Under the pieces are notes generated by a model. It made no database searches, had not been told where the DNA came from, and saw only the letters and a list, made by a program, of their open reading frames with translations. A stretch of DNA of 57,881 nucleotides from Lachnospiraceae bacterium (lineage in GTDB: Bacteria; Bacillota; Clostridia; Lachnospirales; Lachnospiraceae), in assembly GCA_017440375.1 (NCBI GenBank), contig JAFSHK010000014.1, positions 1 through 57,881 of the forward strand, given 5' to 3'. Each line of letters starts with the position of its first letter. Position 1 is the stretch's first letter. Below, in pieces: positions 1 to 57,881 of this stretch. A program made the translations under genes and the position numbers.

Positions 1-1175
1 ACATAGCCCTCTGTCTGCGCATAAGCAATCTGAACTTCATTGGTCAGAAGGTATTGCATAAATAGCCAAGATGCCATAACCTCCTGTGGGTCTTCTTTGT
101 TAAAAATACAAACAGACGGCCCCTGCGATATCATCCGCGGATTTTCCGTATCAAATTGTGGAATCGGCATAACTACCGTTTCAAAGTCTACAATTTTATC
201 CTCACTGATATCACAAAGTGGCGCATCCGTTCCCATCCATGTAGCCCCGGCTGTCGAATCAATTGCAAAAATACATTGCCCTGCATTGAGAAAATTTGCC
301 GGATAACTGGAAATTTTGAAGGTAGAAAAAGCCTCACTCCTGCCATGCTCCGCAATGGTATAAAGCAATTCTTCTGTGGTATCGTTAAAAAGGAGTATTT
401 CTCCTTCCTCTGTCGAGTACCCTGCTTCCTTCTGTTTCAACATCTGAATCATCATATTGTCGGTTGATTTATAGAGAAAAGGAATCAAAACATTCTGACC
501 ATTTACCAGAAAATTCCCCTCTTCATCCTGCGCCATCGCCGCCTCAGAAACTTCCCAGATAAAATCCCACGTAAGTGTCTCCGGCAATGTATACCCCAAT
601 GCTTCCACATAGGTTTTGTTAATATAGCACGCCTCTGTGGAACGCATATAAGGAAGTGCGTAATAATGTTCCTTAAAAGAACATTCACCCAAAAACTGCG
701 GAATAATTTCATCCTTGGTTGGTGAATCAAATAAAACTTCACTTCCTCCGAGACCATATTTTTCATTCACGAAAAGTTCTTCCAGCGGAACCACCAGATT
801 CGTTCCTGACAAATAGGTTGCAATGTGATCCGGATAAGTAATGCAGACATTCGGTGTTGTATTAGTCGATATATTTGTTATAACATCATTATAGATTTTG
901 CCGTAATCCGTATACAGTCGCAAATTAACCGTAATATTAGGATATAGCGCTTCAAAATCTTCTATCGCCTGTTCATAAATGGCGGTCTGCGTTTTATTCG
1001 TATCATTTTTCGCCCAGAAAGTAATCTCATACTCTCTCGAAGTGTCAAATTCCTCCGGAATTACAAACGCATTCAAGCCCTGCTGTCCGTGGCATCCGGT
1101 AAGTGAAATAGTGCCGCCAAGTGCTACTATCAATAGAAGCAAAAAAGATAGGATACGTTTTCTTATTCTTATCAT
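1..1175 (-). CDS. Sugar ABC transporter substrate-binding lipoprotein (3' end outside window)
   Basis: Extracellular solute-binding protein that would deliver a sugar or oligosaccharide to the permeases encoded just upstream. About 391 codons are open and the C-terminus lies beyond the left edge. The N-terminus has a basic stretch, a hydrophobic helix and a lipobox LTGC, with the lipidated Cys at about residue 28. The mature part has features of family-1 binding proteins (ITFWAKND near the start, then DFEALYPNITV). The start at 1175 has AGGAGG about 9 bases upstream and overlaps the stop of the preceding permease by ATGA, so the two are translationally coupled. No short ORF on either strand here is convincing. 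The substrate cannot be read from the sequence. Confidence 0.85.
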   Translation of the reverse strand, partial: MIRIRKRILSFLLLLIVALGGTISLTGCHGQQGLNAFVIPEEFDTSREYEITFWAKNDTNKTQTAIYEQAIEDFEALYPNITVNLRLYTDYGKIYNDVITNISTNTTPNVCITYPDHIATYLSGTNLVVPLEELFVNEKYGLGGSEVLFDSPTKDEIIPQFLGECSFKEHYYALPYMRSTEACYINKTYVEALGYTLPETLTWDFIWEVSEAAMAQDEEGNFLVNGQNVLIPFLYKSTDNMMIQMLKQKEAGYSTEEGEILLFNDTTEELLYTIAEHGRSEAFSTFKISSYPANFLNAGQCIFAIDSTAGATWMGTDAPLCDISEDKIVDFETVVMPIPQFDTENPRMISQGPSVCIFNKEDPQEVMASWLFMQYLLTNEVQIAYAQTEGY

Positions 1176-2035
1176 CCTTTTGTTCCTCCTCTTGATACAC
1201 CTTCCATTACCTGTTTGCGAAATACCAGAAATAGTATGATTAAAGGTAAGGAAATAACGACAACTGCCGCCATCATTGCCGGAATATTTTCACGCCCAAA
1301 TCCGTTCTCTCTGATTTCCTGAATTCCATTCGATACCAGATAATAATTCTCGTCATCCGTAATCAGTCTTGGCCAAACGTATGAATTCCAACATTCAATC
1401 ACTTTCAAAATCGTAATCGTGATAAGTGTCGGTTTTGATAATGGTATCAATACTTTCAACAAATATTTTAAATCGGACGTTCCATCCACTTTCGCCGCAT
1501 AATACATACTGTCCGGCACTTGTTCAAAATTTTCCTTCAACAAATAAATATAGAAAACCGAAGTAACCGACGGCAAAATAAGTCCTTGAAATGTATTGCG
1601 CATATCCAGATTAGTAATTGTCACATAATTTGTAATAATAACAAGTTCGTTCGGTATCATCATCAAAGAAAGAAATAATACAAATAAAAGATTTCTTCCT
1701 TTGAAATCAAGTCTGGCAAATGCAAATGCTGCAAGTGTGATTACCACCAGCATAATTGCTGTCGTTGCAATCGTAAAAATAGCTGTATTTGCCAGATATT
1801 TCCCAAGAGATACCGCAGTAAACGCATCTGCATAGTTCTGCAAAGTAGGTTCCAGTGTAAAAAACTTAGGAATAAACTCTGAATTATAAGCACTATAGCT
1901 TTTTATCGAAGTAAGAATCATCCAATAAAAAGGAAATAGTACAATAACTGCCCAAAAAGTCAAAAGTATATAAGTTATTGCTTGAAAAATCGTCTTGCGG
2001 ATTTTGGCATTTTTTTCTATTTTACTGTAATCCAT
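1172..2035 (-). CDS. Carbohydrate ABC transporter permease, MalG/MsmG type
   Basis: Inner-membrane permease of a CUT1-type sugar importer, 287 aa with six predicted membrane helices. The cytoplasmic EAA loop is visible around YAAKVDGTSDLKYL followed by LIPLSKPTL, which docks onto the ATPase. The ATG at 2035 is preferred over an upstream GTG at 2056 because GAGG lies about five bases in front of it. This Shine-Dalgarno is part of a recurring GAAATGAGG element next to a small hairpin. The gene is third in the operon ATPase, MsmF-like permease, MsmG-like permease, lipoprotein, and its stop overlaps the lipoprotein start by four bases. Confidence 0.88.
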   Translation of the reverse strand: MDYSKIEKNAKIRKTIFQAITYILLTFWAVIVLFPFYWMILTSIKSYSAYNSEFIPKFFTLEPTLQNYADAFTAVSLGKYLANTAIFTIATTAIMLVVITLAAFAFARLDFKGRNLLFVLFLSLMMIPNELVIITNYVTITNLDMRNTFQGLILPSVTSVFYIYLLKENFEQVPDSMYYAAKVDGTSDLKYLLKVLIPLSKPTLITITILKVIECWNSYVWPRLITDDENYYLVSNGIQEIRENGFGRENIPAMMAAVVVISLPLIILFLVFRKQVMEGVSRGGTKG

Positions 2036-2097
2036 CTGAGCCTCATTTCTGCGCACGCTTTTTGCGCATACTATTTCGTTCTTAATCTTTTTCGTTC

Positions 2098-3003
2098 TTA
2101 ATAATGAACATCCTTTTTACTGATTAATAAATTGATACATGTAATCGTCAAAACAATCGCAAACAAAATAATCGCTGCCGCAGAGGCATAAGATGGATAG
2201 CCGCCACTGTCACCATACAGCATATCATAAACATAGCCAACCATCGTATTCATTTCCGCAGCATTCAAATCCGTACCAAATAGAGCAACTACATCACTGT
2301 ATGCTTTAAAAGCACCGATAAATCCGGTAATAATCAAATAAAAAATCATCGGCGAAATCATCGGAAGTGTAATACGCATAAAAATTCTGAATTTCGATGT
2401 ACCGTCCACTTTCGCGGCATTATAATATTGCTCATCAACCGAAGAAAGCGCACTGGTTAAAATCAGAATTTTGAACGGCAGAACAACCCATATGGTGTAA
2501 AAACACAACACAAACATTTTTGCCCAATACGGACCGTCAATAAAATCGACTGCACTTCCGCCAAACCAGGTAATAATCAGATTGATTAAACCATCCGAGT
2601 AGGCTGTCTTTTTAAAAAGAATCATAAACACCAGTCCTACTGCCAAGGTATTCGTAACATATGGTAAAAAATAAATTGTCTGAAACAAATTTCGAAGCCA
2701 TTTAATAGAACTAAGTCCGGCAGAAATAAACAGTGCAATCCCTGTTGACAACGGCACTGTAATAATAACCAATATAAAAGTATTTTTGACTGCCTGCAAA
2801 AAATATGTGTCATGCAAAACATAAGAGTAATTATAAAGCCCCACACCGAAATAAGTCTGCGATGCTGAGTTATAGCCTTCTTCAAAAGAATAAACAAAAA
2901 CATCAATCAAAGGATAAACCATGAAAGCTCCCAGAAACAGAATTGCCGGCAAAAGATACAACCAGCCTTTCAGGTTGTTACTTTTCATTATTTTTTTCAT
3001 CAT
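2098..3003 (-). CDS. Carbohydrate ABC transporter permease, MalF/MsmF type
   Basis: First permease subunit of the CUT1 sugar importer, 301 aa from the ATG at 3003, with about six membrane helices. The EAA loop reads YYNAAKVDGTSKFRIF then TLPMISPMIF. The start was placed at 3003 rather than 3075 because the longer version would overlap the ATPase gene by about 70 bases, whereas 3003 follows the ATPase stop by one base and has GAGG in register. This tight junction implies co-translation with the ATPase. Partner of the MalG-like permease; substrate unknown. Confidence 0.87.
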   Translation of the reverse strand: MMKKIMKSNNLKGWLYLLPAILFLGAFMVYPLIDVFVYSFEEGYNSASQTYFGVGLYNYSYVLHDTYFLQAVKNTFILVIITVPLSTGIALFISAGLSSIKWLRNLFQTIYFLPYVTNTLAVGLVFMILFKKTAYSDGLINLIITWFGGSAVDFIDGPYWAKMFVLCFYTIWVVLPFKILILTSALSSVDEQYYNAAKVDGTSKFRIFMRITLPMISPMIFYLIITGFIGAFKAYSDVVALFGTDLNAAEMNTMVGYVYDMLYGDSGGYPSYASAAAIILFAIVLTITCINLLISKKDVHY

Positions 3004-3004
3004 A

Positions 3005-4105
3005 TTAATCCTCAAAATCAATTCTTTCCTCTGTTTCCTTATGAAATAGAAATACTTTACGAGGTACAAGCCCAAACCTGACTGTCGGGTTTTTCATATC
3101 TACCTTATTCTCTGTTCCGATAATGGCACGTACTGTCGGATTCAAAGATGCCTTGTTCGTCGATACTACACTGATATCACGTCCCATGACTTCCACAACG
3201 TTTAATTCACAATGAAACGCTCCAGCTTCCTGTAAAACAAAGCCTTCCGGTCTGATGCCGACATATACTTCCTGATTGGCAACACCTTTCACATCCAAAA
3301 CGGCATCTTCCCCAATATATAGTTTATTATCTTTCACCTGTCCTACAAAAATATTAATAGGCGGAGTTCCGAGAAACTTAGCCACGAATAAATTCGCGGG
3401 ACTGTCATAAACCTCCTGCGGTTTCCCGATTTGCTGAACAACACCATCCTTCATAACAACTATCATATCAGAAATACTCATTGCTTCTTCCTGATCATGG
3501 GTTACGAAAATAGTAGTAATCTTTGTCTCTCTCTGAATTCTTCTGATTTCTTCTCTCGTCTGCAATCGCAAACGAGCATCCAGATTGGAAAGGGGCTCGT
3601 CTAATAACAAAACGCGTGGCATTTTCACCAGAGCTCTTGCAATCGCTACTCGTTGTTGCTGTCCGCCGGAAAGTTCTCCCGGTTTACGCTCCATAAGCTC
3701 TTCTATTTGAACAAGCTTTGCCGCTTCATATGCTTTCTCATTCATCTGCGCTTTCGAAAGCTTATCTTTTCCTTTCAAATTCTGAAGGGGGAATAAAATA
3801 TTCTGTTTCACCGTCAAATGAGGATAAAGGGCATAATTCTGGAAAACAAGTCCGATTCCTCTATTCTCCGGTGGTAAATCAGTTACATCTTCTTTTCCAA
3901 AGAAAATCTTTCCGCTTGTTGGCTTTAAGAGTCCGCTGATTAAGTTAAGCGTCGTACTTTTCCCACATCCGGATGGACCTAATAAGCCAATTAATTTACC
4001 ATCCGGAATTTCAAATGTGAAATCATTGACCGCGATGACATCTTCCTTTTTCTTTCTATCACGACTCGGAAACTTTTTCGTCAGATTCTGCAATACAACT
4101 TCCAT
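3005..4105 (-). CDS. Sugar ABC transporter ATP-binding protein (UgpC/MsmK family)
   Basis: Cytoplasmic ATPase energising the CUT1 importer, 366 aa. Walker A GPSGCGKST lies near residue 45, the Q-loop in VFQNYALYPH, the signature LSGGQQQR, Walker B VLLLDEPLSNLD and the switch His in FVTHDQ. A C-terminal regulatory TOBE region runs from about 240 to 366. It is the first gene of the operon and is preceded by a consensus promoter on this strand (4141-4169). A second ATPase of the same family lies at 18122-19231, so this operon has its own dedicated copy as well as a possible multi-purpose one. Confidence 0.92.
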   Translation of the reverse strand: MEVVLQNLTKKFPSRDRKKKEDVIAVNDFTFEIPDGKLIGLLGPSGCGKSTTLNLISGLLKPTSGKIFFGKEDVTDLPPENRGIGLVFQNYALYPHLTVKQNILFPLQNLKGKDKLSKAQMNEKAYEAAKLVQIEELMERKPGELSGGQQQRVAIARALVKMPRVLLLDEPLSNLDARLRLQTREEIRRIQRETKITTIFVTHDQEEAMSISDMIVVMKDGVVQQIGKPQEVYDSPANLFVAKFLGTPPINIFVGQVKDNKLYIGEDAVLDVKGVANQEVYVGIRPEGFVLQEAGAFHCELNVVEVMGRDISVVSTNKASLNPTVRAIIGTENKVDMKNPTVRFGLVPRKVFLFHKETEERIDFED

Positions 4106-4140
4106 GCTAATTCCATCCCTTTCCTGAATAGTTATCTCAC

Positions 4141-4169
4141 ATTATACGAAAAAATGGAGTTTTTTTCAA
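4141..4169 (-). promoter_or_regulatory. Sigma-70 promoter of the sugar ABC operon
   Basis: On the minus strand TTGAAA (4169-4164) and TATAAT (4146-4141) are separated by exactly 17 bp, about 35 bp upstream of the ATPase start at 4105. It is divergent from the promoter of the secreted-repeat gene. Confidence 0.75.
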
Positions 4170-4187
4170 TTATTCCCAGAAATTATG

Positions 4188-4216
4188 TTGCTTTTCTAAA
4201 AAAAGTATTGTATGAT
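4188..4216 (+). promoter_or_regulatory. Sigma-70 promoter of the secreted repeat protein gene
   Basis: TTGCTT (4188-4193) and TATGAT (4211-4216) are spaced by 17 bp. GGAGG at 4258-4262 follows and the ATG is at 4270. The element is divergent from the ABC operon promoter and only about 20 bp away from it. Confidence 0.7.
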
Positions 4217-4269
4217 GAGTTTACATAATCTTATCATTATTGTAACCTATTAATATTGGAGGCATACTT

Positions 4270-5358
4270 ATGAAAAAAAATCGGATTACAAAAATTTTTG
4301 TAACACTCTGCCTTGTACTCGGAATGATACTTCTTCCAACCAATCAATTGAATGTGCAAGCCGCAGAAATTATAGCAACTGTACAGGGTACTGTTCTTTC
4401 CGGAACAACATCTGATATATTACAGCTTTCCACCAAAGATGGAAAAATGGAGATTAAATTAGATAGTGGAACCGATGCCAGTGCTTGTAAGATATTACTT
4501 CCGGGAAAATCCGTGAATGTGTCGGTTTCTCATGGTTCTGACGGGTATCTTCATGCAGTGAAAATCACTACCGGAACACAGACATCTACCGTTTCTGTTG
4601 ATTCATCGAAAACAACCAACGTAACAGGAACTATTAGTGAAAAAACAAACGGCGATATTATATACTTCAATACCGCTCATGGCGAAATGGAAATCAAACT
4701 GGATACTACAACCAACTTGAGCGGATGTAACGTTCTGGTAGCCGGCAAAACATATACAATCAACTGTGCGCGTGGCTCTGATGCTTATATGCATGCCTTG
4801 AGTATTACCGATGCAGCTTCTGTAAGTACAGGAAGTTCAACAAGCACCTCTACTTCCGGTTCCGGCTTAACTCCGGCACCTGCAACAAATGCAAACAGCG
4901 GTATTTCTACTACAACAGTAACCGGTACCGTAACACAGAATACCAAAGAAAATCTTCTGTATTTGTCCACAATTCACGGCGAAATGCAGATTGTTATTGA
5001 CAGCAATACCGATAGCAGAAATGGTTTATTCCTGATACCAGGTCGTAGCTTAACTGTTACTGTTTATCGTGGTAATGATGCTTATATGCATGCTGCAACG
5101 ATTGTAGGTGTGAAAAATGCTGTTGTAACCCCGAGTGTCGATACATCAAAAACTTCCACCGTAACAGGAACTGTAAGTAATAAATCAACAGAAAATGTAC
5201 TTTACTTAAATACATCTTATGGTGAAATGGAGTTGAAATTAGATGCCGTAAGCAGTATCACCAACTGCAAAGTTTTAGTCAGCGGAAAGAAAGTTACTGT
5301 AACCTGTGCAAGGGGCTCTGATGCCTACATGCACGCTATTACCATTAGTGGTTCATAA
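4270..5358 (+). CDS. Secreted protein with four tandem ~66-residue beta-rich repeats
   Basis: Function not recognised. The 362-aa product has a signal peptide (basic start, hydrophobic core at about 8-24, AxA-like site near VQAAE), then four homologous units at about residues 36-101, 116-181, 215-280 and 296-361. Each runs TVTGTV..., an LxLxT strand, HGEMEIKLD, a glycine turn (PGK, AGK, PGR or SGK) and ARGSDAYMHAITI or a close variant. Serine/threonine-rich linkers separate units 1-2, 2-3 and 3-4, the longest at about 182-214. The alternating strand pattern suggests an OB-like or small beta-barrel fold, which is inference. Three units carry a Cys before the glycine turn and two carry CARGSD; unit 3 lacks both. 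It is a single-gene transcription unit with its own promoter and terminator. It could be a cell-wall or ligand-binding protein. Confidence 0.8.
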   Translation: MKKNRITKIFVTLCLVLGMILLPTNQLNVQAAEIIATVQGTVLSGTTSDILQLSTKDGKMEIKLDSGTDASACKILLPGKSVNVSVSHGSDGYLHAVKITTGTQTSTVSVDSSKTTNVTGTISEKTNGDIIYFNTAHGEMEIKLDTTTNLSGCNVLVAGKTYTINCARGSDAYMHALSITDAASVSTGSSTSTSTSGSGLTPAPATNANSGISTTTVTGTVTQNTKENLLYLSTIHGEMQIVIDSNTDSRNGLFLIPGRSLTVTVYRGNDAYMHAATIVGVKNAVVTPSVDTSKTSTVTGTVSNKSTENVLYLNTSYGEMELKLDAVSSITNCKVLVSGKKVTVTCARGSDAYMHAITISGS

Positions 5359-5375
5359 TATTTAAATAGTTTTTT

Positions 5376-5408
5376 AAAAGTGTCGTTATTACGCGACACT
5401 TTTTTATT
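5376..5408 (+). terminator. Rho-independent terminator after the secreted repeat gene
   Basis: A 10-bp stem AAAAGTGTCG (5376-5385) pairs with CGACACTTTT (5394-5403) across an 8-base loop and is followed by a T-rich tract. Confidence 0.9.
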
Positions 5409-5498
5409 TCATAAAATTTTGTTTTCCAAAACTTTTTTCGCATTTTTTACACATATTTTGCATATCTATGATAGTAAAGCACTTTTTTATGATTTAAA

Positions 5499-6209
5499 AT
5501 GAGCCGTAAAAAATTATTACAATATATTATGGGTATGGAAAATATGGGAACAATAGAAAAACAAAAAGAACTATCAACTATTCCTTTTTGGAATCAACCT
5601 CAGATTATTGCATTGCAAAAAGAACTGGAAACAGAAGCCTTTCGAAAAGACTATGAACAAGCTTGTTTGGCTGTTATTACGAAACTAGAAAAAATGAACT
5701 CAGAAATCTCCACGAGTCTGGATCGTAACATCATAGACTCTATGGAGTGGCGTATAAAAACTCCGGAAAGCTGTATCGCCAAATTATATCTCAAAGGGAA
5801 AGAACTTTCCTTAAACAGTGCTGTAAATCGCTTGAACGATATTGCAGGTGTTCGTGTCGTATGTAATTTTCTGGATGATATGTATATCCTTTGCAGAAAA
5901 ATGGCAACTGACTGCAACTACGAATTTATTAAGCAGAAGGATTATGTGAAAAATCCCAAAAGCAGCGGTTATCAAAGTCTGCACCTGATTCTATATGTTC
6001 CATTATCAAATGGAAAAAAAATAAAAACAGAAATTCAGTTTCGCACGAAAGCAATGGATTTATGGTCTGATATGGAACACCACTTCATTTACAAGAAGGA
6101 AGGCATTCACGAAAAAGACACAGAGCAGGCACTTCGAAAATGTGCCAAGTCTATTTATAAGCTTGATAAAGAAATGATGAACATACGTCGCAAAATGGAA
6201 CAGGAATAA
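5499..6209 (+). CDS. Small alarmone synthetase (GTP pyrophosphokinase, RelQ/YjbM-like)
   Basis: Cytoplasmic (p)ppGpp synthetase that transfers pyrophosphate from ATP to GTP or GDP. It is a stand-alone synthetase domain of 236 aa with no hydrolase HD or TGS/ACT domains, in the usual size range of the family. Visible motifs are RIKTPESCIAKL (ATP side), NDIAGVRVVC, DYVKNPKSSGYQSLHL (the G-loop Tyr/Ser/His region) and EIQFRTKAMDLWSDMEH. The start is uncertain: the ATG at 5499 lacks a clear Shine-Dalgarno, and in-frame ATGs occur up to 5544. The final helix, rich in Lys and Met, resembles the oligomerisation tail of RelQ proteins. The gene is transcribed alone. Confidence 0.9.
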   Translation: MSRKKLLQYIMGMENMGTIEKQKELSTIPFWNQPQIIALQKELETEAFRKDYEQACLAVITKLEKMNSEISTSLDRNIIDSMEWRIKTPESCIAKLYLKGKELSLNSAVNRLNDIAGVRVVCNFLDDMYILCRKMATDCNYEFIKQKDYVKNPKSSGYQSLHLILYVPLSNGKKIKTEIQFRTKAMDLWSDMEHHFIYKKEGIHEKDTEQALRKCAKSIYKLDKEMMNIRRKMEQE

Positions 6210-6220
6210 TTTTGCCCAGT

Positions 6221-6298
6221 GTTAAGATTACGTTAATTTGGTGTTAATAACTTGTTTCCTTTTCGTTCAGCTTCCGTTAAGAAAACCGTTTATCTATT
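6221..6298 (+). promoter_or_regulatory. Six tandem 11-bp GTTAA-type repeats (OmpR/PhoB-family operator array)
   Basis: Units start at 6221, 6232, 6243, 6254, 6265 and 6276, all beginning GTT: GTTAAGATTAC, GTTAATTTGGT, GTTAATAACTT, GTTTCCTTTTC, GTTCAGCTTCC, GTTAAGAAAAC. A seventh, one base out of phase, begins at 6288. An 11-bp period on one face of the helix is typical of direct-repeat sites bound by winged-helix response regulators. The array ends where the -35 of the following promoter should be. The neighbouring KdpE-like regulator is the natural candidate to bind it, which is inference. Confidence 0.75.
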
Positions 6299-6319
6299 TC
6301 ATCCATTCAGCAGATTCCA

Positions 6320-6325
6320 TATAAT
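6320..6325 (+). promoter_or_regulatory. -10 element of an activator-type promoter
   Basis: A perfect TATAAT with no recognisable -35 at the 17-bp position (TTTCAT). It lies 44 bp from the start of the last in-phase repeat and about 35 bp before the ATG at 6360. The same 44-bp distance is seen in front of the second peptide gene. Confidence 0.65.
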
Positions 6326-6359
6326 AAGCCTACAACATATAGAAAGAGGGGTACACTCC

Positions 6360-6503
6360 ATGAATCCTGGTATGCTTATTATCGCAATTATCGGCGGTGC
6401 CGCTGGACTTTTAAGCACAATCTATCTGCTTTTCAGCTTACCTGCTGTTATCGTATGGAAAATCTATCGTCATTTTCGTTATGGATATTCTTTAAATGAT
6501 TAA
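6360..6503 (+). CDS. 47-residue membrane peptide under the 11-bp repeat array
   Basis: Function not recognised. The product has a hydrophobic stretch from about residue 4 to 34, long enough for one tilted helix or a tight hairpin, and a short basic C-terminus (WKIYRHFRYGYSLND). The ATG at 6360 is chosen because GAGGGG lies eight bases upstream and because a longer reading frame from 6252 would run through the operator array and promoter. It has a tandem-repeat operator, an activator-type promoter and a strong terminator, so it is a dedicated transcription unit for one peptide. A functional link to the second peptide at 8212-8304 is inferred from shared regulatory layout, not from sequence similarity. 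Confidence 0.7.
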   Translation: MNPGMLIIAIIGGAAGLLSTIYLLFSLPAVIVWKIYRHFRYGYSLND

Positions 6504-6510
6504 GCTTTAA

Positions 6511-6553
6511 AAAACGTCGGTCTTCACACTCCCATTAAATAGACCGACGTTTT
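6511..6553. terminator. Bidirectional terminator between the 47-aa peptide and the DUF1846 gene
   Basis: A 13-bp stem AAAACGTCGGTCT (6511-6523) pairs with AGACCGACGTTTT (6541-6553). A T-rich tract follows on the plus strand and TTTTTT on the minus strand, so it can end both convergent transcripts. The ACGTCGGT stem recurs in the terminator at 8166-8196. Confidence 0.88.
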
Positions 6554-6561
6554 CCTTTTTC

Positions 6562-8046
6562 TTATTTATTCTCTTTTTTCGCTTTTCCTTTGGTTGTTGG
6601 CTCACAAGTAAGATCTACACCAAGCTTCTTAAAAATTTTCGTATCTACATCCGTAAGCATAACAGAAGTATGCACCTGACATCCTTTCAGTTTTGGTAAC
6701 TGCTCCAGTGCTCTTTTGGCATTTTCATCTGTCAAAGCAGAAATTGATAATGCAATTAAAACTTCGTCTGTATGCAAACGCGGATTTTTTCCACCCAGAT
6801 ATTTTGTCTTCAATTCCTGAATCGGACCGATTGCTTCGGGAGAAATCAAATGGGTATCATGCTCTACATTTCCAAGATATTTTAACGCATTCAGCAACAA
6901 TGCTGCTGATGCTCCGAGCAAATCGGTTGTCTTCGAAGTAATAATGGTTCCATCTGCCAGCTCAATTGCAGCAGTAGGCACGCCCAGTTCCTCTTCTCTT
7001 TGTTTGGCTGCAACCGTTACTTTTCTGTCATCGGTAGAAATTTTAGCCTGTTTCATCAGAAGTTCAATTTTGTAAACTTCATTTTCTTTGGCTTTTCCTT
7101 TTACGATTTCATTACGCGCTGTATAATAACGACGAATGATTTCCATATGGGATGCTTCTCTACAAGCTTCATCATCCACAATACAATTTCCTACCATGTT
7201 AACACCCATATCTGTCGGAGATTTATAAAGATTTTCACCATAAATTCCCTCAAAAATGGCATTAAGTACTGGGAAAATTTCAATATCGCGATTATAGTTA
7301 ACGGTTGTTTCTCCATAAGCATCCAGATGAAACGGATCAATCATATTAACATCATTCAAATCCGCCGTTGCCGCTTCATAAGCAAGGTTAATCGGATGTT
7401 TTAACGGAATATTCCAGATAGGAAAAGTTTCATATTTCGCATATCCTGCTTTAATGCCTCTCTTATTATCATGATATAGCTGGGATAAACAGGTAGCCAT
7501 TTTTCCGCTTCCCGGTCCCGGTGCCGTAATAACAACAAGCGGTCTGGTTGTTTCAATATATTCATTCTTGCCAAAGCCTTCATCACTGACAATCAGCGGG
7601 ATATTGGCAGGATATCCTTCGATTGTATAATGTAGATATACCTTTACATTTTTCTTCCCCAGCTTCTCTTTGAATGCTACTGCCGCAACCTGTCCAGCAT
7701 AATGAGTTAAAACTACACTTCCTACATAGAGTCCGTGGCTTTCAAATTCTTTCATCAATCTCTGGACATCTTCATCATAAGTGATTCCAAGATCACCGCG
7801 CATTTTATTTTTCTCAATATCTGCCGCATTGATAACAATAACTATCTCTGCTCTATCAGAAAGCTGCATTAACATACGCAGTTTACTATCCGGTTCAAAT
7901 CCCGGCAATACTCTGGATGCATGATAATCATCAAATAATTTGCCACCAAACTCAAGGTACAATTTGTCACCGAATTTATTAATTCTCTCTTCAATATGCT
8001 CCGACTGCATTTTTAAATATTTCTCGTTATCAAAACCCACTCTCAT
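6562..8046 (-). CDS. DUF1846 (UPF0371) family protein
   Basis: A 494-aa cytoplasmic protein matching DUF1846/UPF0371, widespread in Firmicutes and of no firmly assigned reaction. It starts MRVGFDNEKYLKMQSEHIEERI and contains the glycine-rich loop TAPGPGSGKMATCLSQLYHD at about residues 174-193, which looks like a phosphate-binding loop. IVVINAADIEKNKMRGD lies upstream of it. Length agrees with the family. The gene sits between the two peptide genes and shares the terminator at 6511-6553. No clear Shine-Dalgarno beyond a weak GAG is seen. A nucleotide-dependent role is inferred from the P-loop-like segment only. Confidence 0.85.
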   Translation of the reverse strand: MRVGFDNEKYLKMQSEHIEERINKFGDKLYLEFGGKLFDDYHASRVLPGFEPDSKLRMLMQLSDRAEIVIVINAADIEKNKMRGDLGITYDEDVQRLMKEFESHGLYVGSVVLTHYAGQVAAVAFKEKLGKKNVKVYLHYTIEGYPANIPLIVSDEGFGKNEYIETTRPLVVITAPGPGSGKMATCLSQLYHDNKRGIKAGYAKYETFPIWNIPLKHPINLAYEAATADLNDVNMIDPFHLDAYGETTVNYNRDIEIFPVLNAIFEGIYGENLYKSPTDMGVNMVGNCIVDDEACREASHMEIIRRYYTARNEIVKGKAKENEVYKIELLMKQAKISTDDRKVTVAAKQREEELGVPTAAIELADGTIITSKTTDLLGASAALLLNALKYLGNVEHDTHLISPEAIGPIQELKTKYLGGKNPRLHTDEVLIALSISALTDENAKRALEQLPKLKGCQVHTSVMLTDVDTKIFKKLGVDLTCEPTTKGKAKKENK

Positions 8047-8165
8047 ACTCTCAACCTGTCCGCTTTCTTTCTATAACATTTACTTTTTTATTTTAACACA
8101 TACCGTTCTTAATTGTAGCACAGCTAAAATAATTATTCCATAAAAACGCACAAAAAATGTGGGCT

Positions 8166-8196
8166 AAAAAAACGTCGGTGCTAATAACCGACGTTT
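8166..8196 (-). terminator. Terminator of the KdpF-like peptide gene
   Basis: Stem AAACGTCGGT (8170-8179) pairs with ACCGACGTTT (8187-8196). Read on the minus strand it is followed by a run of T. The stem core is identical to that of the terminator at 6511-6553. Confidence 0.85.
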
Positions 8197-8211
8197 CATA
8201 TTTATTATGCT

Positions 8212-8304
8212 TTATTTTGCTTTATTTGCCACCAAGGAGTATACCAAACATCCTCCTAACGCTACAAATACAACTCCAACGATAAGAATTTCTACAATGC
8301 CCAT
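8212..8304 (-). CDS. 30-residue KdpF-like membrane peptide
   Basis: A short gene with a very strong Shine-Dalgarno (GGAGGAGG eight bases before the ATG at 8304) and its own terminator. The peptide is MGIVEILIVGVVFVALGG followed by CLVYSLVANKAK. It is a single hydrophobic helix with a short basic tail. Length, composition and the LVY(A/S)L signature near the C-terminus resemble KdpF, the small stabilising subunit of the KdpFABC potassium pump. No kdpA, kdpB or kdpC gene lies nearby, but a KdpD/KdpE-like pair is divergently encoded at 8566. The match rests on reading a 30-residue sequence and convergence is possible. It could be a free-standing regulator of another K+ transporter. Confidence 0.7.
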   Translation of the reverse strand: MGIVEILIVGVVFVALGGCLVYSLVANKAK

Positions 8305-8336
8305 TTATAATTCCTCCTCCACTCTATTTTATGAAA

Positions 8337-8342
8337 ATACTA
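8337..8342 (-). promoter_or_regulatory. Extended -10 element of the KdpF-like peptide promoter
   Basis: On the minus strand the sequence reads TGTTAGTAT, an extended -10 (TGn plus TAGTAT at 8342-8337), with no good -35. It begins 44 bp from the start of the last 11-bp repeat (8386), the same distance as in front of the 47-aa peptide. The leader is about 27 bases. Confidence 0.55.
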
Positions 8343-8375
8343 ACATAAGGATTTCTTATTTTACAGTATTTGCAA

Positions 8376-8463
8376 CGTTTTTTAGCATTTGTTTAGCGTA
8401 ATCTTGACGATTTATTTGCGTTCTCTTGGCATTTTCTTTACCCTTTCTTAGCAAGTTTTTAAC
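8376..8463 (-). promoter_or_regulatory. Eight tandem 11-bp repeats (operator array) between the peptide and kdpDE-like genes
   Basis: Read on the minus strand from 8463, eight consecutive 11-mers begin GTTAA, GCTAA, GTAAA, GCCAA, GCAAA, GTCAA, GCTAA, GCTAA. In each, base 1 is G and bases 4-5 are AA. The unit GTCAAGATTAC followed by GCTAA closely matches GTTAAGATTAC followed by GTTAA at 6221. The array lies in the intergenic space between the minus-strand peptide and the plus-strand histidine kinase, so one bound regulator could control both. Direct repeats with one helical-turn spacing fit an OmpR/PhoB-type regulator; the KdpE-like protein is the likely ligand. Confidence 0.8.
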
Positions 8464-8495
8464 GTTCTTTTACTGTTCTTTTATGCAAAACAAGT

Positions 8496-8553
8496 TATAA
8501 TAAATGAAGAGAGTCATATTTTAAAAATATATTATGATTGAAACTATAGTTTC
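8496..8553 (+). promoter_or_regulatory. Promoter and leader palindrome of the kdpDE-like operon
   Basis: TATAAT at 8496-8501 has no clear -35, as expected for an activated promoter next to the operator array. A perfect 14-bp palindrome GAAACTATAGTTTC (8540-8553) sits directly before the Shine-Dalgarno GGGGGA of the kinase gene and could be a second operator or an mRNA hairpin. Confidence 0.5.
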
Positions 8554-8565
8554 CGGGGGAATAAT

Positions 8566-9639
8566 ATGTCATCAACACTTAAGAATTTTATATTAACCTT
8601 TTGTGGGTTGGCTGCTGCCACCATCTTTGCATTCTTTTTTTCGCATTTTGCACCGGAAAATTCGGGTAACATCGCACTCATTTATATTTTGGCACTCATT
8701 ATTACAGTCCGCTATACAGATGGTTACTTACCCGGCTTTCTTTTTTCTGTTATTGCGGTTATCTGTGTCAACTACATATTTACATACCCATATTTTGAAC
8801 TCAACTTTACACTTGCCGGTTATCCAATTACTTTTCTGGAGATGTTGGGTGTGGCTCTTCTGACAAGTACTATGACTACGAATCTAAAGCAACAGGCCCA
8901 AATGATTACCGAAAAAGACAAGCTGCTTTCCGAAACAGAGAAGGAAAAAATGCGTGCCAATCTGTTACGTGCCGTTTCCCATGATTTACGTACTCCGCTA
9001 ACCGGTATTATCGGTGCCAGCTCCTCTTATCTGGAAAGTCGTGATATTCTTGCAGAAGAAGAAAAAATTGCAATCGTAACTCACATTCAGGAAGATGCTA
9101 ACTGGCTGCTTAACATGGTAGAAAATCTACTTTCTGTTACGCGCATTCACAACCAGTCTTCTAAAGTAAAGAAAACGGACGAATCCGTAGAAGAAATTGT
9201 ATCCGCCGCAATCCTTCGATTGAAAAAGAGGCTTCCGGATGCATCGGTTACTGTTTCCGTTCCAGATGAGTTACTGATTATTCCAATGGACGCCATTCTG
9301 ATTGAGCAGGTACTGATTAACTTATTAGAAAATGCTATTATCCATGCCCAAAGTACAAAACCAATCCTCTGTTATGTAGAAAATGGAGCCAAATTTGTTA
9401 CGTTCCATGTAAAAGATTTTGGAGTCGGCATCGATCCGGAAAGACTAAGAAATATTTTCGACGGAAATTCATATATTGGAAATTACGAATCAGATTCTAA
9501 CAAAGGCATGGGAATTGGTCTGTCCATTTGCAAAACAATTATTACCGCACACAATGGCACAATTAACGCTCAAAATCATTCGCAGGGAACTGAATTTTAT
9601 TTTACCCTGCCAAAAGAAGAGGTAGCTTATGAATCCTAA
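8566..9639 (+). CDS. KdpD-like sensor histidine kinase lacking the KdpD N-terminal sensor
   Basis: Membrane histidine kinase of 357 aa. The first 105 residues form a four-helix DUF4118 membrane module typical of KdpD (SGNIALIYILALI and GYLPGFLFSVIAVICVNYIF). After it come a coiled linker, the phospho-acceptor box AVSHDLRTPLTGI (His at about 139), the N box LLENAIIHA, and G boxes DFGVGI and GMGIGLSICK. Classical KdpD is about 900 aa and carries an N-terminal KdpD/USP cytosolic module and a GAF region; both are missing here, so only the membrane-kinase core is present. It overlaps the response regulator by 11 bp. The signal is probably K+ or turgor related, inferred from DUF4118 and the adjacent antiporter. 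Confidence 0.88.
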   Translation: MSSTLKNFILTFCGLAAATIFAFFFSHFAPENSGNIALIYILALIITVRYTDGYLPGFLFSVIAVICVNYIFTYPYFELNFTLAGYPITFLEMLGVALLTSTMTTNLKQQAQMITEKDKLLSETEKEKMRANLLRAVSHDLRTPLTGIIGASSSYLESRDILAEEEKIAIVTHIQEDANWLLNMVENLLSVTRIHNQSSKVKKTDESVEEIVSAAILRLKKRLPDASVTVSVPDELLIIPMDAILIEQVLINLLENAIIHAQSTKPILCYVENGAKFVTFHVKDFGVGIDPERLRNIFDGNSYIGNYESDSNKGMGIGLSICKTIITAHNGTINAQNHSQGTEFYFTLPKEEVAYES

Positions 9640-10339
9640 ACATGAAATTCTTTTAATTGAAGATGAAAAAAACATTTGCAACTTTATTGTAACAACTTTA
9701 AAAAGTAATGATTACAAGGTAACTTATGCTCTAAATGCTTCAAGTGGTCTTTCTCTTGCCGCATCCGGCTGTCCCGACTTAATATTGTTGGATTTAGGAC
9801 TGCCTGATATGGATGGCATTGATGTTATCCGTAATATCCGTAATTGGAGCAATGTTCCGATTATTGTCATTTCTGCCAGAACACAGGAAAAGGAAAAGGT
9901 AGAAGCTTTAGATGCCGGTGCCGATGACTATATTACCAAGCCTTTCGGAATCTCCGAGCTTATGGCAAGAATCCGTACCGCTCTTCGCCGTTTCACTCTC
10001 AATAATAACTCAACAATATCGGCACAAAGCATATATTCTGCCAAAGATTTAGTGATTGATTATGAAAAGCATGTTATTACGATTAGCGGAAAGATTATTC
10101 ATTTTACCCAGATAGAGTATAAAATTCTTACCTTCCTTGCCCAGAACGCAGGTAAAGTTATCACTTATGATTCTTTAATTTCTCATATTTGGGGTCCTTT
10201 TGCCGACAGCAACAATCGCATTTTGCGTGTTAATATGGCAAATATCCGCAGAAAATTGGAAAGTAACCCAGCCGATCCCCAATACATTTTTACAGAAATC
10301 GGCATAGGTTACCGTATAATTGATAATGAAAGAATGTAA
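9629..10339 (+). CDS. KdpE-like OmpR/PhoB-family response regulator
   Basis: A 236-aa DNA-binding response regulator. The receiver domain covers about 1-120, with the acidic pair ED at 11-12, phospho-acceptor Asp at about 55 in LILLDLGLPD, and Lys in DYITKPFG. The winged-helix effector domain runs from about 135 to 232 (ITFLAQNAGK-like region, then NRILRVNMANIRRKLE and IGIGYRI). Its start lies inside the end of the kinase gene, so the two are co-translated. Proteins of this subfamily bind direct repeats with one-turn spacing, which matches the arrays at 6221-6298 and 8376-8463. Target genes are inferred. Confidence 0.92.
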   Translation: MNPKHEILLIEDEKNICNFIVTTLKSNDYKVTYALNASSGLSLAASGCPDLILLDLGLPDMDGIDVIRNIRNWSNVPIIVISARTQEKEKVEALDAGADDYITKPFGISELMARIRTALRRFTLNNNSTISAQSIYSAKDLVIDYEKHVITISGKIIHFTQIEYKILTFLAQNAGKVITYDSLISHIWGPFADSNNRILRVNMANIRRKLESNPADPQYIFTEIGIGYRIIDNERM

Positions 10340-10362
10340 TTTCTTAATATAAATTTCTATTC

Positions 10363-11961
10363 TTAAACTTCCTGCTCACAGACAACGACAATATCCTTAT
10401 TTCGTATCGTTGTCTGTCCATCAGGAATAATCGTTTCTTCCGCCCTTCGAATCATCGTCACAAGCGTATTCTGCGATAAATCAAGTTCCATAATTTTCTT
10501 GTCACACCAGGAATGATTTTTATCAATAGCGATTTCTTGAAGCTTCACTTCATTATCCGCATTATAGTAAGGCACATTCAAAATGAGATTGTCCCCTGCC
10601 AGAATTTTCGTATCGCCTTTCGGAATCAACGTCTCTCCATCTCTTTTGATCATAACAGCAAGCGAATTAGATGGAAGTGAAACATCTTTTATCATGCGAT
10701 TTTCCCAGTTATGTCCTTCATGAATGTACATACGCAACAACGTTATTGCTGTCTCTTCCTGATAATCATTGAAAGTCTTCCGAATATCACTATCATTATC
10801 GACCATATCTAATTTTCTCGCCACCATCGGAAGCAAAGAACCTTGTAATGCTACCGAGAATAAAGATACCAGAAAGACAATGTGGAAAAGATCATTCTCC
10901 AAAGTTACTCCCTGTGCAATTACCATAATCGCAAATACGATAGATGCCGCACCTCTAAGTCCTGCAAAAGAAACAAGCGCGCATTGCCGTAGCGAAGCCC
11001 GAAACGGCATAAGAATAGCCATAACCGAAGCAGGTCTTGCTATAAAATTCAAAATAACAGCAATTATTATTGCGGGCACAAGTACTTGCGGTAATTTATG
11101 CGGGAATGCTAAAAGTCCCAATAAAAAGAACAAACAAATCTGAGCAAGACCGGTAATTCCATCAAAAAAATGGACTAATACGGCTTTATTTTTCAATTTA
11201 CTGTTTCCCAGAATAATGCCTGCCATATATACGCTTAAATATCCGTTGCCCCCCGTAAGTGCAGGCAATGCATAAGCAAGCAGCGCAATACCAATCATGA
11301 AAATCATATCCAGATTTTCTGCTTCAATAGAAAATTTGCGCATCAACCAGATAGCCGCAATAGCCACACCCAAACCAAAAAGGACACCAAAGACGATCTG
11401 GGCAAAAATCATATAGGGAATGGAATTCTGCGCATTCCCCTGAATCAAAGCAAGCCCAATCATTGTCAACATATATGCTATCGGGTCATTACTACCACTT
11501 TCAATTTCCAAGAGAGGTGCCGTCGCATTTTTTAAACTCAGATTCTTGGAACGCAAAATAGAAAACACCGAAGCCGCATCGGTAGAACTAATAACTGCTC
11601 CAATCAAAAAGCTTTCTGCCCAATCGACCCTTAAAACAAAATGACATAAGACACAAGTGATACCTGCTGTCAAAATAACGCCTAACGTAGACATCATAAC
11701 CGCTTTACCAATAACCGGTTTAGCTGCTTCCCATTTGACACAGAATCCACCATAAAACATGATAAAAATAAGTGCAATACTACAAACACGCTCTGTCAGC
11801 TGATAATCCTCAAAATTAATTCGGAAAATACCATCCGAGCCAAACATCATACCAATTAACATGAACAATAAAAGAGCCGGTACACCTACCTTAGAAGAAA
11901 ATCGCCCAAAAAATACACATACCAAAATGACGATTGCACATAGTAATAATAAAAAATTCAT
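10363..11961 (-). CDS. K+/H+ antiporter (CPA1, NhaP2/CvrA-like) with C-terminal TrkA-C domains
   Basis: Membrane cation/proton antiporter of 532 aa. Residues 1-385 form about 12 helices, with the conserved SSTDAASVFSIL and EIESGSNDPIAYMLT segments of CPA1 exchangers (acidic residues of the ion site). The C-terminal 140 residues hold two RCK-C/TrkA-C-like units (SLPSNSLAVMIKRDGETLIP and a second LSQNTLVTMIRRAEETIIP), which in relatives bind nucleotides and gate potassium efflux. ATG 11961 is preferred over 11991 because AAGGAAGG lies just upstream of it. It converges on the kdpDE-like operon with only 23 bp between stops. Its promoter and a partial copy of the 11-bp motif are described separately. 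Confidence 0.88.
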   Translation of the reverse strand: MNFLLLLCAIVILVCVFFGRFSSKVGVPALLLFMLIGMMFGSDGIFRINFEDYQLTERVCSIALIFIMFYGGFCVKWEAAKPVIGKAVMMSTLGVILTAGITCVLCHFVLRVDWAESFLIGAVISSTDAASVFSILRSKNLSLKNATAPLLEIESGSNDPIAYMLTMIGLALIQGNAQNSIPYMIFAQIVFGVLFGLGVAIAAIWLMRKFSIEAENLDMIFMIGIALLAYALPALTGGNGYLSVYMAGIILGNSKLKNKAVLVHFFDGITGLAQICLFFLLGLLAFPHKLPQVLVPAIIIAVILNFIARPASVMAILMPFRASLRQCALVSFAGLRGAASIVFAIMVIAQGVTLENDLFHIVFLVSLFSVALQGSLLPMVARKLDMVDNDSDIRKTFNDYQEETAITLLRMYIHEGHNWENRMIKDVSLPSNSLAVMIKRDGETLIPKGDTKILAGDNLILNVPYYNADNEVKLQEIAIDKNHSWCDKKIMELDLSQNTLVTMIRRAEETIIPDGQTTIRNKDIVVVCEQEV

Positions 11962-12054
11962 GTTTACCTTCCTTTCATGCCATATCCCCAATGATGTTTT
12001 ACATTCTTTAGTCTAGCATAAACATATGCGCATTTCTACATAGAATTTACCACC

Positions 12055-12120
12055 TTTTTATGATAAACTGTCTACAGTTACAATGATATTATTTTAAAGA
12101 AATAGAAACATAATCTTAAC
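12055..12120 (-). promoter_or_regulatory. Antiporter promoter with palindrome in the spacer and a partial 11-bp motif upstream
   Basis: On the minus strand TTGTAA (12083-12078) and TAAAAA (12060-12055) are 17 bp apart. The spacer and -35 contain the palindrome AACTGT-CT-ACAGTT (12066-12079). Upstream, 12120-12105 reads GTTAAGATTATGTTTC, matching 12 of 13 bases from its start with the first unit and following bases of the array at 6221. This is weaker evidence than the two full arrays. Confidence 0.5.
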
Positions 12121-12139
12121 ACCAAAAAGAAGGTATCAT

Positions 12140-12622
12140 ATGACACAAGATGAAAAATACATGAAAGAAGCCATTAAACAGGCTAAAAAGGCTTATGCTC
12201 TCGGCGAAGTTCCTATTGGCTGTGTAATTGTCCACGCTGGAAAAATCATTGCCCGAGGTTACAATCGCCGCAACACGGATAAAAATACACTTGCTCATGC
12301 AGAAATCACCGCTATTAACAGAGCCAGCAAAAAACTTGGCGACTGGCGTCTGGAAGAATGCAGTCTCTATGTAACATTAGAACCCTGTCAGATGTGCGCC
12401 GGCGCCATTGTACAGGCACGCGTTACTGAAGTTATCATGGGAAGTATGAACCCCAAAGCAGGATGTGGCGGTTCTATTCTGAATCTTCTGGAAATGAAAG
12501 AGTTTAATCATCAGGTCATTGTAAGACGTGGAATTTTAGAAGCTGAATGTTCGAATCTTCTTACTACATTTTTCAAAGAACTTCGTATCCGAAACAAAGA
12601 ATCACGTACTAAAAACATATGA
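12140..12622 (+). CDS. tadA: tRNA-specific adenosine deaminase TadA
   Basis: Zinc deaminase that converts A34 to inosine in the tRNA-Arg anticodon. The 160-aa product has the catalytic HAE motif (His 53, Glu 55) and the zinc PCQMC motif (Cys 83 and 86), plus GEVPIGCVIV and the characteristic RNTDKNTLAHAE substrate loop. The start has AGAAGG six bases upstream. It is followed by the SRP RNA and a radical SAM gene; tadA next to ffs is common in Firmicutes. The C-terminal tail is basic and poorly conserved. Confidence 0.93.
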   Translation: MTQDEKYMKEAIKQAKKAYALGEVPIGCVIVHAGKIIARGYNRRNTDKNTLAHAEITAINRASKKLGDWRLEECSLYVTLEPCQMCAGAIVQARVTEVIMGSMNPKAGCGGSILNLLEMKEFNHQVIVRRGILEAECSNLLTTFFKELRIRNKESRTKNI

Positions 12623-12681
12623 CAAAAAGCGAAATCATCATGCCTCAAAGTAGCAAACCATCGCGCATTAACGTGACAATA

Positions 12682-12710
12682 TTGACAAAACACAAAAAAA
12701 ACAGTATACT
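12682..12710 (+). promoter_or_regulatory. Consensus promoter of the SRP RNA
   Basis: TTGACA (12682-12687) and TATACT (12705-12710) are spaced by 17 bp, placing transcription start near 12717 at the 5' end of the RNA helix. Confidence 0.85.
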
Positions 12711-12715
12711 TATTA

Positions 12716-12983
12716 AACCGTGCAGCCGGGGAGTTAGCGGTGCCCTGTACCTACAATCCGCTTTAGTAGGGGTGATGCTTTATCGAGGGCTTTGGCTTGT
12801 GTAGCTGCCCTTTATAAGTGGCGTTGAAGTTTGGGTCTTACGCAATGGATGTCTATGAACCGTGTCAGGGTGGGAACACAGCAGCACTAAGTAGAATTTT
12901 TCATGTGCCGTAAGGGTGCCTGGCGGAGTTAACTGTAAAGGTAACGTGCATGAGTTTTGCTCGACATAAGGCGCACGGTTTTT
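12716..12983 (+). ncRNA. ffs: Signal recognition particle RNA, large type with Alu domain
   Basis: The 4.5S/6S-type scaffold RNA for Ffh. The 5' end AACCGTGC pairs with the 3' end GCACGGTT, closing a roughly 265-nt rod. The Alu end is seen in GGTGCCCTGTACCTACA and the apical Ffh-binding hairpin in GAACCGTGTCAGG and AGCAGCACTAAGT, which carry the asymmetric and symmetric internal loops. TTTTT after the closing helix serves as terminator. Short reading frames on both strands here are artefacts of the RNA. Confidence 0.92.
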
Positions 12984-13055
12984 AATTGCAAACATTTCGT
13001 TCAGGAGCGCTTGAAAGTAAACACCAAGAGCTTCAAGAAAGGGGACTATACTAAT

Positions 13056-13982
13056 ATGAATCTAACAGATTGTGTACTATGTCCAAGAGAATGTCATGTT
13101 AACAGAACCATTGGGAGAATCGGTTACTGCGGGCAGAGCGACAAAATTGTTGCTGCTAGAGCAGCACTTCATATGTGGGAAGAACCTTGCATCTCCGGCG
13201 CAAACGGCTCCGGGGCTGTTTTTTTTGCAGGTTGCAATATGCGCTGTATTTTCTGCCAGAATTATGATATAGCTCATAACAATGCACCTTGCAAAACCAT
13301 CTCTATTTCCCGTCTTTCGGAAATTTTTCTGGAATTACAGGCAAAGGGGGCTCACAACATTAATCTCGTAACGCCTACTCACTATATTCCACAAATTGTT
13401 GATGCTCTGCACTTGGCAAAAGATAATGGTCTGACTCTTCCTATTGTTTATAATACCAGCGGTTATGAAAAAGTAGAAACGTTAAAGCTTCTGGATGGCT
13501 TGGTTGATATCTATTTGCCTGATTTGAAATATTATTCCTCCGATATCAGCACACGTTATTCCAACGCACCTGATTATTTCAAAATTGCCACTGCAGCTAT
13601 CGCAGAAATGTTTCGCCAAGTCGGAACACCTGTATTTGTTGCAAATGATATCCATTCACAGGATATCAGCGAAACTTCTCTTATGAAAAAAGGAGTCATC
13701 GTGCGTCATCTGTTGTTACCAGACTGCGCAGAAGACTCCTGCTATATTTTACGTTACTTATATGAAACCTACGGAAATGACATTTATATTAGTATTATGA
13801 ACCAATACACCCCCCTTCCACAGGTTACTTCCCTTGCGTCCTTGAATCGAAAAATTACCGAGGATGAATATGATGCTATCATCGACTATGCGATTTCTCT
13901 CGGCATAGAAAATGCCTTTATTCAAGAAGGGGAAACAGCTTCTGAAAGCTTCATTCCATCCTTTGACTGTGAGGGCATTTGA
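13056..13982 (+). CDS. Radical SAM protein, PflA-like (COG1313/PflX type)
   Basis: Cytoplasmic 4Fe-4S protein of 308 aa that cleaves S-adenosylmethionine to make a radical; its substrate is unknown. The cluster motif is GCNMRCIFCQN (CxxxCxxC), preceded by an N-terminal cysteine set CVLCPRECHVNR and GYCG typical of this subfamily. Glycine-rich and SAM-binding segments follow in INLVTPTHYIPQ and PIVYNTSGYE. The start at 13056 was selected because the longer frame from 12957 would overlap the SRP RNA and because AAAGGGG lies upstream. It converges with the next gene with three bases between stops. Confidence 0.88.
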   Translation: MNLTDCVLCPRECHVNRTIGRIGYCGQSDKIVAARAALHMWEEPCISGANGSGAVFFAGCNMRCIFCQNYDIAHNNAPCKTISISRLSEIFLELQAKGAHNINLVTPTHYIPQIVDALHLAKDNGLTLPIVYNTSGYEKVETLKLLDGLVDIYLPDLKYYSSDISTRYSNAPDYFKIATAAIAEMFRQVGTPVFVANDIHSQDISETSLMKKGVIVRHLLLPDCAEDSCYILRYLYETYGNDIYISIMNQYTPLPQVTSLASLNRKITEDEYDAIIDYAISLGIENAFIQEGETASESFIPSFDCEGI

Positions 13983-13985
13983 TTT

Positions 13986-15899
13986 TTAATATTGCTCTCT
14001 GGCTGCTCTCTTCTCCTTTTTCACAGCATACATATTCTGATCAGCCATTTCAATTACTTTATCCAGATTGATATTCGCCGCATTCGGTTCCATATAATAG
14101 CCGATACTGGCATCCATCTGATATTCTTTAATATAAAGCATATTATAATTGTTAATGGCAATATGTATCTTATTGATATATTCCTTAACCTCTTCCTGAC
14201 TATATCCGCTCAACAAAATTACGAATTCATCACCACCATATCTTGTCAGAATATCTCCGTAGCGACAATTCTGCTCCAGAATATGAGCCATTGCTTTGAT
14301 ATATGCATCCCCCTCTTCATGACCATAAGTATCATTAACTTTTTTCAGACCATCCATATCTGCAAAAATAACAGTTAATGACATCTCTCTTTTCGCCGCT
14401 TCTTCTACCAACTCCGGCGCATTTTCGCGAAAGCCGGCACGATTATATACACCTGTCAATTCATCATAAATCCAGACATGATTTAACCGTCTCAAAATAG
14501 ACTTCATAGTATCCTGTTTCCGCACCGTTTCCAAGGCATTATCCAAACTTAATATAATATGTTGAAAAAAACGGTCATCCAGAGCTCTTACATAATTACC
14601 TACAACACAATATCCAAAACAATATTCCTGATGATGCAGTGGCATTACAAGATAGAAATTTCCCTTTTTCCCTTCCTTGCATTCCGGTGGCAACAAATGC
14701 TTTTTATGGAATTCTCCATAACTATTAAACTGACCCTGTTCATATGCAAGCGGTACCCAAATATCATCCGTATATATCTTCTCGTCTCTTCCTCTATCGC
14801 CGCCTTGTGTCATACTGTCTAATCCGGCATAATAATTCTCAATACTGCCACACATACAGAGATAAAAATATTCCGGATTAATCTGTCCGATATATCTCTG
14901 TGCGCATTCCATAAAATCATCAAACGTCTCCAGACCGGTAAATTCTGCCGCAGAGCTTTTCAACCATTCCAGATTTTCATCAATATCCACCGTTTTTTGT
15001 ACATACATTCTCTGCAATTCTGCATGTGTATGATTATGCTTCCTGTCACATCCGCAGGATTGTGAAAAAATAGCTTTTCCATAAACAATACCATCGGTTA
15101 CAGCTTTCTCTTTTCGAATTAACTGCATGAGCTTTTTATATGCCATTTCACCGGCCGCATATTCACCGCGTCGTACTGTTGTCATACGGGGATGATTTAC
15201 CTGTGCGATGGAACTGTTATCATATCCCGTTACCAAAATATCATCCGGTACTTGATAACCAGCTTCTTCCAATGTCAGAATTGCTCCAACCGCCATGTCA
15301 TCATTCGCTGCCATAATGGCATCCGGCATCATCTCACCCGACTCCAAGTATTGCTTTACCGCTTTAATACCGCTTCGATAGGTATAATCACCATAAACAA
15401 TGTTCTCTTCCTGCCATTCCAATCCATATTGTTCCATTGCTTTCTTATATGCCGAAAGTCGTTGTTTGGCATCTTCATTATCCAATGGCCCTGATATAAA
15501 ATAAATGCTTCTTGCATCATGCTCGTGCACAAGATGACCTACAATTGCGTGAATACCTGTTTCATTTTCCAAATTTACACAGATGGCTTCGTCCCACTTC
15601 CTATTTAATGAAACACACGGAACTTTTGCCTGTTTTATCTTACCAATCATCTCCTCAACGATTTTTAAATCATGAATCGTATCTGAATTGATAATAACAC
15701 CATCATACTGTGTAAAATCCGGCAATCGGTATATATTATATTCTCCCTCCTCATACTTAAAGCGGGATACATAATTCCATCCGTCACCGGTAAAAATATA
15801 AACATTATTTCCTTCTGAAAGCGCATTATCCAAAATACCACTTATAGTTCTTTTCTGGCTGTCAAATCCTACGCCGCCTAATAATACTGCAATATCCAT
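13986..15899 (-). CDS. Diguanylate cyclase with LacI-type ligand-binding sensor domain
   Basis: Predicted soluble c-di-GMP synthase of 637 aa. The N-terminal 290 residues resemble the periplasmic-binding-protein-like sensor of LacI repressors (DIAVLLGGVGFDSQKRTIS, GYDNSSIAQVNHPRMTTVRR) but no helix-turn-helix, signal peptide or membrane helix precedes it. A middle region at about 300-475 is unassigned. The C-terminal GGDEF domain has RYGGDEFVILL (GGDEF at about 555-559) and the inhibitory I-site RYGD five residues before it. This implies intracellular sugar-type ligand sensing feeding c-di-GMP. ATG 15899 is chosen because GGAGAG lies six bases upstream; an in-frame ATG exists at 15905. Confidence 0.87.
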   Translation of the reverse strand: MDIAVLLGGVGFDSQKRTISGILDNALSEGNNVYIFTGDGWNYVSRFKYEEGEYNIYRLPDFTQYDGVIINSDTIHDLKIVEEMIGKIKQAKVPCVSLNRKWDEAICVNLENETGIHAIVGHLVHEHDARSIYFISGPLDNEDAKQRLSAYKKAMEQYGLEWQEENIVYGDYTYRSGIKAVKQYLESGEMMPDAIMAANDDMAVGAILTLEEAGYQVPDDILVTGYDNSSIAQVNHPRMTTVRRGEYAAGEMAYKKLMQLIRKEKAVTDGIVYGKAIFSQSCGCDRKHNHTHAELQRMYVQKTVDIDENLEWLKSSAAEFTGLETFDDFMECAQRYIGQINPEYFYLCMCGSIENYYAGLDSMTQGGDRGRDEKIYTDDIWVPLAYEQGQFNSYGEFHKKHLLPPECKEGKKGNFYLVMPLHHQEYCFGYCVVGNYVRALDDRFFQHIILSLDNALETVRKQDTMKSILRRLNHVWIYDELTGVYNRAGFRENAPELVEEAAKREMSLTVIFADMDGLKKVNDTYGHEEGDAYIKAMAHILEQNCRYGDILTRYGGDEFVILLSGYSQEEVKEYINKIHIAINNYNMLYIKEYQMDASIGYYMEPNAANINLDKVIEMADQNMYAVKKEKRAAREQY

Positions 15900-16019
15900 A
15901 TACATCTCTCCAATTCCTTGGACTCCCACATACCTGCATAAATATTGTAGCATAATTCGACATAGCATGCCATATCATACAATAACTAAATATTGCCTAT
16001 ACATCTGATTTTTACCGTA

Positions 16020-16805
16020 TTACAGCTCAACTTTTCTCAGATAATACCCAAATTTTCCTTCTTCTGCAACGCCTCCTTCACACTCAAATGCTTCAAACCC
16101 AAACATCAATGCCACCATCTTTTCCCTCTCATAAAAAACTCCCGGTACACCTATGTAAAAGTCTTTCTCCTTGCCCAGAATCAGATAACGATAATTATAA
16201 AATCCATGCAACAGAAAACTATTATTTACAAGATGCTGATAATTCGAGCAAAGTACAATAAAATCCTTTGGCTCTAGTTTAATATATGTTCTCTCATCCC
16301 CATAAGGATGAATTTTTTCATAAGTTGTCAGCAACTGCTCCCATTTGTCTTCACATAGCGGAACCTCTTTAGGGTTCTTTTCCTCAGAAGCTGCTGACAC
16401 ATCGGCAGATTTTATTTTCTGGATTGGTTCTATTTTCGGCACAAACTGCTTTTCTGGAATTGACTCTTCCTTTTGTATTGGCGGTGCTACTTCCTGCCAT
16501 TTTTTGCTTTGTCCAACAATTTTATAGGTATCAGACAGTTTGATTTCTATTCGCAAAATTTCTTCTTTTACATCCTTTTCCCAACAACCGCATCCGGCAT
16601 TGAGCATAATAGTATCTAATTCTTTCCAATCGTCTTTGGTCTGCACTCGAATCGGAAAATTACCGCTATGATTACTCATAATATTTTTTATATGTAAGCT
16701 GAGTCTATAAATATTTGCTTTCTTTTCTATTTTAAAGAAGCCGGCATTTTTTTCTTTCTCATCATGACACATCAAACTTAAATATATGATTTCTTTTTGA
16801 TACAT
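16020..16805 (-). CDS. DUF6128-like protein of unknown function
   Basis: A 261-aa protein without signal peptide or membrane helix. The first 100 residues form one domain (YLSLMCHDEKEKNAGFF, FPIRVQTKDDW), then a charged, low-complexity linker at about 105-155, then a conserved C-terminal block (EKIHPYGDERTYIKLEP, HLVNNSFLLHGFYNYR, YIGVPGVFYEREKMVALMFG). I recognise the C-terminal block as the kind found in Lachnospiraceae proteins labelled DUF6128; no function is known. The start at 16805 has GAGG five to six bases upstream, within a GAAATGAGG element. Confidence 0.65.
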   Translation of the reverse strand: MYQKEIIYLSLMCHDEKEKNAGFFKIEKKANIYRLSLHIKNIMSNHSGNFPIRVQTKDDWKELDTIMLNAGCGCWEKDVKEEILRIEIKLSDTYKIVGQSKKWQEVAPPIQKEESIPEKQFVPKIEPIQKIKSADVSAASEEKNPKEVPLCEDKWEQLLTTYEKIHPYGDERTYIKLEPKDFIVLCSNYQHLVNNSFLLHGFYNYRYLILGKEKDFYIGVPGVFYEREKMVALMFGFEAFECEGGVAEEGKFGYYLRKVEL

Positions 16806-16880
16806 TTTAGCCTCATTTCTGTGCACACTTTCACACTATTCCTTTTTCATACTCTTATTTTATATATATGTTGGACATAC

Positions 16881-16912
16881 TAAAAAATGCCAGACGATTT
16901 CTCATCTGACAT
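16881..16912 (-). terminator. Terminator of the CdaR-like regulator gene
   Basis: Stem ATGTCAGA/TCTGGCAT (16912-16905 with 16894-16887, one G-U pair) followed on the minus strand by TTTTTT. A separate perfect 12-bp palindrome CCTGAATTCAGG at 16933-16944 lies between this hairpin and the stop codon. Confidence 0.8.
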
Positions 16913-16966
16913 TCTCTATTATTTCTTATTTTCCTGAATTCAGGTATTGCTTTTATTCTATCATTC

Positions 16967-18055
16967 CTAATATTGCAAGGAATCTAAATATTTCATGTAA
17001 TTTACTACCATTAAAGCAATTTTGAAGGTGAGTGCATCGTCAAAAGTACGAATATCGAGTCCCGTACTCTTCTCCAGCTTCTCAATGCGATAAACCAACG
17101 TGTTACGATGCACAAATAACTGTCTGGATGTCTCTGACACATTCAAGTTATTTTCAAAGAACTTATTAACAGTTGTTAATGTTTCTTCATCAAACTCATC
17201 CGGAACATTGGAACCAAAAATTTCATCAATAAAAATACGGCAAAGATTAATAGGAAGCTGGTAAATCAAACGTCCGATACCCAAGGTGTTGTAGGCAGTT
17301 ACTTTTTTCTCTGCATAGAAAATCTTACCTACATCCAATGCCATTTTCGCCTCTTTATATGACTTCGAGACTTCTTTGAGTTCTCCGACAATCGTTCCGT
17401 ATGATACTCTGACATTCATCATTGCTTCCATGCTCATCATGTCCACAATCGTTTCTGCTATTTGGTTTAGGCCCTCATAATTGTCATCTGATTCCAATGC
17501 TTTAATCAAAATTACATTGCTTTCATCTACTGCAGTGATATAATCGCCTACCTGTGATGAAAACATTCCGTTCAACAGTTCAGCCGCCGCGTTATCTTTC
17601 TCATTTCCTGTTTCAATCAAGAAAACAGCTCGTGGCACTGCTACCTCTATATGCAGCTTTTTGGCACGATTATAAATATCGACCAAAAGCATATTATCCA
17701 AAAGTAAGTTCTGGAAAAAGTTATTTCTATCGAATCGTTCTTTGTATGCAATAATTAAATTTTGTAATTGGCTGACTGCAATTTTTCCTACCATATAGGT
17801 ATCTTCTCCGGAACCTCTTGCATCCAGAACAAACAACAATTCGCCTTCATCCAATATCTTCAATAAATGATGAACCCCAATCACCTGACTGTCTGCCGGT
17901 GAATTGACAAATCCCGTAATCAAGGACATAGAAAGATCATTTGGTTCAAAAGTAGATGCTACTGTATTTCCCTCTAAATCTAATACACATAAATCAACTT
18001 TAGTAATGGACTTTAATTCTTCTATACTGGTTTTAATAACCTGACTGGAAATCAT
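16967..18055 (-). CDS. CdaR/PucR-type transcriptional regulator
   Basis: A 362-aa regulator of the sugar-diacid regulator family. The N-terminus (1-135) resembles a CdaR sensor domain, the middle (about 140-270) is a GGDEF-like fold without catalytic motif, and the C-terminus is a PucR-type helix-turn-helix (FFENNLNVSETSRQLFVHRNTLVYRIEKLEKSTG). The ligand is unknown. The gene lies downstream of the MsmX/UgpC-like ATPase gene, from which it is separated by a terminator, so it may be expressed partly by read-through. Confidence 0.85.
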   Translation of the reverse strand: MISSQVIKTSIEELKSITKVDLCVLDLEGNTVASTFEPNDLSMSLITGFVNSPADSQVIGVHHLLKILDEGELLFVLDARGSGEDTYMVGKIAVSQLQNLIIAYKERFDRNNFFQNLLLDNMLLVDIYNRAKKLHIEVAVPRAVFLIETGNEKDNAAAELLNGMFSSQVGDYITAVDESNVILIKALESDDNYEGLNQIAETIVDMMSMEAMMNVRVSYGTIVGELKEVSKSYKEAKMALDVGKIFYAEKKVTAYNTLGIGRLIYQLPINLCRIFIDEIFGSNVPDEFDEETLTTVNKFFENNLNVSETSRQLFVHRNTLVYRIEKLEKSTGLDIRTFDDALTFKIALMVVNYMKYLDSLQY

Positions 18056-18073
18056 ATTCTAACCTCGCTCTAC

Positions 18074-18108
18074 TTAAAAATATAAAAGGGGATGCTACTG
18101 CATCCCCT
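18074..18108 (-). terminator. Terminator of the MsmX/UgpC-like ATPase gene
   Basis: Perfect 9-bp stem AGGGGATGC/GCATCCCCT (18108-18100 with 18095-18087) with a four-base loop, then a T-rich tract on the minus strand. Confidence 0.9.
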
Positions 18109-18121
18109 CAATTCACTATTA

Positions 18122-19231
18122 CTAGTTGGTAATAATCTGCTCTGTTTCTTTGTCAAATACGTGAATCTTCTCAACATCGAAAGCAAATTTAACTGTATCA
18201 CCAGGTCTTGCTGTTGTACGAGAATCAACTCTAGCTGTAATAGGGAACTCAGCAAGATCGAAGTATAAGTAAACTTCTGCACCAAGTAATTCGTATACTT
18301 TGATGTTAGATTCGAATACACATTTAGCTGTTTCAATATACATTTCAGAATCATATACATCTTCTGGACGAATACCGAATGTAACTGTTTTTCCAGCATA
18401 ACCGCCTTCGATAAGTTTCTTAGATTTTGCTGGAGGAAGAGGAATGCTATTGCCAGCTACTTTCAAGCTTGCAGCATCACCATTAACTTCAACTACTGCA
18501 TCTAAGAAGTTCATCTGAGGAGATCCCATGAATCCTGCAACAAAGAGGTTCTGTGGTTTCTGATATAAGTTCTGAGGTGTATCTACCTGCTGAACAACAC
18601 CATCTTTCATAACTACGATTCTTGTACCAAGTGTCATAGCTTCTGTCTGGTCATGTGTAACGTAGATGATTGTTGTACCTAATCTCTGGTGTAATTTGGA
18701 AATCTCAACACGCATCTGTACACGAAGTTTAGCATCCAAGTTAGAAAGAGGCTCATCCATAAGGAATACCTTAGGATTACGAACGATTGCACGTCCCATA
18801 GCAACACGCTGTCTCTGTCCACCGGATAAAGCCTTAGGTTTACGATCAAGAAGTGGAGTTAAGTCAAGAATCTTAGCTGCTTCTTTAACCATTTTATCAA
18901 TTTCATCTTTTGGTACTTTTCTTAATTTAAGACCGAATGCCATGTTGTCATATACAGACATATGAGGATACAGAGCGTAGTTCTGGAATACCATCGCGAT
19001 ATCTCTGTCTTTCGGTTCTACGTCATTAACAACTCTGTCACCGATTTTCAATTCACCGGAAGAGATATCTTCCAGACCTGCGATCATACGAAGTGTTGTA
19101 GACTTACCACAACCTGAAGGTCCTACGAAAATAATAAATTCTTGATCTGCGATTTCAAGATTGAAATCTTTTACTGCTTCAAATCCGTTTGGATATACTT
19201 TGCAGACATTTTTTAATGATAAACTTGCCAT
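18122..19231 (-). CDS. Multi-sugar ABC transporter ATPase (MsmX/UgpC family)
   Basis: A 369-aa ATPase of CUT1 importers. Walker A GPSGCGKST, signature LSGGQRQR, Walker B VFLMDEPLSNLD and switch IYVTHDQTEAMTLG are all present, and the TOBE regulatory region covers about 240-369. It is encoded alone with no permease or binding protein beside it, as with MsmX-type ATPases shared by several importers. ATG 19231 was preferred over 19270 because AGGAGG lies seven bases before it. Codon choice is markedly biased to A/T-ending common codons, consistent with high expression. Its promoter carries an operator-like palindrome. Confidence 0.92.
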   Translation of the reverse strand: MASLSLKNVCKVYPNGFEAVKDFNLEIADQEFIIFVGPSGCGKSTTLRMIAGLEDISSGELKIGDRVVNDVEPKDRDIAMVFQNYALYPHMSVYDNMAFGLKLRKVPKDEIDKMVKEAAKILDLTPLLDRKPKALSGGQRQRVAMGRAIVRNPKVFLMDEPLSNLDAKLRVQMRVEISKLHQRLGTTIIYVTHDQTEAMTLGTRIVVMKDGVVQQVDTPQNLYQKPQNLFVAGFMGSPQMNFLDAVVEVNGDAASLKVAGNSIPLPPAKSKKLIEGGYAGKTVTFGIRPEDVYDSEMYIETAKCVFESNIKVYELLGAEVYLYFDLAEFPITARVDSRTTARPGDTVKFAFDVEKIHVFDKETEQIITN

Positions 19232-19270
19232 GTTTGCGCCTCCTGAAATATTTGTTCTTTTCTGTTTCAC

Positions 19271-19321
19271 GATTATTTTTCAATAATCAAGTCTGAAATT
19301 AGTATAACGGACTTTTCCGTT
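19271..19321 (-). promoter_or_regulatory. MsmX/UgpC-type ATPase promoter with operator palindrome and leader hairpin
   Basis: On the minus strand TATACT (19306-19301) is the -10; the -35 is weak. Directly upstream and touching it is the inverted repeat AACGGA-AAAG-TCCGTT (19321-19306). Downstream in the leader is a second inverted repeat, GATTATT-GAAA-AATAATC (19288-19271). A repressor or activator site is likely but its protein is unknown. Confidence 0.55.
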
Positions 19322-19476
19322 CTTTTCTATACCACTATTTCACAAAGATTTTACATTCCATTGTAGAAATTGCTTACTTTCTTAGCTTTTTTTTAATCTT
19401 CTTGACAAGTTGACCAAGAAAATCAAATTTTACTATACATGTTGACTAAAAGACTACAATTACCTATTACATAGCA

Positions 19477-19510
19477 AAAACCGCTTCAAATTACAATTCA
19501 AAGCGGTTTT
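19477..19510 (-). terminator. Terminator after the Cache-GGDEF gene
   Basis: Stem AAAACCGCTT (minus strand 19510-19501) pairs with AAGCGGTTTT (19486-19477), followed by another T. It lies about 20 bases beyond the stop codon at 19529. Confidence 0.8.
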
Positions 19511-19528
19511 AAACAGTCTCTCATTTTA

Positions 19529-21028
19529 TTATTTGTTTGAAGTACTTTCCGGGTTTGTCTCAGCCCATTCATCCTTATAGAATGCAAGCTGATTCTTACC
19601 CCTTTTCTTTGCTTTATAAAGCGCCTGATCGGCCGCCTTATAAATGCTTTCCCAATCAGCACCCTCCTGTGGGAAGATAGCAACACCGATACTTGCTGTC
19701 GCAGAGTATTTTACATATTCACCCGCCTTGAAATCTTTAAAAAAGTCTTCTACCTTCTTAGCTTCTTTGCGAACTGCATCTGCATCTGAAATATTTTTCA
19801 AGAAAATAATAAACTCATCGCCACCGGCACGACCAACTATATCGGAGGCACGGAAAATAGCACTAATCTGCTGGCCTAAAGAACGAATTACCTCGTCACC
19901 AAATGCATGACCCATCGTATCATTGATTTTCTTGAAATTATCAATATCCAACATAAACATCATGGACTGCGATTTTGGATTCTGTGCAATAAACTCTTTA
20001 ATCTTACGTTCTGTTGCCAGTTTGTTATTCAGACCCGTTAACAAATCGGTATCTGCCTTTTCTTCCAACTGTCGTTTCTTCTCATTATTTCTTACTTTAC
20101 TAATAATGTTAATAACAACAATAACACAGCTAAAGATAAAGATGACAATTACTAACTGATACAACATTGTCTTCGTAGTATTCCACTGCTGACTAACCTG
20201 TTTATCAACGTATGCTTGATTAACACCTACTACTAATGACCAGTCATTCATACTCATTGGTACATACACCAAAGCATTCTTGGCATTCCCCATCTGAACC
20301 GAAGTCATGCCGCTTGCGCGACTGTCAATTCTGCTCCTCATTTTTCTGACTACCTCAATAGAAGTATCAGATAATTCATCATAAAGGTTACTGCCTTGAC
20401 TCATTCCACTAGCCCCATCGGCACCTACAATAATGTTACCATCGTCATCAATCAATGTTTCGAAATTCCATGCTGCAAAATCGACTCGCTTCACCGCATC
20501 TTCGAATTTGCTCAATGGATAAAACAAAATTAAATATCCATTGCCATCCTGAAACGTAACCGGTATAGATACGGCAACCGCACTCTGTGCCTGTGTTCCA
20601 TCATTTGCCACATATGTATATGCCACATCCGTAGATGCTTTAATCGCTTCAAAGTAGTCTGTTTCTGCGATATCAATTGCTTTTCCGTCACTGCTCATGC
20701 CATTGCCAATTTCATCACAGGCATATACCATGTAAGCATCCGAATGTCTCATCGCTACTTCTATCAATTCACATACTTCTTCTTCACTTGTACATTTGCC
20801 CAACAGTTCTGCAATCGGCTTGCCCACTTTCTCCAATAAAGTAAGCTGCTCGCTAAAATTGTCCGCACACTGTTCTGCTATTGAAGTCATGTTTCGGTTA
20901 ACCGTATCAGCCGCATTCACTTTACTCTTTGTAGTAAAGTTAAACAACATAATAACCAAAACCAACATCAAAACCGCGGTTGGAACAACCCATTGCATTG
21001 CAATTGACTTTGTTTGATTCTCTGTCAT
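19529..21028 (-). CDS. Membrane diguanylate cyclase with extracellular Cache-like sensor
   Basis: A 499-aa c-di-GMP synthase. Membrane helix 1 spans about 12-31, an extracytoplasmic sensor of Cache type about 40-285 (AYTYVANDGTQAQSAVAVSIP, WSLVVGVNQAYV), and helix 2 about 290-312. The GGDEF domain follows with RAGGDEFIIFL (GGDEF at 402-406) and an I-site RASD five residues before it, so product inhibition is expected. Its start overlaps the stop of the YesL gene by ATGA, giving translational coupling. With the HD-GYP gene upstream this forms a make-and-break c-di-GMP neighbourhood. Confidence 0.9.
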   Translation of the reverse strand: MTENQTKSIAMQWVVPTAVLMLVLVIMLFNFTTKSKVNAADTVNRNMTSIAEQCADNFSEQLTLLEKVGKPIAELLGKCTSEEEVCELIEVAMRHSDAYMVYACDEIGNGMSSDGKAIDIAETDYFEAIKASTDVAYTYVANDGTQAQSAVAVSIPVTFQDGNGYLILFYPLSKFEDAVKRVDFAAWNFETLIDDDGNIIVGADGASGMSQGSNLYDELSDTSIEVVRKMRSRIDSRASGMTSVQMGNAKNALVYVPMSMNDWSLVVGVNQAYVDKQVSQQWNTTKTMLYQLVIVIFIFSCVIVVINIISKVRNNEKKRQLEEKADTDLLTGLNNKLATERKIKEFIAQNPKSQSMMFMLDIDNFKKINDTMGHAFGDEVIRSLGQQISAIFRASDIVGRAGGDEFIIFLKNISDADAVRKEAKKVEDFFKDFKAGEYVKYSATASIGVAIFPQEGADWESIYKAADQALYKAKKRGKNQLAFYKDEWAETNPESTSNK

Positions 21029-21702
21029 TCTCCCTCATTCTCCCCATCTACTTTTACGGAAAACTCATAATCTGATACCGCTTTCTCTTCTTCCGGCTCA
21101 AATTTCTTGAATACTCCGCTATATAAATAAGCTGATATATATGCCGGTACCGAAATACCAAACATAATAACAAAAATAGTCGCGTATGTTGAAAAATACA
21201 CAATTACAAATGGTACAAAAAGCAATAACACCATCAATATTGTTTTCGGCAAGTTCAAAATCGCCATAAAAAACGCATTCTTAATTGTATTCTTAATTGT
21301 ATTTTCAAATCTGGCCAATATCGGAAAGATATAAACTACTACCATCAGCAATACAACTGCAATCGCACATATTACAATCACAAACGCTTTCGGAAATTCT
21401 ATGCCGGAATAATTGAATATCCAGAAATCACCTACATAAATTCCAATAATCAGAAGTATCATTAACCATAAAATAGTTGCCTGTTTAAAATTCTGTTTAA
21501 AAGATTTAAAGAAACCTCTGATTAAATATCCTTCTTCACCTCTTACGATCTTCAGAAGAACATAATACATACCTGTAAATGCTGCTCCTGCTGTAATTAC
21601 AGGTATACAGCAGATTATCATAATAATATTTAAAATCAACAAATCACCTATGCGATTCAACACTCGCATAACCGGACTATCCATATCAAAGAATTTACCC
21701 AT
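21025..21702 (-). CDS. YesL family (DUF624) membrane protein
   Basis: A 225-aa integral membrane protein with about five to six helices, matching YesL/DUF624 (GKFFDMDSPVMRVLNRIGDLLILNII and PVITAGAAFTGMYYVLLKI are typical). YesL proteins usually lie beside sugar ABC transporters or YesMN sensors and have no established activity. ATG 21702 was chosen over 21720 because GAGG lies seven bases in front of it. Coupling with a diguanylate cyclase by ATGA overlap is the unusual point. Confidence 0.85.
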   Translation of the reverse strand: MGKFFDMDSPVMRVLNRIGDLLILNIIMIICCIPVITAGAAFTGMYYVLLKIVRGEEGYLIRGFFKSFKQNFKQATILWLMILLIIGIYVGDFWIFNYSGIEFPKAFVIVICAIAVVLLMVVVYIFPILARFENTIKNTIKNAFFMAILNLPKTILMVLLLFVPFVIVYFSTYATIFVIMFGISVPAYISAYLYSGVFKKFEPEEEKAVSDYEFSVKVDGENEGE

Positions 21703-21730
21703 AGTCAGCCTCTTTTCCATATTTGGTACT

Positions 21731-21752
21731 ATTATATTACATAACGATGTAA
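21731..21752 (-). promoter_or_regulatory. Promoter and operator-like palindrome of the yesL-GGDEF pair
   Basis: On the minus strand TATAAT (21736-21731) is immediately preceded by the perfect inverted repeat TTACAT-CGTT-ATGTAA (21752-21737). No good -35 is seen, so a regulator may act here. Confidence 0.55.
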
Positions 21753-21804
21753 AAAAGCTACCTATTTGACAAACTTTATTAAATTTTTACTTAGATTTAA
21801 GGAA

Positions 21805-23070
21805 TTATTTGTCCCAGACCTTGAATTTTTTACTAACTTGATCATATTGCTGATTCAATGTCTGATACATTTTCATAATTTCAGCAGATTCTGTCTGCAC
21901 TCTTTGCATTATTGTATCATAAAATCTGATAAAAGTATTCACAATTTGTCGATTTAGACGATTTTTTGTAACTTCCTCATTTAAGATCTCTATAACTTGT
22001 TCTTTATGTAAAGGGTCACGATAGCTTCTCTTATTCGTCAAACCGGTAACGGTGTCCGCTACCTGCAGGATTTTCTGCATATAATTCATTTGAGAATCTT
22101 TCAACTTTCTTGGATATCCGCTTCCATCTGCTCTTTCGTGATGGGCTATAGCAATTTCCAACACATCTTCCTGCATTCTTTTGCGAAGAACTTTCTCTGC
22201 CGCTACTACATGTGTCCGCAACAGTTTCATTTCTTCGGGTTCCAACTTTCTTGGTGCTTCAATAATTTCCCTCGGAATCGCTAACATACCGATATCATGG
22301 ATAAGTGCTCCGTAATATAACAGCTCCTTCTCATCTTCCTTCAGTAACATTTTGTTAGCAATCTCTTCACAGATACAAACTGTTGTAATCGTATCTACTA
22401 CCGAATATTCACTTCGAAAACCGGTACAATACATTAACATTTCCAAAAATTTCTTTTTATTTTCATTGGAAAATATCATAAAATCAACAATATAATCCAG
22501 TTCTTCCTTATATTCTTCTGACTGAATTTTTGCAAAAATGTCATGCTTCACTGCCGTTTGATAAAACTGTTCCAAACCTTCCTCTGACAGCTTTGTTCCC
22601 GCCTGCTTATGGAACATGTGCATATCGAACTGACTTCCCATTGCCTTAAAATAAATATCCATTTTCTCCGCAATGTTAATATATGCTGCCAATTCTTTAT
22701 ACTTGTAATCTACCTTCTCTAACTGGTCATAATCCATATGATGATACATAATGACCTTCGCTAAATCCTCTACCGGAGACAGATACTTAAAGAAAAGATA
22801 ACCATAAATCGTATGCGCTACACTATCTCTTGACTCATAGCGCAAGATATCACTTAAACTTCCCGCTTCTGTTTTGTATGCGCCGATATCGTGCAGAGTT
22901 GCAACCATAACAATATCTGCCAACTCATATTCCTCGTATCCGCCTTTATCTTCCAGCATCTTATAAACCATATAAGCTACTCTGGAACCATGTTCCATCA
23001 AACGTGGATGAATCAATTTAAGCGTATCTCTCATTAACAGGAAAATTTCTTTACTTTTAATATATTCCAT
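21805..23070 (-). CDS. HD-GYP-type phosphodiesterase with two HD domains
   Basis: A 421-aa cytoplasmic protein with two HD modules. The first (about 20-110) has LIHPRLMEHGSRVAYMV and TLHDIGAYKTE. The second (about 225-400) has LIHDIGMLAIP and HHERADGSGYP, the GYP motif that identifies c-di-GMP phosphodiesterases, which hydrolyse it to pGpG or GMP. Metal ligands HD and HH are intact. The ATG at 23070 is preceded by GGGGAG; an in-frame GTG at 23088 is less likely. It lies directly upstream of the yesL-GGDEF pair, which has its own promoter. Confidence 0.87.
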   Translation of the reverse strand: MEYIKSKEIFLLMRDTLKLIHPRLMEHGSRVAYMVYKMLEDKGGYEEYELADIVMVATLHDIGAYKTEAGSLSDILRYESRDSVAHTIYGYLFFKYLSPVEDLAKVIMYHHMDYDQLEKVDYKYKELAAYINIAEKMDIYFKAMGSQFDMHMFHKQAGTKLSEEGLEQFYQTAVKHDIFAKIQSEEYKEELDYIVDFMIFSNENKKKFLEMLMYCTGFRSEYSVVDTITTVCICEEIANKMLLKEDEKELLYYGALIHDIGMLAIPREIIEAPRKLEPEEMKLLRTHVVAAEKVLRKRMQEDVLEIAIAHHERADGSGYPRKLKDSQMNYMQKILQVADTVTGLTNKRSYRDPLHKEQVIEILNEEVTKNRLNRQIVNTFIRFYDTIMQRVQTESAEIMKMYQTLNQQYDQVSKKFKVWDK

Positions 23071-23100
23071 AGCCTTCTCCCCTTCCACTCAACACATCTG

Positions 23101-23574
23101 CTATAAAATAAACTCCATAGGTGTATACCTGATTCCGTCTTTCTCCTCTTCCGGTCTTAAATCATGAAATCCAAGTTTATGATAAAATGCAACTCCGTAA
23201 GGAGCCGCATTCACCGTTATCCTACTAACTCCAGCTTCCGACAGCAGATATTCCCTCAAATGTTCAATCAGCGCACGTCCGATTCCTTGTCTATGATATT
23301 GTGCATCTACAAAAAGCAGTGAAATATGAGATCCATTCCTAAGTGTAATCATGCCCACTATTTTCTTCTGATCCAATGCCACAAACATCTGATAGGCACC
23401 CATGACAAACATTCGATGAAGTGTCGTATCCGTAATAAAATCCTCAAAATTTCTAATGCCTTCTGCCGTATACACATCTGCTTCAAACTGTAAAAAAGTT
23501 TTCCACGCCAGAGCCATTGCATCATCCCATTCCTCACGATATGCACTTCTTACTAGATACGGAATCTCCGACAC
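23101..23574 (-). CDS. GNAT family N-acetyltransferase
   Basis: A 157-aa acetyl-CoA-dependent acyltransferase. The acetyl-CoA loop is visible in LFVDAQYHRQGIGRALIEHL, followed by beta-4/5 residues VNAAPYGVAFYHKLGF. The N-terminus (VRSAYREEWDDAMALAWKTF) resembles the ElaA/YjgM-like subgroup. The acceptor substrate is unknown. It is 13 bases upstream of the HD-GYP reading frame's GTG and 31 bases from its ATG, probably in one transcript. Confidence 0.85.
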   Translation of the reverse strand: MSEIPYLVRSAYREEWDDAMALAWKTFLQFEADVYTAEGIRNFEDFITDTTLHRMFVMGAYQMFVALDQKKIVGMITLRNGSHISLLFVDAQYHRQGIGRALIEHLREYLLSEAGVSRITVNAAPYGVAFYHKLGFHDLRPEEEKDGIRYTPMEFIL

Positions 23575-23607
23575 GATATCTGGCTCCTTTCGTACTTTTT
23601 CTATATT

Positions 23608-24591
23608 TTATCGTATTTCTGTTCGATTTACAAGCGGTAATCCATTTTCCAATGCGTAGGCATTTTCCAATGTTTCCTTAGCAATTGCCTGCATTGCCTC
23701 CTTCGTGAAAAATCCCATATGAGAAGTAATCAGCACATTCGGAAAAGTCATAAGTCTTGCCAGATTCTCGTCCTGCATAATCTCATTGGATTTATCTTCA
23801 TAAAAAATACCTTCTTCTTCTTCATAGACATCCAATCCGACTCCCCCAAATTTCCCCTGTACCAGTCCATCAATCAAGGCATCCGTATCAATCAGACTTC
23901 CACGGGAGGTATTTACCAGATATACTCCCTCCTTCATCATTTCAATCGTATTTTTATTGATAATGTGTTTTGTTCCTGACGTCAGTGGACAGTGAAGCGA
24001 TATGACATCAGATTTAATAAACAAATCTTTTAATTCGACATATTCTACATCCAGTTTGGAATTCGGATAGGGATCATAAGCAAGTACCTGCATACCGAAA
24101 CCGTTACAAATTCGAATCATTGCCTGCCCGATTTTACCGGTTCCGATAATACCCACTGTTTTGTGATACAAATCAACACCCATCAGTCCATGCAGACTCA
24201 TGTTAAAATCTCTGGTTCTATTATATGCTTTATGGATATAACGATTTACTGTAAGCAGCATTCCCATTGCAAATTCTGCTACCGCCTCCGGGGAATAGCT
24301 TGGGACACGCAGCACAAGTATTTTATCCTCTGCCGCCTTGATATCCACATGATTAAATCCGGCACTTCGCAACAAAATTGCCTTTACCTTCATTTCATAA
24401 AGCATATCAATCATGGCTGCTGTTACATAATCATTTACAAAAACGCAGACTGCATCAAAATTCTTCGCAAGATATACCGTCTCTTCCCGAAAAGGAACTT
24501 CGTAGAATTTTATTTCAAAACCATATTCTTTTCCCATTGGTTCAAACCAGATTTTGTCATATGGTTTGGTACTAAAAAAAGCAATTTTCAT
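23608..24591 (-). CDS. D-2-hydroxyacid (D-lactate) dehydrogenase
   Basis: A 327-aa NAD-dependent oxidoreductase, probably reducing pyruvate to D-lactate. The Rossmann loop GIIGTGKIGQA lies in the middle, with the substrate Arg in NTSRGSLID, Glu in DVYEEEEGIF and catalytic His in ITSHMGFFT. The sequence VRVPSYSPEAVAEFAMGMLLTVNR is typical of D-lactate dehydrogenases. The start at 24591 follows GAGG, which belongs to the GAAATGAGG element after a long hairpin (24604-24639). Related 2-hydroxyacid dehydrogenases cannot be excluded. Confidence 0.87.
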   Translation of the reverse strand: MKIAFFSTKPYDKIWFEPMGKEYGFEIKFYEVPFREETVYLAKNFDAVCVFVNDYVTAAMIDMLYEMKVKAILLRSAGFNHVDIKAAEDKILVLRVPSYSPEAVAEFAMGMLLTVNRYIHKAYNRTRDFNMSLHGLMGVDLYHKTVGIIGTGKIGQAMIRICNGFGMQVLAYDPYPNSKLDVEYVELKDLFIKSDVISLHCPLTSGTKHIINKNTIEMMKEGVYLVNTSRGSLIDTDALIDGLVQGKFGGVGLDVYEEEEGIFYEDKSNEIMQDENLARLMTFPNVLITSHMGFFTKEAMQAIAKETLENAYALENGLPLVNRTEIR

Positions 24592-24597
24592 AATAAT

Positions 24598-24639
24598 CCT
24601 CATTTCTGCTTATATTTTTATAAACTAGTATAAGCAGAA
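24598..24639 (-). promoter_or_regulatory. Leader hairpin with GAAATGAGG element upstream of the D-lactate dehydrogenase gene
   Basis: On the minus strand TTCTGCTTATA (24639-24629) pairs perfectly with TATAAGCAGAA (24614-24604). The hairpin ends directly at ATGAGG, which contains the Shine-Dalgarno of the gene. Similar hairpin-plus-GAAATGAGG units precede the genes at 2035 and 16805. Confidence 0.55.
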
Positions 24640-24643
24640 GAAC

Positions 24644-24678
24644 AAAAAAAATTCCGGTTTTAATTCATAAAACCGGAA
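24644..24678 (-). terminator. Terminator overlapping the end of the DUF1002 gene
   Basis: Ten-base-pair stem TTCCGGTTTT (24678-24669) with AAAACCGGAA (24661-24652), followed by eight T on the minus strand. The stop codon at 24660-24662 falls at the loop and 3' arm, so the last codons form half of the hairpin. Confidence 0.9.
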
Positions 24679-25619
24679 AATAAATCTTTGAAAAATCCTG
24701 TGATAGAATCTTTGACTTCCTGCACAAAATTTTTTGCTGCAGTTTCCACAGCACTTTCTACTGCTTCATTAATTGCTTCATTCGCATTTTCTACAATTCC
24801 TAAACCATATTTCTCATATAGCTGCTGTGCCTGTTCAATCAGATAATCTGCATCCAGACCAAGCGAATCTAACTTCTTTAACAAAGAAACAATCTCTTGC
24901 TTCTCTTCTTCCGTCAATGTAATGCCAAAGGTTTGCTCACCTTCCGCAATTGCATTACGAACACTTTCTTCATCGCCTGTATCCAATTCGCCATTGGCAA
25001 TTTTACCTTTCAGCCATGCAATCAATGCTTCTACTTCTTCCGACGAAACATTACCTTGCAGGCTCTTAATGCTTTCTGCCAATTCTCCTGTTGTAATCAA
25101 TTCATCCAGTGCTGTATCATATGTGTTATCGGATATGATCTGTCCCGACATTGCTTCATAAGCTTTCAGCGCACCAATCAAACCTGCTGTTCCGGAAATC
25201 GGAGACGGTCCGACAACCAATACATTCATATCTTCCACACCCGCTGTCAAAAGTGCGTTTCGATACATTCCGGTTGTACAATAGTTTATATTCTGCGTTG
25301 TTACAGTCACTCCACTGCCCGGCTCTGCTTTGGTCAATTTGACACTGGATAAAGATTTGCTTCCAATAACAGATGCATCCAGGTACTCATCCAAATAGGC
25401 ATGTTCCATTTCATTCGTAATATCAATTACGATACAGTTCTCCAAATCTGCCTCAGTAAGGCCCATCAGCTCTAACACTGTTGCACGCTGTTCTGCAGTT
25501 AAATCTGCACCAAGTGCAACAACGATTTCTTCATCGGCAGATGGCGATGCCGCCATCGCCGATGTATTACATAGTAAGAATGCCATGACCATTATCAAAA
25601 GTCCCAGCCATTTTTTCAT
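24660..25619 (-). CDS. Secreted DUF1002 family protein
   Basis: A 319-aa exported protein with a signal peptide (MKKWLGLLIMVMAFLLCN, cleavage near AMAASP) and the DUF1002 domain (ALGADLTAEQRATVLELMG, VIDITNEMEHAYL, NINYCTTGMYRNALLTAGV, NVLVVGPSPISGTAGLIGALKAYE). The C-terminal third is helical and acidic and ends in an amphipathic stretch. The family is common in Firmicutes and of unknown function. ATG 25619 is preceded by GGAGG. It lies downstream of the hydrolase and is closed by the terminator at 24644-24678. Confidence 0.88.
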   Translation of the reverse strand: MKKWLGLLIMVMAFLLCNTSAMAASPSADEEIVVALGADLTAEQRATVLELMGLTEADLENCIVIDITNEMEHAYLDEYLDASVIGSKSLSSVKLTKAEPGSGVTVTTQNINYCTTGMYRNALLTAGVEDMNVLVVGPSPISGTAGLIGALKAYEAMSGQIISDNTYDTALDELITTGELAESIKSLQGNVSSEEVEALIAWLKGKIANGELDTGDEESVRNAIAEGEQTFGITLTEEEKQEIVSLLKKLDSLGLDADYLIEQAQQLYEKYGLGIVENANEAINEAVESAVETAAKNFVQEVKDSITGFFKDLFSGFMN

Positions 25620-25696
25620 AAACTTCCTCCATATTGCCAATATCTAAGATAGAGAATTTCTGTTAACTGCAATTCTGTTAGCTTCATTTCTGTCAA

Positions 25697-26632
25697 CTAT
25701 GAAATTCTCTGCAGAATCCAACGGTAAATGTCACCGTACACTTTTTCTCTGTCGGTTTCATTCAGCAACTCATGTCTGTCTTTCTCATACAGCTTGATCT
25801 GTACATTCTGCATACCATGATCTAAAAATGATTGATATACTTTTTCTACACTTTTACCATAATTTCCAACTGGATCATCTGCTCCTGCAACAAAGAAAAC
25901 CGGTAGTCTCTTCGGCATACTCTCTAATTTATTCTCGTCATGACAATTTCTGATTAAGCGGAATAATGTTTCAAATCCATTCAGCGTGAAAGCAAAACCA
26001 CACATCGGATCTGCCAGAAAACGGTCTACATTTGCCTTTTCTCTGGAAAGCCAATCCATTTCCGTTCTTGCCGGCTCAAACCTATCATTAAAATTTCCAA
26101 AGGATGCCTTGTCTACAAACTTACCTACATGCTTGCTTCCCAAAAAGAGTTTCTGAACGGCTGTAACAACTCTGCCAAGAAATAAAATTCTTTTTGACTG
26201 CATTCCGGTTCCGCAAATAACAGCACCATCAATTCCGGTTCCATAACGGAACAGATAATTTCTCAAGATAAAAGAACCCATGCTATGACCAAGAATCAGA
26301 TACATTACCCCCGGATATTCTTCCTGCATCATTTTTTTCAAACGATGCACATCTCTTACCAGTACCGTATCCGCATCATTTTCACAAAAATACCCATAAG
26401 TACCACCGTCTGCGACGGATTTTCCGTGTCCAAGATGGTCTTCACCTACTACCAGAATTCCTTTTCCGGCCAAATATCTTGCAAACTCATCATAACGATC
26501 AATATGCTCTGACATACCATGCACGATTTGAAAAATACAAACCGGTTTGTCTGTTTCCGGAACCCATTTGATAGCATGTATCTTATTTTTCTGATCTCTG
26601 GAATCAAAATAAAATTCTTCTTTGCGTATCAT
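25697..26632 (-). CDS. Alpha/beta hydrolase, lysophospholipase/monoacylglycerol lipase-like
   Basis: A 311-aa serine hydrolase without signal peptide. The nucleophile elbow is GHSMGSFI; HGMSEHIDRYDEFARYLA and GEDHLGHGKSV at the N-terminus are typical of the PldB/monoglyceride-lipase group. The acid is probably in VAGADDPVGNYGK and the base in YEKDRHELLNE. Substrates are likely lysophospholipids or monoacylglycerols, inferred from family. The ATG at 26632 has GGAG eight bases upstream; a GTG at 26641 is in frame. It lies between metG and the DUF1002 gene in the same direction. Confidence 0.87.
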   Translation of the reverse strand: MIRKEEFYFDSRDQKNKIHAIKWVPETDKPVCIFQIVHGMSEHIDRYDEFARYLAGKGILVVGEDHLGHGKSVADGGTYGYFCENDADTVLVRDVHRLKKMMQEEYPGVMYLILGHSMGSFILRNYLFRYGTGIDGAVICGTGMQSKRILFLGRVVTAVQKLFLGSKHVGKFVDKASFGNFNDRFEPARTEMDWLSREKANVDRFLADPMCGFAFTLNGFETLFRLIRNCHDENKLESMPKRLPVFFVAGADDPVGNYGKSVEKVYQSFLDHGMQNVQIKLYEKDRHELLNETDREKVYGDIYRWILQRIS

Positions 26633-26674
26633 ATTCCTCACTCCAAATCTATCATTTCTGCGTCATACCTCTGA

Positions 26675-28696
26675 TTAACAGATTTCTGCTCCTGCCGGCA
26701 TCATTTTCTCCGGTGTCATAAGTGCCAGATTTCCATCTGCGTCTTCTGCACAAAGAAGCATACCTTCGGACATCATTCCTGCGATTTCTCTTGGCTGTAA
26801 GTTTACCAATACCATAACTTTCTTACCAACCATTTCTTCCGCACTATAATGTTGTTTTATTCCGGATAATATCTGTTTTACGGAAGAACCTATGCGCACC
26901 TGGGAGCATAATAACTTTTTAGATTTTGGCACTTCCTTACATTCCAGAATTTCACCTACCCGGAACTGACATTTATCAAAATCATCATAAGAAATCACTT
27001 CTTTTGGTTCAATATCGATTACATTTTCCGGCACTTCTTCTTTCTCCTCTTCTACCACGCCTGCTGCCGCTTTGCGTTCTGCAAACATTGCTTCTACTTT
27101 TTCCATCACTTCATTTAAATCCTGACGCGCAAACAAAATTTCCGGTGTTTCGGTTACTTTATTTCCGGATGGATACAAAGCAGATGCTCTTCCGGTGTCC
27201 TGATTCTTAGCACATTCTTCCAATACTTCGAAATCTACTAACTGTGCATTGATTTGTCCGGCAATCTTAGCTGCTGTTTCCGGCATATATGGCTCTAATA
27301 AGCTTGCACCGACTAAGATACCATTTAATAAGTTGTATAAAACAGTTGCCAGTCTATCCTTCTGTGCTTCGTCTTTTGCCAGTGCCCAAGGCATTGTTTC
27401 ATCAATGTACTTGTTGCAGCGTTTGAACAGTACAAAAATCTCTGTCATAGCGTCTGCTACACGTAAGTCATCCATTTTCTTAGTAACTCTTGTGTAGGTA
27501 TCTGTCAAAACATTCCATAAATCGGCATCCACATCTTCTGCACCGTCAGCTACACCGACTTTCTTATTTTCTACCACGCCGCCAAAATATTTGTTGCTCA
27601 TGGAAATCGTTCTGTTTACCAAGTTACCCAAAGTATTGGCAAGGTCAGAATTCATTCTTTCCACCATTAAATCCCAAGTAATAACACCATCATTTTCAAA
27701 CGGCATCTCATGAAGAACAAAGTAACGAACAGCGTCCACACCAAAGAATTGAATTAAATCGTCTGCATAAATAACATTTCCTTTGGATTTACTCATCTTG
27801 CCGTCGCCCTGTAATAACCACGGATGACCAAATATCTGCTTTGGTAACGGCTCATCCAAAGCCATTAAGAAAATCGGCCAATATAGTGTATGGAAACGAA
27901 TAATATCTTTACCAATCAGATGCAAATCTGCCGGCCATAATTTCTTATACTGGTCAGTGTTGTTACCGTCTGCATCGAAGCCAATACCGGTAATATAGTT
28001 TGTCAGCGCATCTAACCATACATAAACTACATGTTTGTCATCAAAATCTACCGGAATACCCCATTTAAAGGAGGTTCTGGATACACACAAATCCTGCAAG
28101 CCCGGTAAAAGGAAATTGTTCATCATTTCATTTTTACGGGAAACCGGCTGAATAAATTCCGGATGTGCATTGATATGCTCAATTAATTTATCAGCATATT
28201 TACTCATTTTGAAGAAATAGGCTTCTTCTTTCGCCGGCTTAACTTCTCTTCCACAGTCAGGACATTTGCCGTCTACTAACTGAGACTCTGTCCAGAAGGA
28301 TTCACACGGAGTACAATACATTCCTTCGTATGCTCCCTTGTAAATGTCTCCCTTATCATATAATTTTTTGAAAATTTTCTGTACCTGTTTCTCATGATAA
28401 TCGTCCGTTGTACGGATGAATTTATCATAAGAAGTATTCAAAGAATCACAGATTTCACGAATTTGTCCTGCTACATTATCCACAAATTCCTTCGGTGTAA
28501 CTCCTGCGTCCTGTGCTTTTAACTCAATTTTCTGTCCATGCTCATCTGTTCCAGTCTGGAAGAAAACATCGTATCCGTCTTTTCTTTTGAAACGGGCAAT
28601 ACTGTCTGCCAGTACGATTTCATAACTGTTTCCGATATGTGGCGTACCGGATGTGTAAGCAATCGCTGTTGTAATATAATACTTTCCTTTGTTCAT
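26675..28696 (-). CDS. metG: Methionyl-tRNA synthetase
   Basis: A 673-aa class I synthetase charging tRNA-Met, including initiator tRNA. The catalytic motifs are HIGNS (HIGH) near residue 20 and KMSKSKGN. The zinc insertion carries CTPCE and CPDCG. The C-terminal 110 residues form the tRNA-binding EMAP-like domain (YDDFDKCQFRVGEILEC). A charged linker rich in Glu and Val precedes it. The start at 28696 was chosen because GGAGAG is upstream and the longer frame to 28801 runs into the T-box terminator. Confidence 0.95.
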   Translation of the reverse strand: MNKGKYYITTAIAYTSGTPHIGNSYEIVLADSIARFKRKDGYDVFFQTGTDEHGQKIELKAQDAGVTPKEFVDNVAGQIREICDSLNTSYDKFIRTTDDYHEKQVQKIFKKLYDKGDIYKGAYEGMYCTPCESFWTESQLVDGKCPDCGREVKPAKEEAYFFKMSKYADKLIEHINAHPEFIQPVSRKNEMMNNFLLPGLQDLCVSRTSFKWGIPVDFDDKHVVYVWLDALTNYITGIGFDADGNNTDQYKKLWPADLHLIGKDIIRFHTLYWPIFLMALDEPLPKQIFGHPWLLQGDGKMSKSKGNVIYADDLIQFFGVDAVRYFVLHEMPFENDGVITWDLMVERMNSDLANTLGNLVNRTISMSNKYFGGVVENKKVGVADGAEDVDADLWNVLTDTYTRVTKKMDDLRVADAMTEIFVLFKRCNKYIDETMPWALAKDEAQKDRLATVLYNLLNGILVGASLLEPYMPETAAKIAGQINAQLVDFEVLEECAKNQDTGRASALYPSGNKVTETPEILFARQDLNEVMEKVEAMFAERKAAAGVVEEEKEEVPENVIDIEPKEVISYDDFDKCQFRVGEILECKEVPKSKKLLCSQVRIGSSVKQILSGIKQHYSAEEMVGKKVMVLVNLQPREIAGMMSEGMLLCAEDADGNLALMTPEKMMPAGAEIC

Positions 28697-28784
28697 AGTG
28701 CTCTCCTTATCATCTTCATTCTTTTCTGGGCTACATTCTAGCGGAGCGTTTTTGATTCCTAGGAAAGAACTTTCCCTATAAATC

Positions 28785-29090
28785 AAAAACCGCCTTCTCA
28801 TATCTTACGAATATAAGAAGACGGATATTAACCGTGTTACCACTTCTCTTCATTATCTTCTCACGAAGATAATCTCTGCAAGTACCATCTGATACTCTGC
28901 CGCTATAACAGGCGGAACCTGTTGCAACCTGACCCTCTGGCTCGGATGCACTGCTCGGAAGCCATGTTCGGTATGTTTCCTCTCATCCCTCTCAGCAACT
29001 GTGTCTGGATATAAACACAGGCGCGTATCGCGCAATGGGACATTCTCTGTAAAGACTCCGCATACTTACTCTCTTCGTCACTGCTTTTAC
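28785..29090 (-). promoter_or_regulatory. T-box leader controlling metG
   Basis: Minus-strand leader of about 300 nt. Stem I starts near AGTGACGAAGAGAGTA (about 29087-29070). Its 3' side reads GCTGAGAGGGATGA, where ATG at 28986-28984 sits in specifier position and would read the Met anticodon. The T-box sequence is GTGGTAACACGG, a variant of the usual GGTGGTACCGCG form. It is followed by a terminator stem CCGTCTTCT/AGAAGGCGG (28824-28790) and TTTTT. Uncharged tRNA-Met should favour read-through into metG. The specifier placement is by eye. Confidence 0.85.
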
Positions 29091-29105
29091 CAATATATTG
29101 TAAGC

Positions 29106-30194
29106 CTAACACAAAGAAATTATGTTGTCAACGTCACACATCTGATTCCATTTTCTCTCCATATCTTCTACAAGTGCAAACTGTGTTCGGCATCGGTCCA
29201 GATTGTGCCCTTCCCTGTGTACCTTAAAATAAGTATCTCCCTGTAAATAATCGGTCAGGAAACGCATACCGCACTCCAAAGTCATGATTTTGGCTCCCAT
29301 CGGCAGCATTTCCATTTCTTTGGACGTTAATCTGCCGTCACATCCTTCCAGAAAACCTTGCAAGTAAGCTTGATACAATTCCAAGGAAAGCGACACCTTC
29401 TCTGTATCCGGCTCATCTTCTGCCGCAGTATTTGCTCCGAAACGAATGGCATCACCAAAATCATAAACCGAAAGTCCCGGCATAACTGTATCCAAATCAA
29501 TCATACAAATTGCTTTCTTTGTATTCACATCAATCAGAATGTTATTCAACTTTGTATCGTTATGAGTTACACGAAGCGGAAGTTCTCCTTTCTTAAACAT
29601 CTCACCAAGTATTGACATTTCTTCTTTATGTGCTCTGACAAACGCAATTTCCGCTTCAACTTTTGCGGCTCTCTGACAGCAATCTTTTGCTACTGCTTTC
29701 TCAAAATCCTGATACCGTTTTGCTGTATTGTGAAAATCCGGAATAATTTCATGCAACTTTTCCGCAGGAAATCCGGTAAGCAACGCTTGAAATCTTCCCA
29801 CTGCCACACCACTCTGATAAAAATCCTCTTTTCGCTCTACCTGATTATATGATATGGCTTCCTCAATAAACACATAAACTCTCCACGCATTTCCGTCTTC
29901 ATCGGTATAATAAGGATTACCCTCTTTCGTCAAAATAACCGTCATCGTTTCACGTTCTGAGTCTCCGCCTTCCCTTACGATTTCCTCGCGCAAGAAGGAA
30001 GTAACTTGCAAAATGTTCTCCATCAATTCTTCTACATTAGGGAATATTGACGTATTTATTTTCTGCAAAATATATTTTTTATTTTCCTTTACTGTTACCA
30101 GAAAAGTCTGATTGATATGTCCGCTTCCATATTTTTCAACCGAAAGCACTTCTTTCTCTATCCGAAAATGATTTAATATTTCTTGCTGCTTCAC
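29106..30194 (-). CDS. Aminoglycoside-phosphotransferase-fold sugar kinase (NahK-like)
   Basis: A 362-aa kinase of the APH/choline-kinase fold. The nucleotide region is GSGHINQTFLV; the catalytic loop is THNDTKLNNIL and the metal site MIDLDTVMPGLSVYDFGDAIR. The sequence resembles N-acetylhexosamine 1-kinase, which phosphorylates GalNAc or GlcNAc at C1 in the lacto-N-biose/galacto-N-biose pathway. No lacto-N-biose phosphorylase gene is present here, so the substrate is uncertain. The probable metG promoter (TTGACA at 29131-29126) lies inside its 3' end. Confidence 0.8.
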   Translation of the reverse strand: MKQQEILNHFRIEKEVLSVEKYGSGHINQTFLVTVKENKKYILQKINTSIFPNVEELMENILQVTSFLREEIVREGGDSERETMTVILTKEGNPYYTDEDGNAWRVYVFIEEAISYNQVERKEDFYQSGVAVGRFQALLTGFPAEKLHEIIPDFHNTAKRYQDFEKAVAKDCCQRAAKVEAEIAFVRAHKEEMSILGEMFKKGELPLRVTHNDTKLNNILIDVNTKKAICMIDLDTVMPGLSVYDFGDAIRFGANTAAEDEPDTEKVSLSLELYQAYLQGFLEGCDGRLTSKEMEMLPMGAKIMTLECGMRFLTDYLQGDTYFKVHREGHNLDRCRTQFALVEDMERKWNQMCDVDNIISLC

Positions 30195-30237
30195 TATTTT
30201 TCCTTCTCTCTAATTATTAAGATATATTATAATCCAC

Positions 30238-31563
30238 TTATTTTGTGTATGTAAATCCTTTTATGACCACTGGAACATTCGCATCCAAACAAGTAACGTC
30301 CTGATTCAAAGCCGCCAGTTTACAAGAATAGATTCCTGCTTTTGCTATTTCCACAAAAGCCCCTTTACCGATTATCTCTCCCTGCTCATTACTCCATATT
30401 AAGTGTTCTTGTTCTGTCTCCGGCAGCAAAAGATTCGAAAAGCCATCCTGCGACAATATTTCTGCCTGTACTTTCATTTTCCCATCCAAATAATCCTCAT
30501 CTGCTCCTGTTATTTTCAATGTGGCATATACTAAATCCGTCTTGCCGCAAACAATGTCGTGATGCCAGATTGTCTTTTCCTGACTGCTCACACTGTCGCA
30601 AGTTCCGGCACTCTGATATATGCCGCCATGCCACGGACAGGTATAATATCCTCCATGCCAAGAGCCGCCTCCTTCTTCCGATTCATTTGGATACCATGTA
30701 GATTCTGTCTGCTGTAATGTCCCACCGCATACGCTTTGACTTACTTCTTTGGTTGTATAATTATGATAACATCCCGAAATGCCTTCTATCTCCACACTAT
30801 TACCAATGTGTTTATGCTGTATCGTCACTTCTTGTTCTCCCGTTGCATAAATCGGACACATATCCGGTCTGAAAACACCTCCGGCACCATCCTCTTTTCC
30901 CTTCGCATACGCCTTGTCATTATCTGCACCTGTACCAAGCAATAACATTCCATCCAGCCATGCTGCTTTTCCTTTGGAAAGATTATCTGCTGTGGCTGCC
31001 TGATAAAAATCCATATGCTCCGCAACACCTTCTATTTGCAAAGGAAACTTAGGCTCTCTTACCGCAATCTCTTCCGGTACACTTTGCGAATTGCGAACTG
31101 CATTTAATAATATATCCCATTCTATCTGCTCTCCTCCCGGTATATTTCCGGATCTGTTTTCAGGGTTTCTGGAATACTGCCATCCGGCATCTGTTTGAAC
31201 AAAGCTTGTCCCTAGCTGCAATAGTTTCTGTAACATTTCCGTTTTTTTGTAATCTAAATGTCTCTTTATTTCCCATATATCGGTTCCGTCATAAACGAGC
31301 GCCTCCGCCATCCCTTCTTCTTGATAAACCAAACGACCATGGCTACAAATGCGTTCTTCCTGCTGATATGCCAAACTATCATAGCTGTTTCCCTCCTCTG
31401 CCGCATAAGCAACATTTCCACAGCTATAACACAAAATGACAATTAGCAAAGTCATTGCAAAACACATTTTCTGCTGCCCAAACTCTATTCTTTTACTTTT
31501 CTTACTGCACATATACTCTTTGTCACTCCTCCTGATCTTTTCACATTTATTCATCCCATTCAC
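30238..31563 (-). CDS. Exported Cys/His-rich protein, paralogue of the next gene upstream
   Basis: Function not recognised. Up to 441 aa with an N-terminal signal or anchor helix (MCFAMTLLIVILCYSC, then AYAAEE). The first half shares a domain with the protein at 31560-32204: GWQYSRNP and later DNL..G.AAW.DG.LLLGTG....YAKGKEDGAG. The second half is unique, rich in Cys and His (CYHNYTTKE, WHGGYYTCPWHGG, IWHHDIVCGK), and ends in an Ig-like beta segment. The start is unsure: a GTG at 31563 overlaps the upstream stop as GTGA, and ATGs occur at 31554 and 31512 (AGGAGG 15 bases upstream of the latter). Metal binding or disulphide bonding is inference. Confidence 0.65.
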   Translation of the reverse strand: MNGMNKCEKIRRSDKEYMCSKKSKRIEFGQQKMCFAMTLLIVILCYSCGNVAYAAEEGNSYDSLAYQQEERICSHGRLVYQEEGMAEALVYDGTDIWEIKRHLDYKKTEMLQKLLQLGTSFVQTDAGWQYSRNPENRSGNIPGGEQIEWDILLNAVRNSQSVPEEIAVREPKFPLQIEGVAEHMDFYQAATADNLSKGKAAWLDGMLLLGTGADNDKAYAKGKEDGAGGVFRPDMCPIYATGEQEVTIQHKHIGNSVEIEGISGCYHNYTTKEVSQSVCGGTLQQTESTWYPNESEEGGGSWHGGYYTCPWHGGIYQSAGTCDSVSSQEKTIWHHDIVCGKTDLVYATLKITGADEDYLDGKMKVQAEILSQDGFSNLLLPETEQEHLIWSNEQGEIIGKGAFVEIAKAGIYSCKLAALNQDVTCLDANVPVVIKGFTYTK

Positions 31564-32204
31564 TCAAACAAATATCCTGTCACATTCCCGTTCTCATCCC
31601 GAATCGGAAGCATGTTTGTGTACCCTGCTCCCTCCATCCAGCCTCGTGCATAACTTTCCATCAAATCATGATTATTGCCGAGCAAAAGACTGCCGTCTGC
31701 CCAAGCAGTATTTCCCAAGGTCAAATTGTCCGAGGTTGCCAAACTATAAGAATCTACATATTCCTGCGGCAATTTCTGGGAATCGGAAAGTGCCTCTGTT
31801 AAGGTTGCAAAGGGCATACCCGCCAAGTCATTCACGCTATGCAACTTCACTGTTTCTGTCTCCGTCTGCGGATTACGGGAATATTGCCAACCTTCCTCCG
31901 TTTGAAAAAATTTTGTTCCTACGCCGCCAAGTGACTCTATCATTCCATTTTTTCCCTTAGCGGCTGATTGAAAAAGCATTTCTAAATCTCCTGCATCAAA
32001 AATAACTTCTTCACCGCTTTCATCCACATAATGAATGACTCCTTTGCTTCTTATCTGCTCCGATGTCTCTGCATGTGATATCATTTTCGGTGCACACATA
32101 AGCAGCATGACAAGGCTTCCACCGCATATCGTAAGTAACCATCGGATTTCTCGCTTCATTGGGCGCTTTGTTCGTCCTTCTGTTTGTTGTTTTATCTTCT
32201 TCAT
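31560..32204 (-). CDS. Exported protein sharing the GWQYSRNP domain
   Basis: Function not recognised. A 214-aa product with a basic N-terminus, one hydrophobic helix (WLLTICGGSLVMLLMCAP) and an outside domain containing FFQTEEGWQYSRNPQ and LATSDNLTLGNTAWADGS followed by LLLGN and YARGWMEGAG. The same two blocks occur in the downstream gene, pointing to gene duplication within the cassette. ATG 32204 has a GAGGTGAAG Shine-Dalgarno region. It is 19 bases after the coiled-coil gene and overlaps the following gene by four bases if that begins at its GTG, so the three are co-transcribed. Confidence 0.7.
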   Translation of the reverse strand: MKKIKQQTEGRTKRPMKREIRWLLTICGGSLVMLLMCAPKMISHAETSEQIRSKGVIHYVDESGEEVIFDAGDLEMLFQSAAKGKNGMIESLGGVGTKFFQTEEGWQYSRNPQTETETVKLHSVNDLAGMPFATLTEALSDSQKLPQEYVDSYSLATSDNLTLGNTAWADGSLLLGNNHDLMESYARGWMEGAGYTNMLPIRDENGNVTGYLFE

Positions 32205-32223
32205 AATTTCTTCACCTCTTCTA

Positions 32224-33090
32224 CTATTCTTTCGGAAACAGATATAGCGCATTTTCAAATGGCTCATAGCGATAATATAATAATTTCGTCGCCAAATCCT
32301 GTACTTGCGACTGTACATCACCTATCTGGGTTGACATATTTTGTATTTTATTTGTTACACCTGCCATATTTTGCTCCATGGCGGTCTTCAAAGAACCTTC
32401 TACCGCATTGATTTTAGCTTTCAGCTCTTCATCTGCCGTCTCCAGTGCTGTAATTTTGCTGTATAGATTCGAAATATCTGTATTCACCTGTGACAACTGC
32501 GTACTAATTGATACAATGTGTTCCTGTATCTGTGGAATGGTATCTGTCTGCATTACATTCACTATGTCTGTCAAATCATACAGTTGTGTCTGAGTTTCCT
32601 GTAATCTGGTAACTAACTGCGAAATATCTCCCGTTATCTCCTTTATTTGTGTCTGCAACCCTTCGGCATCTTCTTTCTGAGAAGCTTCCACGCTTTCCAG
32701 TGTCTCTTGAATGGTCGTCATGGAAGTTAACAGTTCTTCTACCTTTTCCTCCAAATATTGAATGCTGGTAAGATACTGTTGCTTCAATTCTTCATTTTCC
32801 GGGGATGCCATAATTTCTTCCTGCTTGACTTCAAATGTTTCCATCGTCATGCTTTCTTCCAAATCAAGCCCTTCCTCGAAGTTCATTCCTTCCAAGCTTG
32901 CTTCTTCCAAAACCGGTTCCTCGACATTTGATCCTTCTGTTCTTTTTTGCCAAAGTAATAACAGGCATAAAATAATAATCACTAGCACTACTACACCCAA
33001 CATACAAAACGTCAAAAAATTTCCTCGCTTTTCCGGATGATTTTTCCATTTGTCGATAAAATTCGACACTCGTGTCATAAATTCTTCCAT
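32224..33090 (-). CDS. Single-pass membrane protein with long extracytoplasmic coiled coil
   Basis: Function not recognised. 288 aa: a short charged cytoplasmic N-terminus, a membrane helix at about 27-47 (FCMLGVVVLVIIILCLLLLW), an acidic stretch at about 50-85, then heptad-rich coiled coil from about 95 to 270 (LEEKVEELLTSMTTIQETLE, repeated IS.L..I..LET). A short aromatic tail ends FENALYLFPKE. ATG 33090 has AAGGAGAG upstream. First gene of the cassette with two exported paralogues; it may form an anchoring stalk for them, which is inference. Confidence 0.72.
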   Translation of the reverse strand: MEEFMTRVSNFIDKWKNHPEKRGNFLTFCMLGVVVLVIIILCLLLLWQKRTEGSNVEEPVLEEASLEGMNFEEGLDLEESMTMETFEVKQEEIMASPENEELKQQYLTSIQYLEEKVEELLTSMTTIQETLESVEASQKEDAEGLQTQIKEITGDISQLVTRLQETQTQLYDLTDIVNVMQTDTIPQIQEHIVSISTQLSQVNTDISNLYSKITALETADEELKAKINAVEGSLKTAMEQNMAGVTNKIQNMSTQIGDVQSQVQDLATKLLYYRYEPFENALYLFPKE

Positions 33091-33361
33091 GTTGTCTCTC
33101 CTTTTCCCGTTTGTCGTTTTGTTTTACTTTTCCGGTCACCTTCTCGGTTTATTTGCTGTATGTCACTTGAATTGTCGGCGAATCGCCTGATTACGTTGTG
33201 TCAGATATTCAGATTACTTCAAAAGATTGTAAAAACACGATATCAGAATCATTTTATAAATGCAATATCGGAAATTTGTACAAATTTTTTCATAAAAAAA
33301 TCGGAAAACCACCGTTTGTCCCGATGTTTTCCGACTTTTTATTTGTCAATAGCTTTTTTAG
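33091..33361. other. Intergenic region with promoter candidates and a perfect 16-bp palindrome
   Basis: No gene seen. The palindrome AAATTTGTACAAATTT spans 33272-33287. On the minus strand its TTGTAC could serve as a -35 for TATAAA at 33258-33253 with a long 19-bp spacer. A second candidate is TTTACA, 17 bp, GAATAT further downstream. The map terminator lies at the other end. Confidence 0.45.
33294..33334 (-). terminator. Terminator of map
   Basis: Stem TCGGAAAAC (33334-33326 on the minus strand) with GTTTTCCGA (33309-33301), followed by a run of seven or more T. The plus strand also has TTTTT, so it may work in both directions. Confidence 0.85.
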
Positions 33362-34234
33362 TTACCATGTTAAAATTTCATATCCGTCTTCCGTAACAGC
33401 TACGGTCACTTCCCACTGCGCTGATGGAAGCCCATCATCTGTGAAAACAATCCAATCTGTTACTTCATCAATATAAATATCAGCTTTACCCATATTTACC
33501 ATCGGCTCAATCGTAAATACCATACCCGGAACCATCAACATTTCTGTTCCCTTCTGTGTAACATAGCTGACAAAAGGTTCTTCATGAAATTCAAGTCCGA
33601 CTCCATGACCACCTATTTCCCGTACGATAGAATAGCCATGTGCTTTCGCATGGTCGTTAATTGCCTGCGCCATATCACCAAGGAAGTTCCAAGGCTTCAC
33701 CTGCTCAAGACCGATATCAATACACTCTTTTGCTACTTCCACCAGTTTCTTTGTTTCCGGTGCTACATTGCCAAGCATAAACATTCTGGAAGAATCAGAA
33801 AAATATCCTTTATAAATTGTGGACACATCCACGTTAACGATATCGCCGTCTTTCAAAATATCTTTTTCAGACGGAATTCCATGACAAACCTGATTGTTTA
33901 AAGATGTACATACACTTTTCGGAAATCCCTGATAGCCAAGAGGTGCCGGAATGCCACCCATTTCAACCGTTTTCTGGTGTACCATCTGATTGATTTCTTC
34001 CGTACTCATTCCGATTTTGATATGCTGCGCCACATAGTCCAAAACAGCAATATTAATTTTGCTGCTCTCACGGATACCCTCTATCTGTTCCGGTGTTTTA
34101 ATCATATCATGATTCGGTACAATATGCCCCTGCAAGGAATATTGTTCTATTTTCTCATCAAAAGCCATATGACAGGTTTTGTATTTACGACCGCTCTGAC
34201 ACCAGCACAGATCGTTCCGTCCTAATTTCTTCAT
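33362..34234 (-). CDS. map: Type I methionine aminopeptidase with N-terminal SEC-C zinc motif
   Basis: A 290-aa enzyme that removes the initiator Met. Residues 1-25 form a SEC-C-like zinc motif (GRNDLCWCQSGRKYKTCH). The catalytic domain has the metal ligands in VNVDVSTIYKGYFSDSSRM (two Asp), the His in GGHGVGLEFHEEP and the Glu in FTIEPMV. The usual bacterial MAP is about 250 aa; the extra N-terminus may dock the enzyme on the ribosome as in related extended MAPs. It follows the GH9 gene by 23 bases in the same direction. Confidence 0.93.
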   Translation of the reverse strand: MKKLGRNDLCWCQSGRKYKTCHMAFDEKIEQYSLQGHIVPNHDMIKTPEQIEGIRESSKINIAVLDYVAQHIKIGMSTEEINQMVHQKTVEMGGIPAPLGYQGFPKSVCTSLNNQVCHGIPSEKDILKDGDIVNVDVSTIYKGYFSDSSRMFMLGNVAPETKKLVEVAKECIDIGLEQVKPWNFLGDMAQAINDHAKAHGYSIVREIGGHGVGLEFHEEPFVSYVTQKGTEMLMVPGMVFTIEPMVNMGKADIYIDEVTDWIVFTDDGLPSAQWEVTVAVTEDGYEILTW

Positions 34235-34257
34235 GGTATAAAGCTCCTCATCTCATT

Positions 34258-35919
34258 CTATCTGTTAAAATATGCTGTTACAAAAACTGCAGGTGAATTC
34301 CAGTAAATAGTAATTTCATTCAAGGAATAACACATGACATGATCCAGATAACATTTCATCGGTGGTGTTCCCTGTGGAATATTCTGAATTGCTGTTTCAT
34401 CATAAGGGATACCGGATGGTCCTCCGCTTACCCAACCAGCCATCGGTAATTCAATACCGTCACATTCTGTTGGTCTGTTATGTGGATTCTTATAAGCATT
34501 TTCACCATAACCGGTAACATAGCTATATCCAACCGCATTGGTTCCCAGCAGATAATGCATCTGTGCAAGTGCTGTATTCTCATAAAGTTTCTTTTGCATT
34601 TTAAGCTGACTGTCTTCTATCTCACTATTTTTCTCGTCCGTTTCAGTTTTCTCTAACATTGTACAAGCAAGCACCATCAACATTGCGCGATTCAGCACTA
34701 CCATGTTGCTGCCCCAAACATAGTCTTCCGGCTTCATAGCAACCATATATCCACATTCTTCGCGAAGCTTCACCAAACGGTCTGCTTCTGCCAGAATAAT
34801 GTCTCGGAATTCTTGACGAATTCCTTCTTCTGCCTGTTTCTTTGCATCTGTTAAAATTGCCATAGAAGCAAGTCCCGATACATCCGTCCAGCCAAAGTCT
34901 GTTTTACCCAGATTTTCTTTACACAATTCTTTTAATACGTTTTGATATTTCCCTTCTCCGGTTGCAACAAACATTTCTGCGGCTGCCCAAAGTCTCTCGT
35001 CTTTGTCGCAAACATCATCATATTCTCCGGTATTACAATTCTCCGGATTTTTGAAACCAATGTATTCCGGATGCTTCTCTAACCAGCTCCATGCCTTCTT
35101 CGCTGCGTCCATCATTTTATCAGCAAAAGCCTTGTCATATGCCGCATATACTCTGGATGCAAGTGCCATAGAAGCTGCATAATCTGCGGTTGCCATAGAA
35201 GAAACAGGGAACAAATAAAACTGGCTCTTATCCTCTTCCGGCATCATAAAATCAGCGTGCATGGCAGAAGTCAGTTTATGGTAAGCACCACCTTCTTCAT
35301 CCTGCATTTTCAACATCCACTCTAATTCGTAACGACATTCATTCAAAATATCCGGTACTCCATTTCCACTCTCCGGTATATTGATTTCTTCCTGAAAACT
35401 TTCCGGAAAAAGCATATATGCGTAAAGCAGATGTGCAACGGCTACTGCTGCCGGAGAAATATATCGACCGAAATCTCCCGCATCATGCCATCCACCGTTT
35501 ACTTCCTTACTGATTTCATGATTTTCCCAAAGCTTTGCTTCTCCGGTATGGCAGCATGCATGGGTATAAACACCTGCGTGCTTCTCTTCCAACGCACAAC
35601 CACATCTTTGATAGTATAAAGCCTTTAACAAATCCTTCTGTAAAGGCTGATAAATATCATCACCTATCGCAAATCGATAAGATATGTCACCTGTATTATC
35701 TTTTATAAAGTAAATGCCTGCCTGTGTAATCTCTGAGAAGTCTGCAATGGAAACCTCATCCTGTGAAGCTTCATCCATTCCAAAAGCCTCTGCTTTTTTC
35801 TCCAAAACAGCTTTATTTTCTCCATCTACGATTTGAAATACCTGAAAACTGTTTCCTTTTGTTAATACGGCTTTTTTCACCGCATCTGTCAAATATCCTA
35901 CTTGATTTAACGCTATCAT
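34258..35919 (-). CDS. Cytoplasmic glycoside hydrolase family 9 enzyme
   Basis: A 553-aa GH9 protein. Residues 1-85 form the N-terminal Ig-like CelD_N domain (MIALNQVGYLTDAVKKAVL). The (alpha/alpha)6 catalytic domain follows with GGWHDAGDFGRY (catalytic-base Asp), GTNAVGYSYVTGYGENAYKNPHNRP, and the acid Glu in SLNEITIYWNSPAVF. There is no signal peptide, carbohydrate-binding module or anchor, so it should act inside the cell on imported beta-glucan oligosaccharides, perhaps as an exo-glucosidase. It is upstream of map and has its own promoter space after the rpe terminator. Confidence 0.9.
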   Translation of the reverse strand: MIALNQVGYLTDAVKKAVLTKGNSFQVFQIVDGENKAVLEKKAEAFGMDEASQDEVSIADFSEITQAGIYFIKDNTGDISYRFAIGDDIYQPLQKDLLKALYYQRCGCALEEKHAGVYTHACCHTGEAKLWENHEISKEVNGGWHDAGDFGRYISPAAVAVAHLLYAYMLFPESFQEEINIPESGNGVPDILNECRYELEWMLKMQDEEGGAYHKLTSAMHADFMMPEEDKSQFYLFPVSSMATADYAASMALASRVYAAYDKAFADKMMDAAKKAWSWLEKHPEYIGFKNPENCNTGEYDDVCDKDERLWAAAEMFVATGEGKYQNVLKELCKENLGKTDFGWTDVSGLASMAILTDAKKQAEEGIRQEFRDIILAEADRLVKLREECGYMVAMKPEDYVWGSNMVVLNRAMLMVLACTMLEKTETDEKNSEIEDSQLKMQKKLYENTALAQMHYLLGTNAVGYSYVTGYGENAYKNPHNRPTECDGIELPMAGWVSGGPSGIPYDETAIQNIPQGTPPMKCYLDHVMCYSLNEITIYWNSPAVFVTAYFNR

Positions 35920-35992
35920 GTCTACCTCCCATAGTTGCTTGTGCTATATCCGCTTATTATAGCGTACTTTCTGAATGTTTACAAGTTTTGGT

Positions 35993-36036
35993 AAAAAAGG
36001 CTGACAATACATAAACACTCGTATTATCAGCCTTTT
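35993..36036 (-). terminator. Terminator of the pentose operon after rpe
   Basis: Stem AAAAGGCTGA pairs with TCAGCCTTTT across an interrupted inner helix (ATAC/GTAT), followed on the minus strand by TTTTTT. Confidence 0.88.
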
Positions 36037-36057
36037 CCTATCCATTTGTACTTTATA

Positions 36058-36708
36058 TTAAAATTTATTGAGAATATTTTTCACGTTTTCCGTAATATTT
36101 CCACCAAAAACCGCAGAACCTGCCACGATAACATTGGCTCCTGCTTCCAAAACAACATGTACATTATCTTTGGTAATACCACCGTCTACTTGAATATCGG
36201 TAGTCAAGCCCATTTCGTGTATTATCTGACGAGCTTCTTTGATACGCTCCGTAGATTCAGGGATATATTTCTGTCCACCAAATCCCGGCTCCACTGTCAT
36301 GATTAAGAGCATATCAATTTTGGCAAGATACGGTTTTACTGCTTCTACCGGTGTCCCAGGTTTAATCGAAAGCCCTGCTTTACAACCATTTTGATGAATT
36401 AAATCAATCACGCCATCGACATCCTTCGTAGCTTCCAAATGAAAAGTAATAATATCTGCTCCACATTTCGCAAATTCTTCAATATAACGCTCCGGCTCCA
36501 CAATCATCAGATGTACATCAAATACTTTCTGTGTTACGGAACGAATTGTTGAAATAACCGGCATTCCGAAAGATATGGATGGCACAAAAACACCGTCCAT
36601 AACATCTATGTGTATATAATGAGCACCCGCCTTATCTGCTTCTTCAATCTGTTTGCCCAAGATCCTAAAATCAGCAGCAAGTATGGATGGTGACAATAAA
36701 TTTTTCAT
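36058..36708 (-). CDS. rpe: Ribulose-phosphate 3-epimerase
   Basis: A 216-aa TIM-barrel enzyme interconverting ribulose-5-phosphate and xylulose-5-phosphate. Motifs are SPSILAADF, HIDVMDGVFVPSISFG, VHLMIVEPERYI, MTVEPGFGGQ and IQVDGGI, with the metal His and Asp residues present. Length is normal. It links the arabinose products made by araABD with the transketolase encoded upstream. A strong hairpin (36749-36777) separates it from the transketolase gene. Confidence 0.94.
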   Translation of the reverse strand: MKNLLSPSILAADFRILGKQIEEADKAGAHYIHIDVMDGVFVPSISFGMPVISTIRSVTQKVFDVHLMIVEPERYIEEFAKCGADIITFHLEATKDVDGVIDLIHQNGCKAGLSIKPGTPVEAVKPYLAKIDMLLIMTVEPGFGGQKYIPESTERIKEARQIIHEMGLTTDIQVDGGITKDNVHVVLEAGANVIVAGSAVFGGNITENVKNILNKF

Positions 36709-36748
36709 ATGCGCTCCTCACACAAAACTCATATCTAAAACTTTGCAA

Positions 36749-36777
36749 GAAGAAAGGCTCTATACGAGCCATTCTTC
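36749..36777. repeat. Intergenic hairpin between transketolase and rpe
   Basis: GAAGAA-A-GGCTC, loop TATAC, GAGCC-A-TTCTTC: 11 pairs with one symmetric mismatch. It lacks a long T-run on the minus strand, so it is more likely an mRNA processing or stability element than a full terminator. Confidence 0.6.
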
Positions 36778-36799
36778 CTACAATATACAATATTTTTTA

Positions 36800-37741
36800 T
36801 TATTTTACAAATTCTTTTACTTTTGCGTAAATGCCTTTGCCGTCTAAGCCGTATTTCTCAACAAGAGCTGCTGCCGGACCGGATTCACCGAATACATCCT
36901 GCATACCGATTTTCATAACCGGTGTAGGAAGCTTCTCACATAAGCAGTCACAAACTGCACTGCCAAGACCGCCGATTACAGAATGCTCTTCTGCGGTTAC
37001 GACTTTGCCTGTTTTCTTAGCAGATGCCAGAATCAATTCTTCATCCAAAGGTTTGATTGTATGAATATTGATAACTTCTGCACTAATGCCGTCTGCTGCA
37101 AGCATTTCTGCCGCCTCTAAAGCAGATGCAACCGTAATACCGCTTGCTACGATAGTAACGTCGCTACCTTCTTTTAACAGAACACCTTTACCGATTTCAA
37201 ATTTATAATCCGGTGTATCGTTGATTACCGGAACAGCCGCACGACCAAATCTCAAGTAAACAGGGCCCTGCATCTCGATTGCTGCTCTGACTGCTGCTTT
37301 TGCTTCTACATCATCAGAAGGAACAATAACTGTCATACCCGGAATGGTTCTCATAAGTGCTACGTCTTCGTTACACTGATGGGTTGCACCGTCTTCACCT
37401 ACTGTAATACCGGCATGTGTTGCACCGATTTTTACATTCAAACGAGGATAACCGATAGAGTTACGAACCTGTTCGAAGTTACGTCCTGCCGCAAACATTG
37501 CGAAAGAACTGATAAAAGGAATTTTACCGCATGTAGCAAGACCTGCTGCAATGCCTGTCATATTACATTCTGCTATACCACAATCAATGTGACGTTCCGG
37601 ATAAGCTTTCAGGAAAACGCCCGTCTTAGTTGCGCCTGCAAGGTCAGCATCTAAAACAACCAGATTCGGGAAATCAGCACCACACTCAGCAAGTGCATTA
37701 CCATAACTTTCTCTTGTAGCAATTTTCTTTACATCCGCCAT
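36800..37741 (-). CDS. Transketolase, C-terminal subunit
   Basis: A 313-aa half transketolase holding the pyrimidine-binding and C-terminal domains. The catalytic Glu region reads DCGIAECNMTGIAAGLA; the C-terminal lobe has VTAEEHSVIGGLGSAV. It overlaps the N-terminal half by one base (TAATG), so the two chains are made together and assemble. It transfers two-carbon units between pentose phosphates in the cytosol. Confidence 0.93.
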   Translation of the reverse strand: MADVKKIATRESYGNALAECGADFPNLVVLDADLAGATKTGVFLKAYPERHIDCGIAECNMTGIAAGLATCGKIPFISSFAMFAAGRNFEQVRNSIGYPRLNVKIGATHAGITVGEDGATHQCNEDVALMRTIPGMTVIVPSDDVEAKAAVRAAIEMQGPVYLRFGRAAVPVINDTPDYKFEIGKGVLLKEGSDVTIVASGITVASALEAAEMLAADGISAEVINIHTIKPLDEELILASAKKTGKVVTAEEHSVIGGLGSAVCDCLCEKLPTPVMKIGMQDVFGESGPAAALVEKYGLDGKGIYAKVKEFVK

Positions 37742-38580
37742 TAGTTTGCACCTCCTAATTCCGCACCAATTTTCTCGAGATCTGCCATTGCAGTCTGGTA
37801 TTCATCATCGTTCGGAGCTTTTCCATGCCATCCTGCACTGTTTTCCATGAAGGAAACACCTTTACCTTTTACCGTCTTACATACGATAGCTGTCGGCATA
37901 CCTTTTGTATTTTTGGCTTCTTTAAATGCAGCATCAATCTGATCAAAATCATTTCCGTCAATGTTAATTACGTGGAAATTGAATGCTTCAAATTTCTTAT
38001 CGATCGGGTAAGGAGAACATACATCATCAATCTTACCATCAATCTGTAATCCATTATTATCTACGATAACTACAAGGTTATCCAGTTTTCTGTGTCCGGC
38101 AAACATAGCTGCTTCCCAAACCTGTCCTTCCTGAATTTCACCGTCACCAAGTAATGTATATACACGGAAGTCTTTGTTATCTAATTTTGCAGCAAGAGCC
38201 ATACCTACTGCTGCGGAGATACCCTGTCCAAGAGAACCGGAAGACATATCAACACCCGGTGTTTCCTGCATACAAGGATGACCTTGTAAATAAGAACCTA
38301 AATGGCGAAGTGTTTTCAAATCTTCTACCGGAAAATAACCACGATTTGCTAACGCAGAATATAATCCCGGTGCTGTGTGGCCTTTAGACAAAACAAAACG
38401 GTCTCTGTCAGCTTTCTTAGGATCTTTGGGATCAATATTCATTTCCTCGAAATAAAGATAAGTAAAAATGTCTGCTGCAGATAAGGAACCGCCCGGATGT
38501 CCGGCTTTTGCACTGTGTACTGCTGTTACAATACCTTTACGAACTTCATTAGCTGTTTTCTGTAACTCTAATTTGTTCAT
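37741..38580 (-). CDS. Transketolase, N-terminal (TPP-binding) subunit
   Basis: A 279-aa thiamine-diphosphate-binding half. GHPGGSLSAADI, the motif GDGEIQEGQVWEAAMFAGH (GDG to NN) and VDNNGLQIDG bind the cofactor and Mg2+; HTAPGLY is also conserved. ATG 38580 was chosen over 38607 because GGAGG lies six bases upstream. It is part of the arabinose operon after araD, feeding xylulose-5-phosphate into the pentose phosphate route. Confidence 0.93.
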   Translation of the reverse strand: MNKLELQKTANEVRKGIVTAVHSAKAGHPGGSLSAADIFTYLYFEEMNIDPKDPKKADRDRFVLSKGHTAPGLYSALANRGYFPVEDLKTLRHLGSYLQGHPCMQETPGVDMSSGSLGQGISAAVGMALAAKLDNKDFRVYTLLGDGEIQEGQVWEAAMFAGHRKLDNLVVIVDNNGLQIDGKIDDVCSPYPIDKKFEAFNFHVINIDGNDFDQIDAAFKEAKNTKGMPTAIVCKTVKGKGVSFMENSAGWHGKAPNDDEYQTAMADLEKIGAELGGAN

Positions 38581-38719
38581 CACAAACCTCCATATTATTG
38601 TATTCATTATTTTGAGGCAGGGAAATCGGACAATGCTTTACTGCCCATTCCCCCACTCATAGAGTATCATATCATAATACCTATTTTCTCTCTACAAAAA
38701 AATTGCTTTTTGTTATTAC

Positions 38720-39418
38720 TTAATTGCTTTGTCCATAATAAGCATTTGCTCCGTGTTTTCTGTAATAGTGTTTATCCTGTAATTCCTGTGGAGCCGGCTG
38801 GATACGAGCATTGATTGTTTCTGCACGATATGCCATTTTGGCAACTTCTTCGAGAACAACTGCATTGTGTACCGCATCGACACCGTTTTTGCCCCATGCA
38901 AAAGGACCATGATTTTTGCAAAGAACAGCCGGAACTGCCATGACTTCTTTGTTCATTCTCTTAAATTCATTCACAATAAGAAGTCCTGTATTCTTCTCAT
39001 AGGCATCTGCAATTTCCTCTTCGCTTAAACATCTAAGACATGGTACTTCACCGTAAATATAATCCGCATGGGTTGTACCATAGCAAGGAATACTTCTTCC
39101 GGCCTGTGCCCAGCTTGTTGCATAAGAAGAATGTGTATGTACGATACCGCCTATTTCCGGAAAAGCTTTGTATAATTCCAGATGAGTCGGTGTATCAGAA
39201 GAAGGATTATAACGCCCTTCCACCTTATTTCCCTCTAAGTCCATCAGTACCATATCGTCCGGTGTTAATTTATCATAATCCACACCAGATGGTTTGATTG
39301 CAAAAATACCTGTTTCCGGGTCAATTTCACTCACATTTCCCCAAGTAAAAGTAACCAGATTGTATTTGGGAAGAAGCATATTCGCTTCATAAACTCTTTG
39401 TTTTAATTCCTCTAACAT
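38720..39418 (-). CDS. araD: L-ribulose-5-phosphate 4-epimerase
   Basis: A 232-aa class II aldolase-fold enzyme converting L-ribulose-5-phosphate to D-xylulose-5-phosphate. Motifs are LVTFTWGNVS, IKPSGVDYD, THSSYATSWAQAGRSIPCYGTTHADYIYG (zinc His pairs) and LCKNHGPFAWG. Length fits AraD. It lies between araB and the transketolase genes. Confidence 0.93.
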   Translation of the reverse strand: MLEELKQRVYEANMLLPKYNLVTFTWGNVSEIDPETGIFAIKPSGVDYDKLTPDDMVLMDLEGNKVEGRYNPSSDTPTHLELYKAFPEIGGIVHTHSSYATSWAQAGRSIPCYGTTHADYIYGEVPCLRCLSEEEIADAYEKNTGLLIVNEFKRMNKEVMAVPAVLCKNHGPFAWGKNGVDAVHNAVVLEEVAKMAYRAETINARIQPAPQELQDKHYYRKHGANAYYGQSN

Positions 39419-39462
39419 CGCTCTGTCCTTTCTATGTATTAATTATCATGAAATCTGCACAA

Positions 39463-41067
39463 TTATTTCAGACATTCCACAGCAGCTCTTTCAATACCGA
39501 GACCTGCACTGTAACGTTTCATAAATAAATCGAAGCCTTCTACATCTTCTTTGCGAGGTTCTTCTTTGGTTCCTTCCTGTCCTGCAAATACTTTCTTCTC
39601 TAAGAACGCTGCCAAGGTTTCGTCTTCTTTGTGAAGCATATAGGATGCCAGAAGTGCAATACCCCATGCACCACCTTCGCCTGCTGTTTCCATGACAGCA
39701 ACCGGTGCATCGATAGCTGCTGCCATGATACGCTGTCCAACACCTTTTGTCTTGAACAAACCACCATGTCCTAACATTTCATCTACTTGAACACCTTCTT
39801 CTTTTAACAGAATATCCAGACCTGTCTTTAATGCGCCAAGCGCTGTGAAAAGGTGTACCCTCATGAAGTTTGCAAGATTGAAATTATCGGAAGGAGTACG
39901 TACAAACAATGGACGACCTTCTTCAAATCCCGTAATATGCTCACCAGAGAAATAGTTGTATGCAAGTAATCCGCCACAATCATTATCACCTTCCAAGGCT
40001 TTGCGATATAAAGTACCATATAACTCGTTCATATCTACGGTCATACCCATGCTCTGTGCAAACTCTTTGAAAATATTTACCCATGCATTCAAATCAGAAG
40101 TACAGTTGTTGCAATGTACCATGGCTACCAAACTACCATCAGGAGTTGTTACCAAATCAATTGCATCGTATACTTTCTTCAATTCTTTTTCCAGAACAAT
40201 CATTGCAAATACACTGGTACCTGCTGATACATTACCGGTTCTTTGTGCAACAGAATTTGTTGCTGCCATACCGGTTCCTGCATCACCCTCCGGAGGACAA
40301 AGTGGAATACCAGCCTGTAAGGTTCCGGTTGGGTCTAATAATGCTGCACCTTCTGCACTCAAAGTACCTGCTGCTTCACCTGCAGTCTGTACCTTTGGCA
40401 TAATCTCTCGTAATTTCCATGGAAAACCTTTGTCTGCTACCAGTTCATCAAACTGTGCAATCATTTTCTCATTGAAATCACCGGTTGCAATGTCGATTGG
40501 GAACATACCGGATGCTTCGCCAACACCGAGTGTACGAACACCTGTCAGTTTCCAATGAACATAACCAGCCAGAGTTGTGAAATATTTGATGGAAGGAACA
40601 TGTTCTTCTCCATTCAAAATCGCCTGATAAAGATGGGCAATACTCCATCTCTGTGGAATGTGATAGTTAAATACTTCTGTTAATTTTTCGGATGCCGGAC
40701 CTGTGATTGTATTTCTCCATGTACGGAATGGAACTAACAATTCACCTTTTTCATCAAATGCCATGTAACCATGCATCATGGCACTGAAACCAATCGCACC
40801 GATTTTAACCAAAGTAACACCATACTGATTTTTTACATCTTCTGTCATATTTTTGTAGCAGTCCTGCAAACCATTCCAGATATCGTCCAGACTATATGTC
40901 CAGATACCGTTCTCCAGACGGTTCTCCCAGTCATGTGCACCGGATGCAATCGGTGTATTATCTTCTGCTACCAGAACCGCTTTGATTCTGGTAGAGCCAA
41001 ATTCAATACCAAGGACGGTCTTACCGTCTTCAATCTGTTTCTTAATTTCTTCTACATTAAACCCCAT
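39463..41067 (-). CDS. araB: FGGY-family carbohydrate kinase, probable L-ribulokinase
   Basis: A 534-aa sugar kinase. The N-terminal phosphate loop is [15 protein letters not shown], and the ATP-binding lobe has [16 protein letters not shown] and [19 protein letters not shown]. Placement between araA and araD points to L-ribulose as substrate; sequence alone does not exclude D-xylulose. It is 31 bases after araA and 44 bases before araD, in one operon. Confidence 0.82.
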
Positions 41068-41098
41068 TTTTCACTAACCTCCTATTCGCATATTAGCC

Positions 41099-42592
41099 CT
41101 AGCGGAATGCTGCTTCATTCCATCTTAACTCATTTTTGAAATCACGAATGGTTGTGTTCTTATCAATTACAACACTTTCGATTCCCATTGCTGCTGCCCA
41201 GTCTACCATCTGGTCTACTGTTAAGTCATAAGAGAAGGCTGTATGGTGTGCACCACCGGCAAGAATCCAAGCAGTTGCTCCGATTTCCATATTTGGCTGT
41301 GGTGTCCAGAATGCTGTACCAACCGGAAGCTTCGGCATCGGTTTTTCAACCTTCTTACAGTCAACTGCATTGATTAACAGTCTGAATCTTGTTCCAAGAT
41401 CTACTAAGGAACATGCTACTGCTGGACCTGTCTTAGAAGTAAACACAAGACGAGCAGGATCTTCTCTGTTACCCATAGAAAGAGGACAAACCTTAATACC
41501 AATCTCGCCGTCTGCTACGGAAGGACATACCTCTAACATGTGCGCCTGTAAGATACCATCCTTGCCCGGAACCAGATTGTAAGTATAATCTTCCATCATA
41601 GATGTTCCTTTTGCATCTTTGATATCTGCTGTCATAAGCTTCATCAAACGAACCATTGCAGCTACTTTCCAGTCTCCTTCTGCACCGAATCCGTAACCCT
41701 TTTCCATCAATCTCTGAATAGAAAGACCCGGCAACTGTTGTAATCCGCCGAGCATACCAAAGTGAGTAACGATAGCATGATAATCATTCTCTACTAAGAA
41801 TTTCTCGATACCGATTTCCTGTCTTGCCTGTACTGCAACATGTTTCTTGAATTCAGCTAAATCTCTGCCTTCATCAATAATTTTGTATTTGCTGTAATAT
41901 TCCTCTACCAAAGCATCTACATCGCCTTGTGCAACAGCATCTACATAATCTACTAAATCATTGACGCAGTAGTGATCAATTTCCCAACCAAACTTAATCT
42001 GTGCCTCTACTTTATCACCTTCTGTTACGGCTACATTGTTCATGTTATCACCGAAACGGCATACTCTGATGTGAGAAGACTCAATAATTCCAAGCGCTGT
42101 TCTCATCCAGCTACCAAGCTGCTTTTGCACACTTGGATTAGCCCAGTGTCCAACAATGATTTTTCTTTCGATACCCATACGACTTACGATATGACCATAT
42201 TCTCTGTCACCATGAGCAGACTGATTTTCATTCATGAAATCCATATCTATTGTATCATATGGAAGCTCTTCGTTAAACTGTGTATGTAAATGACAAAGAG
42301 GTTTTCTGAATTCTTTCAATCCAAGAATCCACATTTTTGCAGGAGAGAATGTGTGCATCCATGTGATAACACCGGCACACTCTTCATCATTGTTCGCATC
42401 ATTAAAAGTTTTACGGATAGAAGCCTGACTGATTAAAGTAGGTTTCAATACAACCTCAAAAGGTAATTGACCGGAAGCATTCAAGCCTTCCACAATTTTA
42501 GCAGAATGTTCTGCTACTTTTCTTAAACACTCATCCCCATAAAGATCCTGTGAACCGGTACAAAACCAGAACTTGTAATTTTTTGTCTGCAT
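41099..42592 (-). CDS. araA: L-arabinose isomerase
   Basis: A 497-aa metal-dependent isomerase converting L-arabinose to L-ribulose. It begins with FWFCTGSQDLYGDE, a hallmark of AraA, and has WMHTFSPAKMWI, MNENQSAHGDREYG, FGAEGDWKVAAMVR (active Glu) and the C-terminal GGAHHTAFS (metal His). Length is as expected. It is first in its operon. Its 5' leader holds a small hairpin GCCG/CGGC (42622-42608) before the Shine-Dalgarno GAGAGGG. Confidence 0.96.
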   Translation of the reverse strand: MQTKNYKFWFCTGSQDLYGDECLRKVAEHSAKIVEGLNASGQLPFEVVLKPTLISQASIRKTFNDANNDEECAGVITWMHTFSPAKMWILGLKEFRKPLCHLHTQFNEELPYDTIDMDFMNENQSAHGDREYGHIVSRMGIERKIIVGHWANPSVQKQLGSWMRTALGIIESSHIRVCRFGDNMNNVAVTEGDKVEAQIKFGWEIDHYCVNDLVDYVDAVAQGDVDALVEEYYSKYKIIDEGRDLAEFKKHVAVQARQEIGIEKFLVENDYHAIVTHFGMLGGLQQLPGLSIQRLMEKGYGFGAEGDWKVAAMVRLMKLMTADIKDAKGTSMMEDYTYNLVPGKDGILQAHMLEVCPSVADGEIGIKVCPLSMGNREDPARLVFTSKTGPAVACSLVDLGTRFRLLINAVDCKKVEKPMPKLPVGTAFWTPQPNMEIGATAWILAGGAHHTAFSYDLTVDQMVDWAAAMGIESVVIDKNTTIRDFKNELRWNEAAFR

Positions 42593-42679
42593 AAGCCCTC
42601 TCTTTCTGCCGTTTTATACGGCTTCCCAATTATTTTTCCTTTTTTTATACGACGAAAAACATCGCCTTTCTTATTTTCC

Positions 42680-42717
42680 ATTATATGACTTGTATATACA
42701 AATGTACAAGTTGTACA
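42680..42717 (-). promoter_or_regulatory. araA promoter with two overlapping AraR-type operators
   Basis: On the minus strand TTGTAC (42709-42704) and TATAAT (42685-42680) are 18 bp apart. The spacer carries ATTTGTATATACAAGT (42703-42688), which fits the Bacillus AraR box (ATTTGTAC/GTACAAAT type). Overlapping the -35 is a second perfect palindrome, TGTACAA-C-TTGTACA (42717-42703). Binding would block polymerase; the AraR-like gene at 48103 is the likely repressor. Confidence 0.72.
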
Positions 42718-42744
42718 CATATAATATTTTTAAAAATTTTGTAT

Positions 42745-42792
42745 AAAAAAGCTGTCAAATCAGCAATGAAAATTACCGGCATGACAGCTTTT
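42745..42792 (-). terminator. Terminator of the pentose ABC transporter operon
   Basis: AAAAGCTGTCA pairs with TGACAGCTTTT around a 24-base loop and is followed on the minus strand by a run of T. It lies just beyond the last permease stop and before the araA promoter. Confidence 0.82.
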
Positions 42793-42805
42793 ATATTGTC
42801 TCTTA

Positions 42806-43876
42806 TTATTCTGCTACTTTCTTTTTACGCATTGTCATAACAACACTCTGAATAACGAGGAACAAGCAAAGCATTACCGCTCTTGTAATTCCTGTCCACC
42901 ATGCCTGATCAAGTCCGGCAGAGGAAACGATATTCTGAATGGTACTCAGTGACAATACACCGAAGAATGTTCCGATAATATTACCAACACCACCTGTTAA
43001 CATGGTACCGCCGATAATGGAAGATGCAATCGCATCCATTTCAGCACCGGTTGCATGGGATGCAGAACCGGAACCTACATGCAGGAAGTAAACAAAACCA
43101 CCGATTCCCGCTAAAATTCCACATAATAAATGTGCAATGAATTTTGTTCTCTTTACATTGATACCAAGCATTAACGCACTCTGCTTATTTCCGCCCAGTG
43201 CATAGAAGGAACGACCGAGTTTGGTCCATCTAAGTACACAGAAAAGAACAATTACAACGATAAGTGCAACAAGAACACCGATTTCAACGTAAGCATTTAC
43301 ATACTTACCGAGTTTGTTTACAGAACCCATACCCGGAACAACGACACGAGTCATTTTCAAAGCTGTAAATGCCTCATTCTCTACGTTAAAAGGTTTTGTA
43401 TTAACAATTGTTGTCATACCACGAGCAAAGAACATACCTGCCAATGTTACGATGAATGGCTGAATATCCAAGTATGCAATTAAGAAGCCCTGGAACAAAC
43501 CAAATGCAAGACCGATTGCAAGTGCAACAAGTACTGCTACAAAAACATTGCCGCCATGATAATCCAGATATACTGCACAGCACATACTAACAAGTGCTGT
43601 AATACCACCAACAGAAATATCAATACTACCGGTAATCATTACCAAACTCATTCCGCAGGATAAAATAATTAGCGCGGCATTTGCATTTAATATATTAAAG
43701 AATGTTTGAGGCTTCAGGAAACCTGCGCCCTGAAATACCATAGCACCAATATACATTGCAAAGAAAACTACAATTGTAATCGTAAGGAGTAAGTTTGTAT
43801 CCGTAATATTTTTTGCTCTGTTCATCAAAGAATTGCCAGATGCAACTTTTATATTTGATTTTGACATACTAAGCAA
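42806..43876 (-). CDS. Sugar ABC transporter permease (YjfF/RbsC family)
   Basis: A 356-aa CUT2 permease with about ten helices. The family block GSIDISVGGITALVSM and the loop FYALGGNKQSALMLGINVKR followed by GIGGFVYFLHVGSGS are typical. It overlaps the first permease gene by eight bases, so the pair is co-translated. Together with the paired permease it would form a heterodimeric pore, as in E. coli YtfT-YjfF (galactofuranose). Confidence 0.9.
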   Translation of the reverse strand: MLSMSKSNIKVASGNSLMNRAKNITDTNLLLTITIVVFFAMYIGAMVFQGAGFLKPQTFFNILNANAALIILSCGMSLVMITGSIDISVGGITALVSMCCAVYLDYHGGNVFVAVLVALAIGLAFGLFQGFLIAYLDIQPFIVTLAGMFFARGMTTIVNTKPFNVENEAFTALKMTRVVVPGMGSVNKLGKYVNAYVEIGVLVALIVVIVLFCVLRWTKLGRSFYALGGNKQSALMLGINVKRTKFIAHLLCGILAGIGGFVYFLHVGSGSASHATGAEMDAIASSIIGGTMLTGGVGNIIGTFFGVLSLSTIQNIVSSAGLDQAWWTGITRAVMLCLFLVIQSVVMTMRKKKVAE

Positions 43877-44978
43877 CCTCCTTAACTTTAAGTTTCTTTG
43901 TAAGGGAAGAGAATTTCTCTCTTACCACCGGTGCACTAACTACAACCAACATAATAACTACCATAGCTTTGTATGCTGGAAGCGCATCGGACTGTACCTG
44001 GAATTTATAAAGTGTTGTTGTAAGGAACTGAATGACATAAGCACCGATAATGGAAGCTGCCATATTAAACTTACCACCGCTAAGTGCATTTCCGCCAAGC
44101 GCAACTGCAAGGATTGCATCCATTTCAATATCCTTAGCAATAACAGAGTAGTTAATGGTAGAAATACGGCTTACCTTAATCAAACCAACTACTGCTACAC
44201 ACAAGCCAAGGATAACAAAGGAAAGAACCTTAATAAATGCAGGGTTCAAACCATTTAATCTGGAAGAGCTTTCGTTAATACCAACTGCCTGTGTAAATAA
44301 TCTTAAGTTTGTAACCTTTAATACAATTCCAATCAGAATCATACATGCTACTGCAATAAAGAATGGTGTCGGAATCGGAATACCCGGAATGAATTCACCA
44401 AAGTATGTAAAAGTAGTATCACTAATAACCGGAAGTTCGTTATTGTTGATCCATGCTGCAATAGAACGACCTGCTGTATACAGAATAAGCGTTGCTATCA
44501 TAGGCTGGATTTTGAAATACGCTACCAAAACACCGTTGAATGCGCCAAATAACATTGCTACAACACAGCTAACAAGGAATGCAACAATAATTGGTGCCTG
44601 TAATGTCTCCGGACGGGAGTTGCTTCCGCAAAGTACACGAAGAAGTACACTACCACTGATTGCGATTGCTGCACCAACACTGATATCCTGACCACCGGTA
44701 GCTGCTGTAACAAGAGTCATACCGATTGCGAGAATGGCAAGCTCAGAACCACTATCCAAAATAGTAACTAAGAATCCTGATAAAACCGGATTGCCTGCAC
44801 TGTTATAACCCAATGTAATTTTGAAGAAAGATGGATCAGCAATTAAATTAAATAACGCAAGCAATAACAAAGCTGCCAATGGAATAAAACACTGATTTTT
44901 TACTATTTTCATCAAAAAATTGGATTCATTTGATTTTTTTGCTTCATTTGTCTGCATCTTATTTGTCACCTCCGGCAA
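43869..44978 (-). CDS. Sugar ABC transporter permease (YtfT/RbsC family)
   Basis: A 369-aa CUT2 permease with about ten helices. It has the family block TGGQDISVGAAIAISGSVLL and VGINESSSRLNGLNPAFIKV then GLIKVSRISTINYSVIAKDIEMDAI. It overlaps the ATPase gene by 20 bases at its 5' end and the second permease by eight bases at its 3' end. Import of a pentose or furanose sugar is inferred from its position beside the arabinose genes. Confidence 0.9.
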   Translation of the reverse strand: MPEVTNKMQTNEAKKSNESNFLMKIVKNQCFIPLAALLLLALFNLIADPSFFKITLGYNSAGNPVLSGFLVTILDSGSELAILAIGMTLVTAATGGQDISVGAAIAISGSVLLRVLCGSNSRPETLQAPIIVAFLVSCVVAMLFGAFNGVLVAYFKIQPMIATLILYTAGRSIAAWINNNELPVISDTTFTYFGEFIPGIPIPTPFFIAVACMILIGIVLKVTNLRLFTQAVGINESSSRLNGLNPAFIKVLSFVILGLCVAVVGLIKVSRISTINYSVIAKDIEMDAILAVALGGNALSGGKFNMAASIIGAYVIQFLTTTLYKFQVQSDALPAYKAMVVIMLVVVSAPVVREKFSSLTKKLKVKEVA

Positions 44979-46491
44979 TCGTACTCATTACCTTGTTCTG
45001 ATTTAAATCGTCTCCTGTCAGTTCACCAACCACTTTACGATCTCTCATAACAACCAATCGTGAACAAGTACGTAACATCTCATCTAATTCGGAAGAAATA
45101 AACGTAACACTCATTCCTTCTGATGCTAATTTAAGAACTAATTTCTGAATATCAATTTTGGTACCGACATCAATACCGCGCGTAGGTTCATCCAGAATCA
45201 AATACTCAGGATGGGTAAACAACCAACGGGCCAGAATTACTTTCTGCTGATTACCACCGGAAAGTGATTTAATCGGTGTATCCTTAGAAGCTGTCTTAAT
45301 ACTCAAAAGTTTAATGTATTCATCTGCAATTTTATTGGCTTCTGCTTTCGAGAATGGTTTAAAGAATCCTCGCAATACCTGTTTGGCCAATATAATGTTA
45401 TCGCGTACAGAGAGGTCTCCTACGATACCATCAATCTTACGGTCTTCCGGAAGATATGCAATTCCGTTTTTCATTGCATCAAGCGGCTTTGAAATCTTCA
45501 CATTTTTGCCCTTTATCTTCACCGTTCCGCCCGTCACTCTGTCCGCACCGAAAATAGCACGAACGCATTCACTTCTACCGGAACCAAGCAAACCGGTAAA
45601 TCCGTTTACTTCGCCCTTATCTATATGGAAATCAAACGGTTTGATGCCTGCATCACTGACAAGTCCTTCTACTTCAAGCACCGGTACCGCTCCATCTTCT
45701 TTCACATATGCTTTCTGCTCGCCCTTGATATCGGATAAATCATCCAATTCTTTTCCAAGCATCTTAGAAACAAGTTGTACACGAGGTAAATCACTGATTG
45801 CATATTCACCAACCAATTTACCATCACGCATAACTGTAATTCTGTCACATACTTCATATACCTGATCTAAGAAGTGTGTAACAAATATTATTCCAACGCC
45901 TCTTTCCCTTAAATCACGCATGAGTTTGAAAAGCTTTGCAACCTCCTGCTCATCCAAGGAAGAAGTCGGTTCATCCAAAATCAATACTTTACAATCCATA
46001 TCAACTGCACGTGCAATTGCAATCATCTGCTGAACTGCAATAGAACAACTCTCTAACTGCTGTGTCGGTTTTGCCGGAATATCAAGAGATTTCAAAATTC
46101 TATCCGTATCAGCATTCATCTTTTTCCAATTCTGATATACGCCATCTGTTCTTCCGATAAACATATTTTCTGCAACAGAAAGATTAGGACATAATGTAAT
46201 TTCCTGATAAACAGTACTAATTCCTAGTTTCTGTGCATCCTGCGGTGAATGAATTGCTACCGCCCCTTCTACTCCATCCAGGAAAATTTCTCCTTCTTCT
46301 TTCCCGTAAACCCCAGTTAAGACCTTAATTAACGTTGATTTTCCCGCACCGTTTTCTCCCATCAATGCGTGAATTTCTCCTTTGCGTAATGTGAAATCAA
46401 CGCCTTGTAAAGCACGTACACCTGGGAAAATTTTATGAATATTTCTCATTTTTAATACAACATTATTTTCCACGCCTAGGTTCACCTCCAA
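44959..46491 (-). CDS. Sugar ABC transporter ATPase, double cassette (YtfR/AraG/RbsA type)
   Basis: A 510-aa ATPase with two ABC domains. The N-terminal one has GENGAGKSTLIKVLTG, a degenerate signature (LESCSIAVQQMIAIARAV) and VLILDEPTSSLDEQE. The C-terminal one has the non-canonical P-loop GLLGSGRSECVRAIFG, LSGGNQQKVILARWL and YLILDEPTRGIDVGTK. This is the normal asymmetry of CUT2 ATPases. It powers the two permeases downstream; a GC-rich hairpin precedes it. Confidence 0.93.
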   Translation of the reverse strand: MEVNLGVENNVVLKMRNIHKIFPGVRALQGVDFTLRKGEIHALMGENGAGKSTLIKVLTGVYGKEEGEIFLDGVEGAVAIHSPQDAQKLGISTVYQEITLCPNLSVAENMFIGRTDGVYQNWKKMNADTDRILKSLDIPAKPTQQLESCSIAVQQMIAIARAVDMDCKVLILDEPTSSLDEQEVAKLFKLMRDLRERGVGIIFVTHFLDQVYEVCDRITVMRDGKLVGEYAISDLPRVQLVSKMLGKELDDLSDIKGEQKAYVKEDGAVPVLEVEGLVSDAGIKPFDFHIDKGEVNGFTGLLGSGRSECVRAIFGADRVTGGTVKIKGKNVKISKPLDAMKNGIAYLPEDRKIDGIVGDLSVRDNIILAKQVLRGFFKPFSKAEANKIADEYIKLLSIKTASKDTPIKSLSGGNQQKVILARWLFTHPEYLILDEPTRGIDVGTKIDIQKLVLKLASEGMSVTFISSELDEMLRTCSRLVVMRDRKVVGELTGDDLNQNKVMSTIAGGDK

Positions 46492-46522
46492 AAATTCTTA
46501 CCATAAGATCCTATCACCTAAA

Positions 46523-46570
46523 GAAAATGCGGCGCCAACATATCATTTTCTATTCATGCTGCGCCGCGCT
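46523..46570 (-). terminator. Intra-operon hairpin (attenuator) between binding protein and ATPase genes
   Basis: GCGGCGC (46567-46561) pairs with GCGCCGC (46535-46529) over a 25-base loop and is followed on the minus strand by ATTTTCTTT. A leaky terminator or stabilising hairpin here would raise the binding protein over the membrane subunits, a common arrangement in ABC operons. Confidence 0.65.
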
Positions 46571-46599
46571 TTTTCATAATTACAATTATGCCTTCCGAA

Positions 46600-47655
46600 T
46601 TAGATACCGTAGATATCTACTTCATCCTGTGTAATTGTTGTAGCATCAAAACCTTTTTCATCCATGATGATTACTTTTTCAGAAAGTGTTTCACCAGCTT
46701 CAAGTTTTTTGATAACTTCATCAATATATACACCCTGGAATGGGTTACACTGTCCATCATAGTTCCAGTTCTGAGCTAATAATTCTTCTAATGCCCATTT
46801 GTTGCAGTCAAATCCCATAACGATAACGTCTTTGCCTACACCGTGAGAGATATTTGCTTTGTCAAGAGCTGCTACGGCACCTTTAGCCATATCATCATTC
46901 TCTGCGTAAATAACGTTGAAGGATTCACCGGAATCAATTACAGACTGAACAATCTGCTGTGCTTTTTCAGCATTCCACTCTGCTGTCTGCTGTGTAACAA
47001 GTGTCCAACCATCAGAAGCTACTGCTGCATCAAGTGCGCCGGAACGTCCCTGCTGTGCTGCAGAACCCATAACACCCTGAAGGTGGATAATCTTGTATTC
47101 AGAGAGACCCTGATCTTTTAACCAGTTCACTGCTGTTTCGCCTTCTTTATCCATATCAGATACGATAGATGCTTCATAAAGACTTTCATCTGCGTCAATG
47201 GTACGGTCAAATAAGATTACTCTGATACCTGCATCCTGTGCATCCTGAAGAACGGAATCCCAACCCGCTGTATCAGCTGCGGAAAGAAGAAGGTAATCAA
47301 CACCATCCTGAATGAATTTCTGAGCCGCTGTAATCTGCTCATCATTCTTAAGGCTGTATGCGAAAGATGCATCATATCCGTTTTCTGCTGTGAAAGTTGC
47401 TTTCAAATCTTTATCATTAGCGGTACGATAGCCGGATTCGTTTGGATCGTTGTTAATGATACCTACTTTAATCAATTCACCGGAAGCTGCTTCTTCTGCC
47501 GGTGCTTCCTCGGCAGGTGCTTCTTCTGCTGCCGGTGCTTCTTCTGCTGTTGCTTCTTCTGCTGGAGCTGCTGCTTCTTCACTGCTTCCGCAACCTGTAG
47601 CCAATGCTGCAACCATTGCTGTACTGAGTAATACACTTAATAATTTCTTTTTCAT
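46600..47655 (-). CDS. Sugar-binding lipoprotein of the pentose ABC importer (YtfQ-like)
   Basis: A 351-aa type-1 periplasmic-binding lipoprotein with a signal peptide and lipobox ATGC (Cys 22). A flexible linker of Ala/Glu/Pro repeats (EEAPAEEAPAEEA type, about residues 27-60) tethers the binding domain. The domain has GYRTANDKDLKATF, YLLLSAADTAGWDSVLQDA and VILFDRTI, most like galactofuranose/arabinose-type binders. It is first in the operon, with AAAGGAGG before the ATG. A close paralogue is encoded at 50849-51886. Confidence 0.9.
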   Translation of the reverse strand: MKKKLLSVLLSTAMVAALATGCGSSEEAAAPAEEATAEEAPAAEEAPAEEAPAEEAASGELIKVGIINNDPNESGYRTANDKDLKATFTAENGYDASFAYSLKNDEQITAAQKFIQDGVDYLLLSAADTAGWDSVLQDAQDAGIRVILFDRTIDADESLYEASIVSDMDKEGETAVNWLKDQGLSEYKIIHLQGVMGSAAQQGRSGALDAAVASDGWTLVTQQTAEWNAEKAQQIVQSVIDSGESFNVIYAENDDMAKGAVAALDKANISHGVGKDVIVMGFDCNKWALEELLAQNWNYDGQCNPFQGVYIDEVIKKLEAGETLSEKVIIMDEKGFDATTITQDEVDIYGI

Positions 47656-48102
47656 TTTGTTTCCTCCTTTTAAAATACAAAAATGAATTTTCTTTTTCTA
47701 TGTAAGTTCGTTTTTGGTTTGTTCCGTCCTTACACGTCAAACTTTAACAGAGTATATGACTGCTTTCAACGTCATATTCGTCATTTTAACGAATTTAAAC
47801 GCTTTAAATAATACAAATTTCATGATATAATATGTAAAAATAATACAAATTTTGAACATTTTCAAAATTTTAATGTTTTTTGTCTTCATCGGTTTGATTT
47901 TTTACGATGCGAAGCTTTGATAACTCAAAAAGCACCCCTTTTTTTCATAGTCAAATCTTCTATTTCGATTAAAAAAAGATAATTTTTTCACTTTTTCTTT
48001 TATGAAAAGAGTAAAATTTTAATATAAATTTTTTAAGGGTTTTACATTTTTTGATATAAAATTATGATATTTTTATAAAATCTATATAGCAAAGAGGAAA
48101 AA
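47656..48102. promoter_or_regulatory. Divergent regulatory region between the ABC operon and the AraR-like gene
   Basis: No gene is seen in these 447 bases. On the plus strand TTGATA (48051-48056) and TATAAA (48074-48079) with a 17-bp spacer form a promoter for the regulator. Facing the ABC operon there is a TATACT-like -10 (minus strand near 47750) without a good -35. The block 47793-47808 (ATTTAAACGCTTTAAA) is a near match to a CcpA cre site with two mismatches. Two copies of AATACAAATTT (about 47810 and 47843) resemble AraR half-sites. No riboswitch was recognised. Confidence 0.5.
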
Positions 48103-49188
48103 ATGAGCATTAAATACAAAGCCATAGCAGAGCAGTTAAAAAAAGATTTGATTACTAATATGGAACATGGAATTACAAGACTTCCTACCGAAAAAGATTT
48201 GTGTGAGCAGTTTCAAGTCAGCCGACAGACAGTACGACAATCTCTTACGCTATTGGAACAGGAAGGACTGATTTCCCGAAAACAGGGCAGTGGATCTTAT
48301 ATTACCGGTCTGCTCCCTGAAAACTTTAGGAATCAAGTTGCTATTTTATTATCGTCGGACACAGAATACCTTTATCCTTCTCTATTAAATGATTTGGAAA
48401 CTATGCTCGCCAAAGAAGGTTATTCTGTTTCCGTTTTTATTTCACATAACCGTATTGATTACGAACGTACCGTTTTGCAGTCACTCATCGATACACCGCC
48501 ACGAGGTTTCATTGCGGAGCCTTCCCGTTCTGCTCTCCCTACACCAAACTTTGATTTGTATGAAGAGCTTTCTGCAAAGGGGACACATATTATTTTTCTT
48601 CATGGGTATTATTCCAACCTGCCTTCTTCGCTATGTATTAAGGACGATAATTATAATGGCGGCTTCCTGTTAGGACAATATTTACTAGAACATCATCACA
48701 AGAAAATTGCCGGTATTTTTCAGCTTGATACGATTCAGGGGCAAGAGCGACATCTTGGATTTGTCCGTTCCATGATGGAAGCTGGTCGGTATATTAACGA
48801 TGATTCTATCGGTTGGTTTACTACTCGTGAATTGTCTCTTTTGGAAAAAAAACAGGATACCCGATTTCTGGTAGATTTTATCCATCAGAAATTGGACTCC
48901 TGTTCTGCTGTTATTTGTCACAATGATGAAATTGCCTATTGGCTTATCAAAGAACTTTCTTATATGAATATACATGTGCCGGAGGATATCAGTGTAGTAA
49001 GTTTTGATAATAGTTATCTATGCGAGCTTTCCAGTCCCCGGCTAACCTCTCTTGCACACGAGCCACACGAAATGGCAACTGTAACAGTCTCGCTTCTTTT
49101 AAAGCGAATGCAAGGACAAAATGTCTCCTCTATGCAGCTCCCTTGGAAGCTGATAACGCGTAACAGTGTTGTAAGGGAGCCTGAGTAA
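48103..49188 (+). CDS. araR: AraR-like repressor (GntR N-terminus, LacI-type sugar-binding C-terminus)
   Basis: A 361-aa transcription factor. Residues 1-70 form a GntR winged helix (LPTEKDLCEQFQVSRQTVRQSLTLLEQEGLISRKQGSGSYI). Residues 75-355 form a LacI-type ligand domain (VAILLSSDTEYLYPSLLNDLE, GGFLLGQYLLEHHHKKIAGIF, SVVSFDNSYLCELSSPRLTSLAHEP). This fusion is the architecture of Bacillus AraR, which is released from DNA by L-arabinose. Its operator type matches the palindromes in the araA promoter. The start has AAAGAGG upstream. It is divergent from the sugar importer. Confidence 0.87.
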   Translation: MSIKYKAIAEQLKKDLITNMEHGITRLPTEKDLCEQFQVSRQTVRQSLTLLEQEGLISRKQGSGSYITGLLPENFRNQVAILLSSDTEYLYPSLLNDLETMLAKEGYSVSVFISHNRIDYERTVLQSLIDTPPRGFIAEPSRSALPTPNFDLYEELSAKGTHIIFLHGYYSNLPSSLCIKDDNYNGGFLLGQYLLEHHHKKIAGIFQLDTIQGQERHLGFVRSMMEAGRYINDDSIGWFTTRELSLLEKKQDTRFLVDFIHQKLDSCSAVICHNDEIAYWLIKELSYMNIHVPEDISVVSFDNSYLCELSSPRLTSLAHEPHEMATVTVSLLLKRMQGQNVSSMQLPWKLITRNSVVREPE

Positions 49189-49193
49189 TCCTT

Positions 49194-50822
49194 CTATGGA
49201 TTCTCCTCTTCCTTACCACCGCGATATTCCCTCGGCGTACAGCCCTGTGTTTTCTTAAATACGAAGCTGAAATAATGCGGATTCCTGTAACCCACTGCAA
49301 GTGCAATTTCATTGGCACGCATATCGGTTTCCTGTAAAAGCTTTCTGGCTTTCTCCATACGCTTCTCTGTTACATATTCCACGAAAGTCATCTGCATTTC
49401 CTGACTGAACATCGCGCTGAAATAATTCGGGCTAACCTCCATAGAATCTGCTATCTCATTCAAAGAAAGACTCTCCTGCATATAATTTTCTTCAATATAT
49501 GCCAAGGCTTTTTTCAATGTTTTCTTTCCTTGATTCATGTTCTCTCTGTCACGAAATTCAATGGCTCCCGTCAGAACTTCTTCCATATAATGCTGCATAT
49601 TCTCTGCACTGATTTCCATTTTCTGCGCATAATCCATATTGATATTCTGCAAAAATTCTTCCTGAGTTACCCCCAGACTTTCCACATAAGCAAGAGCTGC
49701 AAAACGAACATTCAACAGCAAATAATCCCAGAACAATTTAGATGCCAATGCCTGATGGATTCCATTCACAAAGTTTATAACAAACTCCTGCACTTCCTCT
49801 TTTTGACCATTTGCCAAAAAACCCTTAATCAATTCCGGATTAATTTTAGAAGTTTCTACACTTTCTAATGCACCTTCCTCACTTGCTGCCGTCAACTTAG
49901 AAATCATATCCTCTGAAAAAATATGCTTCGATGGCTCAAAGAAACGGTAACTAAATACATGATTCAGATTCCGATAACAATCTGCGAGAAGGCTGAAACG
50001 CTCTACCGGTTTGCCTACTGCCGCATACCAGTCCAAATCCTCTTCATACTTCTTACAAATCTGTTCCATATTTTCCAGGCATTTACTTGTCCGCTCAACA
50101 ACATTGCCCGGCTCTCCTTTTATCATCACACCATAAGTATTCACATTCCATCTGAATACAAGGTAATGTCCTGAGAAACGCAACAAGAATCGCATCATTT
50201 CTTCATAACATTTCTGACACAGTTCTCCCGCATTCCCTCTATTCTTTTTCTCCTGCACCGTAATTAAACCCAAATTATAACAAGGTGCATTGATATCAAG
50301 AGAATGCTTCTGAGCCTCTTCATATATTTCCTGAACCGACAACTGACCTTCGAAAACTTTTTCAAAAAAGTTTCTCAGAAAAAATTGTTCGTACTCATGT
50401 AAATCATTCTGATATTTATTTAGGTAATTTTTCTGCTCCTGCTCTGACTCAATTTTTTCCTTTACTTCCGTCAGTGCTTTTTGCAGAGTTCTTCTGGTTA
50501 TCGGTTTGAGCAAATATTGCTCAACGCCTTCCTTAATTGCCTGTCTCGCATATTCGAAATCATCATAACCACTGATAATGATAATTTTCATTTCCGGAAA
50601 TTCCTGTCCGACAATATGACTCAAAGACAGACCATCCATAAAGGGCATTTTAATATCCGTAATCAGCACATCCGGTTTTGTTTTACGAATCAGCGGCAAA
50701 GCCATTTCTCCATCGCTTGCTTCACCGACAAACTGATAACCGAACTGCTGCCACGGAATATTATCTCGAAGTCCTTCTCTAACTACGCTTTCATCCTCTA
50801 CCAAAAATACTTTCAACACCAT
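49194..50822 (-). CDS. YesN-type response regulator with AraC DNA-binding domain
   Basis: A 542-aa regulator. The receiver domain has VFLVEDESVVREGL, phospho-Asp in PDVLITDIKMPFMDG and YLLKPITRR. A long middle region (about 130-430) is typical of YesN proteins. The AraC helix-turn-helix pair follows (ENYMQESLSLNEIADSMEVSPNYFSAMFSQEM and MRANEIALAVGYRNPHYFSFVFKKTQGCTPREYR). ATG 50822 is chosen because GGGGGA lies upstream; a GTG at 50837 is in frame. It is last of three genes with a sugar-binding lipoprotein and a YesM kinase, and probably activates sugar uptake genes. Confidence 0.9.
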   Translation of the reverse strand: MVLKVFLVEDESVVREGLRDNIPWQQFGYQFVGEASDGEMALPLIRKTKPDVLITDIKMPFMDGLSLSHIVGQEFPEMKIIIISGYDDFEYARQAIKEGVEQYLLKPITRRTLQKALTEVKEKIESEQEQKNYLNKYQNDLHEYEQFFLRNFFEKVFEGQLSVQEIYEEAQKHSLDINAPCYNLGLITVQEKKNRGNAGELCQKCYEEMMRFLLRFSGHYLVFRWNVNTYGVMIKGEPGNVVERTSKCLENMEQICKKYEEDLDWYAAVGKPVERFSLLADCYRNLNHVFSYRFFEPSKHIFSEDMISKLTAASEEGALESVETSKINPELIKGFLANGQKEEVQEFVINFVNGIHQALASKLFWDYLLLNVRFAALAYVESLGVTQEEFLQNINMDYAQKMEISAENMQHYMEEVLTGAIEFRDRENMNQGKKTLKKALAYIEENYMQESLSLNEIADSMEVSPNYFSAMFSQEMQMTFVEYVTEKRMEKARKLLQETDMRANEIALAVGYRNPHYFSFVFKKTQGCTPREYRGGKEEENP

Positions 50823-50848
50823 AATTGCATCCCCCACATAAAATCCAA

Positions 50849-51886
50849 TTAATAGGTTCTTGTATCCAGATACTGCTCTACATTTTCCGGTGTAAATATC
50901 TGTTCATCCACAATATTTTCCTTCTCTACCGGCTCGCCGTTCTCCAGTTTACGGATAATAGCAGCGATATATTCGCCCTGCTCAGGATTACATTCTATAT
51001 CTACATTAATAATTCCTTGTGCAACTAACTCCAATGCCTCACGGACAGCATCAAAAGAAATTACAATAACGTCCCCATTCACTCCTGTTGTAATTCCGTT
51101 TGCCTCCAAAGCTTTCAAGGCACCAAATGTCATATCATCGTTTTGAGAAATCACTACATCAATATCCTGATATTTCCGGATAAACTGCGCCATGACTTCT
51201 TCCCCTTTGGCATTCGTAAAATCTGCAGACTTCTGCTCCAAAATACGCCAATTGGAATGCTTCTCGGCGACAGATTCAAATCCTGTTGTTCTTCCAAGTT
51301 GTATGGATGCTCCGGGCGTTCCCTGTAAAACCACTATATTAATGGATTCTCCTTCTCTCCCAGTCTTTGCCAAATACTCTTCCAACCAGATACCTGCATT
51401 TACACCTTCCTCTTCTGCATCCGAACCAATCCATGTTGTATACAGAGATTCATCCTCCACAACAACTTTACGATCTACTAAAATCACCGGAATACCTGCA
51501 TCCTTTGCCTCCTGTAATACAGTCTCCCATCCATCTTCCGTCACCGGAGAAAATACAATATAATCAACGCGCTGTGAAATAAATCCACGAATCGCTTTAA
51601 TCTGATTTTCCTGCTTCTGTCTGGCATTATTAAATTCCAGAAAGAAACCGTTCTCTCGCGATAACGCATTTTGAATGGATGCTGAGTTGGCAGTTCTCCA
51701 TACAGACTCACTTCCAATCTGTGAAAATCCTACTACAATTAGGTCTTCTTCCTCCTCTGAGGGAACTTCTAAACCATCTTCTTCTAGCACCACGTCTCCA
51801 AAAGGACCACAACCGGTCAAAAATCTTGACGTATAAAACCATACCGCCACTGCCGGCAAAATTTTTCTCCACCATCTATTCTTCAT
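50849..51886 (-). CDS. Sugar-binding lipoprotein of a three-component sensor
   Basis: A 345-aa periplasmic-binding-like lipoprotein with lipobox LTGC (Cys 26) and an acidic linker (LEVPSEEEEDLIVVGF). It is paralogous to the importer's binding protein at 46600-47655 (WRTANSASIQNAL, YIVFSPVTEDGWETVLQEAKDAGIPVILVDRK). It is encoded between a kinase and its regulator instead of beside permeases. It overlaps the kinase gene by 11 bases; ATG 51886 has AGAGG upstream. Its likely role is to present bound sugar to the kinase, as in XylFII-LytS-type systems. Confidence 0.87.
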   Translation of the reverse strand: MKNRWWRKILPAVAVWFYTSRFLTGCGPFGDVVLEEDGLEVPSEEEEDLIVVGFSQIGSESVWRTANSASIQNALSRENGFFLEFNNARQKQENQIKAIRGFISQRVDYIVFSPVTEDGWETVLQEAKDAGIPVILVDRKVVVEDESLYTTWIGSDAEEEGVNAGIWLEEYLAKTGREGESINIVVLQGTPGASIQLGRTTGFESVAEKHSNWRILEQKSADFTNAKGEEVMAQFIRKYQDIDVVISQNDDMTFGALKALEANGITTGVNGDVIVISFDAVREALELVAQGIINVDIECNPEQGEYIAAIIRKLENGEPVEKENIVDEQIFTPENVEQYLDTRTY

Positions 51887-53363
51887 ACGCACCTCTTTCC
51901 GCAGCATCTTCCATCTGTTGTGCCGGAATTACCACCTGCACCCTTGTCCCTTCACCTTTGCGTGACATAATTGTTATACCATACTCCATTCCAAAATTCA
52001 TACGGATTCGTTCATTTACATTGGCAAGTCCAAAACCGGATTCCGTTTCTTTACATGGTTTGGTAATTTCTTGCTGAAGGTGTTCCAGTTCCTCAGATTC
52101 CATTCCTACTCCATTATCCTCTACAATCAGACAGATTTTACTGCCATCCTCTTCCTGCATCATGGAACCACTAATTGTAATTTTTCCTTTTGCGCGTTTG
52201 TACTTAATGCCATGGTACAAAGCATTTTCTACCAATGGCTGTAAAGACAACTTCAATATCTTATAGGGATAGAGACTCGGCTCAATTGCTATTTCATAAT
52301 CCAGAATGTCATGATAGCGTACCTGTTGAATTTCCAAGTAACTACGAATGTGACGTTCTTCATCTTTTATCGTAATAAACTCTTGTCCATGGCTGAGTAC
52401 CAGACGGAAAAATGCAGATAAGGACATAACCATGTCCACTGCCTGCTCTGACGAATTCCCTTCAATCAACCAGATAATCGTATCCAGTGTATTATAAAGG
52501 AAGTGCGGATTTATCTGCTCCTGCAATAAGCGCAGCTCTGCATATCGCATCTTACGCTCATCTTCCTTAATCTGTTGCACCATGATTTCCAAATGCTGTG
52601 ACATTTCATTGATACTATCCGAAAGCTGCGATACTTCATCCTTCGTCGTTGTTTCCGCCCTGACAGAAAAATCACCTTCCGAAATCTGTTTCGTAACTCC
52701 GCACAATCTTCGTATCGGTCTGACAATACTGTCCGAAAGCACTACCGCAACAATCGTTACACATACAACAATAACAACTAGCAGTACAACCCACAAAATA
52801 ACGAATTTCTGTACCTGACTATTCAACTGTACTTTCAAATTCTCAATACTCTGTGTCTGATAATATATGTAGTACTGAATATCATCCTGAATCAATTCTG
52901 TCAAAATATAGATATTGTTATCCAACATCACAATATTTTCATCATAATGACTTCCCTCATCCAAATTGACTTTGATATCATCTACTCTGTCTTCCAATGT
53001 ATCGATATTTCGCAGAAGTCTCTGTAACCAGGATTTACTTTCCTTATCGGTTGTAATCTGCATCAAAACCCCAAAGTCTTCTCTCAAATCGCCAATCAGT
53101 TCATACGGATCTTGCAGACTTTCATCCTCTTTAATAGAATCAAATGTTACTGCACCTACAACAAGCTTATATAAACTCTCATCCATCTCATTTTTGAAAT
53201 TCAAATTATAGCTATTTGCAATCGTCATATTACTAACTATTTCATCATAAGAATTGCTGTAATTATTTAAGGAAAAAATAAGGTAGACCGTAACAAATAT
53301 AAGAGGCAGTAACGTTATTAAAACTAACAACATCAGCTTATTCTTTAAAGAATATATATTCAT
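51876..53363 (-). CDS. YesM-type sensor histidine kinase
   Basis: A 495-aa membrane kinase. Helix 1 spans about 8-28, an extracellular sensor about 30-185, helix 2 about 188-210 and a HAMP domain about 212-265. The His-kinase region has LRLLQEQINPHFLYNTLDTI (phospho-His in NPHFLYN), LQPLVENALYHGIK, VEDNGVGM and GFGLANVNERI. It is the first gene of the sensor trio, and its stop overlaps the start of the binding lipoprotein. It probably senses sugar through that partner. Confidence 0.91.
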   Translation of the reverse strand: MNIYSLKNKLMLLVLITLLPLIFVTVYLIFSLNNYSNSYDEIVSNMTIANSYNLNFKNEMDESLYKLVVGAVTFDSIKEDESLQDPYELIGDLREDFGVLMQITTDKESKSWLQRLLRNIDTLEDRVDDIKVNLDEGSHYDENIVMLDNNIYILTELIQDDIQYYIYYQTQSIENLKVQLNSQVQKFVILWVVLLVVIVVCVTIVAVVLSDSIVRPIRRLCGVTKQISEGDFSVRAETTTKDEVSQLSDSINEMSQHLEIMVQQIKEDERKMRYAELRLLQEQINPHFLYNTLDTIIWLIEGNSSEQAVDMVMSLSAFFRLVLSHGQEFITIKDEERHIRSYLEIQQVRYHDILDYEIAIEPSLYPYKILKLSLQPLVENALYHGIKYKRAKGKITISGSMMQEEDGSKICLIVEDNGVGMESEELEHLQQEITKPCKETESGFGLANVNERIRMNFGMEYGITIMSRKGEGTRVQVVIPAQQMEDAAERGAYEE

Positions 53364-53470
53364 ATATTTTACCGCTTTCTATATTGCGCATTTGTGTAAA
53401 TTAGTGTACTATAAAACAATAAATTACTTTATTCTATTAAAATTAACAAGGAAAGGACTTGGAAGGCAGA

Positions 53471-54559
53471 ATGAAATTTTCTCTATTTCACAAATTGACA
53501 AATTACATCTGCAAAGATACCGGTGAGAAAAATGAATCACCAAAGCTCATCATGGTAATTCGAATTCTGATTCTGTCCATGTTATTTTATATTGCAATAA
53601 ATAGTATAATCTATATCAGTATTTTAAACAATAGCGTAATTGCTATTTTACTTGCATCCTTCTTCATCTTTCTGACATTTTTTATATTATCCTATAAACA
53701 GAAAACTTCTTCGGTTTTGTTTATGCTGAATGTTGGTATGATTATGTGGATTTATATGAATGTAACTTATTTTGGATGGAATACAGGCGTTCAGCATTTT
53801 ATTATTGTGCTACTTATACTGGATTTCTTTTCCGGTTATTCCCAATACGGATTAAAAATTACTTATGCACTGGCGCTTTGTGCTTTTTTCATTTACCTTT
53901 ATTTCCAGCATCATAATGCTCTTTCTTGCATTATTCTCGACCCTCCTACGAACCATTTATTACATGTTACCAACACCGTTGTTATTTTTTGGTGTGTTTC
54001 TGTAATTGCTTATGTGTTCAGCAAGGATTCCCAAAATCTGGAAAGTAAATTAGTAGAATATAACAACCAGCTTATGAGTCAGGCAAATACAGACTCTTTA
54101 ACCGGTTTATATAATCGCCGTAAGGCAACCGAGTACATGAATGAAATGCTCAAACCAAGTAATACTTTCTGCGCCAGCATTTGTATTTGTGATATTGATT
54201 TCTTTAAGAAAGTAAATGATAAATACGGTCATGACATTGGTGATGTTGTATTACAGAAGATTTCGCAGACCATGAAAACAACGATGGACGGCAAATGTTT
54301 TATTGCCAGATGGGGCGGCGAAGAATTCCTTCTTGTTTTCCCTGAAAGCAATGGTGATGAAGCGCACTTCTTGTTAGAAGGACTCAGAACTAAGATTAAA
54401 GCAATAGAGATAAATACGGGTTCCGAGATTTTTGGTGTTACCATGACTTTCGGTCTTGCCGAATATGATTTTAATATGGATACGGAATCCATTATTAAAG
54501 AAGCAGATGAAAAATTGTATATTGGTAAGGAACACGGGCGTGACCGAATTGTATATTAA
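53471..54559 (+). CDS. Membrane diguanylate cyclase (GGEEF)
   Basis: A 362-aa c-di-GMP synthase with five to six helices in the first 190 residues, forming an unassigned membrane sensor, followed by a GGDEF domain with RWGGEEFLLVF (GGEEF at 282-286). Substrate and metal residues are present (ICDIDFFKKVNDKYGHDIGD). No RxxD inhibitory site lies five residues before GGEEF, so it should lack product inhibition, unlike the other two cyclases here. ATG 53471 is preferred to TTG 53459, with GGAAGG just upstream. It is divergent from the YesM kinase gene. Confidence 0.87.
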   Translation: MKFSLFHKLTNYICKDTGEKNESPKLIMVIRILILSMLFYIAINSIIYISILNNSVIAILLASFFIFLTFFILSYKQKTSSVLFMLNVGMIMWIYMNVTYFGWNTGVQHFIIVLLILDFFSGYSQYGLKITYALALCAFFIYLYFQHHNALSCIILDPPTNHLLHVTNTVVIFWCVSVIAYVFSKDSQNLESKLVEYNNQLMSQANTDSLTGLYNRRKATEYMNEMLKPSNTFCASICICDIDFFKKVNDKYGHDIGDVVLQKISQTMKTTMDGKCFIARWGGEEFLLVFPESNGDEAHFLLEGLRTKIKAIEINTGSEIFGVTMTFGLAEYDFNMDTESIIKEADEKLYIGKEHGRDRIVY

Positions 54560-54629
54560 CAGATTCTGCGTCATGACTTGCGACTTTTCTACATATATTA
54601 TGTTAAAAGAATAGAAACAGGTCGTTCCT

Positions 54630-56438
54630 TTGAAAAAGAAATTCACTTTCAAACAATGGATAGGGGCAATCATGTTATTGCTCCTTTTTATCTTATTAAC
54701 TATCTTTCTTTATAATCAACTTAATGAAGATTCCCGTTTTGAAAAATTTACACAAAATTTTTTTCATGAAGAACTCTGTTCGAATCCCATTCATTTACAC
54801 TATACTTTAGCAGATGCTTCTGCTTATAATATCGATGAATCTACAATTACCCTTCCGATTTATACCGCCAATCAGGTTTTGGACGAAGCAGCAAAAATAG
54901 AGCAGACTATTTCTGTATTGGAGTCTTTTCATCCGGAAAAATTATCCGGCGACAATCAATATACCTATGTTTTACTTTTATCGTATCTGAAAGCATCCGG
55001 AAATTGTGCTTCTTACCTTTATTTTGATGAACCACTCTCTCCTTCCTCCGGTGTTCAATCGGAGTTACCTGTTTTATTAGCTGAATATCGCCTTTCTACC
55101 GTAAAAGATATTCAAAACTACCTTTCAATTCTTTCACAGATACCGGCTTATCTGGAAGGCATTGCTCTCTATGAACAGGAAAAAGCCGATTACGGTCTGT
55201 TTATGTCAGATACCGCTGCCGACAAGGTAATCGAACAATGTAGTGCATTGATGGATATGACAGAATTAGAAACCGGTGAACATTTTCTGGAAGTAACCTT
55301 TGAAAACAGACTGGCGAAACTAATAGAACAGCAAATAATAAATGAATCGGAAGCACTTGCCTGGCAATCAGAAAACCAACGGCTTCTTTCTACCGTCGTT
55401 GCCCCTGCTTATGATAAACTTGCCGATGAATTAACTTTACTAAAAGGCAGCGGCACAAATTCACAGGGGCTTTCTCATTTTCCGGATGGGCAGGAATATT
55501 ATGAAAATTATCTACATCTGACAACCGGCTCATACCGCAAAGTATCGGAAATGAAATCCATGCTGTCAGAGGATTTTGGAAATAATTATTCCGCTTTGCT
55601 CACTCTGCTAAAACAATATCCGGCATTGCAGAGCACGCTCAATGCGGAAAACTCTGCTTTAACAACTCTTTCACCGGAAGAAATGCTGACACAATTACAG
55701 CGTATGATTGTGACTGATTATCCTGCTATTCCATTTGCAGAAAACGAAACAACTGCTTATGATGTAAAATATGTCGATGATTGTCTGGAAGAATATACGG
55801 CACCTGCCTTCTATCTTCTTGCACCAATTGATGATACAAGCCAGAATACCATCTATATCAATGAGCAGGATACCGAAGAAGGGCTTTCTCTTTTTACTAC
55901 ACTGGCACATGAAGGTTATCCCGGTCATCTCTATCAGACCGTATATAGCCGACAATATCTGCAAAACAGCAACGCCAATCCTGTCCGAAACATTCTGCAT
56001 TATGGTGGTTATGTAGAAGGCTGGGCAATGTATGTAGAACTAAATTCTTATGATTTTGCCATGCAAATGCTGGACGAAACGCAAGAAGAGACCAGAATGT
56101 TATACCTCGCTGAAAAGCTTAATAGACAAATTCAATTATGCCTTTATTCTTTGTTAGACATTGTTATTCATTACGAAGGCGCATCCTATGAAAGAGTTCG
56201 TGATATTCTTTCCACCGTTGGATGCACGAATGAACAAACTGTCCACGGCATTTATGATTACATTGTGGAAGAACCCGGAAATTACCTGAAGTATTACCTC
56301 GGCTATCTGGAAATTAAAGCATTAAAAAACCAGGCAGAAACTGCCTGGGGTGCTTCATATACCTTATGTGATTTTCACCGTTTTCTGCTAAATAACGGGC
56401 CTGCCGATTTCAGAACATTGTCCCGACTAATTCGATAA
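54630..56438 (+). CDS. DUF885 family membrane-anchored putative metallopeptidase
   Basis: A 602-aa protein with one N-terminal helix (WIGAIMLLLLFILLTIFLYN) and a large extracytoplasmic DUF885 region. The metal-binding motif HEGYPGH lies near residue 425, and HYGGYVEGWAMYVE supplies a third ligand Glu further on, a pattern like zinc peptidases of the M2/M3 type. The substrate is unknown. The assigned start is TTG at 54630, with an ATG possible at 54672 that would cut into the membrane helix; no strong Shine-Dalgarno is present at either. Its end overlaps the convergent MarR gene by 12 bases. Confidence 0.83.
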   Translation: MKKKFTFKQWIGAIMLLLLFILLTIFLYNQLNEDSRFEKFTQNFFHEELCSNPIHLHYTLADASAYNIDESTITLPIYTANQVLDEAAKIEQTISVLESFHPEKLSGDNQYTYVLLLSYLKASGNCASYLYFDEPLSPSSGVQSELPVLLAEYRLSTVKDIQNYLSILSQIPAYLEGIALYEQEKADYGLFMSDTAADKVIEQCSALMDMTELETGEHFLEVTFENRLAKLIEQQIINESEALAWQSENQRLLSTVVAPAYDKLADELTLLKGSGTNSQGLSHFPDGQEYYENYLHLTTGSYRKVSEMKSMLSEDFGNNYSALLTLLKQYPALQSTLNAENSALTTLSPEEMLTQLQRMIVTDYPAIPFAENETTAYDVKYVDDCLEEYTAPAFYLLAPIDDTSQNTIYINEQDTEEGLSLFTTLAHEGYPGHLYQTVYSRQYLQNSNANPVRNILHYGGYVEGWAMYVELNSYDFAMQMLDETQEETRMLYLAEKLNRQIQLCLYSLLDIVIHYEGASYERVRDILSTVGCTNEQTVHGIYDYIVEEPGNYLKYYLGYLEIKALKNQAETAWGASYTLCDFHRFLLNNGPADFRTLSRLIR

Positions 56439-56861
56439 AAAGAAATGATTCATACGATTTAGGGCTTTCTCCAACACCTGTTTTTCTTCTTCAGACAGTT
56501 CTTCCACAATTGTGGCTATCATCTGTTCATGAAAACGTTTGTGATGGAGAAACGCCTTATTTCCTTTTGCAGTCAATGAAACTAAAACTACTCTTCTGTC
56601 TTCTTCGCTTCGGACTCTTTCTACATAACCCTTTTTCACCAAACTGTTAATAGAAATCGTAAGAGTTCCCGTCGTAACACGCAACGCCCTTGCCACTGTC
56701 GTCATATTCTTCTGCTCTCCCATACCGATAGCTTCCATGACATGCATATCATTCGTCGTCACATCTTTATATTCATCTGTACGAATCGCCTGTTCCTCAA
56801 TCACATTTATATTGCGGAAAAGCTTTACCAGCACTTCATTCAGTGCATTATTGATATCCAT
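56427..56861 (-). CDS. MarR family transcriptional regulator
   Basis: A 144-aa winged-helix repressor. The DNA-binding region is MTTVARALRVTTGTLTISINSLVKKGYVERVRSEEDRRVVLVSLTAKG, with the basic wing ERVRSEEDRR. Short N- and C-terminal helices form the dimer. GGAG lies eight bases before the ATG at 56861. It is probably autoregulated through the inverted repeat on its -35 element. The ligand is unknown; it resembles FabT-like regulators but fatty-acid genes are not seen here. Confidence 0.88.
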   Translation of the reverse strand: MDINNALNEVLVKLFRNINVIEEQAIRTDEYKDVTTNDMHVMEAIGMGEQKNMTTVARALRVTTGTLTISINSLVKKGYVERVRSEEDRRVVLVSLTAKGNKAFLHHKRFHEQMIATIVEELSEEEKQVLEKALNRMNHFFLSN

Positions 56862-56891
56862 ATTGACTCTCCATCCACATTATCTGCCACC

Positions 56892-56921
56892 ATTCTAGCA
56901 AAAAATACTTTGAGAGTCAAA
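56892..56921 (-). promoter_or_regulatory. MarR gene promoter with operator
   Basis: On the minus strand TTGACT (56920-56915) and TAGAAT (56897-56892) are 17 bp apart. The perfect inverted repeat TTTGA-CTC-TCAAA (56921-56909) covers the -35, as expected for autorepression. Confidence 0.72.
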
Positions 56922-56956
56922 CATTTTGATAGTATATTCAATAAATTTGTAACAGT

Positions 56957-57881
56957 TTATTCTATTGATTTAAGTGATTCTGCCATATTTATCTTCTCTA
57001 ACTTAAACTGCATCAATCCATTTACGAACATAGCAAATACAAGTGTAAGCAGAAAACTCCACGCATAACTATCGGGTGCTACATATGTCTTAAAAGATAT
57101 CATATCAATCCGAATCTGATACATAATAAACCAGTGCAGCCACTTACCGAGTAACAAACCAATAATTGCTCCTATCCCTGTCAGCATGATATTTTCACGG
57201 AACACATAATCTGCCGTTTCTTTCGCGTAAAATCCCAATACCTTAATGGTTGCTATCTCACGTATTCTCTCTGTAATATTGATATTGGTAAGATTATAAA
57301 GCACAATAAATGCAAGCGCTCCGGCACATAAAATAACAAGAGCTACAATATAGTTCATACTGGTTAACATGTTTCCGATTCGACTTCGCATATCTGCTGT
57401 AACGGTCACCGAAAGTACATTATCATAATCCGAAGCTTCTGCCGATGCCTCATGCACATCAACATCCTCTTTAACAATTGCAAAAGCACTTTTATACCCC
57501 GGCTCTTTTCCAAGCTGACTTCTGTAAGTTTCCCTGCTTATATAGATATAGTTATCAACAAAGTTCTCACACATACCGGAAATGGTTACAGTCATTTGAT
57601 TCATATCATTATCCCGCAGAACTACTTCATCACCTGTTTGGATTCCAAAATTTTCTGCGATTTTGGCTGTAATGACCGCTTCTCCTTCCTGCGGATAGGA
57701 AATCGGCTCCCCTTCTTCCGTATGCAGGTTTATAAAGGTTGTCATTTCCTCAGCACTCTCCGGAACTTCCAAATAGATAGACTTTGTCTGTCCTTCAAAA
57801 TCCAAATCCACACTTTCTTCCAGCCGATATGCTATTTTATCAAAAATTTCTTCGGACTGTTCCGTTATTGCATTCCTCTCT
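56957..57881 (-). CDS. FtsX-like ABC transporter permease (5' end outside window)
   Basis: Partial C-terminal portion, about 308 codons, open to the right edge. After an extracellular segment (VITAKIAENFGIQTGDEVVLRD, a MacB/FtsX core) come three to four membrane helices (NYIVALVILCAGALAFIVLYNLT, the loop REIATIKVLGFYAKE typical of FtsX-type permeases, and a last helix FLLTLVFAMFVNGLM). It probably exports a lipid or peptide or transmits force across the membrane. The ATPase partner is not in the window. The frame extends beyond the first possible in-window start, so the true start is outside. Confidence 0.85.
   Translation of the reverse strand, partial: ERNAITEQSEEIFDKIAYRLEESVDLDFEGQTKSIYLEVPESAEEMTTFINLHTEEGEPISYPQEGEAVITAKIAENFGIQTGDEVVLRDNDMNQMTVTISGMCENFVDNYIYISRETYRSQLGKEPGYKSAFAIVKEDVDVHEASAEASDYDNVLSVTVTADMRSRIGNMLTSMNYIVALVILCAGALAFIVLYNLTNINITERIREIATIKVLGFYAKETADYVFRENIMLTGIGAIIGLLLGKWLHWFIMYQIRIDMISFKTYVAPDSYAWSFLLTLVFAMFVNGLMQFKLEKINMAESLKSIE

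Follow-up and report, generated by a model that had tools for sequence, protein, structure and literature searches.

A conserved row of 11-bp half-sites as a predicted extended operator of a KdpDE-like two-component system in Lachnospiraceae

An eight-unit row between two predicted promoters

The window (the whole stretch of DNA analyzed here, 57,881 nucleotides) derives from a draft Lachnospiraceae genome (G000; 1.94 Mb, 68% complete) and carries, between a two-component operon and a divergent peptide gene, a core row of eight 11-bp units at positions 8376 to 8463 on the minus strand. Read directly from 8463 down to 8376, the contiguous units are GTTAAAAACTT, GCTAAGAAAGG, GTAAAGAAAAT, GCCAAGAGAAC, GCAAATAAATC, GTCAAGATTAC, GCTAAACAAAT, and GCTAAAAAACG; all eight have G at position 1 and AA at positions 4 and 5, G(Y)(N)AA, as the earlier note had described, and orthologous arrays occur in relatives. 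Two weak in-phase units (8464 to 8485, minus strand; 3.3 and 1.5 bits) extend the row on the kinase side, and a degenerate unit at 8365 to 8375 followed by GTAAAATAAGA at 8354 to 8364 (both minus strand) lies on the peptide side, the latter overlapping the predicted peptide −35 (TGTAAA, 8365 to 8360). The histidine kinase (8566 to 9639, plus strand; 357 aa) has DUF4118, HisKA, and HATPase domains and is KdpD-like without the KdpD sensor domain, and it is followed by an OmpR/PhoB-family response regulator nearest to KdpE (9629 to 10339, plus strand; 236 aa); their predicted −10, TATAAT (8496 to 8501, plus strand), lies 32 bp away from the edge of the core row. Peptide 2 (MGIVEILIVGVVFVALGGCLVYSLVANKAK), a 30-aa predicted membrane peptide, is encoded divergently from the kinase at 8212 to 8304 on the minus strand, and the predicted −10 of its operon is TAGTAT (8337 to 8342, minus strand).

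A second array of six in-phase 11-bp units, of which the fourth and fifth are degenerate, occupies positions 6221 to 6286 on the plus strand, ahead of a predicted −10, TATAAT (6320 to 6325, plus strand), and of peptide 3 (6360 to 6503, plus strand), a 47-aa predicted membrane peptide. The two rows have a unit in common, present once in each (GTTAAGATTAC at 6221 and GTCAAGATTAC at 8398 to 8408), and the distance to the −10, measured from the G that opens the last unit, is 44 bp at both (from 8386 to TAGTAT at 8342 and, in the sixth unit, from 6276 to TATAAT at 6320); both points had been claimed beforehand and hold. Directly 5′ of the second array lies a gene (5499 to 6209, plus strand) for a RelA/SpoT-domain protein with the size of a small alarmone synthetase.

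Within the core row, a period of 11 was the sole outlier (0.651; other periods between 5 and 15, at most 0.49), and the block at 8376 to 8463 ranked first in the window at every length from 5 to 10 units. A chance origin was ruled out by dinucleotide shuffling of positions 8321 to 8520, since at 6, 8, or 10 units none of 500 shuffles scored as high as the actual sequence. The row is absent from the output of Tandem Repeats Finder because its units are too diverged. The unit matrix, derived from 62 units in ten arrays of this same locus type, reads approximately G-Y-T-A-A-R-A-A-A-A-Y at 9.5 bits per unit. These units are 11-bp head-to-tail half-sites of the OmpR/PhoB type (GYTAARA; YTTARC on the kinase strand), and the row they form has the head-to-tail half-sites at 10 to 11 bp that mark operators of this family.

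Conservation of the row and of its promoter distances

Kinase relatives were collected by a named-genome scan (327 found, best 80 kept; mostly Lachnospiraceae metagenome assemblies), and a search of 79 genomes at the protein level yielded 15 close matches to the kinase, including the window's own, at 74 to 100% identity. In a quick tree of 81 kinases, 24 (the window and 23 loci) formed one group with an SH-aLRT value of 100; L101, which a contig end truncates, was excluded from the clade counts, leaving 23 loci. Related genomes carry the same row between the pair of truncated KdpD-like kinase and KdpE-like regulator and divergent genes for peptides of 27 to 30 aa. The 17 clade loci with a peptide gene had 4 to 9 counted units (six or more in 15 of 17), versus 0, 0, 0, 3, 3, and 4 units in the six loci without one (Fisher P = 0.0003); peptide loss accompanies row shortening in no more than three independent contrasts, which all point the same way (sign test P = 0.25), and a single deletion could have removed peptides and distal units at once. 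At three clade loci lacking the peptides (L097, L099, and L104), the row is replaced by two units in opposite orientation (12.4 bits).

Among 14 six-unit arrays, unit identity was 0.75 at the same position versus 0.60 at different positions, indicating that each unit has been kept in place and not homogenized; in the same arrays, G1, T3, and R6 were as conserved as the A columns. On the peptide side, all 17 peptide loci had a TANNNT sequence at offset 44 (the last unit of L110 being assigned by hand in this count, since its spacer unit scores positive), versus at most six loci for any other offset from 20 to 69, and a TGTAAA- or TGTTAA-like sequence occupied the peptide −35 position in most relatives. 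On the kinase side, the −10 (ATTATA on the minus strand) lies 32 bp from the core row in the window; in ten further loci of the clade the gap is 33 to 34 bp, with L090 measured after its two weak units were added back. This gap is out of line with the clade in L111 (63 bp), the script picked up a nearer hexamer in L098 and L106, and ATTATA was sought and found absent in six clade arrays (L093 to L096, L100, and L105). Row length varies by whole units, since the window and L090 exceed the six-unit rows by two units at unchanged promoter distances.

The row before peptide 3 was compared in 15 copies from 14 distinct loci, and its best in-phase score always fell at offset 44 among the 12 offsets tried. 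It is complete with six units in 12 of the 14 loci, L110 and L111 keeping the last four only, and peptide 3 directly adjoins the peptide operon in several relatives.

A two-unit box at the kinase promoter of wider relatives

Beyond the clade, 57 of the best 80 of 327 relatives were wider loci with kinase identities of 54 to 65%, and 30 of these had a two-unit box 5′ of the kinase, scored where the best adjacent unit pair exceeded the 99th percentile of base-shuffled controls; at the other 27 of these Lachnospiraceae loci, no box above this shuffle threshold was found. The gap from the box to the kinase ATTATA was 32 or 33 bp in 17 of the 30 boxed loci, 43 or 44 bp in nine, and 52 bp in one, and ATTATA was not found in three. 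The genes neighboring the kinase differ among the wider loci, indicating that the box travels with the kinase. The plain boxes of two units before the kinase in these loci indicate that a standard OmpR/PhoB-type box was lengthened in one clade. Regulators were extracted from 70 of the 81 loci, and their recognition region, mostly NN[RQ]ILRVNMANIRRK, differed little between loci with a long row and those with a short box (L127, whose extracted region is not a regulator helix, was outside this comparison).

Three small membrane peptides

Peptide 2 is often preceded in relatives by a 27-aa peptide (MQxDxWS...GFFGGIWYEHK). The pN/pS values were 0.11/0.62 for the 27-aa peptide (12 loci) and 0.18/0.68 for both peptide 2 (13 loci) and peptide 3 (11 loci), in loci drawn from 24 searched with strict patterns; by this sequence-based measure, all three small peptides are under purifying selection. 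No Pfam or NCBIfam family was above its cutoff for any of the three, and no match for peptide 2 was found among solved structures. Peptide 2 was considered as KdpF and rejected, no PF09604 match being found at the locus at E values up to 10 in 11 genomes. Six weak PF09604 matches elsewhere were inspected, of which one fell in an unrelated short frame and five in one family, which we take, by eye, to be PspC-like. In L160 (about 4200 to 4440; 54% kinase identity), a gene divergent from the kinase encodes a peptide resembling the 27-aa one and adjoins a weak two-unit box, and the pairing of peptide and box may therefore predate the long row.

Relation of the kinase-regulator pair to the Kdp system

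The regulator scored 240.2 bits against the NCBIfam KdpE model, which is below the cutoff of 325 and still the best among the 25 models listed, and its best relative of solved structure was Escherichia coli KdpE. The kinase scored 171.6 bits against the KdpD model (cutoff, 1123); only DUF4118 and the kinase domains were above cutoff in it, and the N-terminal sensor domain of KdpD was not found. Of 77 genus genomes, KdpA was above cutoff in two, the 68% complete draft of the window (G000) not being one of them. One genome, G086, contains both the long row and kdpFABC; its kdpFABC comes with its own large KdpD-like gene (read by eye; the stretch ends within it), and no array was found in the 400 bp before kdpF, where the best single unit scored 8.7 bits. 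The kinase-regulator pair is thus a separate system, Kdp-like in parts and in site geometry and not canonical Kdp, and no linkage of the pair to kdpFABC was found among the 77 genus genomes or at the G086 locus. The description "KdpE-like" thus fits as far as the best solved relative and the equal half-site period go, while it falls short at the KdpE and KdpD cutoffs, the KdpD sensor domain, and the tie to kdpFABC. A small membrane-like open frame lies 5′ of kdpF in both Kdp-pump genus genomes (L240 and L241).

Directly 3′ of the regulator in the window lies a K+/H+ antiporter gene (10363 to 11991, minus strand), which is over the cutoff of NCBIfam PRK05326 and has two TrkA_C stretches. This family (cluster C17) was near six loci among the best 80 of 327 relatives, plus the window, so that a K+ transporter as a common neighbor of the row was rejected and the association is suggestive only. 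In L152, the antiporter gene is divergent and stands beside the two-unit box, and genes that we take, by eye, to be TrkA/TrkH-like lie near two clade loci.

Genome-wide search and boxes before an MscS-type channel gene

A four-unit model derived from these arrays was applied to 16 genomes, with at most 150 candidates scored per genome. All 12 hits with E values up to 0.0011 fell at this locus, including two from a G026 contig that breaks off next to the row and encodes the 27-aa peptide; no other long row in the 16 genomes was among these hits. The model scored some true rows poorly (G031, E = 0.34), and no gene was common to the ten weaker hits examined.

A strict two-unit pattern occurred at six places in 10 genomes, versus three for the reversed control, and four of the six lay directly before the same gene, which Pfam identified as a mechanosensitive channel of the MscS kind. 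This gene was present in 8 of 18 genomes, G000 not being among them, and a two-unit box (13.9 to 17.3 bits) lay within the upstream stretch of about 100 bp in seven of the eight (L242 to L247 and L249), which are not seven independent cases since six of the genomes are near relatives. Six of these boxes stand 15 to 16 bp before the start codon and the seventh 91 bp before it, and in every case the box is 3′ of a −10-like sequence (read by eye), just downstream of the predicted promoter. From this position, a bound regulator would repress the gene, and the MscS gene is a likely repressed target on this reading of the sequence. The MscS box points to osmotic or potassium control.

Comparison with known operators

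According to the available portion of the source, the E. coli KdpE site at kdpFABC consists of two 6-bp repeats with a 5-bp spacing, located at −72 to −50 (PMC3264566). It resembles the row in its head-to-tail half-sites 11 bp apart (TTTATA and TTTACA, versus YTTARC on the kinase strand of the window), in its related regulator, and in a position comparable to that of the kinase-promoter box in the window, whereas it has two half-sites only, serves a K+ pump, and is not a bidirectional row. Known KdpE sites are indeed shorter, as had been claimed, with 23 bp in E. coli and 22 bp in Mycobacterium smegmatis in the accessible text of the sources.

That OmpR-family operators can exceed two repeats is already known from the accessible parts of the papers. 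E. coli ArcA operators have two to five direct repeats, with footprint length set by the outermost repeats (PMC3798270), and share with the row the extra direct repeats at 11 bp beyond a dimer site; in contrast, ArcA is mostly a repressor, and its operators are not a single row of six to eight units between divergent promoters. Streptomyces PhoP operators, both simple and complex, likewise have a variable number of 11-nt units, four at glpQ1 and five at glpQ2 (PMC7866108, PMC4415409), but five (glpQ2) is the largest number described there, and the consensus is GTTCACC. The closest motif in the available text, DRTTAAGNWWW repeated at 11 nt, belongs to Clostridioides difficile RR_1586 (PMC6222199), which differs in having two units and other targets, the likeness being one of motif. 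What is new, and goes beyond the ArcA and PhoP descriptions in these portions of the literature, is the conserved run of six to eight contiguous units common to two divergent promoters, together with a nearby second row built on the same plan. A literature search with little reach into subscription journals found no such KdpE-like array.

A predicted extended operator and its alternatives

We consider it probable, judging from sequence comparison, that the row is an extended operator to which the neighboring KdpE-like regulator binds, controlling its own operon and the peptides. Comparison lends good support to the earlier proposal that the regulator controls itself and the peptide from one site: distances to both promoters are fixed, a two-unit box at the kinase promoter is older, and peptide 3 has a row built alike. 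The earlier reading as a whole is upheld in part, the binding being a prediction.

Another OmpR/PhoB-family regulator of the genome might instead bind the row and control the pair from outside, considering that the TTAAG core at an 11-bp period resembles the repeated DRTTAAGNWWW of C. difficile RR_1586 (PMC6222199) and that GTTAAN6GTTAA is a term found in SaeR papers, in the accessible parts of these sources. However, the box accompanies this kinase through changes of its other neighbors, and the recognition helix of the cognate regulator is constant, so we regard an outside regulator as unlikely. It is very improbable that the row acts as curved DNA with phased A-tracts, or as an UP element, and boosts the promoters without a specific protein: A-runs do recur every 11 bp in the core units, but the equal conservation of G1, T3, and R6 with the A columns argues against this, as do the two-unit boxes and the T-rich second row, which lack phased A-tracts and yet keep the core and the distance. 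The least credence is given to a decoy that soaks up the regulator and sets a threshold and is not a site for activating the peptides; the units exceed the need of a dimer and lie beside the regulator's own promoter, whereas the exact 44-bp spacing to the peptide −10 is repeated at peptide 3 and the rows are shorter where the peptides are gone.

With the row as an extended operator of its neighboring regulator, phosphorylated regulator would fill neighboring half-sites, and we infer that this filling is cooperative; for the E. coli KdpE DNA-binding domain on two half-sites, the available portion of the report describes no significant cooperativity (PMC3264566). The filled row would activate the kinase-regulator operon from an edge 32 to 34 bp from the −10, and its opposite end, with the last unit 44 bp from the −10, would activate the divergent peptide operon, probably via RNA polymerase contact just upstream of the −35. 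The second row would serve peptide 3 likewise, and the two-unit box just past the MscS promoter would repress the channel gene. Two units would be enough for autoregulation, the long row being meant for the peptides. The theme of the regulon is probably osmotic or K+ balance, and feedback of the peptides on the kinase is our guess. A more far-reaching version can be put forward only tentatively, as a possibility: with the row as template, six to eight or more subunits of phosphorylated regulator would line up without a gap to form a near-digital two-promoter switch, the three peptides would feed back on the truncated kinase, and MscS would be shut, giving a self-contained osmotic module apart from the Kdp pump.

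No published target of this two-component system was found in the literature, and a set made up of the system itself, the three membrane peptides, and the MscS channel of some species represents the first predicted regulon for this widespread Lachnospiraceae system. Moreover, the loci form a graded natural series with 0, 2, 3, 4, and 6 or more units at the same place and with both promoter distances fixed, which allows one to ask what extra half-sites do for a response regulator.
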